This document shows, one piece after another, positions 1 through 31,531 of a stretch of DNA of 31,531 nt. Source of the DNA: a virus. Each line of letters opens with the position of its first letter. The stretch's first letter is position 1. The stretch spans positions 1-31,531 of IMG/VR virus record IMGVR_UViG_3300003702_000047, one strand, 5' to 3'. A program made the translations under genes and the position numbers. The notes under the pieces are model-generated. The model ran no database searches. It saw only the letters and a program-made list of their open reading frames with translations, and was not told the origin of the DNA.

Positions 1-1
1 T

Positions 2-346
2 ACTAGTAGTTCTACTGCCACTACGATAAGTGGAAGAAGTTATGATGGGTCATGGAATGAACCTTATTGGTTATATGTAAACCACAATGAGCCTAGTTAT
101 ACAGGAGATTACTATATGGATGGGTATTGGGATGGATATGCTGTATGGATAAACTGGTCATGTGGTAACCCAGGAAGTCAGTTTGAGTATTGTTATATAT
201 TCAAATATAATCATACCTCTTGGGTCATACAACCATTAGAGCCTTCTAACGAATGGTTAGCAAATGCGTATAATGATAATGGAGCCTGGCCTTGGGAAGG
301 AACCTGGGCTGGAGCTATTCAATCTGTTGAAGTGAAAGGACAATAA
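2..346 (+). CDS. C-terminal part of a virion-like protein (5' truncated)
   Basis: The reading frame is open from the window edge to TAA at 344-346, so the gene starts upstream. The visible 114 residues are rich in Trp, Tyr, Ser, Asn and Gly, with few charged residues, and look beta-rich and secreted or virion-like (for example the segment YYMDGYWDGYAVWINW). No catalytic motif is recognised. The location upstream of the head genes suggests a tail, fibre or minor structural protein, which is inference from composition and context. An internal ATG at 116 exists but lacks a good ribosome binding site, and the upstream codons look like the same protein. Confidence 0.6.
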   Translation, partial: TSSSTATTISGRSYDGSWNEPYWLYVNHNEPSYTGDYYMDGYWDGYAVWINWSCGNPGSQFEYCYIFKYNHTSWVIQPLEPSNEWLANAYNDNGAWPWEGTWAGAIQSVEVKGQ

Positions 347-492
347 TGCAAGAAATATACACAGAATTAGGGTATCCGACAGTAATAGCGTCAATACCAA
401 TATTTGTGAGGATACAGATTGAAAGTTTTATGGGCTGTCACATTAGTAATTGGCTTGGGTATTTTCCTGGTCGCAGGAATGGGGGCGAATAA
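346..492 (+). CDS. small 48-aa hypothetical protein
   Basis: ATG at 346 overlaps the TAA of the preceding gene (TAATG) and follows an AAAGGA ribosome binding site, as for other genes here. The N-terminal half is hydrophobic (YPTVIASIPIFV). It overlaps the next gene by 74 nt in another frame. The next frame begins with a membrane segment, so these two could be one membrane protein split by a frameshift or two overlapping small genes. The sequence alone cannot decide. Confidence 0.4.
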   Translation: MQEIYTELGYPTVIASIPIFVRIQIESFMGCHISNWLGYFPGRRNGGE

Positions 493-838
493 TATGGAAT
501 GTATTAACGAGGATACACCAGAACCAACACCGATAGTTATATCCGTAAAACAGATCTATCAAGAGTGGATACCAATGCCAGGAACATCTCCTGGCTCAGG
601 AAATGGGTGGGTTAGAGCTAAGGAACTTAAGAATTTTGCTTATGAAAGAAGTCATAATGTATTAACAGATGCAGAATATGCTGTTATTGAGAAGGCGCAT
701 GGACTGCGAATGAGCATAGGAAGTAGATATGGAGAGACGCTATGGGGCTATGGCTTCCCCCCCAGAATAGATTTTAATACATTGTATGGAGGTGTGATAC
801 TCAAGAACGAGTGGTTACCTGAACGATTGCAACCATAA
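419..838 (+). CDS. membrane-anchored hypothetical protein
   Basis: A TTG start at 419 follows GAGGA. Residues 4-24 form one hydrophobic segment (VLWAVTLVIGLGIFLVAGMG), followed by an acidic Pro/Thr linker and a soluble domain of about 100 residues. The layout is a signal anchor with an exported domain. No lipobox is obvious and no family is recognised. The stop overlaps the next ATG, which indicates a shared transcript. The N-terminus is uncertain because of the TTG start and the overlapping 346-492 frame. Confidence 0.55.
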   Translation: MKVLWAVTLVIGLGIFLVAGMGANNMECINEDTPEPTPIVISVKQIYQEWIPMPGTSPGSGNGWVRAKELKNFAYERSHNVLTDAEYAVIEKAHGLRMSIGSRYGETLWGYGFPPRIDFNTLYGGVILKNEWLPERLQP

Positions 839-1062
839 TGTTTAAAGATAACGATACCTCTATGGGAGGATTTGTCTTAGAATGTTTTATTTGCGGCAGA
901 CTCCTAATCTTCCCAACCCATAAGGCAGAGTGTCTCAAGGATTGGCATAAACATGGTAGAGTTTGTTTAAAATGCTTATTAAGATGGAAGTTTTCTGATG
1001 CCCATTTGGAGGGATACATATTAGAAAGTGAAGTTATGGCCGAACACTATGGCATATTCTGA
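838..1062 (+). CDS. small zinc-binding protein
   Basis: ATG overlaps the previous TAA (TAATG). The 74 residues hold a CxxC pair (ECFICGR) and a second pair (VCLKCLL) about 25 residues later, a typical zinc-ribbon spacing. A histidine-containing stretch (HKAECLKDWHKHGR) lies between. The role is unknown. It is one of about twenty small CxxC proteins in the window. Confidence 0.6.
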   Translation: MFKDNDTSMGGFVLECFICGRLLIFPTHKAECLKDWHKHGRVCLKCLLRWKFSDAHLEGYILESEVMAEHYGIF

Positions 1063-1095
1063 TATTTTGGGGCATAATAAATAGGAGGTTTTATA

Positions 1096-1380
1096 ATGGA
1101 ACGAAAGTTGGAAACGTTATTTGATTTGGTAACGGGTACCCCGCCTAACGATAAAGATACTCCACATGTTGTAACTAATGATGCTGGGTTTGTGGTAGAA
1201 CTAGCCCAAGCTCAATGTGTTTTAACGACAACACGAATAGCCCATTGGTTACGGGGAAACGCTAGACTATATGACTATGCATCGGAATCTCAATGGGCAA
1301 GAGAATTGCGCCAGTTGGCTGACGATTTAGATTATTTAGCCCAGGCTCATTATACCGTAAGTGACCAGTATTTATACTAG
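1096..1380 (+). CDS. hypothetical protein (94 aa)
   Basis: A strong AGGAGG sits 10 nt before the ATG. The protein is mostly helical and soluble, with a C-terminal segment ESQWARELRQLADDLDYLAQAHYTVSDQYLY. No family is recognised. It lies 9 nt upstream of the next gene, consistent with an operon in the head region. Confidence 0.6.
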   Translation: MERKLETLFDLVTGTPPNDKDTPHVVTNDAGFVVELAQAQCVLTTTRIAHWLRGNARLYDYASESQWARELRQLADDLDYLAQAHYTVSDQYLY

Positions 1381-1389
1381 GAGAGTGAC

Positions 1390-2340
1390 ATGCCTATAAC
1401 TAAACGAGACGGTAAATGGTATTGGGGAAGTAAAGGCCCGTATAAGTCCCGTAATAAAGCTGAGGAAGTACAACGTGCTGCCTATGCTTCTGGGTATGGG
1501 GTACAACAAAAGATAGAAAAGATTCAAATGGGGGGGCGAATGGATGGAATTCAACGTCAACGTACTGTAGCGGAAGTACAGGAAGATGAAAAAAAGATAA
1601 AGAAACATTATTTGTTGGATGAAGCTAAAGGAAGTACCCAAAGTCCTAGAGGAAAATCAAAACCCCCCGCTCCTCCTGAAGCCCATTCCCATTCTCATAG
1701 TCACCATTTACACAAAGAAGATGGTGGTAGTGATGGTGACGGCCTTAGTGGGACAGTTTTTACATCTACTAATGCCGGTATTTTTAACCCAACTTTTGGG
1801 GAGAAGAAGAAGAAGAAAAAGTCGGGTGTTGAAAGATTACACGATTTTGTAACGGATAGTTCTCCAATGAAATTAAATGTAGAAAAACAAGAATGGTCTA
1901 GTACTGGTGGTCAATTCGGGCATCATGGGCCAATTAGAATTGATTGGACTAAACGTAAACCAGATGAGGAGGATGTACAGAAAGTGACAGAACACAAAGG
2001 TGAACAAAATCAGGATACCGTAGCTAAAGATGCTAAAGATAAACAACGTTCTGTAGAACGTAATATAGAGGATATTCAAGACGATGAAAAAGAAAAAGAT
2101 AAAATAGTGAGTAAAGCAGCATATGGTTTTGGGCCAATGGGAGGACAAGGTGATCCTCTTCATAGGGCTAATACTAAAGATATACTAAGTCGTAATCCTA
2201 GGGATGATGAGGGAGAAGAGGAGGAAGAACAAACTATTCCTGAAGAAGAAGAGTTGACACACCATTTGACTTATGGTAAGATGATGTTTAAATCGGCTGG
2301 ATGGGATAAAATATTTAAGAGTTTAATAGATGAACTCTAA
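1390..2340 (+). CDS. low-complexity structural-cluster protein with N-terminal WYWGSKGP motif
   Basis: The N-terminal ~36 residues (DGKWYWGSKGPYKSRNKAEE) resemble a short module that recurs in phage structural gene clusters. The remainder is low-complexity: a His-rich run (HSHSHSHHLHK, about residues 99-109), a lysine run near 138-143, long charged helices, and an acidic tail (GEEEEEQTIPEEEEL). This looks like an adaptor, scaffold or tail-assembly protein, or a metal-binding His-rich linker. Function is not established. The 3' end overlaps the next zinc-ribbon start by 11 nt. Confidence 0.65.
   Translation: MPITKRDGKWYWGSKGPYKSRNKAEEVQRAAYASGYGVQQKIEKIQMGGRMDGIQRQRTVAEVQEDEKKIKKHYLLDEAKGSTQSPRGKSKPPAPPEAHSHSHSHHLHKEDGGSDGDGLSGTVFTSTNAGIFNPTFGEKKKKKKSGVERLHDFVTDSSPMKLNVEKQEWSSTGGQFGHHGPIRIDWTKRKPDEEDVQKVTEHKGEQNQDTVAKDAKDKQRSVERNIEDIQDDEKEKDKIVSKAAYGFGPMGGQGDPLHRANTKDILSRNPRDDEGEEEEEQTIPEEEELTHHLTYGKMMFKSAGWDKIFKSLIDEL
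2254..2282 (+). promoter_or_regulatory. possible internal promoter
   Basis: TTGACA at 2254-2259, a 17-bp spacer and TAAGAT at 2277-2282 lie inside the 3' end of the upstream gene. The same -10 variant occurs at the promoter of the large noncoding RNA. It could serve the zinc-ribbon and phosphoesterase genes. Chance occurrence within coding DNA is a real alternative. Confidence 0.3.
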
Positions 2341-2611
2341 TTTTTGCCCCAAGTGTACCGGGTTCATGACCTTAAATTTCGACAGTGATTTAGTTTGTCT
2401 AGTATGTGGAGTAGTTTTAGTGTTAAGGAGGAAAGCAAAAGATGATACCAGAAATAGCAAAGGACGGAATAGTAAAAAGAAAGTTAGCAGGAGAGACATG
2501 GACAGCGATAGCAAAGTGGGTAGAACAAGAATTTGGGGAAGCCGTGCATCGAACAACCGTTCAACGTTGGTACGACAAGGAGGTGTCTTTAGAAAACATC
2601 AATCCAGATGA
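2330..2611 (+). CDS. zinc-ribbon protein with long out-of-frame overlap
   Basis: The first ~33 residues form a clear zinc ribbon: CPKC at residues 6-9, then CLVC about 15 residues later. After that the frame becomes Lys/Arg/Ser-rich and runs 170 nt into the next gene in another frame. Either the protein really has a basic tail encoded by the overlap, or the functional unit is only the ribbon and the rest is loosely constrained. ATG overlaps the stop region of the preceding gene. Confidence 0.5.
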   Translation: MNSNFCPKCTGFMTLNFDSDLVCLVCGVVLVLRRKAKDDTRNSKGRNSKKKVSRRDMDSDSKVGRTRIWGSRASNNRSTLVRQGGVFRKHQSR

Positions 2612-3755
2612 TATTGTACTAGATGCTATCGAAGATAGGATTAAGTTAGATAAAAAGTTAGCTACTTCTAAAGCCGAAGCCTCTTTTTATAAAAAGTTAT
2701 ACGATAAGAGTTTACGAGAATATGCTCAAACAGACCTCTTATCAGATATTATTCAAGGCTCTGTACCTGGATTTACTAAAGTTGAAGTCTATGCTAAGAA
2801 AACTAAAGTAGCTGGAGATACTCCACAGGCGGTAGTAGCCCCATTAACAGACACACACATTGGAGAATTTATAGATCTTGAACAGATGGTGGGTTTAAAT
2901 TCATATAATTTTGATATTTTTAATAATAGATTATATGGATGGGCTACCCAACTTGTAACATTAGTTGAGCTTAGACGCAATGCAGTCCCTATTCCAGAGC
3001 TAGTTGTGCCTATGTTAGGGGATATGGTTAGTGGTGATATCCATGAAGAATTATCTAATACGAACTTAACTAATTGTATGATGCAAATGATTAGGGGAGC
3101 GAACTTAATTGCTCAAGCTTTGATGTTTATAGCACCCCACTTTGAGACTATTAGAGTTCCGTGTGTGGTTGGTAATCATGGTAGGATGACTAGGAAACCT
3201 CCCATGAAAGATAAGTATATGGATTGGGATTACCTAATGTATCAATGGATTGCAGCCCTTTGCAAGAACCAATCTAATATTGAATTTCATATACCCAGGA
3301 GTTTTCTGACAGTCTTCTCTGTGTGTAATAGAAATATCCTAGCAATGCACGGTGATGCAGTATCAGGAGCGGGTAGTTTAGCTTCCATAACAAAAGTGTT
3401 AACTAATCTAAGGTCAGTATTACATTTTAAGAAGGGACTAGAAAATGAATTGGGTGAGGTTCCAGATGACATTCCAGCCCACTTCGATTCTGTAATGATT
3501 GGTCATTTTCATAGAGTAGATGAATTAGATATTGGTACAGGTTCTGCCCATATTTGTGGCTGCATGAAAGGGGCAGACGAATTTGCCATGACTAGATTGC
3601 AAGCAGTTACGAAACCTCAACAGATAGTAACGTATTGGCACCCTAAGTATGGTTATATAGGAAAGGAAATCATTTATTTGAATAAATATGATAATACTAA
3701 ATCGAAATTCAAGGATGAAATCCCCGAAATTTGGGTTAATAATGGGTATAATTAA
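2442..3755 (+). CDS. helix-turn-helix plus calcineurin-like metallophosphoesterase
   Basis: The ATG follows AGGAGG. Residues ~5-47 resemble a helix-turn-helix of resolvase or terminase-small-subunit type (LAGETWTAIAKWVEQEF then TTVQRWY). From residue ~130 all hallmarks of a calcineurin-like phosphoesterase are present: DTH (D137, H139), GD (D194), GNH (N245, H246), a His in AMHGD (H303) and GHFHR (H355, H357). These residues bind a two-metal centre in the family, which hydrolyses phosphomonoesters or phosphodiesters, including DNA. The placement among head genes and the DNA-binding-like N-terminus suggest a role on DNA in packaging or processing, which is inference. At 437 aa it appears complete. 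Confidence 0.85.
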   Translation: MIPEIAKDGIVKRKLAGETWTAIAKWVEQEFGEAVHRTTVQRWYDKEVSLENINPDDIVLDAIEDRIKLDKKLATSKAEASFYKKLYDKSLREYAQTDLLSDIIQGSVPGFTKVEVYAKKTKVAGDTPQAVVAPLTDTHIGEFIDLEQMVGLNSYNFDIFNNRLYGWATQLVTLVELRRNAVPIPELVVPMLGDMVSGDIHEELSNTNLTNCMMQMIRGANLIAQALMFIAPHFETIRVPCVVGNHGRMTRKPPMKDKYMDWDYLMYQWIAALCKNQSNIEFHIPRSFLTVFSVCNRNILAMHGDAVSGAGSLASITKVLTNLRSVLHFKKGLENELGEVPDDIPAHFDSVMIGHFHRVDELDIGTGSAHICGCMKGADEFAMTRLQAVTKPQQIVTYWHPKYGYIGKEIIYLNKYDNTKSKFKDEIPEIWVNNGYN

Positions 3756-3766
3756 AGAGTGTTACG

Positions 3767-3790
3767 TATAATAAGAATATATTTATTATA
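3767..3790 (+). promoter_or_regulatory. AT-rich dyad with TATAAT
   Basis: A perfect 8-bp inverted repeat (TATAATAA / TTATTATA) with an 8-nt centre lies in the gap before the gp10-like gene. Its left arm contains TATAAT preceded by G, as at 4583 and 9863. No TTGACA-like -35 is visible at 16-18 bp. It may be a late promoter needing an activator, or an operator. Confidence 0.35.
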
Positions 3791-3825
3791 CTAATAGAGT
3801 CTTTAGTATCATAAGGAGTTAGTAC

Positions 3826-4317
3826 ATGGCTGGAGTAACCTTAAAACAAGTAATAGAGCTGCTTTACAAGAGGCTTCCCCGTGATATTGGGAATGCTGCT
3901 CTAGAGAAGGCACGACAGACATGCCCTGTTCAGTCAGGAGACTTATATAGAAGTTTATATGTTGATATAAAGAGTGATGGTTTTGAATTGGGGGCAACTG
4001 TTCCGTATGCTTCAGATGTAGAAGAAGGGACTCAATCAGTTATGATTGCGGGGTCATACACAGGTAAATGGAAACGCCATAAAAGACGTACTAAGAACGG
4101 AACAACGACAGTTAGAGGACATACCAAGACTTTTGAAGGTAAAAAACCCGTATTAATAAATGGGGAGGTGGAACGGTCTGCCCAAGAATGGCGTACCCGT
4201 GGTGCTACTTCAGGTAGAGAAGGTACATTCTTTATGAAAAAAGCTGTAGAAAGCTCCGCAGTAGAAGTCATAAATAAATTTATGGCAAGTATAGGAGCTA
4301 CCAAGTCAAGAAGATAG
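3826..4317 (+). CDS. HK97 gp10-like head-tail completion protein
   Basis: The protein has the hallmarks of the HK97 gp10-like family: an N-terminal helix, then a segment A(R)xxCPVQSGDLYRSLYVD resembling the family's P(V)xTGxLRxS motif, a Gly-containing beta strand (FELGATVPYASDVEEGT, where xYAxxvExGT is typical), and a C-terminal helix after FFMKKAVE. Members sit at the head-tail joint or on the tail terminator. The length of 163 aa is normal. It has an AAGGAG site and is followed within 12 nt by the next gene. Confidence 0.8.
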   Translation: MAGVTLKQVIELLYKRLPRDIGNAALEKARQTCPVQSGDLYRSLYVDIKSDGFELGATVPYASDVEEGTQSVMIAGSYTGKWKRHKRRTKNGTTTVRGHTKTFEGKKPVLINGEVERSAQEWRTRGATSGREGTFFMKKAVESSAVEVINKFMASIGATKSRR

Positions 4318-4329
4318 AGGAGGTCAACG

Positions 4330-4536
4330 ATGGTAAATTTAAGTCAAGTTACCCCTGAACAAGAATTTATTATAGCCCGTCATTCTAGGATGGTGGGAAA
4401 AGTGTTAGATTTAATTGAAGCATCTATGCCTGAAGGAACTCAATGTGAGAAATTTAAGAAATTGGTTCAAGTTCCTATGTATGATTTTAGAAACGAAGTA
4501 TTAAAATTAGTTTCCTTAGGCATAGAAAACGAGTAA
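4330..4536 (+). CDS. hypothetical protein (68 aa)
   Basis: GGAGG lies upstream of the ATG. It is a helical soluble protein (TPEQEFIIARHSRMVGKVLDLIEAS). No family is recognised. Position immediately after the gp10-like gene suggests a minor head or tail component or a chaperone. Confidence 0.6.
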   Translation: MVNLSQVTPEQEFIIARHSRMVGKVLDLIEASMPEGTQCEKFKKLVQVPMYDFRNEVLKLVSLGIENE

Positions 4537-4582
4537 TTATATATAAACTACGGAAAACGTCCCATTTTTGTAGAAAACATAG

Positions 4583-4654
4583 TATAATAAACCGTGTAAC
4601 TATATCATAGTTGTGCGGTTTTAGAAGGTCGGAGGTGGCTTAGACCAACCTTCT
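4583..4654 (+). promoter_or_regulatory. putative late promoter and structured 5' leader of the capsid operon
   Basis: TATAAT at 4583-4588 is followed at once by a hairpin (AACCG and AACTAT at 4590-4603 pairing with ATAGTT and CGGTT at 4607-4620, loop ATC). A second inverted repeat follows (AGAAGGT 4623-4629 / ACCTTCT 4648-4654). A start at about 4595 would put hairpins at the very 5' end of the scaffold-capsid mRNA, where they could stabilise it. No canonical -35 is seen, so an activator-dependent late promoter is likely. The first hairpin ends in TTTT and could alternatively act as a weak terminator. Confidence 0.45.
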
Positions 4655-4690
4655 TAGGATATCATATATTATATATACTAGGAGGGTACT

Positions 4691-5530
4691 ATGGCAGACG
4701 ATGTTATCAATCGGATAGAGAAACACATGGAAGGGAATACATTGGCTTTGTCGGCTGTTGCTGAAGTCTTGCAGAAGATGGATGACCGCTTCATTCGTGA
4801 TGAAGATGTGGCATTCGCCAAGCAGGAGCAGGAACAGGCTGTAGATGAACGGAGTGCTATGGTGAAAGCCATTGCTTCTGAAGTCTATGGTATGATAAAG
4901 GGTGATATGGGAATGGATGTAGATGGAACGAAGGTACGGTCTGGTACTAAGATGAAGGGTAGGGGGGAAGATTCTGAATCTCCTGTTAACCCTACTACTA
5001 AGATTGCAGACCAGCAAGCTACCATTCAAGCTCAAGACGAAGAAGAAGACGAAGAGGAAGTAAAGAAGGAAGGGGATGAGGAAGACGAAAACAGCGTCAG
5101 AAAGAAATTTAACTTCGACAAGGAACACGATGGTGCTGCGGAACATCCCAAGGATGAGGAAGAAGAGAAAGAAAAGATGTATAAAGGCGATGACGAAGAT
5201 GAAGAAGATAAAGACCTAGAAGAGATGGCTAAGGAGCTTAATGCTTTGAAAAAGCAGATAGCGAATACTGAGTCTAATATGCAAAAGGCGGTGCAAGAAG
5301 AGTCGGAGCAGCGGCTTCGGAAGATGGGATTTAGAGAGGAATTGGGTCTACAAGCCCCCCAACAGATTAGCCCACTGGGAGTTGATGGTACTACGCCAAT
5401 CGTAAAGGGTAATAATACTCTTGATACGGTTGACCAGTTAGCTGGTATGTCTTACAAAGAACTGCGTAACCTCCAAGCCAATATTGAAATGGGGAATACT
5501 GATGGGGTACCAAGGGAATTACTTAACTAA
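4691..5530 (+). CDS. putative capsid scaffolding protein
   Basis: This 279-aa, very acidic protein lies directly upstream of the major capsid gene. The N-terminal ~75 residues are helical. The middle is an acidic low-complexity stretch (about 115-185, with runs such as DEEEDEEEVKKEGDEEDE). A coiled-coil region (about 180-215) leads to a C-terminal helix (TVDQLAGMSYKELRNLQANIE). Acidic coiled-coil proteins just before the capsid gene are commonly scaffolds. No protease domain is visible here; the protease lies downstream at 8309. Its GGAGG site and 14-nt gap to the capsid gene indicate co-expression. Confidence 0.65.
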   Translation: MADDVINRIEKHMEGNTLALSAVAEVLQKMDDRFIRDEDVAFAKQEQEQAVDERSAMVKAIASEVYGMIKGDMGMDVDGTKVRSGTKMKGRGEDSESPVNPTTKIADQQATIQAQDEEEDEEEVKKEGDEEDENSVRKKFNFDKEHDGAAEHPKDEEEEKEKMYKGDDEDEEDKDLEEMAKELNALKKQIANTESNMQKAVQEESEQRLRKMGFREELGLQAPQQISPLGVDGTTPIVKGNNTLDTVDQLAGMSYKELRNLQANIEMGNTDGVPRELLN

Positions 5531-5544
5531 AAAGGAGTCACACT

Positions 5545-6885
5545 ATGCCTAATCCAAGTCTATCAGAATATCTAGCACAGTCGCAGCGTGGTCTGTATCA
5601 GTCTGTATTCGGGCCTGAATACTTAATGAAACAGTCCTATTTCACTGTTGACAGTTCTACTGGTATTTTCAATACAACTTATGGACGCAAGGTGTGGCAA
5701 GCTTTGAACAACCAGACTCGCTTCTTCAATGCTATCCCAAGGGTAGTTTGGGGTAATACGGCTGGTTGGCGTGTTCGTTCAGACCGTGGTTCTGGACGCT
5801 CTCGCCCCGTTACTGAAACGGGCAGTCTCCCAACCGTGGATGTTTCCAATATTGAGACTATATCGAGCTTGCCTCGTATAGTTTCCACGACCTTCGGTGC
5901 TTCCGTGAAGTCCGTCTTCACGGCTCAGTTGGAAGGTGGTATTGGGGATGTTCTCGCAATGGAGAATGAGAACTCTCAGCTTGACCATATCAAAGAAATC
6001 AATGAGGAGTTGCTGGCTGGTGGTGCGTATCTCGTATCTGCTGGTTCAACGACTGCCTTCACCGTACCCGCTGCTATTGCCAAGCACTTTAAAGTTGGCG
6101 ATGCAGTCGGCATGAACAATGTCGGTACTGGATTCGACAGGACTTCTGGTTCTGTTGTGTCTGCGGTCAACACCTCTACTGGTGTTGTGACTGTAGCCAC
6201 GGGCACCGCTTTTGCCGATGGTGACCTAGCTTACATTTACACTCGTGCTGGGTTCACCTCTCTTGATGACGTTGTAGCAGAAGATGCTATGGTTGTCGGG
6301 GGCGGTTCTGGTGGAGCCAACGTTAGGGCTTACGACCTAACTCAGGCTGGTCGGACTGCCGGTGCTTGGAATGCTGCTGCCAGTGTTCAGTTGAACAGTG
6401 GTACTGGTCGGGCTTTGTCTCTAACTCACCTGGACACCGCTATCCAAAAGATACGGGAAAATGGTGGGGAGCCGAAGCTCATCCTCTTGGGCCACGATCA
6501 ATACTTCAACCTAGAGCGTTTGTTGAATTCCAACCAGCGTTACATGGGTCAGGAAGAGTATCAGGTTGGTGTGGGTTCTGAGCGAACCTTCCCAGGTACT
6601 CGTACTGGTTTGGTCTTGGCTACTTATCAGGGCATCCCCATCCTACCGGATGCGGATGTGCCTAAGTCCGTTGCATCTAATGATGGAGTCTTGGGTTCCA
6701 ACATCTACGTGTTGGATACTGACTACATAGAAATTGCAGTTGCTCAACCTACTCAGTATGTTGAGAACCGTGACTACTTCGCTGCCAATGCGTTGGTGGT
6801 GAGGGGCTTGCTCTATACAATGGGCGAGATGCGGTGCAAGAATATGTGGGTTCAGGCCAAGATCGGGGACTTGAACGCCTCCTAA
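5545..6885 (+). CDS. major capsid protein, HK97 fold (predicted)
   Basis: The 446-aa protein has the expected N-arm (YLMKQSYFTVDSSTGIFNTTYGRKVWQALNNQTRFFNAIPRV), a central domain, and a C-terminal region with DTDYIEIAVAQPTQYVENRDYFAANALVVRGLLYTMGEM, typical of phage capsid ends. Residues ~165-235 form a Gly/Val/Thr-rich beta segment (VSAVNTSTGVVTVATGTAFADGDLAYIY), which looks like an inserted surface domain. AAGGAG lies before the ATG and a strong terminator follows. The gene is visibly richer in G+C and C-ending codons than its neighbours, as expected for a very highly expressed protein. The identification rests on context and overall pattern, not a search. Confidence 0.85.
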   Translation: MPNPSLSEYLAQSQRGLYQSVFGPEYLMKQSYFTVDSSTGIFNTTYGRKVWQALNNQTRFFNAIPRVVWGNTAGWRVRSDRGSGRSRPVTETGSLPTVDVSNIETISSLPRIVSTTFGASVKSVFTAQLEGGIGDVLAMENENSQLDHIKEINEELLAGGAYLVSAGSTTAFTVPAAIAKHFKVGDAVGMNNVGTGFDRTSGSVVSAVNTSTGVVTVATGTAFADGDLAYIYTRAGFTSLDDVVAEDAMVVGGGSGGANVRAYDLTQAGRTAGAWNAAASVQLNSGTGRALSLTHLDTAIQKIRENGGEPKLILLGHDQYFNLERLLNSNQRYMGQEEYQVGVGSERTFPGTRTGLVLATYQGIPILPDADVPKSVASNDGVLGSNIYVLDTDYIEIAVAQPTQYVENRDYFAANALVVRGLLYTMGEMRCKNMWVQAKIGDLNAS

Positions 6886-6893
6886 TTTTTCCT

Positions 6894-6928
6894 GGAGGTG
6901 GGAGCCTGATGGCTCCCACCTCCTTTTT
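6894..6928 (+). terminator. intrinsic terminator after the capsid gene
   Basis: A perfect 13-bp stem (GGAGGTGGGAGCC / GGCTCCCACCTCC) with a TGAT loop is followed by five T. It ends nine bases after the capsid stop region. Confidence 0.95.
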
Positions 6929-6937
6929 GGAGTGTTT

Positions 6938-7111
6938 ATGCGAATTAATAGACCTAAGCACCCTACGTTAATCCGTTATGATGATAATGATAAACCTTTA
7001 GATCATTATAAGAAATCGACTCTACCTAAATTTGGCACTAATAATCCTATTATTGTATTAAGGAAAGTGCAACATGACCCAGATGAACAACCGGAAGAAG
7101 TCGTTGAATGA
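6938..7111 (+). CDS. small hypothetical protein (57 aa)
   Basis: An ATG follows GGAG by 5 nt just past the terminator. The 57 residues are hydrophilic (RPKHPTLIRYDDNDKPLDHY) and overlap the next gene by 38 nt. No family is recognised. The ribosome binding site and the filled gap support it as real. Confidence 0.5.
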   Translation: MRINRPKHPTLIRYDDNDKPLDHYKKSTLPKFGTNNPIIVLRKVQHDPDEQPEEVVE

Positions 7112-7370
7112 CGATGAGCTAGATGTCAAAGTTGCAGTCTATATGGAACGTCTGGATACTTATATACAGACTTCCACAGAATTAAATAGAACCTTAGTTG
7201 CTGGATTAGAACGAGTTAATGATGAATTGGATGAATTAAAACATTGGCGTACTAAATTTTATGGTGCCAAAACTTTAACCATGATGCTCTTTGCCATGTT
7301 TGCTCATGCAGGAGTAGTCCTAGCTGCGATAGTTGGTATCTTAACTTGGTATTCTAAATCCCCAAACTAA
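7074..7370 (+). CDS. XhlA-like coiled-coil membrane protein
   Basis: Residues ~15-60 form an amphipathic coiled coil (KVAVYMERLDTYIQTSTELNRTLVAGLERVNDELDELKHW). A single hydrophobic segment follows at about residues 67-90 (TMMLFAMFAHAGVVLAAIVGILTWY) with a short polar tail. This layout matches haemolysin XhlA-type proteins, which act at the membrane with holins in some phages. A holin-associated or tail-linked membrane role is inferred. AAGGAAAG lies before the ATG. Confidence 0.55.
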   Translation: MTQMNNRKKSLNDDELDVKVAVYMERLDTYIQTSTELNRTLVAGLERVNDELDELKHWRTKFYGAKTLTMMLFAMFAHAGVVLAAIVGILTWYSKSPN

Positions 7371-7385
7371 CATTAGGAGTCTTGC

Positions 7386-8309
7386 ATGGCTAATGAACGA
7401 CACAATGATGCACGGGGCTGGGAAGTAGATTCATCTACTCGTCAATCTGTTCATCCTTATACAAAATATTCCCCCTTTAGAACGGCAACATCTACGACAG
7501 CAGCAAATCTATTAGCAATTGATAGGGGTGAGATTGCCGTTAACTGGGTTACGAACCCTAGAGTAGAGGCTGCTGATGTTACAATGTTTACGGCTACGGG
7601 GTCAGCTATAGCTAGAAGTACTGCCCAACAGTCTGTTGGTACAGCGTCCCTCCTCACCAATCCAGGGAATTCTGCTGGTGGTGAGGGTTTTTATTGGGTG
7701 TCTCCTAATATTGGTTTTACAGTAAATCCTCAACACATAACGGCTCAATGTGAAGTTCGGGGAGCTTCTGCGTCAGGAAGTGTTAAGATACAGATTACTG
7801 ATGCTGCGGGAACTGAATTGGCTACCTCTGCCGATACTAACTTAACTACTAGCTTTGCACAGATTACCGCTTCGTATTCAATTGCAGGAAGTACTACAGG
7901 AGCAGCGTATAGAGTTTATGTTGTTAGTGCTGCTAACCATAACATTGACTGGTATACTGATAAGATTATGTTTGAAGTACGGGAAGATACTAATGCTGTG
8001 TCTACTTATGTTGATGGAGCGTCTGGTTTGAATTATGAATGGTCGGGAACTGCCAATGCTTCTACTTCTAGAAAGCGTCCCGCCATGTCTGTTATTAGGG
8101 GGATACAAATAAAGAATGAATCTGGAACATCAGCAGAAATTGTTTATGTGGCATTTGATGCAACTGCTTCAGCTACTACGGGAATACCTGTATTGGCGGG
8201 GGCAACATACGAATCTAATTTCCCCGTAGACTTTAGGGATAATGTCTCAATATTATCTGCCTCTGGAACTCCTACTGTTAGCGGGGTCATCTGGGGCGTA
8301 CATAACTAA
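7386..8309 (+). CDS. virion surface protein with CBM-like jelly-roll domain
   Basis: Residues ~50-215 have the pattern of a carbohydrate-binding jelly roll: NWVTNPRVE at the start, VGTASLLTNP, then beta strands alternating with Gly/Ser turns (ITAQCEVRGASASGSVKIQITDAAGTEL). The C-terminal ~90 residues look like a second beta domain. Such domains decorate heads or fibres and bind glycans. The position between the XhlA-like gene and the prohead protease suggests a head decoration or fibre protein. ATG follows AGGAG and the stop overlaps the next ATG. Confidence 0.6.
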   Translation: MANERHNDARGWEVDSSTRQSVHPYTKYSPFRTATSTTAANLLAIDRGEIAVNWVTNPRVEAADVTMFTATGSAIARSTAQQSVGTASLLTNPGNSAGGEGFYWVSPNIGFTVNPQHITAQCEVRGASASGSVKIQITDAAGTELATSADTNLTTSFAQITASYSIAGSTTGAAYRVYVVSAANHNIDWYTDKIMFEVREDTNAVSTYVDGASGLNYEWSGTANASTSRKRPAMSVIRGIQIKNESGTSAEIVYVAFDATASATTGIPVLAGATYESNFPVDFRDNVSILSASGTPTVSGVIWGVHN

Positions 8310-9808
8310 TGACTACGGCAACAATTAAGACTGTAGTAGGCAATATTCCAAGTCCCTCTAACTGGGCTTCTAATAATGAGATGTATCAAACAGTTGGTAT
8401 TGATGCTACCATACTTCCTATTGAAAAGCAAGACAATGGGAAAGTTACGTTAGAAGATATTTCTGGTGCGCTTGACGAATATAAACGTTTGTTTAAAGCG
8501 GGAATAGCATCTAAAGCAGAAACTGCTACTTTATCTAGAGCATATCCAGATGACCTGACATACTCCAAAGCCCTTTCTAAATTGAGTGAGGGCGATGCGA
8601 TGGTATTAGGTGGCCCTGCATCTGTAGAATTAATTGATAGGGAAGGACATTTAATTACTACACAAGCCCTAGAAAAAGCTTTCACTAAGTATATGGATAA
8701 TTTCCGTACCAGGAATACAATGGTACTCCATTCTGATGTTCAAGTTGGGTGGGCCTTACCCGCATATATCTCTAAAGGTGGTCAGATATTTAAGTCTGGT
8801 GTAGGCGAGAATGGTTTATTCTTTATTACGGAATTGCGGGATGACACCAAAATTGCCCAACGGGTTATGGATCAAGTTAATGAAGGTAAGCTAAAGAGTT
8901 ATTCCATTGCGGGAAGTGCAACTAAAGTACAGAATATGCAGAAAGGTTTACAACCTTATATGCAAGTAGACGAAATGGAACTGGCAGAAGTTACAGTTTG
9001 TGAGAAGGGTGTAAATCAAAATGCTACTTTTGAAATACTTAAAGCTACTGGTGCTGTCTCTACTTGTATTGATGGTAGCTGTCTAGTACAAAAACAGGAA
9101 TGTGATGGTAGTTGCTTTCTTCAAAAAGAAGAAGGTAAAATTACTCAGCCAGATTCGGGTTATCGAAATGCTACTGATGTTGAAATGAAAAATGGTATTA
9201 TGTGTGGCACTTGTAAATTCTTTAATGAACAGGAACAAACCTGTGATATAGTTGAAGGAATAATTGAAGACCACATGTACTGTAAAGTATTTGCACCGCT
9301 AGATGAATCTCCAACTATTGATGAAGGAAGGGAGTTAACTATGTTAATGGAAAAAGCAGATGGCTCAATTAATTTTACGGGGTCTTTTTTGGAATGGATA
9401 GATAAACAAGTTAAACCTTCACCGCCAAAAGATATGGCTGCGACCTTTGCAACCCTATTGAATACTGGGGGAAGGCAAGCAGAACACCACCAATTACTAC
9501 GGGAGTATGGCTTTCCTTCTGAACAACCCCAAGAAGCCATGCGGTATACCCCAGTGATAGAAACAGAAACAGATGACTTTGGCATTCCCGTTCATATGAA
9601 ACCACCTTGGACTGTTAATGAAGCTGGGTCACATCTGGGAAAGAAATTAGATGCTGATGCTCCCAGTTACCCTACTTCGATAGCGGCTAAGGCCCATGCA
9701 GACCTTAAAACAAATATGCATCCTTGGTATTCTACGGAAATAAATGTAGCTTTTCCTATTAAGAAATCTTTTACCAAATGGTTTCGTGATAATGAATTCT
9801 ATCTATAA
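8309..9808 (+). CDS. XkdF-type prohead protease (Peptidase S78_2-like) with C-terminal cysteine clusters
   Basis: Residues ~98-245 match the XkdF-type prohead serine protease: VLGGPASVELIDREGHLI, then MVLHSDVQVG with the likely catalytic His (H141), then LKSYSIAGSA with the likely Ser (S199), then ELAEVTVCEKGVNQNATFEIL. These proteases mature the capsid. The gene lies after the capsid gene rather than before it. The C-terminal half adds a double CxxxxC repeat (CIDGSC, CDGSC at ~253-270) and a second motif (~297-327: CGTC, then TCDIVEG, then YCKVF) resembling the high-potential iron-sulfur-like cysteine motif seen in some phage head proteins. The last ~160 residues are of unknown function. At 499 aa it is longer than a bare protease domain. 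Confidence 0.8.
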   Translation: MTTATIKTVVGNIPSPSNWASNNEMYQTVGIDATILPIEKQDNGKVTLEDISGALDEYKRLFKAGIASKAETATLSRAYPDDLTYSKALSKLSEGDAMVLGGPASVELIDREGHLITTQALEKAFTKYMDNFRTRNTMVLHSDVQVGWALPAYISKGGQIFKSGVGENGLFFITELRDDTKIAQRVMDQVNEGKLKSYSIAGSATKVQNMQKGLQPYMQVDEMELAEVTVCEKGVNQNATFEILKATGAVSTCIDGSCLVQKQECDGSCFLQKEEGKITQPDSGYRNATDVEMKNGIMCGTCKFFNEQEQTCDIVEGIIEDHMYCKVFAPLDESPTIDEGRELTMLMEKADGSINFTGSFLEWIDKQVKPSPPKDMAATFATLLNTGGRQAEHHQLLREYGFPSEQPQEAMRYTPVIETETDDFGIPVHMKPPWTVNEAGSHLGKKLDADAPSYPTSIAAKAHADLKTNMHPWYSTEINVAFPIKKSFTKWFRDNEFYL

Positions 9809-9832
9809 TTAGAATATGTAATATTCCACACC

Positions 9833-9868
9833 CATCAAGGTTGACTTTCTGATTTCTTGATGTATAAT
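9833..9868 (+). promoter_or_regulatory. sigma70-type promoter with dyad
   Basis: TTGACT at 9841-9846, a 16-bp spacer and a perfect TATAAT at 9863-9868 occur. The arms of an inverted repeat, CATCAAG (9833-9839) and CTTGATG (9856-9862), flank the -35 and abut the -10, which could be an operator. It drives the small genes from 9901. Confidence 0.7.
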
Positions 9869-9900
9869 CAAATAAGCAGGACATCGGAAAGGGGGAATCA

Positions 9901-10080
9901 ATGATAGTTATGTTTTTAATCTTAGGTGGGTGCGTAGGGGTACTTTATTTTGTGGGGAGCATTGTAAGAAGGAGTCCTGAAATGACTTGTGAAGAATGGA
10001 AGTACAAACAAAACAATAAATCTTCTACTCATGTTCGTCAATTATATGATAAAAGAGATGATTGGTATCGTTACCTCTAG
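9901..10080 (+). CDS. small single-pass membrane protein (59 aa)
   Basis: A GGAAAGGGGG site precedes the ATG. Residues 2-21 are hydrophobic (IVMFLILGGCVGVLYFVGSI), followed by a charged tail with RRSPE and KYKQNNK, giving an N-out or signal-anchor layout. It is the first gene after the promoter at 9841. A lysis accessory role is possible but unproven. Confidence 0.6.
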   Translation: MIVMFLILGGCVGVLYFVGSIVRRSPEMTCEEWKYKQNNKSSTHVRQLYDKRDDWYRYL

Positions 10081-10089
10081 GAGGGCATT

Positions 10090-10236
10090 ATGTTCAGACC
10101 CCAAATTTTACTTGCTATTCTAATCCTTGGCCTCGTTTCTGTCTATTCATTACAGCTAGGTTCAATTGAAATTACGACAGGCTGCATTACTTTGTTAGGT
10201 GCATTAGGAATGAAAATCTTGGAGTCGGACAAGTGA
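10090..10236 (+). CDS. holin-like small membrane protein (48 aa)
   Basis: AGGAGG lies upstream of the ATG. Two hydrophobic segments (about residues 5-22 and 28-42) are joined by a short turn (QLGSIE), with a charged C-terminus (KILESDK). This small two-helix layout is typical of class II holins or related phage membrane proteins. The assignment is by topology only. Confidence 0.5.
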   Translation: MFRPQILLAILILGLVSVYSLQLGSIEITTGCITLLGALGMKILESDK

Positions 10237-10361
10237 AAAAAAGTTGGCTACGTTGTCCAGGCTGTAATCGAAAGCAACATGCTAAGACAACTAAATCTGG
10301 AACTATGTGTACCCCTTGTGCAAAACAAGGAAAAACTATGCGTCCAGGTAAATTCAGATAG
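10233..10361 (+). CDS. zinc-ribbon miniprotein (42 aa)
   Basis: A GTG start overlaps the previous TGA (GTGA) and GGAG lies 8 nt upstream. The protein is basic, with CPGC at residues 8-11 and CTPC at 26-29, a compact zinc ribbon that could bind nucleic acid. Confidence 0.55.
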   Translation: MKKSWLRCPGCNRKQHAKTTKSGTMCTPCAKQGKTMRPGKFR

Positions 10362-10376
10362 ATAGGGAGGAGTAAG

Positions 10377-10568
10377 ATGGTTGAATGTTTCTGTGATATG
10401 AATGCCCATGCTCTAAAAGGTTCGTGTGAATGTGACGAAGATTGTCAGTGTGAATGTGACGTATGTGGTTGTGAGGATACAAATCTGTGGACGGTAGATT
10501 TAAAAGAAGGCTGTGCTTGTGGTGATGAACATTGTAGCTGTGGAGAAGCCCCTTATGAAACTAAATAG
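10377..10568 (+). CDS. metallothionein-like cysteine-rich protein
   Basis: The 63-aa protein has 13 cysteines, mostly in CxC and CxxC arrangements (C4, C6, C17, C19, C23, C25, C27, C30, C32, C46, C48, C53, C55), and is rich in Asp/Glu. Two cysteine clusters are separated by a short linker (EDTNLWTVDLKEG) with the one Trp. Dense CxC motifs without other fold signals are characteristic of metallothioneins, which chelate Zn, Cd or Cu. The phage role could be metal buffering or thiol storage, which is inference. GGGAGG precedes the ATG. Confidence 0.65.
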   Translation: MVECFCDMNAHALKGSCECDEDCQCECDVCGCEDTNLWTVDLKEGCACGDEHCSCGEAPYETK

Positions 10569-10857
10569 AAAACTACTTCTTAAAGGACTCTCCACAGGAA
10601 TGGAACTTGCAAGTTTCTTTATGAAAAAAGATATGTCTAAGTATACTATTTCTATTACTGATGTAGTGGATGCAGGAAAAGATTCGGGAATGGTAATGCT
10701 ATCAGTTATAGATGCTCTTAGAGATGGTAAGTTAAGTCCTGAAGAAACTTTAGAATTAGCTGAAGAATTAACTGATACTAAAAGAAGTTTAGATAAAGCT
10801 CTTACTACTCTCATTAAAGATTTGAAAGATTATGCAATTGAACAAACCCAGGAATGA
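10555..10857 (+). CDS. hypothetical helical protein (100 aa)
   Basis: The start is placed at ATG 10555, which overlaps the previous gene and follows GGAG by 9 nt. A longer form from 10513 has no such site. Helical segments (SPEETLELAEELTDTKRSLDKALTTLIKDLKDY) suggest an oligomeric protein. No family is recognised. The stop overlaps the next ATG (ATGA). Confidence 0.6.
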   Translation: MKLNRKLLLKGLSTGMELASFFMKKDMSKYTISITDVVDAGKDSGMVMLSVIDALRDGKLSPEETLELAEELTDTKRSLDKALTTLIKDLKDYAIEQTQE

Positions 10858-11081
10858 TTAATAATAACGAAGAAAAATATAAAGATTTATTAGAAGCTGT
10901 TAGACCATTTTTCCCTAATAATCCTGTACAAGCCTATACTGTAGTTACTGAAAAGATTGGCCCCATATTTAATCAGGTTTTACTACAGTTAGTATGGAAA
11001 CAATTAGAATTGGAACACCGCCCCCAGTTGGTAGAGACTTTACCTTATGAAGTATTTGTGCAACGCTTTAATATGAATTAG
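10854..11081 (+). CDS. hypothetical protein (75 aa)
   Basis: The ATGA overlap with the preceding stop indicates translational coupling. It is a soluble protein (EKYKDLLEAVRPFFPNNPVQ). No family is recognised. It is the last gene before the hairpins at 11084-11156. Confidence 0.6.
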   Translation: MINNNEEKYKDLLEAVRPFFPNNPVQAYTVVTEKIGPIFNQVLLQLVWKQLELEHRPQLVETLPYEVFVQRFNMN

Positions 11082-11083
11082 GA

Positions 11084-11156
11084 ACTCCCTTGTTAAGTCT
11101 GGGGAGTAAGGAGGTGATCCTGTTTCACCGAGGGGGCATCTGAAAATGGTGCCCCC
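11084..11156 (+). terminator. double hairpin, probable terminator region
   Basis: Two inverted repeats follow the stop: ACTCCC (11084-11089) / GGGAGT (11102-11107) and GGGGGCA (11132-11138) / TGCCCCC (11150-11156). There is no good T run, so termination may be partial. A new promoter lies immediately downstream. Confidence 0.45.
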
Positions 11157-11162
11157 AACTAT

Positions 11163-11190
11163 TTGACAGGTTGCCAACGTTTGTGATAAA
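11163..11190 (+). promoter_or_regulatory. sigma70-type promoter
   Basis: A perfect TTGACA (11163-11168) and GATAAA (11185-11190) are 16 bp apart, with a TG upstream of the -10 (extended -10). It starts the operon containing the trypsin-like protease. Confidence 0.65.
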
Positions 11191-11218
11191 GTGATTTAAC
11201 AAATTTTTGGAGGTGCGT

Positions 11219-11296
11219 ATGCAGATAGAAGATGCTGGAAGTGCTTTAATGTTCTTTATTGGGTTTGGTTTGTTGGTTACCCTGTTAGGTGGATAA
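11219..11296 (+). CDS. membrane micropeptide (25 aa)
   Basis: TTGGAGG precedes the ATG at correct spacing. After a short acidic start (MQIEDAGSA) the rest is one hydrophobic helix (LMFFIGFGLLVTLLGG). It is the first reading frame after the promoter at 11163. Confidence 0.45.
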   Translation: MQIEDAGSALMFFIGFGLLVTLLGG

Positions 11297-11301
11297 ATAG
11301 T

Positions 11302-11601
11302 ATGAATATGGATGACGATAATAGACCCGTACCTGAATGGGCTATGCTAGGGGCTGAATTATTAGAGGGGGCATTAAATGAGGACGCTTATATAGAAGCG
11401 TCCCGTTTATTAAAAGCCCCTGGAGTAGACCCAGCTTTGTATATGATCTTTTGTTCGTTACCCCAAGGGCAAATGTGTATTGAAAATCAAGACCCTAGAG
11501 GTACTTGGTCAGTCACCGAGGTTAGAAGTCTAATGCAATGTGCTTTTATGTTAGGTGCATACGTTAAAAACTCAATTGAGGAAGCGGAAAAGTTATGGTA
11601 A
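11302..11601 (+). CDS. hypothetical protein (99 aa)
   Basis: GGTGG lies 9 nt before the ATG. It is a helical soluble protein. Its C-terminal segment VTEVRSLMQCAFMLGAYVK vaguely resembles the end of the protein at 24869 (LRTLMCAALTIGMWHQK), perhaps a distant paralogue. Function is unknown. Confidence 0.6.
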   Translation: MNMDDDNRPVPEWAMLGAELLEGALNEDAYIEASRLLKAPGVDPALYMIFCSLPQGQMCIENQDPRGTWSVTEVRSLMQCAFMLGAYVKNSIEEAEKLW

Positions 11602-11777
11602 TGTCTTATTTAATTACGTCTAACGCAGAATATCATGAGAGGATTAATCAGGTTGAGGAGAAGATTGATAAAATGTTGGACAAATTACAAATTTTGGAGT
11701 ATAATATTAGTGTAATATCCACTGCTTTAAATAAAGAATTGGATAATATCTCAGATATAGTAAGGTCGTTAAAGTAG
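11595..11777 (+). CDS. small coiled-coil protein (60 aa)
   Basis: It overlaps the preceding stop. Nearly the whole length is a heptad-like coiled coil (RINQVEEKIDKMLDKLQILEYNISVISTALNKELDNIS). It probably forms a dimer or trimer. The partner is unknown. Confidence 0.6.
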   Translation: MVMSYLITSNAEYHERINQVEEKIDKMLDKLQILEYNISVISTALNKELDNISDIVRSLK

Positions 11778-11795
11778 TTTTAGGAGGTAACTTGT

Positions 11796-12566
11796 ATGGG
11801 AAGTTTAACTCAAGTAGAAATTCATGAAAAGATTTTATACCCTGTTACTAAAGTAATGGCGGGAAATGCTGGGGGAAGTGGAGTCTTAGTTTACAGTAAA
11901 GAAGACCCTGAGAAGCCTGGACAATATATTAACATTGCTCTTACTTGTCAGCATGTTATTGATGGGGCGATTAAAGTATCTGAACAATGGGATAACATTC
12001 TTAAGAAAGATGTAAAGACTGATGTACTGGAAGAAGTACGTATTGAAGTTTTTGACTACGATAGAAGTAAAGTAGTATCAGCTAATTCCACTACCGCACA
12101 AATTATTGCTTATGATAAGCATCATGATATAGCTGCGGTACAATTAAATAATACTAGACCTATGAGAAATGTAGCTAGTATTATACCTAGGGATGAAATA
12201 AAAGAACTACAAGTAGCTGACCCTATCTGGGTGAGCGGGTGTTCTCTATTACATGACCCTTTCCCTAGCCCAGGAAATTTAACATATCTACGGGAAATCA
12301 TTGACCAGAAAGCATACCTGATGCAGAATGCTCCTAGCATATTCGGGAACTCTGGTGGTGGATTATTCCACGGTGAGACTGGACATTTGCTAGGACTTAC
12401 GAGTAGAATTACCGCTACTCAATTAGGATTCGGGATTGACATTATGACCTGGATGGGGTTTAGTACCCACCCAGATAGACTATATGAATTCTTTGACCAT
12501 CAAGAACTACAGTTCTTGTATGATTCTGAGAATCTATTGTTTGAATCTAAGGGAGAAAGTCCATGA
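11796..12566 (+). CDS. trypsin-like (S1/HtrA-type) serine protease
   Basis: All three catalytic elements are present: TCQHVID (H53), HHDIAAVQL (D111) and FGNSGGGLF (S186), with an oxyanion-type GNSGGG. These match the chymotrypsin/HtrA fold. No signal peptide is visible, so it probably acts in the cytoplasm or in the virion. No PDZ domain follows; the C-terminal ~50 residues are acidic and aromatic. Targets could be host defence or virion proteins, which is inference. AGGAGG precedes the ATG, and the stop overlaps the next start (ATGA). Confidence 0.85.
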   Translation: MGSLTQVEIHEKILYPVTKVMAGNAGGSGVLVYSKEDPEKPGQYINIALTCQHVIDGAIKVSEQWDNILKKDVKTDVLEEVRIEVFDYDRSKVVSANSTTAQIIAYDKHHDIAAVQLNNTRPMRNVASIIPRDEIKELQVADPIWVSGCSLLHDPFPSPGNLTYLREIIDQKAYLMQNAPSIFGNSGGGLFHGETGHLLGLTSRITATQLGFGIDIMTWMGFSTHPDRLYEFFDHQELQFLYDSENLLFESKGESP

Positions 12567-12799
12567 CCATAAATGACAATAGTTTGCAAGTGTACTTGGG
12601 AAGACTATTGAAAGTTGACGTTACTGCGGATAAATTGATACAATATAAATGTCCTAGGGGTCATGAATATGAATCTTCAGAACCTTTTATTCTGACTACG
12701 CCTGACTTAGCTTGTAATTCTGGCCCTCTATGTGTATACTGTTATGTTACATGGTTACAAGTAAACTTGGGTACAGAGGAACTTGTTGCCAGGGATTGA
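12563..12799 (+). CDS. small zinc-binding protein (78 aa)
   Basis: It is coupled to the protease by ATGA. The motif CPRGHEYES, then a CxxxxxLC segment and CVYC, suggest a zinc finger. Co-expression with the protease hints at a linked role, but no family is recognised. Confidence 0.55.
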   Translation: MTINDNSLQVYLGRLLKVDVTADKLIQYKCPRGHEYESSEPFILTTPDLACNSGPLCVYCYVTWLQVNLGTEELVARD

Positions 12800-12800
12800 C

Positions 12801-12992
12801 ATGTTGGTGAAATTCGGGTATTGTTTGATTTGTGACAACGGGCCTGATAAAAAGAATCGCAGTTGGGTTGAGGATTTGATTCAAACAGGTACTACTATCA
12901 CGCATAAAGTAACACATTGCAATAATTGTGGGGGAAGTCCCCCCAATAAAAATTTATTACGAATAGAGGTTAAGGTTACAGGATTATATTAA
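12801..12992 (+). CDS. zinc-ribbon protein (63 aa)
   Basis: ATG 12801 is preferred because AGGGA sits 6 nt upstream. An in-frame TTG at 12783 is possible. CLIC (residues 8-11) and HCNNCGG (about 39-45) form a zinc ribbon. TTGACA at 12796-12801 with TATTGT 17 bp further on could also be a weak promoter. Confidence 0.55.
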   Translation: MLVKFGYCLICDNGPDKKNRSWVEDLIQTGTTITHKVTHCNNCGGSPPNKNLLRIEVKVTGLY

Positions 12993-12993
12993 T

Positions 12994-13173
12994 ATGCATA
13001 AATGGGAGCAAAGAGACAACAAACGAGATAAAAAGAGGGTAAAATCCTTTCCCTATCTCAAAGAAAAAGCACAGAAAGATAAAGATAAACCGAACAAAAA
13101 CGATATTAAACAAGCTAGGAGGGATAAAGAAGCTATTTGGGATTCCTTAGAAACAGAAGGTGATGATGAATGA
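12994..13173 (+). CDS. lysine-rich small protein (59 aa)
   Basis: The frame fills the gap between two genes and its TGA overlaps the next ATG (ATGA). It is very rich in Lys, Asp and Arg (RDNKRDKKRVKSFPYLKEK), so it is probably disordered or nucleic-acid binding. No strong ribosome binding site is visible, so the evidence is coupling and placement. Confidence 0.45.
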   Translation: MHKWEQRDNKRDKKRVKSFPYLKEKAQKDKDKPNKNDIKQARRDKEAIWDSLETEGDDE

Positions 13174-13670
13174 CAACCAATAATGATGATGAGACCTTTA
13201 ATTGTGGGCATGAAGAATGTCAAGAAGAGGAACTGAAAGTTTTATGTCTTACCAGAGATGAGATATTGTTCATAGATGATAGATTAACTATGATGATTGA
13301 GAAAGATGGACGGGCAGAAAATTTCACAACTGTAGTTCCTATTCTAGCTACTGCTGGCTTACCCGCCCCAGTAGATTTGTTAGATAAAATAGGGATGGCT
13401 GTATTACAAGTTACTGATGAATATTATGAAAGTGATGCTGAAGAACCAATCCCAGTTACGCCTACAGATTTATATATGTTAAGGGAAGTTGCGAAGAGTC
13501 CCATTAAAATAAACGGTAAATTTTTGGGGCTGGCTCTAAAGAAGAAGATATATAAACTCTTATATGAAGAAGAATATAAGACAGAACGGACTTTTAAGAG
13601 GTTACTATTAGATGTTAATCTGGAAGGTGAAGCATCTAAATCAGATTGGACAAGTGGAGAGTCGGGGTAA
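13170..13670 (+). CDS. hypothetical protein (166 aa)
   Basis: Translationally coupled (ATGA). It starts with a metal-binding-like NCGHEEC, then a mostly helical soluble body (TPTDLYMLREVAKSPIKINGKFLGLALKKKIYKLLYEEEYK). No family is recognised. It is followed by a terminator-like hairpin. Confidence 0.6.
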   Translation: MTTNNDDETFNCGHEECQEEELKVLCLTRDEILFIDDRLTMMIEKDGRAENFTTVVPILATAGLPAPVDLLDKIGMAVLQVTDEYYESDAEEPIPVTPTDLYMLREVAKSPIKINGKFLGLALKKKIYKLLYEEEYKTERTFKRLLLDVNLEGEASKSDWTSGESG

Positions 13671-13735
13671 TCTAGCTTAATGTTAATCCCACCCCTTAAT
13701 GTTAAGGTTGAACTAGGTTGCTCTGGCTCTTCCCA

Positions 13736-13770
13736 AATGGGTTCCCTTCAATAGGGAACCCATTCTATTT
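13736..13770 (+). terminator. intrinsic terminator-like hairpin
   Basis: A perfect 11-bp stem (AATGGGTTCCC / GGGAACCCATT) has a 7-nt loop and is followed by CTATTT. The T tract is short, so efficiency may be moderate. An 11-nt direct repeat CTTAATGTTAA lies just upstream (two copies within 13675-13710). Confidence 0.75.
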
Positions 13771-13781
13771 AGGAGGAGAGT

Positions 13782-14027
13782 ATGTTAGAGATACTAGCTG
13801 TAGGTTTACTATTAATCATATCTATATTTTTAGCGTTTATAAATTGGCGTATCTATAAAGTAACATTAGAGATGTTAGACGTTACAATAGCTATATATTT
13901 AAGAACAATTAATTTATCTGACTACACGAAAAAAACATATGAAATATTGGGGGGTGAAGAAGGATTGACAAATCTTGAACAAGGGAGTAAACTGAGTCGA
14001 AAGAAGGAGGGTGAAGATGGTTTATAA
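13782..14027 (+). CDS. N-terminally anchored membrane protein (81 aa)
   Basis: AGGAGG precedes the ATG. Residues 2-21 are hydrophobic (LEILAVGLLLIISIFLAFIN), followed by a helical cytoplasmic-like part and a Lys/Glu/Gly tail. Function is unknown. Confidence 0.6.
   Translation: MLEILAVGLLLIISIFLAFINWRIYKVTLEMLDVTIAIYLRTINLSDYTKKTYEILGGEEGLTNLEQGSKLSRKKEGEDGL
13965..13993 (+). promoter_or_regulatory. possible promoter inside the upstream gene
   Basis: TTGACA (13965-13970), 17 bp, TAAACT (13988-13993). The -35 sits in a small inverted repeat (GGATT gaca AATCTT-like). It lies just upstream of the gene at 14017. It resembles the early promoter family but lacks its GGG. Confidence 0.35.
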
Positions 14028-14244
14028 GGTCATGTCCCAGTATGTTTGTGCAGGAGAACCTTACGATATTACAGCAACAGTATTAGCATACAACCAACTC
14101 TCAGCCCAGGCCCAATTAGATTGGCTGGTAGAGAATAAACATTGTATGTGTCAAGATTGTATTGCTGAATATGAAGTACGTTATCATACTCATATGACGC
14201 TGCCTAGCGGAATGCCCGTCTATAGTATGTGTGTTAAAAATTAA
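14017..14244 (+). CDS. hypothetical Cys-containing protein (75 aa)
   Basis: ATG 14017 is chosen because AAGGAGG ends 6 nt before it; GTG 14011 is too close. The protein has HCMCQDC near residues 43-49 and further Cys residues, so it is possibly metal-binding. No family is recognised. Confidence 0.55.
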   Translation: MVYKVMSQYVCAGEPYDITATVLAYNQLSAQAQLDWLVENKHCMCQDCIAEYEVRYHTHMTLPSGMPVYSMCVKN

Positions 14245-14268
14245 ATGGTTGTTACTAAGAAGGAAATA

Positions 14269-14601
14269 ATGTCAGTAGAAGATAAGAGAACGGAACTAAA
14301 TAAGTTAAGAGCAGATATTCATAAGACTTTAGGGTGTACAGAAGAACATACATTTGAAGTTATTGATATCATGTTAGGTGATATTCAATTGTTTGACCAG
14401 AAGCAGAGAGATTATGGTAGGCTTAACATTGCTAAGTTTGGTCAGATAGGTGTTCTAGTTAGGGCCAGTGACAAAATTGAGAGGTTGACAAACCTCATTC
14501 AGTCTGATAAAGTTCCCCGCAACGAGTCTGTCGAGGATTCTTGGCAAGACTTATCTATATATGGAACTATCGCAAGAGTCGTTAACAAAGGCTCTTGGTA
14601 G
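14269..14601 (+). CDS. DUF1599 / Nmad1-like protein
   Basis: ATG 14269 is preferred over ATG 14245 because AAGAAGGAAATA precedes it. The motif series FDQKQRDYGRLNIAKFGQIG, LVRASDKIERLTNLI, then NESVEDSWQDLSIYGTIA matches DUF1599, also called nucleotide modification associated domain 1, an all-alpha MazG-related family common in phages. Members are linked by genome context to base modification or nucleotide-pool metabolism. The exact reaction is unknown. A Mom-like gene lies 1 kb downstream, which supports a DNA-modification context. Confidence 0.7.
   Translation: MSVEDKRTELNKLRADIHKTLGCTEEHTFEVIDIMLGDIQLFDQKQRDYGRLNIAKFGQIGVLVRASDKIERLTNLIQSDKVPRNESVEDSWQDLSIYGTIARVVNKGSW
14485..14513 (+). 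promoter_or_regulatory. possible promoter within the Nmad1-like gene
   Basis: TTGACA (14485-14490), 17 bp, TAAAGT (14508-14513) with TGA just before it (extended -10). The -35 lies in a perfect dyad GAGGTT gaca AACCTC. It could drive the winged-helix gene at 14640. Confidence 0.4.
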
Positions 14602-14639
14602 TTACTCCGCAAAGCAAAGTTAAATTTAGGAGGAATCAA

Positions 14640-14915
14640 ATGGTAGCTAAGGCGGTACGGAGCAAAAGCTCCAATAGTAATCAGGTGTACCTTGCAAAGG
14701 CAAGACAAGCAGCGCATAAGTTGGCCCAACAGAAAGGCTTCGTTACTTCTGATGATGTTGTTAATGTGGTCGGGATGCCCAATGCCCCGTCTGTAGTTGG
14801 CTCTATCTTCAAGGGGAATGGCTTTGTCAAAGTTGGTTATACGCCTTCTACTCGTACCTCTACTCACGGTAGGGAAATCGGGGTGTGGCGTTTGAAATCT
14901 AAGCTTCTTAGTTAA
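14640..14915 (+). CDS. winged-helix DNA-binding-like protein (91 aa)
   Basis: ATG 14640 follows AGGAGG; the longer frame from 14595 does not have one. The pattern ARQAAHKLAQQKGFVTSDDVV, then a Pro-rich turn, SVVGSIFKGNGFVKVGY, S-R-S-HGREIGVWRL fits a small winged helix in which the HGR-x-IGVW wing is typical of phage members. It could be a transcriptional regulator or a DNA-binding accessory protein. It has its own terminator and possibly its own promoter, so expression may be strong. Confidence 0.65.
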   Translation: MVAKAVRSKSSNSNQVYLAKARQAAHKLAQQKGFVTSDDVVNVVGMPNAPSVVGSIFKGNGFVKVGYTPSTRTSTHGREIGVWRLKSKLLS

Positions 14916-14931
14916 GCTTAGGTTACTTTAA

Positions 14932-14976
14932 ACCATTCCCCAATTCTGCGGAGGTTGGGGAATGGTATATATTTTT
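14932..14976 (+). terminator. intrinsic terminator
   Basis: A perfect 12-bp stem (ACCATTCCCCAA / TTGGGGAATGGT) with an 11-nt loop is followed by ATATATTTTT. Confidence 0.9.
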
Positions 14977-14990
14977 AAGGGGAGAAGAGA

Positions 14991-15080
14991 ATGTTTCAAT
15001 CTTGGATGATGGTTACTAATATTTGTATCATGGCTGGTGTCTGGACAACTCTTGTATGTTTATTAACAGGAGTTATTTAA
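14991..15080 (+). CDS. membrane micropeptide (29 aa)
   Basis: AAGGGGAG lies 9-10 nt before the ATG. The peptide is almost entirely hydrophobic (MMVTNICIMAGVWTTLVCLLTGVI), so it is a single transmembrane helix. It is one of several such micropeptides here. Confidence 0.45.
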   Translation: MFQSWMMVTNICIMAGVWTTLVCLLTGVI

Positions 15081-15089
15081 AGGATTATA

Positions 15090-15272
15090 ATGCCTAGGAA
15101 GAAGAATATTAAATACAATACTACTCAGATGAACATCTGTACGTGTGGAGTAGAAGCACCAGGGAATACATTTACTTGGGCTGACCTAGGTGGACATATG
15201 GTATTACTATGTTGGGACTGTACAGATAAACTCCATAAGAAAACTCTAGCGGATGAGAAGAAAAATGACTAA
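15090..15272 (+). CDS. zinc-binding protein (60 aa)
   Basis: AAGGA precedes the ATG. The motif CTCG at residues 17-20 and CWDC about 22 residues later form a zinc ribbon with a basic N-terminus (PRKKNIKYN) and a charged tail. Its role is unknown. Confidence 0.6.
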   Translation: MPRKKNIKYNTTQMNICTCGVEAPGNTFTWADLGGHMVLLCWDCTDKLHKKTLADEKKND

Positions 15273-15477
15273 GGTAGAAATGCTGGATACAATAGATAGT
15301 TTAATCTGTTGCCTTAGGGGGGCTGATAATGATATAGAAAACCTCATTGATAGTCAGCTAGAATGGAAGGATGTATCAGACTTAAAAGAATTCTACTACA
15401 ATACAATGGAGAAGTTTTACCAAGACCATCCTCAGGACTTTAAGGACGATTACTATCGGGAATTTGTAGATGAGTAA
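15265..15477 (+). CDS. small acidic helical protein (family A, copy 1)
   Basis: ATG 15265 overlaps the previous stop. The segment IENLIDSQLEWKDVSDLKEFYYNTMEKFYQDHPQDFKDDY is shared in pattern with the proteins at 18100 and 18958 (L(I/V)-x-L, then L-x-(E/D)F(Y/F), M-x-x-F/HY). These look like paralogues within the phage. The function of the family is unknown. An alternative start ATG 15253 exists. Confidence 0.6.
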   Translation: MTKVEMLDTIDSLICCLRGADNDIENLIDSQLEWKDVSDLKEFYYNTMEKFYQDHPQDFKDDYYREFVDE

Positions 15478-15619
15478 GTATAGCAATAGAAAATACAAAT
15501 GCAACGGAGATAGATTCGATACTCCATACCCAATAGTTTTCCTAATCGTTCTACCCTCTCTAGCGGTTGGAGTATTCTTGGGATATATGCTATGCTTAGG
15601 ATTATCTCATGTGGGCTAA
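15470..15619 (+). CDS. small membrane protein (49 aa)
   Basis: ATG overlaps the previous stop. A basic N-terminus (MSKYSNRKYK) is followed by a hydrophobic helix (YPIVFLIVLPSLAVGVFLGYMLCLGL). Type II orientation is likely. Function is unknown. Confidence 0.5.
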   Translation: MSKYSNRKYKCNGDRFDTPYPIVFLIVLPSLAVGVFLGYMLCLGLSHVG

Positions 15620-15643
15620 AGAAGAAATCAAAGGTAATGGCTA

Positions 15644-16420
15644 ATGAAATATAACTTCACCATACAGGAACTAAATCCTTATGATGCTGTAGAGTTTATA
15701 CAAGCTAGGCATTATTCTAAAGTGATGCCAAGGTTGACAAAGCATTACTTGGGGATTTATAATGAGGAAGATTTGGCTGGAGTCCTTACGTTAGGGTGGG
15801 GAACACAACCGTATAATACAATACATAAGTTGTTCCCTACCTTAGCGAGTAAGGATTATTATGAGATAGGTAAGATGTGTATGGATGAATCTTATCCTAG
15901 GAACTCAGAGACACAGATGCTTTCCCAAGTGTGCAAATGGATAAAGCATAACCTACCAGAGAAGCAGTTCTTATTTACATGGGCAGACGGAATCGTTGGG
16001 AAGGTAGGATATGTCTACCAAGCATTTAACTTCTTGTACGGAGGATACATCTGGACAGATATATACATAGGCCCAGATGGAGAGAAGATACACCCACGTT
16101 CAACTCGACAGCTTCTGAGGGAGAATGAGGAATGGGAAGGAATAGAGAAGTTGTTTTGGTTAACCCATTCCTTTACAGAACACAAAGGAATTGTACGGGT
16201 AAAGGGAAAACAATTTAGATATATAATGCCCCTTAATAAGAATGCAGGGAAGCTACTAAAGGAATCAACTGTTACATGGAATAGGGAATACCCCAAAGAA
16301 GATTGTTTAAAGTGGAAAGTACGTACAGGTTATAAGAAGTACGAGGAGCTACAGGGAATGCCATCCTTTGATTTAAGTATCGTGAATGTTAATACGAATA
16401 ATGTGGAGGCTATGAGATGA
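15644..16420 (+). CDS. Mom-like adenine-modification acyltransferase
   Basis: The protein matches the Mom-type GNAT-like family of phage DNA-modification proteins: ARHYSKVMPRLTKHYLGIY near the N-terminus, AGVLTLGWGTQP, then EIGKMCMDESYPRNSETQMLSQVCKWIK, then FTWADGIVGKVGYVYQAFNFLYGG, and HPRSTRQL. In phage Mu, Mom converts adenine in DNA to a carbamoylmethyl form and shields DNA from many restriction enzymes. The length of 258 aa is normal. Together with the Nmad1-like gene it suggests that this phage modifies its DNA, although the exact base product cannot be read from the sequence. Confidence 0.8.
   Translation: MKYNFTIQELNPYDAVEFIQARHYSKVMPRLTKHYLGIYNEEDLAGVLTLGWGTQPYNTIHKLFPTLASKDYYEIGKMCMDESYPRNSETQMLSQVCKWIKHNLPEKQFLFTWADGIVGKVGYVYQAFNFLYGGYIWTDIYIGPDGEKIHPRSTRQLLRENEEWEGIEKLFWLTHSFTEHKGIVRVKGKQFRYIMPLNKNAGKLLKESTVTWNREYPKEDCLKWKVRTGYKKYEELQGMPSFDLSIVNVNTNNVEAMR
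15734..15763 (+). promoter_or_regulatory. consensus-like promoter inside the Mom-like gene
   Basis: TTGACA (15734-15739), 18 bp, perfect TATAAT (15758-15763). It lies 90 bp inside the gene. It could make a shorter or independently timed transcript, or be a by-product of the encoded residues. Confidence 0.35.
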
Positions 16421-16584
16421 TGTGTCCAGTTATGTGGGTATGGAATAAACTCTTGTGTACAGTAGGTGACCATCCTTGCGCTATAGTTATACCTATAGAA
16501 TATACCAGTTTCTTTTCCGGTGGTGTTCAGACGATTGACGTAGCCCACTGTTGCAGATGTAATAAAATGTTGGTGAAGATGTAG
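16417..16584 (+). CDS. small Cys-rich protein (55 aa)
   Basis: GGAGG lies 7 nt before ATG 16417, which overlaps the Mom-like stop. Cys residues at 3, 14, 21 and a CCRC cluster at 45-48 suggest metal binding. It is coupled to the Mom-like gene, so it could be an accessory protein; this is inference. Confidence 0.5.
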   Translation: MMCPVMWVWNKLLCTVGDHPCAIVIPIEYTSFFSGGVQTIDVAHCCRCNKMLVKM

Positions 16585-16677
16585 GTGGAGATATTCATTT
16601 GGTGGCCCTTTATACTCTGGAGTATGATTCTAACGACAGTCATTCTCGTAGTAGCGAAAAAGTGGGGGCGAAGGTGA
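16585..16677 (+). CDS. membrane micropeptide (30 aa)
   Basis: A GTG start follows the previous TAG directly. The peptide is one hydrophobic helix (FIWWPFILWSMILTTVILVV) with a basic end (AKKWGRR). The ribosome binding site is weak. Confidence 0.3.
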   Translation: MEIFIWWPFILWSMILTTVILVVAKKWGRR

Positions 16678-16744
16678 AGTCTACATCAGGGAACGAAGTC
16701 TCATTCAGTCGGATTGGGATGACCCTACTGACTGGGTAAACGGA

Positions 16745-16873
16745 ATGTCCTTAGCTTTAGCTTTTCAGTTGCGGGAACACTTACCAGATAATAATGCAGA
16801 AGCTAGGTTCCGCATACAAGTCGCTATGTTTTTAATCGAATTAATTGGGAGGATTGAATGGAATGAGAAGTGA
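16745..16873 (+). CDS. hypothetical protein, start codon unclear
   Basis: The frame is open from 16655 and reads like a real protein (WDDPTDWVNGMSLALAFQLREHLPDNN, then FRIQVAMFLIELIGRIEW), but the only ATG, GTG or TTG is ATG 16745, without a clear ribosome binding site. A non-ATG start near 16687-16705 or a frameshift from the preceding frame is possible. Confidence 0.4.
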   Translation: MSLALAFQLREHLPDNNAEARFRIQVAMFLIELIGRIEWNEK

Positions 16874-17186
16874 TGAAGGAATACAGTTACATCTATTTGA
16901 AATGGATCAATATGGGGATAATATAGATGGAGACCATATAATATTTGAACCTAAAACTAAAACCCATATAGAATTTACTTCCATACCCTTTCATGGGAAT
17001 ACCGATATTAAATATTGTATAACAGAAGTGGGGGGATATGGAGGAATGAAAAGTAGTAAATGGTTAGTGTTTAAGTTACAAGATAAGGCACCTTCAGAAC
17101 CAGAAATCTTTGGTTCAATACCTGAAACTGTAGCTTATATCGAAACTCTTACAGGGAAAAGTGTAAAGTTTAGAGGAGGGGGTTGA
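16863..17186 (+). CDS. hypothetical protein (107 aa)
   Basis: ATG 16863 is chosen with GGGAGG 10 nt upstream; the frame extends to TTG 16845. The protein is soluble with Gly-rich turns (EVGGYGGMKSSKWLVFKL) and ends RGGG. Its TGA stop is the TGA of the TTGACA -35 box of the noncoding-RNA promoter, so the gene end and promoter are fused. Confidence 0.55.
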   Translation: MRSDEGIQLHLFEMDQYGDNIDGDHIIFEPKTKTHIEFTSIPFHGNTDIKYCITEVGGYGGMKSSKWLVFKLQDKAPSEPEIFGSIPETVAYIETLTGKSVKFRGGG

Positions 17187-17211
17187 CAAGATTTTGCGAC
17201 TGTGATAAGAT
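17183..17211 (+). promoter_or_regulatory. promoter of the large noncoding RNA
   Basis: GGGTTGACAAG (-35 at 17183-17188), 17 bp, TAAGAT (17206-17211) preceded by TGA (extended -10). It belongs to the GGGTTGACAAGAATT family. Predicted start is about 17218. Confidence 0.75.
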
Positions 17212-17506
17212 GATGGAAGTCGAAACTGAAGGCGGTGCAGATATGTAGTGCCAACAGTGGTAGACTAAAAGGTGATGGACAAGATACAGTCGTGATGGCA
17301 TCGGTTTACCGGACAGTCATCAATACGTTATGTGATAGAATTCTTGCCATGTAGCTAATATCTGAAAGCTATAAAAACCCTAGGGAGAGAGTGGGTAGGT
17401 GTCCACAATCAATTCAAACTTCCCTCCTGCTGTAGCCTGAAACCGCTTGCTGTACCAGCAACCGCTAGTGTGGGTCTCTAGAATTCTAGATACTAGAGAA
17501 CACTTA

Positions 17507-17552
17507 GGTCGTGGTCTGATGTATCACAAGGTCGTGGTCTGTTGTATCACAG
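17507..17552 (+). repeat. two tandem 23-nt units, each a hairpin
   Basis: Two abutting 23-nt units (17507-17529 and 17530-17552) begin GGTCGTGGTCTG and differ at only two positions. Each folds as GTGGT, a 7-nt loop, ATCAC. They lie inside the large noncoding RNA and could be paired protein-binding or dimerisation elements. Confidence 0.8.
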
Positions 17553-17597
17553 TGTACAAGTCCCTGTTTGAAGTAACGTACTACCCATTTCTCGTTT

Positions 17598-17737
17598 AAG
17601 ATTTCTCTTGTTCTCTTGGTAAGGCTAGTGGCTTATAACCATTAGTTGGTACGGAAAGTAATGAATCGTAAGAGGCTGTGTACACACTAAGTCCCACTAA
17701 CCGTAACTTTACCAGGAGAACAGGGGGAATCTTTTTT
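17598..17737 (+). terminator. 27-bp closing helix and U tract at the noncoding RNA 3' end
   Basis: Positions 17598-17624 pair with 17707-17733 without interruption (27 pairs, five of them G-U). The helix encloses an ~82-nt branched domain and ends in TTTTTT (17732-17737). This is far longer than a normal terminator stem but should still release the transcript. Confidence 0.7.
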
Positions 17738-17760
17738 ATTGTAAGGAGAATAGTAACGTT

Positions 17761-17868
17761 ATGAAATATATGTGTTGGCGATGTAGGATGATTTCTAATG
17801 TTGTTAAAGGGTTTTCAATTAAGAACGCCTGTAATGATTGTAAGAACCATCCAGACAATAAAGGATAG
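17761..17868 (+). CDS. zinc-ribbon miniprotein (35 aa)
   Basis: A 35-aa frame with CWRC (residues 5-8) and CNDC (24-27) starts just after the noncoding RNA. AAGGAG is upstream but with long spacing (~13 nt), so the start is not certain. Confidence 0.45.
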   Translation: MKYMCWRCRMISNVVKGFSIKNACNDCKNHPDNKG

Positions 17869-17873
17869 GTAGA

Positions 17874-18086
17874 ATGAGTTTTATAGTATTAGCACCAAAA
17901 TGTGAGCGTCATTGGGAACGTGCTTTATATAATGTAATGGGACAAATAAAGAATAGACCTTCTTTCTCTCTGCCTTTGTATGGGACAAGAGAAGAGGCAG
18001 AAAAAGAATATGTAGGTGTTGATATTTTTGAACTACCATTAACGGATGAAAATGAAAAACGTATCTTGGAACTAATGGGGAAGTAG
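17874..18086 (+). CDS. hypothetical protein (70 aa)
   Basis: A small soluble protein (MSFIVLAPKCERHWERALYN) with C-terminal FELPLTDENEKRILELMG. No family is recognised. The ribosome binding site is weak (TAGGTAG). Confidence 0.55.
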   Translation: MSFIVLAPKCERHWERALYNVMGQIKNRPSFSLPLYGTREEAEKEYVGVDIFELPLTDENEKRILELMGK

Positions 18087-18099
18087 AGGAGAGTAAATA

Positions 18100-18405
18100 A
18101 TGGGAGTACCGTATTCACATATCAATCCAGAAGAAGCCAAGGCCAATTCTTTAGAATATGTTAGGTTGAGATATAATCAACAGTGGGAAAGTAAAGCCGA
18201 TATACCATATGCTGATTCTATATACAAGATGATTGATAATGTTATAGAACATCAGTTAGATAAGATGGCAGACATGGAGTTGGAAGATTTCTATAGACAA
18301 CAGATGGCTAAACACTATGAGGATAAGCGTAATGCTGTAGAGTTTAATCATGCTTGGATGGATTATAAAGACTGTGAATGTACCAGTGGGGGGAATCATA
18401 TTTAA
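18100..18405 (+). CDS. helical protein (family A, copy 2)
   Basis: GAGGAGAG precedes the ATG. The segment IDNVIEHQLDKMADMELEDFYRQQMAKHYED matches the pattern of the proteins at 15265 and 18958, suggesting paralogues. The N-terminal ~45 residues are specific to this copy. Function is unknown. Confidence 0.6.
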   Translation: MGVPYSHINPEEAKANSLEYVRLRYNQQWESKADIPYADSIYKMIDNVIEHQLDKMADMELEDFYRQQMAKHYEDKRNAVEFNHAWMDYKDCECTSGGNHI

Positions 18406-18688
18406 CGATAGGTTTAACGACATAGCAGATACGATTAAAGACTTAGGCAAATCGTGTGACCAACTAGGGATACAGTATCTTACTAAACTATCTACCTTAG
18501 AAGTAACAGTCTCTCAACAGGCTATACAAATAAAGAAACTCAAAGAAGAATTGGAAGAACATACCTTAACTGATGATTCATTAATACTCCAATACACAGG
18601 AGGAACAAAAACTCCTGAACCACATCCTTATACCCATCCAATAAGAGAAGTACCAGCATCGGGCAAGGTAAAGGTAAAGAATGGTTAA
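18386..18688 (+). CDS. coiled-coil protein, start uncertain
   Basis: The frame (open from 18350) encodes a coiled coil (FNDIADTIKDLGKSCDQ, then LEVTVSQQAIQIKKLKEELEEH) and a Pro/Thr-rich basic tail. GTG 18386 or 18374 could start it, but the strong GGGGGGA at 18388-18394 points to an unusual start (ATC or ATA) at about 18395-18400. It may form an oligomer. Confidence 0.5.
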   Translation: MGGIIFNDRFNDIADTIKDLGKSCDQLGIQYLTKLSTLEVTVSQQAIQIKKLKEELEEHTLTDDSLILQYTGGTKTPEPHPYTHPIREVPASGKVKVKNG

Positions 18689-18968
18689 AGTTATTACAGT
18701 ATTAGTGATTGGTATTTTGGGGGGAGTCTGTATTTGGTTAGGCATTAATTCATTAGGCAATACCGAAACCATTGAAAGACAATGTATAACACAACAAGTA
18801 TATCTACTCCGTCCAGACGTTAGTATGATTATAGGAGAAGTGGTTATTTGTGGTAGGGATTGGGAGATTAGTAACGTGGTGGGGCCAGATGTAGAAACTT
18901 GGTATGGTAGAGTCCAGTTAAGAGAATGGAACCCGGAAGAATTTAAGGGAGATAACGATGATGATTGA
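18681..18968 (+). CDS. membrane-anchored protein (95 aa)
   Basis: Residues 3-23 are hydrophobic (KVITVLVIGILGGVCIWLGI). A small beta-rich domain with two Cys residues follows, then an acidic end (EEFKGDNDDD). The layout is a signal anchor with an exported domain. It overlaps its neighbours by a few bases. Confidence 0.55.
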   Translation: MVKVITVLVIGILGGVCIWLGINSLGNTETIERQCITQQVYLLRPDVSMIIGEVVICGRDWEISNVVGPDVETWYGRVQLREWNPEEFKGDNDDD

Positions 18969-19179
18969 TAAAGATAAGTTCGTAGAACTCACGGAAGCAG
19001 CGAAAGAAATGGAAGAACTAGTAGAGTGGGAACTAAGTAGTATGGACTATCCAGCCCTAGAGGATTTCTTTATTGGGACTATGACTGATTTCTATGTAGC
19101 GAATCCTAAAGCCTTTAAGGATATGCAGGCGTATAGAAATGAGTATATAGAGACTGAAATAGTATTGGAGAAGGAATAG
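18958..19179 (+). CDS. small acidic helical protein (family A, copy 3)
   Basis: AAGGGAG precedes the ATG. The pattern MEELVEWELSSMDYPALEDFFIGTMTDFYVANPKAFKDM is close to that of the 15265 protein (ENLIDSQLEWKDVSDLKEFYYNTMEKFYQDHPQDFKDD). It is probably a duplicated gene. Function is unknown. Confidence 0.6.
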   Translation: MMIDKDKFVELTEAAKEMEELVEWELSSMDYPALEDFFIGTMTDFYVANPKAFKDMQAYRNEYIETEIVLEKE

Positions 19180-19184
19180 AAGAT

Positions 19185-19406
19185 ATGAATAAGCCTTGGA
19201 ATATGGATAAAGTTCAAGAGGTACTAGACCAAGTAGAGGTAAACTGGGAAGCAGTTGCTACGGAATGGTGTAGTTGTGTAATGCGAAAAGATGGGTCATA
19301 TGATTTCCATATAGCACCTAATGAAACTTGCCCAGTATGTAAAGCTAGTATTGATAATGACCATTACCATTGTGGAGTCTGTAGTAAAGTCACACAAGTA
19401 GGATAA
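19185..19406 (+). CDS. zinc-finger protein (73 aa)
   Basis: A CSC pair, then CPVC, then HYHCGVCS near the C-terminus form a RING- or ribbon-like Cys/His arrangement. AAGGAATAGAAG precedes the ATG. The role is unknown. Confidence 0.6.
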   Translation: MNKPWNMDKVQEVLDQVEVNWEAVATEWCSCVMRKDGSYDFHIAPNETCPVCKASIDNDHYHCGVCSKVTQVG

Positions 19407-19409
19407 CGA

Positions 19410-19550
19410 GTGATAGTATTCCATTGTAAGGTAGTAGTTGCTGCGGAAATGCTAGAGATAATGAGTTTTAGTATGGGCTATATGGCTTGGTTAGTCTCTA
19501 GAGGATGGTTATCATTGGACACACTTTGTAGACCAGGAGCGTTGATATGA
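19410..19550 (+). CDS. hypothetical protein (46 aa)
   Basis: A GTG start has AGGA 7 nt upstream. It is a partly hydrophobic short protein (EIMSFSMGYMAWLVSRGW). It overlaps the next ATG. Modest support. Confidence 0.4.
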   Translation: MIVFHCKVVVAAEMLEIMSFSMGYMAWLVSRGWLSLDTLCRPGALI

Positions 19551-19708
19551 AAGCTGTACATGTGGAAGAGAGAGTTAGGTGTATTGGTTGCAATAAAGTA
19601 TATTGTAAGTACTGTGAAGATAGATGTCCTTCATGTGATGGAATACATATATCTTCCGCTAGACCCTCGTTTAATTATGCAAGAGAAAATCCAGCAAAGG
19701 TGAAATAA
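19547..19708 (+). CDS. Cys-rich zinc protein (53 aa)
   Basis: ATG overlaps the previous TGA. CIGC (12-15), CKYC (20-23) and CPSC (27-30) form three closely spaced pairs, a double zinc site. TAATG couples it to the next gene. Confidence 0.55.
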   Translation: MKAVHVEERVRCIGCNKVYCKYCEDRCPSCDGIHISSARPSFNYARENPAKVK

Positions 19709-19884
19709 TGCACGACTATGAGAAGGGCCACAACTGTCCCAAGTGTGGGAAGAATAGCCGTTGTCTAATAGAGGACGGTTTCTGTGAGAACGATGGGGAA
19801 TGTGACAACTGTATCAAGGAACGAGTCTACGATGATATGGATAGAGAATACTATGGAACGGAACCAGACTACGACTATGAATAA
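19708..19884 (+). CDS. Cys-rich zinc protein with acidic Tyr tail (58 aa)
   Basis: The start overlaps the preceding TAA. CPKC (10-13), C19, C26, C32 and C35 form zinc sites. The C-terminal third is acidic and tyrosine-rich (DDMDREYYGTEPDYDYE). No family is recognised. Confidence 0.55.
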   Translation: MHDYEKGHNCPKCGKNSRCLIEDGFCENDGECDNCIKERVYDDMDREYYGTEPDYDYE

Positions 19885-20152
19885 ATCTAAATATAGTAAA
19901 GATGTAGAAGTAGTTAGTAGGAACCATTCATGGGAAGAAGGTAATGTAGACCCAGTTACTCTACCTAAAGAAACTTACGGGATATGTAAAAAACCTAGGT
20001 GTCATAATGAGGGGGAATTGGGGAATGGGATATGTCAAGAATGTTGGGATAAAGGGTCAGAAGGTCAGAGTAGGATACGTAAGAGGGTCGATAAGAAAGA
20101 GTTAGACGTACCTATAATTATTATAAAAGATACTAATATCATTATATCCTAG
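19877..20152 (+). CDS. zinc-ribbon protein (91 aa)
   Basis: ATG 19877 overlaps the preceding stop; a longer frame from 19784 would overlap it heavily. The core is GICKKPRCHNEGELGNGICQECWDKG, a CxxxxC plus CxxC ribbon resembling the CxxPxC-GxxGxCxxC fingers of phage DNA-associated proteins. Basic segments follow. Confidence 0.55.
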   Translation: MNKSKYSKDVEVVSRNHSWEEGNVDPVTLPKETYGICKKPRCHNEGELGNGICQECWDKGSEGQSRIRKRVDKKELDVPIIIIKDTNIIIS

Positions 20153-20165
20153 ACTGAAAAGGGGG

Positions 20166-20194
20166 TTGACAAATTTCAAGCGAAGCCTCAAAAT
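20166..20194 (+). promoter_or_regulatory. early-family promoter
   Basis: GGGTTGACAAATTT (-35 at 20166-20171), 17 bp, CAAAAT (20189-20194), followed by GTCCTCAGCAAATTT and AGGAGG. It drives the DUF932-type gene. Confidence 0.65.
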
Positions 20195-20230
20195 GAAGTC
20201 CTCAGCAAATTTTAGTTAGGAGGCATACCA

Positions 20231-21286
20231 ATGCCAGCCAGTATATTCGGAGACAGGTTCTTAGGTAGAGAACCAGCATGGCACAGACTAGGAACGGTTA
20301 TGGATACCACTACCCTTTCGGCTACAGAAGCTATGAAGATAGCAGATATAGCTTTCCCTATAATTAAAGTTCCTACCCTAGCAGAAATGCCTGACGGTAC
20401 TTTGATTGAAACTAACCAGTGGGCTATAGTTAGGGAGCCAACCAGTGATGACCCTGAGCATAGGGTATTATCTACAGTGGGAAGTGAGTGGACAGCACTA
20501 CAAACATGGGAACTTGCTCAGATGTTAGACCCCATTACTAAAGAGTATCCAGTGGAAACGGTAGGGGCGTTGGGGCATGGAGAAAAAGTATTCTTTACCT
20601 TAGATGCTGGTGAAGGAGTGATAGCAGGAGAAGAACATCACCTATACTATTTGGTAACTGACCATAGGGATGGGTTGGGAGCCTTGCAGATTGCCTTCAC
20701 TCCTGTTAGGATAGTCTGTCAAAATACTTTAACTGTGGGTTTGAATACAGCTAAGGTACACGTTAGCCTACATCATAACAGAAGCATCAAGGCTGATACT
20801 CAGTGGTATATAAACATATTCCATAATATGTTAACTGCTAGAGATAGTGTAATCAACACTATGAATCAATTATCCTTAGTCAATATCTCTGACGAAGATG
20901 CCAGGAAAGTATTAGTGTCTGCATATCCAGATGCTCCCATGCCTCGTAGACTCAGATTAGCTAGTGACATTACTCCTGATGATGTGGGGAAAGAAGTCTG
21001 GATGCAACTGCTGAATGACAAAGCCTACTTTGCTACAGAATATGACAAAGCTAGGAACCGTGTAGAGGTTCGTAGAGAGGCAGCGTGGGAACGTTACGGA
21101 GTATTTAATGATAGCTTCCCTAGAGTAGCGGGAACTCCTTGGGCTATCTGGCAAGCTATTGTGGAGACTGAAGATTATCGTAAAGGGAAGAAGGATGGTT
21201 CTTCCGATAGGGCCGTTCTTTACGGTAATAGAGCAGAAGCTAAAGCTCGTAGTTTTACTACAGCACTAAATTTAGCTACTGCCTAA
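20231..21286 (+). CDS. DUF932 family phage/plasmid-like protein
   Basis: The 351-aa protein fits the DUF932 family (phage/plasmid-like TIGR03299 type). Features include an N-terminal FLGREPAWHRLGTVMD, a central WTALQTWELAQMLDPI, GHGEKVFFTLDAG, FTPVRIVCQNTLTVG (the conserved xRxVCxNTLxxA stretch), and a C-terminal helical region ending NRAEAKARSFTTALNLA. The family is widespread in phages and plasmids. Its molecular function is not established. It has its own promoter, AGGAGG site and strong terminator, so it is a monocistronic and probably abundant product. Confidence 0.8.
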   Translation: MPASIFGDRFLGREPAWHRLGTVMDTTTLSATEAMKIADIAFPIIKVPTLAEMPDGTLIETNQWAIVREPTSDDPEHRVLSTVGSEWTALQTWELAQMLDPITKEYPVETVGALGHGEKVFFTLDAGEGVIAGEEHHLYYLVTDHRDGLGALQIAFTPVRIVCQNTLTVGLNTAKVHVSLHHNRSIKADTQWYINIFHNMLTARDSVINTMNQLSLVNISDEDARKVLVSAYPDAPMPRRLRLASDITPDDVGKEVWMQLLNDKAYFATEYDKARNRVEVRREAAWERYGVFNDSFPRVAGTPWAIWQAIVETEDYRKGKKDGSSDRAVLYGNRAEAKARSFTTALNLATA

Positions 21287-21294
21287 ACTCTCTG

Positions 21295-21332
21295 AAGGTG
21301 GGTGGTTGTCTACTTCTTCCACCCACCTTTTT
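21295..21332 (+). terminator. intrinsic terminator
   Basis: GGTGGGTGG (21297-21305) pairs with CCACCCACC (21319-21327), extended by AA/TT, and TTTTT follows. Confidence 0.93.
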
Positions 21333-21352
21333 ATAAAGTAGAGGTAATACTA

Positions 21353-21526
21353 ATGGGGAAGAAATGTAAACTTAAATTTAAATTTAAAACTTTTGTAGAA
21401 GCAACAGACTTTGCTAACACTTATATGGACGGTATTGTTCTTACGTTCCATCCTATGGAAGCTTTCTATTGTACTAAACATAAGTGTTATCATATAGGCC
21501 ATAATAAATATGCCAAGGCGGGTTGA
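21353..21526 (+). CDS. small basic protein (57 aa)
   Basis: ATG 21353 follows GAGGT. The frame from 21302 runs through the terminator and is not used. It is a basic protein (KKCKLKFKFKTFVEATDFANTY) with CTKHKCYHIGH near the C-terminus, a possible metal site. The TGA stop is part of the next promoter's TTGACA. Confidence 0.55.
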   Translation: MGKKCKLKFKFKTFVEATDFANTYMDGIVLTFHPMEAFYCTKHKCYHIGHNKYAKAG

Positions 21527-21552
21527 CAAGAATTTAGAAAATGATGTAAGAT
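21523..21552 (+). promoter_or_regulatory. early-family promoter
   Basis: GGGTTGACAAGAATTT (-35 at 21523-21528), 18 bp, TAAGAT (21547-21552). It overlaps the previous stop codon. Confidence 0.7.
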
Positions 21553-21579
21553 GGCAACATCTGGAATTCAGGAGTAGCG

Positions 21580-21903
21580 ATGTTTCACAATACACCAAAT
21601 GGACTACAATTAGAAACCTCTAATGGCTGGACAATATCTGTATCCTTAGCTGGAGCAGAGTCTAAAGCATATTGCGAAATTGCGGTATGGCCCGTAAGCC
21701 ATGGTGCCCAAGAGACTTGGGTAAGGTGGGGAGCCAATGGTGCAGAGCCGCCAGACTACCCTATATACAGTAGAGTCTTAAGTGGCTTAACAGTTTCAGA
21801 GCTTCTACGAGTAATCAATAGGTTATCGACTATGCCTGTAGATGAAGTAGAACCTGATAAATGGTTATCCAAAGGGTTAACTATGGAAGCTAAATGGCGG
21901 TAA
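21580..21903 (+). CDS. hypothetical protein (107 aa)
   Basis: CAGGAG precedes the ATG. The N-terminal half is beta-like (GWTISVSLAGAESKAYCEIAVWPVS) and the C-terminal half helical (LTVSELLRVINRLSTMPVDEVEPDKW). No family is recognised. Confidence 0.6.
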   Translation: MFHNTPNGLQLETSNGWTISVSLAGAESKAYCEIAVWPVSHGAQETWVRWGANGAEPPDYPIYSRVLSGLTVSELLRVINRLSTMPVDEVEPDKWLSKGLTMEAKWR

Positions 21904-22103
21904 TTACAGAACAAGTATATGGTGTTCTAGATATGTGTAGAAGGAGACTACATGATGAGGTAGTGAATCACTATTATGTGAATGGCAAAGGAAGTCCTGG
22001 TAGTCCTGCTAGGCTACTGAGAACATATGGGTTCTTAAGTAAGAGCAAGAAGAAGTTGCTAAAAGAAGTTACCGTATTCTTAAATATGGTAGAGGTAGTT
22101 TAA
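21894..22103 (+). CDS. hypothetical basic protein (69 aa)
   Basis: It overlaps the previous stop by 10 nt. It is a basic helical protein (MCRRRLHDEVVNHYY, then KSKKKLLKEVTVFLNMVEVV). Function is unknown. Confidence 0.5.
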   Translation: MAVITEQVYGVLDMCRRRLHDEVVNHYYVNGKGSPGSPARLLRTYGFLSKSKKKLLKEVTVFLNMVEVV

Positions 22104-22165
22104 CTATGGCATACAGGCACCGTAAGGATATACGGGACAGAGCTAATCTAGAGAGGAGTACCAAC

Positions 22166-22522
22166 ATGGTTACCACGACCACGGCACCAAAGGCGAAGCG
22201 GGTCTACCACTACAATTTAAAGTCTAGCACCCAGGCAGATTTCGACAACTTAATACAGACCAATCAAAGCAAGAAACACCGGGTACAGTTAGACCCTCTT
22301 ACGAGAAGTCTAGGACAACTAACCCCCTCTAATGTCTTGACCATCAACGGGTACTATGATGTTAAAGGGAAAGGTGTTCAGAATCTACGAGTTAGAGTCT
22401 ACAAGTATGCTAAAATCTTAGGCATAAATGTAGAGACTGCCTTCTCTAAAGATAAGAGGGCACTACTTGTTAGGCTTAAGAGGGACTGGCCTGTTGGGGT
22501 TGACATAAGTATCGGAAGGTGA
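22166..22522 (+). CDS. hypothetical basic protein (118 aa)
   Basis: ATG 22166 follows GAGAGGAG; the frame extends to ATG 22106. The protein is basic, with a Thr/Ala/Lys-rich start and an alpha/beta body (LTINGYYDVKGKGVQNLRVRVYKYAKILG). A nucleic-acid-binding role is possible. Its last codons (GVDISIGR) contain the -35 box of the next promoter. Confidence 0.55.
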   Translation: MVTTTTAPKAKRVYHYNLKSSTQADFDNLIQTNQSKKHRVQLDPLTRSLGQLTPSNVLTINGYYDVKGKGVQNLRVRVYKYAKILGINVETAFSKDKRALLVRLKRDWPVGVDISIGR

Positions 22523-22528
22523 GACACT
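22500..22528 (+). promoter_or_regulatory. early-family promoter for the second RNA
   Basis: GGGGTTGACA (-35 at 22500-22505) inside the gene end, 17 bp, then GACACT (22523-22528, a weak -10). A start 7 nt beyond falls at 22535, exactly the first base of the long stem of the structured RNA. Confidence 0.5.
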
Positions 22529-22530
22529 AA

Positions 22531-22680
22531 ATAAACCAAGGGTGCCACGGGCCGTTGCAACGGTTGGATAACAGTGGTTAAACGTTGGGTTTAGAGAAAT
22601 GACTACACTGGGCTGTACGGACAACATACCTAGGTGAGTACCGTACCCGTTAGATGTAGCAGAATGGCCCTTGGTTATTA
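22531..22680 (+). ncRNA. structured RNA / 5' leader (~150 nt), unknown class
   Basis: ACCAAGGG (22535-22542) pairs with CCCTTGGT (22668-22675). The pairing is extended by ATA/TAT outside and by CCA/TGG inside, closing a multi-branch fold. Within it are CCGTTGCAACGG (22552-22563), CAGTG (22572-22576) with CACTG (22606-22610) enclosing TAAAC/GTTTA (22579-22593), and GTACGG (22615-22620) with CCGTAC (22641-22646). No T tract follows. AAGGAG and the next ATG come 8-20 nt later, so a cis-regulatory leader (riboswitch- or autoregulation-like) is favoured, though a processed RNA is possible. Confidence 0.65.
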
Positions 22681-22699
22681 TAACGTAAGGAGAAAAGAA

Positions 22700-22999
22700 A
22701 TGGTTACAGCTATAGAGAATCCTACAACCGAATCACCATATGAGATTATTCAGAAGTCTAAAGGTAAGTTCATTACAGTAGACTTTATTAAGAGAACTAC
22801 TGGTGAAGTAAGGAAAATGAACTGCCGTACTGGTGTAACGAAGGGAGTTACTGGTACGGGTAAATCTTTTAATGATTCTGATAAGGGATTAGTTACTGTA
22901 TGGGATGCTCAGATAAGTCAGTTTCGTTCCATACCTTTAGCGAATATTATAAAGATAACTAGTCAAGGTGTAGAATGGGTGTATGGAATCCAGGGATAG
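22700..22999 (+). CDS. conserved-looking phage protein (99 aa)
   Basis: ATG 22700 is chosen because TAAGGAG lies 8 nt upstream; the frame extends to a GTG inside the structured leader. The segment KFITVDFIKRTTGEVRKMNCRTGVTKGVTGTG, then LVTVWDAQISQFRSIPLANIIKITSQG resembles small SH3-like beta proteins with a KRT-G-R-M pattern found in phages. Function is unknown. It may be regulated through the leader RNA. Confidence 0.6.
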   Translation: MVTAIENPTTESPYEIIQKSKGKFITVDFIKRTTGEVRKMNCRTGVTKGVTGTGKSFNDSDKGLVTVWDAQISQFRSIPLANIIKITSQGVEWVYGIQG

Positions 23000-23156
23000 T
23001 ACATCTAATACTTGTCCTAATTGTGATATGTATAGGGCTAGGATTCGTGAGTTGGAAAAGATAAACGATAGCCACCGTAGACTTAACGGAGAGCTAAGGA
23101 TAGTGATAGCAGAATGGACAAGTACGAATACGCAGAAAGATATGGAGAACAAGTAG
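22983..23156 (+). CDS. small CxxC coiled-coil protein (57 aa)
   Basis: ATG 22983 lies inside the end of the previous gene. CPNC at residues 11-14 is followed by a charged helix (YRARIRELEKINDSHRRLNGELRIVI). It overlaps the next gene by 43 nt. It fits the pattern of other small zinc or coil proteins here. Confidence 0.45.
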   Translation: MESRDSTSNTCPNCDMYRARIRELEKINDSHRRLNGELRIVIAEWTSTNTQKDMENK

Positions 23157-23437
23157 TCTACTGTACTAGACATAAGATATCTGGTATAGATGGATGTGTA
23201 GCTTGTGATGAAGAAGAACCAGAGGAGAAAGAAATGGTACAAGAATGTGTAACGTGTGGATACACCAGTTCAGAGGATGAGTTCATTACGGTAGAGATAA
23301 AGGAAACTGGTGGTTCTAATCCTATCTGCCCTGGATGCTACGATGGTTATATGAAACAGGTAGAAGCGGTTAAAGAACAAAATTATTTGAAAGCAACTGC
23401 GTTAGCCGATAGACTCAATACCGATTATCTAGACTAA
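23114..23437 (+). CDS. double zinc-ribbon protein (107 aa)
   Basis: The segments YCTRHKISGIDGCVACDEEE and ECVTCGYTSSEDEF, then ICPGCYDGY give two ribbon-like sites. The C-terminal helix is KQVEAVKEQNYLKATALADRL. Function is unknown. It lies 10 nt before the next gene. Confidence 0.6.
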   Translation: MDKYEYAERYGEQVVYCTRHKISGIDGCVACDEEEPEEKEMVQECVTCGYTSSEDEFITVEIKETGGSNPICPGCYDGYMKQVEAVKEQNYLKATALADRLNTDYLD

Positions 23438-23447
23438 GGAGTTTCTA

Positions 23448-24011
23448 ATGTTAACCCAAGAAGAATACATAAACGAACTAAACCTAGAAATGGATATGTA
23501 TAAGGAGTTGATGCGAACTGCTTGGGGCGATGTACCTGAGTTAGAACCTAAGGTAGAGGTAGTCTTAAAAGTATCTATAGACTTTGACCTTGGAGACTTC
23601 CCACATAAAGGCCAATCCTTTATAGTAGAACCCGGTAGAGAAAAGAAGATGTCTCCTGTAAAGATTGCTAAGAGAATGATACAGGAAGTTAACAGCCATA
23701 GAAATCGTTGTGATAGATGTGGTGTACCTACTCCAAATATATGGAGCAGGCAACATGGTATTAGTAGTCGTGTAGAAGCTGGTGTATCTAAGAACTGGCG
23801 TACTGGTGAACCCTACACTCAGGAAGAACTAAATATGTATGACCTACCAGCAGATGTGTTAGAACGTTACATACATCCTGTACTTTCTCGTAACTTAACT
23901 AAACGATTAGCAGCTAAAGAAGAAGCTGAGAAGAACAGTACAGAAACAGTAGACTACCATCAAGCTATGAATGAATGGTTTGGTGGGGTTGACAAGAGTT
24001 TGCCATTCTGA
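23448..24011 (+). CDS. hypothetical protein with CxxC finger (187 aa)
   Basis: AAGGAG precedes the ATG. After a helical start and a beta segment (VEVVLKVSIDFDLGDFPHKGQ) comes RNRCDRCGVPTPNIWS, a single CxxC that may pair with His. The C-terminus is helical and ends NEWFGGVDKSLPF. The codons for GVDK are the -35 box of the promoter at 23989. Confidence 0.6.
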   Translation: MLTQEEYINELNLEMDMYKELMRTAWGDVPELEPKVEVVLKVSIDFDLGDFPHKGQSFIVEPGREKKMSPVKIAKRMIQEVNSHRNRCDRCGVPTPNIWSRQHGISSRVEAGVSKNWRTGEPYTQEELNMYDLPADVLERYIHPVLSRNLTKRLAAKEEAEKNSTETVDYHQAMNEWFGGVDKSLPF

Positions 24012-24017
24012 GAGAAT
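23989..24017 (+). promoter_or_regulatory. early-family promoter
   Basis: GGGTTGACAAGAGTTT (-35 at 23989-23994), 17 bp, GAGAAT (24012-24017). The -35 is embedded in the coding end of the upstream gene. Confidence 0.6.
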
Positions 24018-24045
24018 GGTGGCATCCAACATTTTGAGAGAGGTT

Positions 24046-24654
24046 ATGAAAGCAAGAAATAAGGTGTATGGAAGTTATCGTAATATAGTTAAGTGTTATG
24101 AGTCAGCTTCCTTATCATCTATCAGGGATGGGGCTACTTGGTATAGAGAAGCACAAGATATAGCTACTGTTATTGGAAGGCTTGGTGGTTACAAAGACCA
24201 CCAAGCCTTATTTGTAGGAGCGGGAGTCTTAGCCGCTTTATCACCACAAGCAGAATGGGGCGATACTATACAGTGGGCTATACAGTTAGTAGTTAAAGGG
24301 GCACGGAAACATACTTGGAGTAATCATAACAAGGCTCTAAGAATACTAGAAGGTGATAAACCTAATGACGTTTTGGGGGGCTATAAAGTTAGAGCGTTCT
24401 ATAAAGCTATAGTAGCACCCGAAGGAAGTGGAGAACCTGTAATAGATAGACACGCTCTAGCTATTTATATGGGTAGAAATGTTACAGAGAAGGAACTGCA
24501 CTATCTACAGAGTCCTTTAGTTATGGCACGATTACAAGGAGCCTACATAAGAGCTAGTAATGATGTAGGTATACACCACCACGAACTACAAGCTATTACT
24601 TGGTTAGAGTGGAGAGCGAATAAAGGTATTACGAGACAAAGGAAGTGGAACTAA
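24046..24654 (+). CDS. DUF7178-like protein, possible HhH-glycosylase-fold enzyme
   Basis: The pattern GATWYREAQDIATVIG, then FVGAGVLAALSPQAEWGDTIQWAIQLV, then HNKALRILEGDKPNDVLGGYKVRAFYKAIVAP, EPVIDRHALAIYMG and a C-terminal HHHELQAITWLEWR matches a protein family common in actinobacteriophages (DUF7178-like). The G-Y/P-K followed by V-x-D-R-H-A layout recalls HhH-GPD glycosylases with a Lys and an Asp, a fold also used by thymine-hypermodification enzymes. The activity is unproven. ATG 24046 suits the promoter start at about 24024; ATG 24016 and 23971 are in frame. Confidence 0.6.
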   Translation: MKARNKVYGSYRNIVKCYESASLSSIRDGATWYREAQDIATVIGRLGGYKDHQALFVGAGVLAALSPQAEWGDTIQWAIQLVVKGARKHTWSNHNKALRILEGDKPNDVLGGYKVRAFYKAIVAPEGSGEPVIDRHALAIYMGRNVTEKELHYLQSPLVMARLQGAYIRASNDVGIHHHELQAITWLEWRANKGITRQRKWN

Positions 24655-24869
24655 TGGTAGAGAACGATACATTAATAAACCCATTTGGTGAGAAAGACTA
24701 CCCAGAATATGATAGACAACTGGAGTTTGAAACTAGTTGGGTGTCTGAATGTTGTACAGCTTATCCAATAGGGGAACTAGATATGTCTAGTATTCCGTTT
24801 GGTGGGCCGTCTGGATTCTGTGGTCGTTGCCACGATAACTGTATTTTTATAGTAGAGGATGTGGAGTAA
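24654..24869 (+). CDS. small Cys protein (71 aa)
   Basis: ATG overlaps the previous TAA (TAATG) with GGAAG upstream; GTG 24645 is an alternative. ECCTAY near residue 33 and FCGRCHDNC near residue 56 form a probable zinc site, similar to small phage proteins in which SECC-x-A and CSxC-x-D are spaced this way. Function is unknown. Confidence 0.55.
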   Translation: MVENDTLINPFGEKDYPEYDRQLEFETSWVSECCTAYPIGELDMSSIPFGGPSGFCGRCHDNCIFIVEDVE

Positions 24870-25234
24870 TGGAACCGGAAACAGAAGAAGCCATAGAACG
24901 TGGTAGGGAACTATATGCAGAGATTTTTGACTCTCCCTTTTCTGAGGATGTACTCTCTATATTGGGTGGTAATTCCCCTTTAGACAATATAATATTTGCC
25001 CTCTTTTACGACTCTGTTATGGAAGGGTTTGTAGTAGATATAACTGAGGTGTTATCGGAACATACAGCGCAGTATGTTGATGACTATGGTGATGGCTCCC
25101 CTCTCTATGGTGTAACTGCTATGAAGTTAAGGACTCTAATGTGTGCTGCTTTAACTATTGGTATGTGGCACCAAAAGAAAACTAACGATTTAGATAACCT
25201 ATGGTCTAGAGGGGTTGACAAAAATTCAGAATGA
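24869..25234 (+). CDS. hypothetical helical protein (121 aa)
   Basis: It is coupled by TAATGG to the previous gene. It is acidic and helical (ILGGNSPLDNIIFALFYDSVMEG, then MKLRTLMCAALTIGMWHQKK). It ends RGVDKNSE, where GVDK is encoded by the -35 of the next promoter. The end may be distantly related to the 11302 protein. Confidence 0.6.
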   Translation: MEPETEEAIERGRELYAEIFDSPFSEDVLSILGGNSPLDNIIFALFYDSVMEGFVVDITEVLSEHTAQYVDDYGDGSPLYGVTAMKLRTLMCAALTIGMWHQKKTNDLDNLWSRGVDKNSE

Positions 25235-25247
25235 GCGTATTCTGAAT
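25215..25247 (+). promoter_or_regulatory. early-family promoter with operator-like dyad
   Basis: GGGTTGACAAAAATT (-35 at 25215-25220), 17 bp, TATTCT (25238-25243). A perfect 9-bp inverted repeat, ATTCAGAAT (25224-25232) and ATTCTGAAT (25239-25247), covers the spacer and the -10. Confidence 0.65.
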
Positions 25248-25272
25248 CGAGTCAGATGAAAGGAGTGCAACA

Positions 25273-25452
25273 TTGATAGTCATTAGATGTAGGGGCTGTG
25301 GAGTATCTATTGGGAACCCTTTAGAAGAACATAAACGAAATGAATACACAGAGAAACTATCCGATAAGCCTTGTATGGAATGTGCAGGGAAGGTAACAAC
25401 TGCGGAAGCTAAATTACTTGAAGCTATATTTGGAGAGACATCATGGGATTAG
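25273..25452 (+). CDS. zinc-ribbon protein with TTG start (59 aa)
   Basis: AAGGAG lies 7 nt before TTG 25273. CRGC (6-9) and CMEC (34-37) form a ribbon, followed by a helix (TTAEAKLLEAIFGET). It overlaps the next gene by 10 nt. Confidence 0.6.
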   Translation: MIVIRCRGCGVSIGNPLEEHKRNEYTEKLSDKPCMECAGKVTTAEAKLLEAIFGETSWD

Positions 25453-25823
25453 ACCAGTACGCATTTAGAATAAAGGGTAATGGGGAACGTACAGAGATAG
25501 CTTGTTGGCGTAAACATAATAGGCTACAAGGTTGGATGGAAAACCTTTACATAAAGAAAGGTGGTACAGAAGAATTTAACTGTGTAGATGTAGAGCTTGG
25601 GTGGGAAGAAATAGTCCAGTTAGCTACGGATATAGGTAACAGACATCTACCAGAAACGGAGGGTTTCTTTTTTGGTAGTGACTCCTATTCGTACATCATG
25701 GATAGTAGTAGTGACTTAGGGCATACAGACTATCAAGACTATCAGGCAGATATGGACTTTATAGAGATTGCTAAGGTAGCCTTAGACTCTAATGATAAAG
25801 TAGTCTACTCTAGCTGGTGGTGA
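25443..25823 (+). CDS. MGLDQY-type conserved phage protein
   Basis: The protein starts MGLDQYAFRIK and contains EIACWRKHNRLQGWMENLYI, then FNCVDVELGWEEI, LPETEGFFFGSDS and a C-terminal FIEIAKVALDSNDKVVYSSWW. This arrangement is characteristic of a small conserved family found in many phages (MGLDxYA at the start and xxYSSWW at the end). Its function is unknown. GGAGAG precedes the ATG. Confidence 0.7.
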   Translation: MGLDQYAFRIKGNGERTEIACWRKHNRLQGWMENLYIKKGGTEEFNCVDVELGWEEIVQLATDIGNRHLPETEGFFFGSDSYSYIMDSSSDLGHTDYQDYQADMDFIEIAKVALDSNDKVVYSSWW

Positions 25824-25827
25824 CGGG

Positions 25828-25856
25828 TTGACAAAAGTTAGCTTGGCGTGATAAAT
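25828..25856 (+). promoter_or_regulatory. early-family promoter
   Basis: GGGTTGACAAAAGTT (-35 at 25828-25833), 17 bp, ATAAAT (25851-25856) preceded by GTG. The downstream GTCAGTCCAAATTT equals the initially transcribed segment at 27284. Confidence 0.7.
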
Positions 25857-25891
25857 TGGTGTCAGTCCAAATTTTTTCTCAGGAGTTAAGT

Positions 25892-26128
25892 ATGCCAATA
25901 GAACAAAGTGCTGGCGGGGTTATGATAACAGGAGAGTCTATTCAGCACTATAAACTACTCACTATGATACAGGGACTGAAGGCTGAGATAAAGGGTATGA
26001 GACTTACAGGTAAAGGAAGAACCTGTTACTCCATGCTTAAACAGCAGTTTGGTTTGAAGGGTAACAAAGTAAAGGTCTTGGCCCAGGCAGAAGAAATCAT
26101 GGCTATGATAAAAGAGGAGTACAAGTAA
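25892..26128 (+). CDS. hypothetical protein (78 aa)
   Basis: ATG 25892 follows CAGGAG and the promoter leader; upstream TTG codons would lie in the untranslated leader. It is a helical basic protein (LLTMIQGLKAEIKGMRLTGKGRTCYSMLKQQFG). TAATG couples it to the next gene. Confidence 0.6.
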   Translation: MPIEQSAGGVMITGESIQHYKLLTMIQGLKAEIKGMRLTGKGRTCYSMLKQQFGLKGNKVKVLAQAEEIMAMIKEEYK

Positions 26129-26460
26129 TGTTTGTCAACCCACTAGCTATCACAGTAGGTGAGTTACTAGAGAAAACTAAGGGGAGTAATATGGCACTTA
26201 TCACTACATACGAACAGGCTATCGGCAAGGCATTAGAGTGGAGCAAGTCTGACCCTTACACTATGAAGAAGGGGATAGCCCGAACCTACATAGAAGCCTT
26301 ACCAATGGCAGAACTGGAAGGTAAGCTAATGTACAACGACCCTGTTAAGGGTAGGACAATGCAGATACCGTACATACTAGGGAACCTTACAGGATGGCGT
26401 GGACAAGAAGCTAGAGCATCAAAGGCTGTCCTAAAGCAAGAGTATGACCAAAACAAATAA
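26128..26460 (+). CDS. hypothetical protein (110 aa)
   Basis: ATG 26128 follows GAGGAG and overlaps the previous stop. ATG 26191 has an equally good GGGGAG and would give an 89-aa form. It is helical and basic (TYEQAIGKALEWSKSDPYTMKKGIARTYIEALP). Function is unknown. Two start sites may give two products. Confidence 0.55.
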   Translation: MFVNPLAITVGELLEKTKGSNMALITTYEQAIGKALEWSKSDPYTMKKGIARTYIEALPMAELEGKLMYNDPVKGRTMQIPYILGNLTGWRGQEARASKAVLKQEYDQNK

Positions 26461-26704
26461 CATATACATAATCTTTCCCTACGAACATGAAGGGAAGAAG
26501 TATGTAGAGGCTTACCCCTTACACCATGAGATACGGGAGTTGCTAACAGTAGCTCCCGTTTATAGATTACTCACTACTAAGAGAAGTAGAAATCAAGCAA
26601 GGAAGTACGCTTATAAAGTATGGATAAATCCTTCAGGTAAGGGTTATAACAAGTATCCAATAGCACCTAGTCAAGTCGTACCATTCAAGGAACATTGGGA
26701 GTAA
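26444..26704 (+). CDS. hypothetical basic protein (86 aa)
   Basis: It overlaps the previous gene by 17 nt. The body is an alpha/beta basic domain (IYIIFPYEHEGKKYVEAYPLHHEIRELL, then KRSRNQARKYAYKVWIN). No family is recognised. Confidence 0.55.
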   Translation: MTKTNNIYIIFPYEHEGKKYVEAYPLHHEIRELLTVAPVYRLLTTKRSRNQARKYAYKVWINPSGKGYNKYPIAPSQVVPFKEHWE

Positions 26705-26709
26705 GAGTT

Positions 26710-26961
26710 ATGCAAGACTTTGTACAAGTCAATAAAGAGGCAATAGAGTTTAGAGATTCTCCTAGAGGAAGATACATTATGGCCCAGGCTTTATACTTAG
26801 GGATTAAAGCCTTGTACTTATATCCAGAACCTATGAGGGAAGTATCCAATGCTTGTGATATGAAGTATCTGCTAGATACCCTACATCATGGCATGGCAGA
26901 TTTGTTCGACCAAGTACAACCAGCCTTAACACCACCACACGGAGTAAAGCATAATGGATAA
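26710..26961 (+). CDS. hypothetical helical protein (83 aa)
   Basis: ATG 26710 has GGGAG upstream; the frame reaches TTG 26695. It is helical (YIMAQALYLGIKALYLYPEPMREVSNACDMKYLLDTLHHGM). It overlaps the next start by 8 nt. Confidence 0.55.
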   Translation: MQDFVQVNKEAIEFRDSPRGRYIMAQALYLGIKALYLYPEPMREVSNACDMKYLLDTLHHGMADLFDQVQPALTPPHGVKHNG

Positions 26962-27259
26962 GACAGAACTGGTTATGAACACTATCAAGTGGGTAAACGA
27001 TACCTTTGTTCCTAGGGGATTAAAACCCATAGAGGATTTACCTAGGGCACAACCAGGACAAGGGGAAGCCTGTGTTATTGCTAGGATACTCCGTACCCAT
27101 CCTAGGTGGCCCAATGCTTCAGTATCTTCATCCTTTGTACATCTAAATATAGATGGTATTGAGTATGAGTCAGCAGAACAGGATATAGATATGCCAGAAG
27201 ATGTACGGCAATTTATTCAGGAGTTTGATAGGGGCCACTACCCAGACCTTATAGAGTGA
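26954..27259 (+). CDS. hypothetical protein (101 aa)
   Basis: The segment AQPGQGEACVIARILRTHPRWPNASVSSSFV resembles a stretch often seen in small actinophage proteins (CPL-A). The C-terminal end is acidic (DMPEDVRQFIQEFDRG). Function is unknown. Confidence 0.55.
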   Translation: MDKTELVMNTIKWVNDTFVPRGLKPIEDLPRAQPGQGEACVIARILRTHPRWPNASVSSSFVHLNIDGIEYESAEQDIDMPEDVRQFIQEFDRGHYPDLIE

Positions 27260-27283
27260 AAGTCCTACTAGCCCAATAGAGGG

Positions 27284-27312
27284 TTGACAAGAATTTGGGC
27301 TGAGGCTATAAT
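27284..27312 (+). promoter_or_regulatory. strong early-family promoter
   Basis: GGGTTGACAAGAATTTGGG (-35 at 27284-27289), 17 bp, perfect TATAAT (27307-27312), then GGTCACAGTCCAAATTT. AATTTGG (27292-27298) and CCAAATT (27323-27329) form an inverted repeat around the -10. It is the best consensus in the window. Confidence 0.9.
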
Positions 27313-27351
27313 GGTCACAGTCCAAATTTCAATTCCAAGCAGGAGTAAATC

Positions 27352-27651
27352 ATGGCTAAGAAAGAGTATACCATAGAAGCCACGGGCCGATACTTTATAG
27401 CAGTTAGGGAGTACCCTATTGATGTAGCTAAAGACCAAGCTATAAAGGCAATAGCCGATATGCTCAGATACGATAGGGGAAGGGTACTGGCCTTAGAGGT
27501 AGTAAAAGAAAACCATAGTTTTACTGCAATCATTAGGAGCCTGTACTACACTAGAGGTCGGTGGGAGTCTTTCGGTATACGGACAAAGGAAGTCAACTAC
27601 GACTCATATCTTAACGAGGAAGTAAAGGAAGTGAAGATAACATGGGCATAG
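27352..27651 (+). CDS. hypothetical protein (99 aa)
   Basis: CAGGAG precedes the ATG. It is a basic alpha/beta protein (YTIEATGRYFIAVREYPIDVAKDQAIKAIADML, then HSFTAIIRSLYYTRGRWESF). It is the first gene after the strongest promoter, so it is likely highly expressed early. Function is unknown. Confidence 0.6.
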   Translation: MAKKEYTIEATGRYFIAVREYPIDVAKDQAIKAIADMLRYDRGRVLALEVVKENHSFTAIIRSLYYTRGRWESFGIRTKEVNYDSYLNEEVKEVKITWA

Positions 27652-28061
27652 CAAGTCACCTAAAAGACAACGCTATACGGAGCGCAGTTTACGTAGTAGC
27701 AGATAGCTTAAACTCTAGCTTACACTATGTAGAGTATGAGCGGTTTAACAACTGTTACCATGAAGCTAAAGAAGCACAGATTGAGTGGCTGGAAGCCTTA
27801 CTCAAGAAACTTACCAGTATCGAACAAGGACACTACCCTATTATCGGTTTCCTAGGCCATGTGGGGCGGCTACTAAAAGAGTATACCGAAACCTACCTAC
27901 CTAGTGACCCGACTTTCATATACTTAAAGTATATGGACTGCTTTGTAGCTGACGGTATCCTAGCAGAAGAAAGTGGGTGGACAGAAGAAGAATATGAGGA
28001 GTATAGGGTAGCTAGTAGGGAAGTAGACTTGGACGGTTGGACGGTAGAGGAGTACGCATAG
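27642..28061 (+). CDS. hypothetical protein (139 aa)
   Basis: It overlaps the previous gene by 10 nt. It is a soluble helical protein (NNCYHEAKEAQIEWLEALLKKLTSIEQGHYP) with an acidic C-terminus (SGWTEEEYEEYRVASREVDLDGWTVEEYA). No family is recognised. Confidence 0.55.
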   Translation: MGIASHLKDNAIRSAVYVVADSLNSSLHYVEYERFNNCYHEAKEAQIEWLEALLKKLTSIEQGHYPIIGFLGHVGRLLKEYTETYLPSDPTFIYLKYMDCFVADGILAEESGWTEEEYEEYRVASREVDLDGWTVEEYA

Positions 28062-28264
28062 TGGAATGTAAAGACGGAACGTTAGCCCATCATTGGGAGA
28101 TAGAACCTAGTAGTGGTGCTACCTCTAGAGGCACTTGTAAGAAGTGTAAACAGATTAGGAAGTTTCAAAACTCTGTAGGTGCCCTAACATCGTGGAAAGA
28201 GAGTGGAGAGACGTACAAGCAGAAGCACCAGCTAACAAATTTGGGGCGTAAGGAAGGGAAGTAA
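28061..28264 (+). CDS. phage-type zinc finger protein (67 aa)
   Basis: GTG 28061 is chosen with AGAGGAG 9 nt upstream, overlapping the previous TAG. The core is ECKDGTLAHHWEIEPSSGATSRGTCKKCKQIRKFQNS, where HHWxIE-G-S-G-CxxC-xRxFxNS is a recurring small zinc finger of phages. It probably binds Zn through Cys and His. The role is unknown. Confidence 0.65.
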   Translation: MECKDGTLAHHWEIEPSSGATSRGTCKKCKQIRKFQNSVGALTSWKESGETYKQKHQLTNLGRKEGK

Positions 28265-28557
28265 TGGTCACTCTAAGTAACCAATTAAATACCCTCAATG
28301 TAGAGGAAGTACAAGACATAGCTACTAGGTTAACGTGTACTCTAAATAGGGATATGCTAGTACACATCCTACTAGACATGGTAGACCCTAGGGTGATGGT
28401 AGAGAACATCTTAAAGACTAAAGAGGATAACGATACCCTAGCTAAGACCATGAAAGAAAAGAAGTTCCCACCCTTACTAGTGTGTATTGAGTGTGTAGAC
28501 ATTTACCATAAGCTGGAACTAGAGTTAAAGCTATACGGAGTGTACCATACTGAGTAG
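28264..28557 (+). CDS. hypothetical helical protein (97 aa)
   Basis: It starts at the last base of the previous stop (TAATGG). It is helical (LNVEEVQDIATRLTCTLNRDMLVHILLDMVDPRVM). No family is recognised. Confidence 0.55.
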   Translation: MVTLSNQLNTLNVEEVQDIATRLTCTLNRDMLVHILLDMVDPRVMVENILKTKEDNDTLAKTMKEKKFPPLLVCIECVDIYHKLELELKLYGVYHTE

Positions 28558-28621
28558 GTAGGGTAGACTATACATACAGCATATAGTAGATAGTTACATT
28601 AGGCTAGTGTCAAAAAGAGGG

Positions 28622-28651
28622 TTGACAGAAATAATCTAGGGATGTTACATT
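28622..28651 (+). promoter_or_regulatory. early-family promoter
   Basis: GGGTTGACAGAAATA (-35 at 28622-28627), 18 bp, TACATT (28646-28651) with an upstream TG (extended -10). The -10 is followed by GTCTCCAAGCCAAA. Confidence 0.6.
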
Positions 28652-28681
28652 GTCTCCAAGCCAAACCAGGGGAGAGGAACA

Positions 28682-29038
28682 ATGAGTCATCGTTATATAG
28701 TGTCTAGTACACCTTATCTTAAACTGACAGGGAGGCCAATATACAAAGTACCACCTAGAGGGAATCTACCCAATCCGTACCATTGGAAACCAGGCCCATT
28801 AGAGAACCTAATACAGATAGGAGAAGCACAAAACGATATGGTAAACATTATTATAGCCCCGCCCCAAGACGATGTGGTGGATGTGGTGGTAGCTACAGAA
28901 GATGTAGAGTCTACACAGGAACGGGAAGTAACCATAACTATAACGCCTATACAAGATGTAGACTCCATCAAACCTGTAAAGACTCGTAAGGTTAGGGTAG
29001 GTAATAGAGTAAAGATTGTACCTATCACTACACTGTAG
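28682..29038 (+). CDS. hypothetical protein (118 aa)
   Basis: GGGGAGAGG precedes the ATG. The N-terminal half is Pro-rich and basic (KVPPRGNLPNPYHWKPGP). The C-terminal half is Val/Ile/Thr-rich and beta-like (DDVVDVVVATEDVESTQEREVTITITPI) with a basic end. Function is unknown. Confidence 0.55.
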   Translation: MSHRYIVSSTPYLKLTGRPIYKVPPRGNLPNPYHWKPGPLENLIQIGEAQNDMVNIIIAPPQDDVVDVVVATEDVESTQEREVTITITPIQDVDSIKPVKTRKVRVGNRVKIVPITTL

Positions 29039-29046
29039 AGGGCGGG

Positions 29047-29106
29047 TTTACAAGAATCCCGCCAGACCCCATAATAGTGGCACGGTCAACGAACCGAATC
29101 GGCACA
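29047..29106 (+). promoter_or_regulatory. early-family promoter with conserved leader
   Basis: GGGTTTACAAGAATCCC (-35 at 29047-29052), 17 bp, CATAAT (29070-29075). A leader, ACGGTCAACGAACCGAATCGG in outline, is almost identical to that before the third paralogue at 30964. It contains the dyad CGGT/ACCG. The -35 lies in an imperfect hairpin (GGCGGGTT and AAtCCCGCC). Confidence 0.7.
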
Positions 29107-29118
29107 GAGGTAAAGACT

Positions 29119-29352
29119 ATGGCAAACCCTAAGAGCGCAGGACAACTACCCGAAAGCATGGTACCAGGCTTCTACACATTGGACGGTAAAGACGTAGCAA
29201 TCATTATCGTACCTGTAGACCATGCTACCAGTAAGGTTGCAACGGATAAGGGCAATGTTACTGTAGGGCACTACAGAGAGGACTTGAGCGGTAGTGACGG
29301 TAAGGTGTACACGTTCAGCGGTATGTGCTACCGACACGATAGGAAAGGCTAG
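29119..29352 (+). CDS. small repeated-cassette protein, copy 1 (77 aa)
   Basis: ATG 29119 follows GAGG. The protein shares the core DGKDVAxxIxPVDHxT-K-TDKGNVTVGHYRED, then GSDGKVYTxSGMxYRHDRK with the proteins at 30107 and 31037. This is a paralogue family without a recognised function. Its compact, well-conserved beta-like sequence with charged loops might bind nucleic acid or a host protein. It is flanked by its own promoter and by repeated DNA. Tandem amplification suggests an important or dose-dependent product. Confidence 0.75.
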   Translation: MANPKSAGQLPESMVPGFYTLDGKDVAIIIVPVDHATSKVATDKGNVTVGHYREDLSGSDGKVYTFSGMCYRHDRKG

Positions 29353-29354
29353 GG

Positions 29355-29399
29355 TTGACAGGCTAGGGTAGGTATGGTACAATAGACATACCTACCCTA
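29355..29399 (+). promoter_or_regulatory. promoter inside a 13-bp inverted repeat
   Basis: GGGTTGACAGG (-35 at 29355-29360), 17 bp, TACAAT (29378-29383). TAGGGTAGGTATG (29364-29376) and CATACCTACCCTA (29387-29399) are perfect arms around the -10. No gene follows for 240 bp, so its RNA would run into the C-rich element. It is an operator or a transcript used at the repeat locus. Confidence 0.6.
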
Positions 29400-29437
29400 C
29401 CCTAGGGGATAGACGGTACAGTGAAAAATTTTAAATG

Positions 29438-29470
29438 GGATATATCCCCCTCCCCCTTATGTCCCCCTTA
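29438..29470 (+). repeat. 33-bp C-rich element, copy A
   Basis: It begins GGATATATCCCCCTCCCCC and is repeated at 30398 and 31340. It contains the palindrome GGATATATCC, then a C-rich, nearly G-free stretch ending CCCCCTTA. The gap 29353-29585 holds no supported gene. Confidence 0.9.
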
Positions 29471-29575
29471 CGGGAACGTATACCGGGAACGTATCCTATA
29501 TATGTACTTACCCTACATAGTATACTACCCGATATAGTATGCATACTCTCTATACGTATACTATATATAGTAGCT
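29471..29575 (+). repeat. GGGAACGTAT repeats and AT-rich palindromes (origin-like)
   Basis: GGGAACGTAT occurs at 29472-29481 and 29485-29494 (13-bp period). An AT-rich stretch with four perfect palindromes follows: TAGTATACTA (29518-29527), AGTATGCATACT (29536-29547), TATACGTATA (29551-29560) and CTATATATAG (29561-29570). Direct repeats next to AT-rich DNA resemble a replication origin. This is inference. Confidence 0.55.
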
Positions 29576-29585
29576 ACACAGGGGG

Positions 29586-29615
29586 TTTACAAAAATTCCC
29601 TTGGGATGCTAAACT
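29586..29615 (+). promoter_or_regulatory. early-family promoter
   Basis: GGGTTTACAAAAATT (-35 at 29586-29591), 18 bp, TAAACT (29610-29615) with upstream TG, then GTCCTCAGTCAATTCAGCAAGGAG. Confidence 0.65.
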
Positions 29616-29644
29616 GTCCTCAGTCAATTCAGCAAGGAGAGGAT

Positions 29645-30025
29645 ATGTACATTAACTACAATACCCAGGAAGTGGTCAGGACAATCACGGTAGATGTGGT
29701 GGATTCATTCAACCTAGACATTCAAATACCAGTCTGGGAAGTACGGCTTATCGTGGAGCGTAACTTTGTTGACGCTGGGGAATACGGTCTGGCGGGGTTC
29801 CAGAAGATATCCGCTATCAAGGAAGTACGGACTAGCCACTTGGGTATCCCCTACCTGAGTATCGGGTTACGGGAAGCAAAGGAAATGGTAGAGGCGGTAT
29901 ACAACGAGGGAGTAGAAGCCGGGAACTACCATGCTACTGTCCCTAAGACCCTTAAGCCATATGAGGCTGAGGGTGATAGCGATAACCATAACTACAATGC
30001 TACAGCAGATACCCTACCCTTTTAG
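29645..30025 (+). CDS. hypothetical protein (126 aa)
   Basis: ATG 29645 follows AAGGAGAGG. The longer frame from 29435 runs through repeats and the promoter and is not credible. The protein is alpha/beta with VRTITVDVVDSFNLDIQIPVWEVRLIVERNF and a C-terminal segment GLREAKEMVEAVYNEGVEAGNYHATV, then an acidic Asn-rich tail. No family is recognised. Confidence 0.65.
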   Translation: MYINYNTQEVVRTITVDVVDSFNLDIQIPVWEVRLIVERNFVDAGEYGLAGFQKISAIKEVRTSHLGIPYLSIGLREAKEMVEAVYNEGVEAGNYHATVPKTLKPYEAEGDSDNHNYNATADTLPF

Positions 30026-30042
30026 GGTAGAGGCCGGGGGGG

Positions 30043-30071
30043 TTTACAAGAATCCCCCTTGGCCCCATACT
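30043..30071 (+). promoter_or_regulatory. early-family promoter
   Basis: GGGTTTACAAGAATCCCCC (-35 at 30043-30048), 17 bp, CATACT (30066-30071), then GGAGTCAGTCCAAAG. The -35 lies between GGCC...GGGGGTT and AAtCCCCC...GGCC arms, an imperfect hairpin. Confidence 0.7.
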
Positions 30072-30106
30072 GGAGTCAGTCCAAAGAAGCACAGCAGGAG
30101 TACAGC

Positions 30107-30352
30107 ATGGCTAAACAAGCCACGGCCCCTAAGAGCAACGGTCAGCTACCCGATGGTATGGAGAGTGGGTTCTTCACCCTAGATGGTAAGGATGTGGCGG
30201 TAGTCATTATCCCCGTTGACCACGCTACCACCAAGGAGCCTACCGATAAGGGTAACGTTACCGTGGGTCATTACCGGGAGGACATGGTAGGGTCTGACGG
30301 TAAGGTTTACACCCTAAGCGGTATGACTTACCGGCACGACAGGAAGAAGTAG
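30107..30352 (+). CDS. small repeated-cassette protein, copy 2 (81 aa)
   Basis: ATG 30107 follows CAGGAG. It has the same core as copies 1 and 3 (MESGFFTLDGKDVAVVIIPVDHATTKEPTDKGNVTVGHYRED, then YRHDRKK). Copies 2 and 3 share MESGFF and VVIIPVDH, while copy 1 differs slightly, so they are not recent identical duplications. Function is unknown. Confidence 0.75.
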   Translation: MAKQATAPKSNGQLPDGMESGFFTLDGKDVAVVIIPVDHATTKEPTDKGNVTVGHYREDMVGSDGKVYTLSGMTYRHDRKK

Positions 30353-30361
30353 CCGGTACCG

Positions 30362-30387
30362 GGGAGTAGAACGCAAGTTCTACTTCC
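30362..30387 (+). other. GNRA-type hairpin
   Basis: GTAGAAC (30366-30372), GCAA loop, GTTCTAC (30377-30383), extended by GGA/TCC with one bulge. A GCAA tetraloop is very stable. There is no T run, so it may mark the 3' end of the copy-2 mRNA or be a partial terminator. Confidence 0.6.
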
Positions 30388-30397
30388 TGGCAAATAG

Positions 30398-30430
30398 GGA
30401 TATATCCCCCTCCCCCCTACGTTCCCCCTA
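30398..30430 (+). repeat. 33-bp C-rich element, copy B
   Basis: It begins GGATATATCCCCCTCCCCCC and ends TTCCCCCTA. It aligns over the full 33 bp with copies at 29438 and 31340. It follows the second cassette protein. Confidence 0.9.
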
Positions 30431-30454
30431 CAGTGTATCTCTAGGAATGCCGGG

Positions 30455-30483
30455 TTTACAAGATTCCCAGGAACTGCGATAAT
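30455..30483 (+). promoter_or_regulatory. early-family promoter
   Basis: GGGTTTACAAGATTCCC (-35 at 30455-30460), 17 bp, GATAAT (30478-30483) with TG upstream, then GGTGGTCAG. Confidence 0.7.
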
Positions 30484-30525
30484 GGGGGTGGTCAGAAAGA
30501 AAGTCTACATGAAGGGGAACTAGGA

Positions 30526-30696
30526 ATGTTAGGAATATCTTTAGATAAGCATATCGTGGGAACTACCATACGGTTTAGACCAGGCTGGAACAAGTTCATA
30601 ACCAACGGGAAGGGGCTGGGAATGTCGGTAACCCTACAGTCACCCATAGAGTTTCACATAACCCTACCCTATGGTAAGCGTAGATATAAAGGGTAG
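30526..30696 (+). CDS. small basic protein (56 aa)
   Basis: AAGGGGAAC precedes the ATG. The protein is beta-like and basic (TTIRFRPGWNKFITNGKG, then FHITLPYGKRRYKG). It fills the gap between two promoters. No family is recognised. Confidence 0.5.
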   Translation: MLGISLDKHIVGTTIRFRPGWNKFITNGKGLGMSVTLQSPIEFHITLPYGKRRYKG

Positions 30697-30708
30697 CTAT
30701 AGGCTGGG

Positions 30709-30737
30709 TTGACAAGAGTTAGGCTATAGGTTAGACT
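30709..30737 (+). promoter_or_regulatory. early-family promoter
   Basis: GGGTTGACAAGAGTT (-35 at 30709-30714), 17 bp, TAGACT (30732-30737), then GGTCACATCC. Confidence 0.65.
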
Positions 30738-30771
30738 GGTCACATCCTAATCAGCCAGCGGAGTGATTCAA

Positions 30772-30954
30772 ATGATTTGTGAGAATTGTGGTGACCCAGC
30801 GACCAATTTCCTGCCCCATCTATCTGAGGCTGTCCGGTTAATGACAGAGAGCGATGGTGACTTTCTCTGTAACGACTGCTATATTTGGATAGAGTCAATG
30901 GGTGCGCCTACCCCTAATAATGGCTTTAAGCCTGAGCCTAAGCCTGAACCTTAG
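30772..30954 (+). CDS. zinc-ribbon protein with Pro-rich tail (60 aa)
   Basis: ATG 30772 has GGAG 8 nt upstream (GTG 30763 is in frame). MICENCGDPATNF and LCNDCYIW form a zinc ribbon typical of small phage proteins. It ends in a Lys-Pro-Glu repeat (FKPEPKPEP). Confidence 0.6.
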   Translation: MICENCGDPATNFLPHLSEAVRLMTESDGDFLCNDCYIWIESMGAPTPNNGFKPEPKPEP

Positions 30955-30963
30955 GCTCAAGGG

Positions 30964-31024
30964 TTGACAAGACTTCCAGCAGACCCCATACTAGTAACAC
31001 GGTCAGCGAACCGAATCGGACAAC
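30964..31024 (+). promoter_or_regulatory. early-family promoter with conserved leader
   Basis: GGGTTGACAAGACTT (-35 at 30964-30969), 17 bp, CATACT (30987-30992). Its leader (ACGGTCAGCGAACCGAATCG in outline) nearly equals that at 29047. This conservation exceeds that of the spacers. Confidence 0.7.
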
Positions 31025-31036
31025 AGGTGAAACACT

Positions 31037-31285
31037 ATGGCAACTGCCCCAAAGGCTCCAAAGGCTTCCGGTAGTCTTCCCAAGGGTATGGAGAGCGGGT
31101 TCTTCCAGACGGCAGACGGTGACGATGTAGCAGTCGTTATCATCCCCGTAGACCACAACACTGACAAGGTGCCCACTGACAAGGGTAACGTCACTGTCGG
31201 GCACTACAGGGAAGACATAGCCGCCAGCGATTCCAAGGTCTACACTTTCTCCGGTATGTGCTACAGGCACGACAGGAAGAAATAG
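31037..31285 (+). CDS. small repeated-cassette protein, copy 3 (82 aa)
   Basis: ATG 31037 has AGGTGA upstream. It has the family core (MESGFFQTADGDDVAVVIIPVDHNTDKVPTDKGNVTVGHYRED, then FSGMCYRHDRKK). The N-terminus is Ala/Lys/Pro-rich. The gene is C-richer at third positions than copy 1. Confidence 0.75.
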   Translation: MATAPKAPKASGSLPKGMESGFFQTADGDDVAVVIIPVDHNTDKVPTDKGNVTVGHYREDIAASDSKVYTFSGMCYRHDRKK

Positions 31286-31291
31286 ACCAGC

Positions 31292-31330
31292 TAGGGTAGG
31301 GGTTGACAAAACCCCTACCCTATTTTTTTT
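31292..31330 (+). terminator. terminator built around a promoter -35 motif
   Basis: TAGGGTAGGGGTT (31292-31304) and AACCCCTACCCTA (31310-31322) form a perfect 13-bp stem with loop GACAA, followed by eight T. The stem top and loop read GGGTTGACAA, the early-promoter -35 motif. Confidence 0.9.
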
Positions 31331-31339
31331 CCCCATATA

Positions 31340-31372
31340 GGATATATCCCCCTCCCCCCTGCGACCCCCTTA
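31340..31372 (+). repeat. 33-bp C-rich element, copy C
   Basis: It begins GGATATATCCCCCTCCCCCC and ends ACCCCCTTA. It follows the terminator of the third cassette. Confidence 0.9.
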
Positions 31373-31383
31373 TAGGCACCTCC

Positions 31384-31431
31384 TGGGAATTCCACTGGGA
31401 ACATGCCTGGGAACATTTCTGGGAACTATGG
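31384..31431 (+). repeat. four 12-bp iteron-like repeats
   Basis: TGGGAA recurs at 31384, 31396, 31408 and 31420, exactly every 12 bp; the two middle units read TGGGAACATGCC and TGGGAACATTTC. No supported gene lies in 31286-31531. Confidence 0.8.
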
Positions 31432-31522
31432 TACCCCCTACCTACCCACGACCCCTACACTCGCTCTGAGAGACTCGTACCAGGGCGGTGCCTATGACCG
31501 CTACCCCTATAAGGTATAAGGG

Positions 31523-31528
31523 TTTACA
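31523..31528 (+). promoter_or_regulatory. early-family -35 element at the window edge
   Basis: GGGTTTACAAGA is cut by the window end, so the -10 is not visible. An imperfect dyad (ACCCCTATA / TATAAGGGT) lies just upstream. The cassette pattern probably continues. Confidence 0.5.
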
Positions 31529-31531
31529 AGA

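Follow-up and report, generated by a model that had tools for sequence, protein, structure and literature searches.

A noncoding region in a tailed-phage genome

The stretch of DNA analyzed here (the window) is an entire 32-kb IMG/VR virus record (31,531 nt). Its genes are those of a tailed phage, and include a head maturation protease, a major head protein, an exonuclease, a Mom-like DNA modification protein, and DUF932. Between a gene that ends at position 17186 and a gene for a 35-amino-acid zinc-ribbon-like protein (17761-17868) lies a region whose only open reading frame of at least 50 amino acids is a 50-amino-acid frame that begins with TTG (17447-17599). The initial annotation regarded this region as free of genes, and comparison with homologous loci upholds that view. 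No conserved protein frame is present within 17187-17760. Each of the five large homologues described below carries 4-13 stop codons in all three frames, and the indels that separate them are not multiples of three. An ORF with a GTG start that overlies the Shine-Dalgarno (SD) sequence of the region was considered and rejected: it runs through 39 open codons in the window, a stop and a non-triplet indel interrupt it in phage locus L002, and it loses its register in L003 and L011.

A promoter consisting of TTGACA, a 17-nt spacer, and TAAGAT is located at 17183-17211 (this and all RNA features below are on the plus strand). It is a member of the TTGACAAG promoter family found genome-wide, other members of which lead to ordinary genes with an SD and an ATG. 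The presence of a family promoter at one end of the region had been noted from the start, and its conservation is now evident: TTGACA with a 17-nt spacer occurs at the equivalent place in L002, L003, L004, and L011, and thus in all five large forms. We infer that transcription starts near 17218, and a U6 tract that follows a 27-bp helix is the probable transcript end in the window. Judged from the sequence, the best explanation is that the region encodes a free-standing phage RNA of ~520 nt that is made from its own sigma70-type promoter and belongs to a family not previously described; this explanation, taken together with the mechanism proposed below, has about even odds.

Several other features of the window were recorded. 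The best named relatives of the major head protein (5545-6885) are from haloarchaeal tailed viruses and a Methanofastidiosa virus (25-30% identity), although the promoters and SDs of the window look bacterial. Positions 16659-16874 are conserved at the DNA level in L002, L003, and L004 (73-87%) and hold an open frame containing RSLIQSDWDDPTDWVNGMSLALAFQLREHL, without a standard start codon near its beginning; this is probably a small gene absent from the ORF listing. Three diverged tandem copies of a ~1-kb gene module span 28600-31531, with 219-nt repeats at 29127, 30127, and 31060, of which the second matches the first at 71% identity and the third at 61%. Near-identical promoter-leader blocks precede several of the module copies (29044-29114 versus 30961-31031, 80%).

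Large and small members of the RNA family

The RNA is present in eight distinct IMG/VR phages. The Mom gene was used as bait to collect relatives, and blastn of the RNA region against these revealed identities to the window RNA of 89% (L002), 73% (L004), and 69% (L003). An HMM built from these sequences added L010/L011 and L084, and a scan with the core pattern recovered all known members and added L089 and L091. A covariance model of the core, termed R1, scores 63-85 bits in all eight phages, and the best non-member in the search reached 22. The match in the window spans 17268-17377 (75.6 bits, E 1.5e-13). All members have head genes or other genes in common with the window, which indicates that they represent one broad phage lineage.

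Searches of other collections were negative. The region has no blastn match among INPHARED phages or PLSDB plasmids, the L011 RNA has only a 25-nt chance match to named phages and plasmids, and the L089 RNA has none. No relatives were obtained with the upstream gene as bait. Seven pattern matches in genome contigs were rejected as chance occurrences (R1 E at least 0.07), and thus no cellular or prophage copy was found; likewise, a scan with helix P2 alone yielded only chance matches beyond the known members.

Rfam scans of the window and its homologues, at gathering thresholds and at E <= 5, returned only tRNAs and chance matches, the best in the window being mir-2432 (E 1.7, far below gathering). 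No Rfam 15 family matched, including OLE RNA, group I and II introns, and riboswitches. The covariance model for GOLLD (RF02032) has no match at E <= 5 in the window, L004, L011, or L091, and that for ROOL (RF03087) also has none. The converse search of two true ROOL loci with R1 was negative. A GOLLD search of 250 genomes of one class found no match but also had no positive control, and is therefore uninformative. The initial annotation had named ROOL, GOLLD, OLE, and introns as the families to compare and had suggested a likeness to ROOL or GOLLD. Membership in either is not supported, and the resemblance, which is reasonable in kind (size, phage location, a tRNA neighbor in one relative, and a palindromic loop), remains an analogy.

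Five members of the family are large (~380-520 nt; the window, L002, L003, L004, and L010/L011) and three are small (~100-150 nt; L084, L089, and L091). The L089 and L091 RNAs comprise the core followed by a U7 tract, with TATAAT just upstream, and L084 carries the core plus a short version of helix P4. In L005, a close relative, the promoter at the same place leads straight to an ordinary gene and the RNA is absent. The RNA is thus an optional module.

The genes downstream differ among the members. The zinc-ribbon-like protein follows in the window and L002, a different small protein in L003, a tRNA in L004, and a family of 127-160-amino-acid proteins in L011 and L084. The downstream proteins of L003, L011, and L084 have no Pfam hit. 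Those of the latter two (L011 8459-8941; L084 8077-8460, minus strand) are 46% identical between two diverged phages. When this gene was used as bait it led to L088, which has the gene and lacks the RNA. The stretch that separates the core RNA from the next gene in L089 (~904-1224) and L091 (~390-790) contains the palindrome TTGTGA-N6-TCACAA, with N6 entirely A/T, in five or more copies. Some copies flank a TTGACA promoter, and the array looks like phage-repressor operators.

A covarying core

The core comprises 84 positions and includes two helices. Helix P2 joins GG(A)CAAG (17277-17283) to CUUGCC (17343-17348), and has a bulged A followed by an internal loop (RUAC / RGAAUN) and a variable hairpin. 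Hairpin P3 (17351-17372) has the form GUAGCU-AAUAUCUGAA-AGCUAU, with at least 6 bp and the consensus loop AANNYCURAA. In the eight viruses all cells of P2 and of P3 are paired, and both sides have changed in three of six pairs of P2 and two of six pairs of P3. For example, P2 is GG(A)UACG/CGUACC in L011 and AG(A)CAAG/CUUGCU in L089 and L091. In a joint test of P2 and P3, 94.6% of cells were paired compared to 27-51% in slid versions, and five pairs had both-side changes. The covariation score exceeded that of all 500 shuffles and all slid versions.

Covariation was chosen to test the structure because the folding energy of the conserved part is unremarkable. The initial annotation had emphasized heavy folding, and this holds for the whole stretch (17218-17745, z = -2.6), mostly due to the 27-bp element. 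It does not hold for the conserved part (17218-17595), which at -106.0 is no better folded than its shuffles (-100.5 +/- 5.7). Folding energy was therefore dropped as evidence. An 11-bp helix proposed earlier between 17238-17249 and 17354-17364 must also be abandoned: it amounts to only 7 bp (17238-17244/17358-17364), is broken in L002, and clashes with the covarying P3.

The homologues thus share a covarying secondary structure, by which a new RNA family is recognized, and the G-U pairs in P3 and P4 argue for an RNA rather than a DNA element. From these comparisons, the structured RNA family is very probably real. The core claim of the initial annotation, a large structured noncoding RNA of a phage (17187-17760), and the placing of this RNA outside Rfam are supported by the homologues, the covariation, and the conserved promoter. 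The initial annotation had missed several features, namely the P2/P3 core, the long-range helix P4, and an SD-AUG-stop arrangement at the 5' end.

The 3' domain and an optional 3' element

P4 is formed by 17389-17398 and 17581-17590 and closes the 3' domain. Across six viruses it measures 10-16 bp, and its strands fall into three versions unrelated in sequence: GAGUGGGUAG/CUACCCAUUU in the window, which L003 lengthens to 16 bp; GGGGGGGUGGAC/GUCCACCCCCCU in L011; and AGUCAGGCAGGG/CCCUGCCUGAUU in L084, where the enclosed domain is very short. The latter two are 12 bp each. Shuffled sequences matched P4 in 0-1 of 1000 trials for L003, L004, L011, and L084; the window alone gave a modest 34 of 1000.

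Within the domain, the 12-bp hairpin recognized earlier at 17467-17504 is confirmed as 5 plus 7 bp with a GGG bulge. Its 11-nt loop, AAUUCUAGAUA, contains the palindrome UCUAGA (17485-17490). Loop and inner stem are invariant in four viruses, one purine excepted, and the outer stem covaries (GUGU/ACAC versus CUGG/CCAG). The palindromic loop, which is a possible kissing-loop site for dimer formation, is absent from L011.

Two tandem 23-nt repeats, GGUCGUGGUCUGWUGUAUCACA (17507-17552), carry the motif UUGUAUC. There are four copies of this motif in the L003 RNA, four in L011, one or two in the window, L002, and L004, and none in the small members. In L003 and, independently, in L011, no 7-mer is more frequent than TTGTATC. 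In the 12.8-kb loci of these two phages, 4/5 and 4/4 of the plus-strand copies, respectively, lie inside the RNA, and the complement GAUACAA was not found on the plus strand (minus-strand TTGTATC 0). Intramolecular pairing of a 5' GAUACA with UUGUAUC was considered and rejected due to its loss in L011. A type III toxin-antitoxin RNA (ToxI) was also rejected, given the lack of a Pfam hit downstream in L003, L011, and L084 and two imperfect repeats only in the window.

The RNA of the window and L002 ends with an additional element (17598-17737). As the initial annotation stated, it is built on 27 uninterrupted pairs (17598-17624/17707-17733, five of them G-U), which are followed by a U6 tract; the longest helix in dinucleotide shuffles averaged 12 bp and never exceeded 18. 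The helix is real, yet its importance had been overestimated because it is an optional 3' end that L003, L004, and L011 do not have. In L003 the next gene comes directly after the P4 domain. In L004, a tRNA-Leu(UAA) gene takes the place of the element, no more than 7 nt from the 3' strand of P4. tRNA genes are located elsewhere in L010/L011 and are absent from the window, L002, and L003. A tRNA identity for the 3' element was rejected because neither ARAGORN nor RF00005 finds a cloverleaf in the window. The structured apical part (17625-17706) holds an anticodon-arm-like hairpin, CUAGUGG-CUUAUAA-CCAUUAG, and the corresponding loop of the L004 tRNA-Leu(UAA) is CUUAAAA. This hairpin is possibly a tRNA remnant.

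A Shine-Dalgarno sequence and start-stop at the 5' end

The 5' domain, P1 (17218-17266), is a hairpin closed by AGUC...GACU, or by GGUC...GACC in L004. It surrounds an extended SD, AAGGCGGUG (17229-17237), and an AUG followed immediately by UAG (17243-17248). This SD-AUG-stop arrangement is retained in 5/5 large forms, in which the SD reads AAGGCGGUG, AAGGUGGUG, or UGGAGGUG, with AAGGNGGUG or UGGAGGUG conserved throughout, 4-5 nt before an AUG that lies ~30-37 nt from P2. The stop codon is UAG in the window, L002, and L004, UAA in L003, and UGA in L010/L011. Stop-codon reassignment was rejected because three different stops are used. Among 1303 distinct AUG-stop sites in the phage loci (both strands, 2.08 Mb), eight have an SD score of at least 7, and five of these eight are the family RNAs. 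No AUG-stop was found in the two true ROOL loci.

The predicted fold of P1 in L003 and in L011 differs from that in the window, L002, and L004. Such variation between groups means that a shared hairpin does not explain the AUG-stop. Since the window, L002, and L004 are closely related, the number of independent lineages behind the start-stop is about three. These sequence comparisons suggest that the start-stop is probably under selection. However, predicted pairing covers much of the SD (mean unpaired 0.22-0.43 in the window, L002, L004, and L011), which would weaken ribosome binding. The arrangement is also absent from the small forms L084, L089, and L091, and is therefore not needed for the function of the core.

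No bacterial or phage start-stop ORF of this type was found in the open-access literature, to which the search was confined (subscription papers not covered). There the term "start-stop" is used for eukaryotic upstream ORFs (uORFs) or for overlapping gene ends.

Possible functions

Ribosome parking or docking is a plausible role for the start-stop, which we put forward tentatively and at somewhat less than even odds. It is favored because ribosome binding at the 5' end stabilizes bacterial RNA and because GOLLD binds ribosomes in pull-downs. A ribosome-binding site near the 5' end is known to stabilize untranslated bacterial RNA (reviewed in PMC3997798), with the RBS of a mini-ORF, STAB-SD, and the aprE leader cited as cases (refs. 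98, 106, 109 therein). Ribosomes have been reported bound to GOLLD in pull-down experiments (PMC12286853).

In the proposed mechanism, the SD would recruit an initiating ribosome to the 5' end of the RNA. With no sense codon after the AUG, the ribosome would stay there without entering the structured RNA and would then leave by termination. The likeliest purpose would be protection of the untranslated RNA against ribonucleases at its 5' end, attachment of the RNA to ribosomes, or both. The core and 3' domain would act as folded RNA, possibly as a dimer formed via the palindromic loop. We assign a probability of roughly 0.27 to the full reading, in which a zero-codon ORF captures initiating ribosomes and a folded, possibly self-assembling RNA rides or blocks the host ribosome. 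If this reading is true, and only at that same likelihood, such a ribosome-docking noncoding RNA would represent a class not known in bacteria or phages.

The main rivals to ribosome parking or docking are a self-assembling scaffold similar to GOLLD or ROOL and a minigene effect similar to that of lambda bar. An RNA-only scaffold is unlikely. In this view the RNA would fold by itself and assemble into a homo-oligomer, either a dimer or a cage, by way of palindromic kissing loops; a phage tRNA would be its neighbor or cargo, and the start-stop would be secondary. In favor of a scaffold, the RNA is encoded by phages, is 380-520 nt long in its large forms, has the closely adjoining tRNA-Leu(UAA) in L004, and displays the invariant UCUAGA loop. 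Symmetric kissing loops are employed by GOLLD, ROOL, and OLE alike, and tRNAs are sometimes found in GOLLD linkers (PMC12286853). On the other hand, it is not rare for an 11-nt loop to contain a 6-nt palindrome by chance, L011 has no such loop, and the small members are only ~100-150 nt. The lack of an Rfam match and the absence of the core model from the ROOL loci also count against a scaffold.

The second main rival, which we consider less likely still, is a translation-interference minigene: an abundant SD-AUG-stop RNA would tie up initiating ribosomes or initiator tRNA and slow host translation during infection, and the folded remainder would only confer stability and abundance. Phage bar minigenes are a real precedent, depleting tRNA through peptidyl-tRNA drop-off (PMC8012679), and the conservation of a strong SD and an immediate stop in three stop-codon versions is what such a minigene calls for. 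However, AUG-stop yields no peptidyl-tRNA beyond fMet-tRNA, so the route of bar toxicity is not directly applicable, and the SD is partly paired. Nor would a minigene explain the conserved core, which L084, L089, and L091 possess with no start-stop.

Two further proposals are improbable to a similar degree. A cis-acting leader, either riboswitch or attenuator, would suit the location of the RNA between a promoter and an SD-bearing gene (17761-17868), and L011 and L084 do have a downstream gene in common. Against a leader, the downstream genes differ among window/L002, L003, L004, and L011/L084, the terminator-like 27-bp helix and U tract precede the gene in the window and L002, and L005 keeps the promoter position without the RNA. 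Alternatively, the UUGUAUC loops could form a binding-site array that works as CsrB does on CsrA, titrating a small RNA or an RNA-binding protein of host or phage. The independent, strand-specific enrichment of this 7-mer in L003 and L011 would be expected of a sponge, but the motif is present in only 1-2 copies in the window, L002, and L004 and is missing from the small members, and the lack of plus-strand GAUACAA leaves the sponge without a visible phage mRNA partner in the L003 and L011 loci. That the region is instead a decayed gene or a DNA element (an iteron cluster or a replication origin) is very improbable: TTGTATC repeats could be iterons and the promoter, SD, and ATG resemble a normal gene start, but compensatory changes with G-U pairs in P2, P3, and P4, a constant promoter spacing, and a start-stop kept in three stop forms argue otherwise.

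Comparison with known systems

Large phage RNAs are a known kind, and the present family and its start-stop head are absent from the databases and literature searched. GOLLD is likewise a large structured RNA of phages and prophages that is often near tRNAs or contains them, and that has a conserved part and a less conserved part (PMC12286853). It differs in being about twice as large, in sharing no homologous helices with the family, and in the existence here of small members. ROOL is similar in its phage and prophage distribution, its length, its proximity to tRNA islands, and its conserved symmetric kissing loop, but the two true ROOL loci lack both the core motif and an AUG-stop.

Lambda bar minigenes are also phage-encoded and also combine an AUG with near-immediate termination. 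However, bar has one sense codon (AUG-AUA-stop) and acts by peptidyl-tRNA drop-off (PMC8012679), whereas the family RNA has zero sense codons and its site heads a structured RNA. STAB-SD, the aprE leader, and the mini-ORF RBS of EHEC are comparable in that a ribosome bound near the 5' end protects the RNA although no useful translation follows (PMC3997798). Those stabilizers reside on mRNA leaders, while here the site is on a noncoding RNA with a conserved AUG-stop. Eukaryotic start-stop uORFs, such as that of Arabidopsis NIP5;1, similarly act on the ribosome and not via a peptide (PMC5972666), but are part of mRNA leaders without an SD.

GOLLD and ROOL have no known function, and this unrelated family gives a testable handle, with a start-stop that points to the ribosome in agreement with the reported GOLLD pull-downs (PMC12286853). 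Naturally occurring small and large versions show which parts are core and which are add-ons. Should the start-stop work as proposed, a ribosome could, by simple means, serve a noncoding RNA as cap or anchor without translating it.
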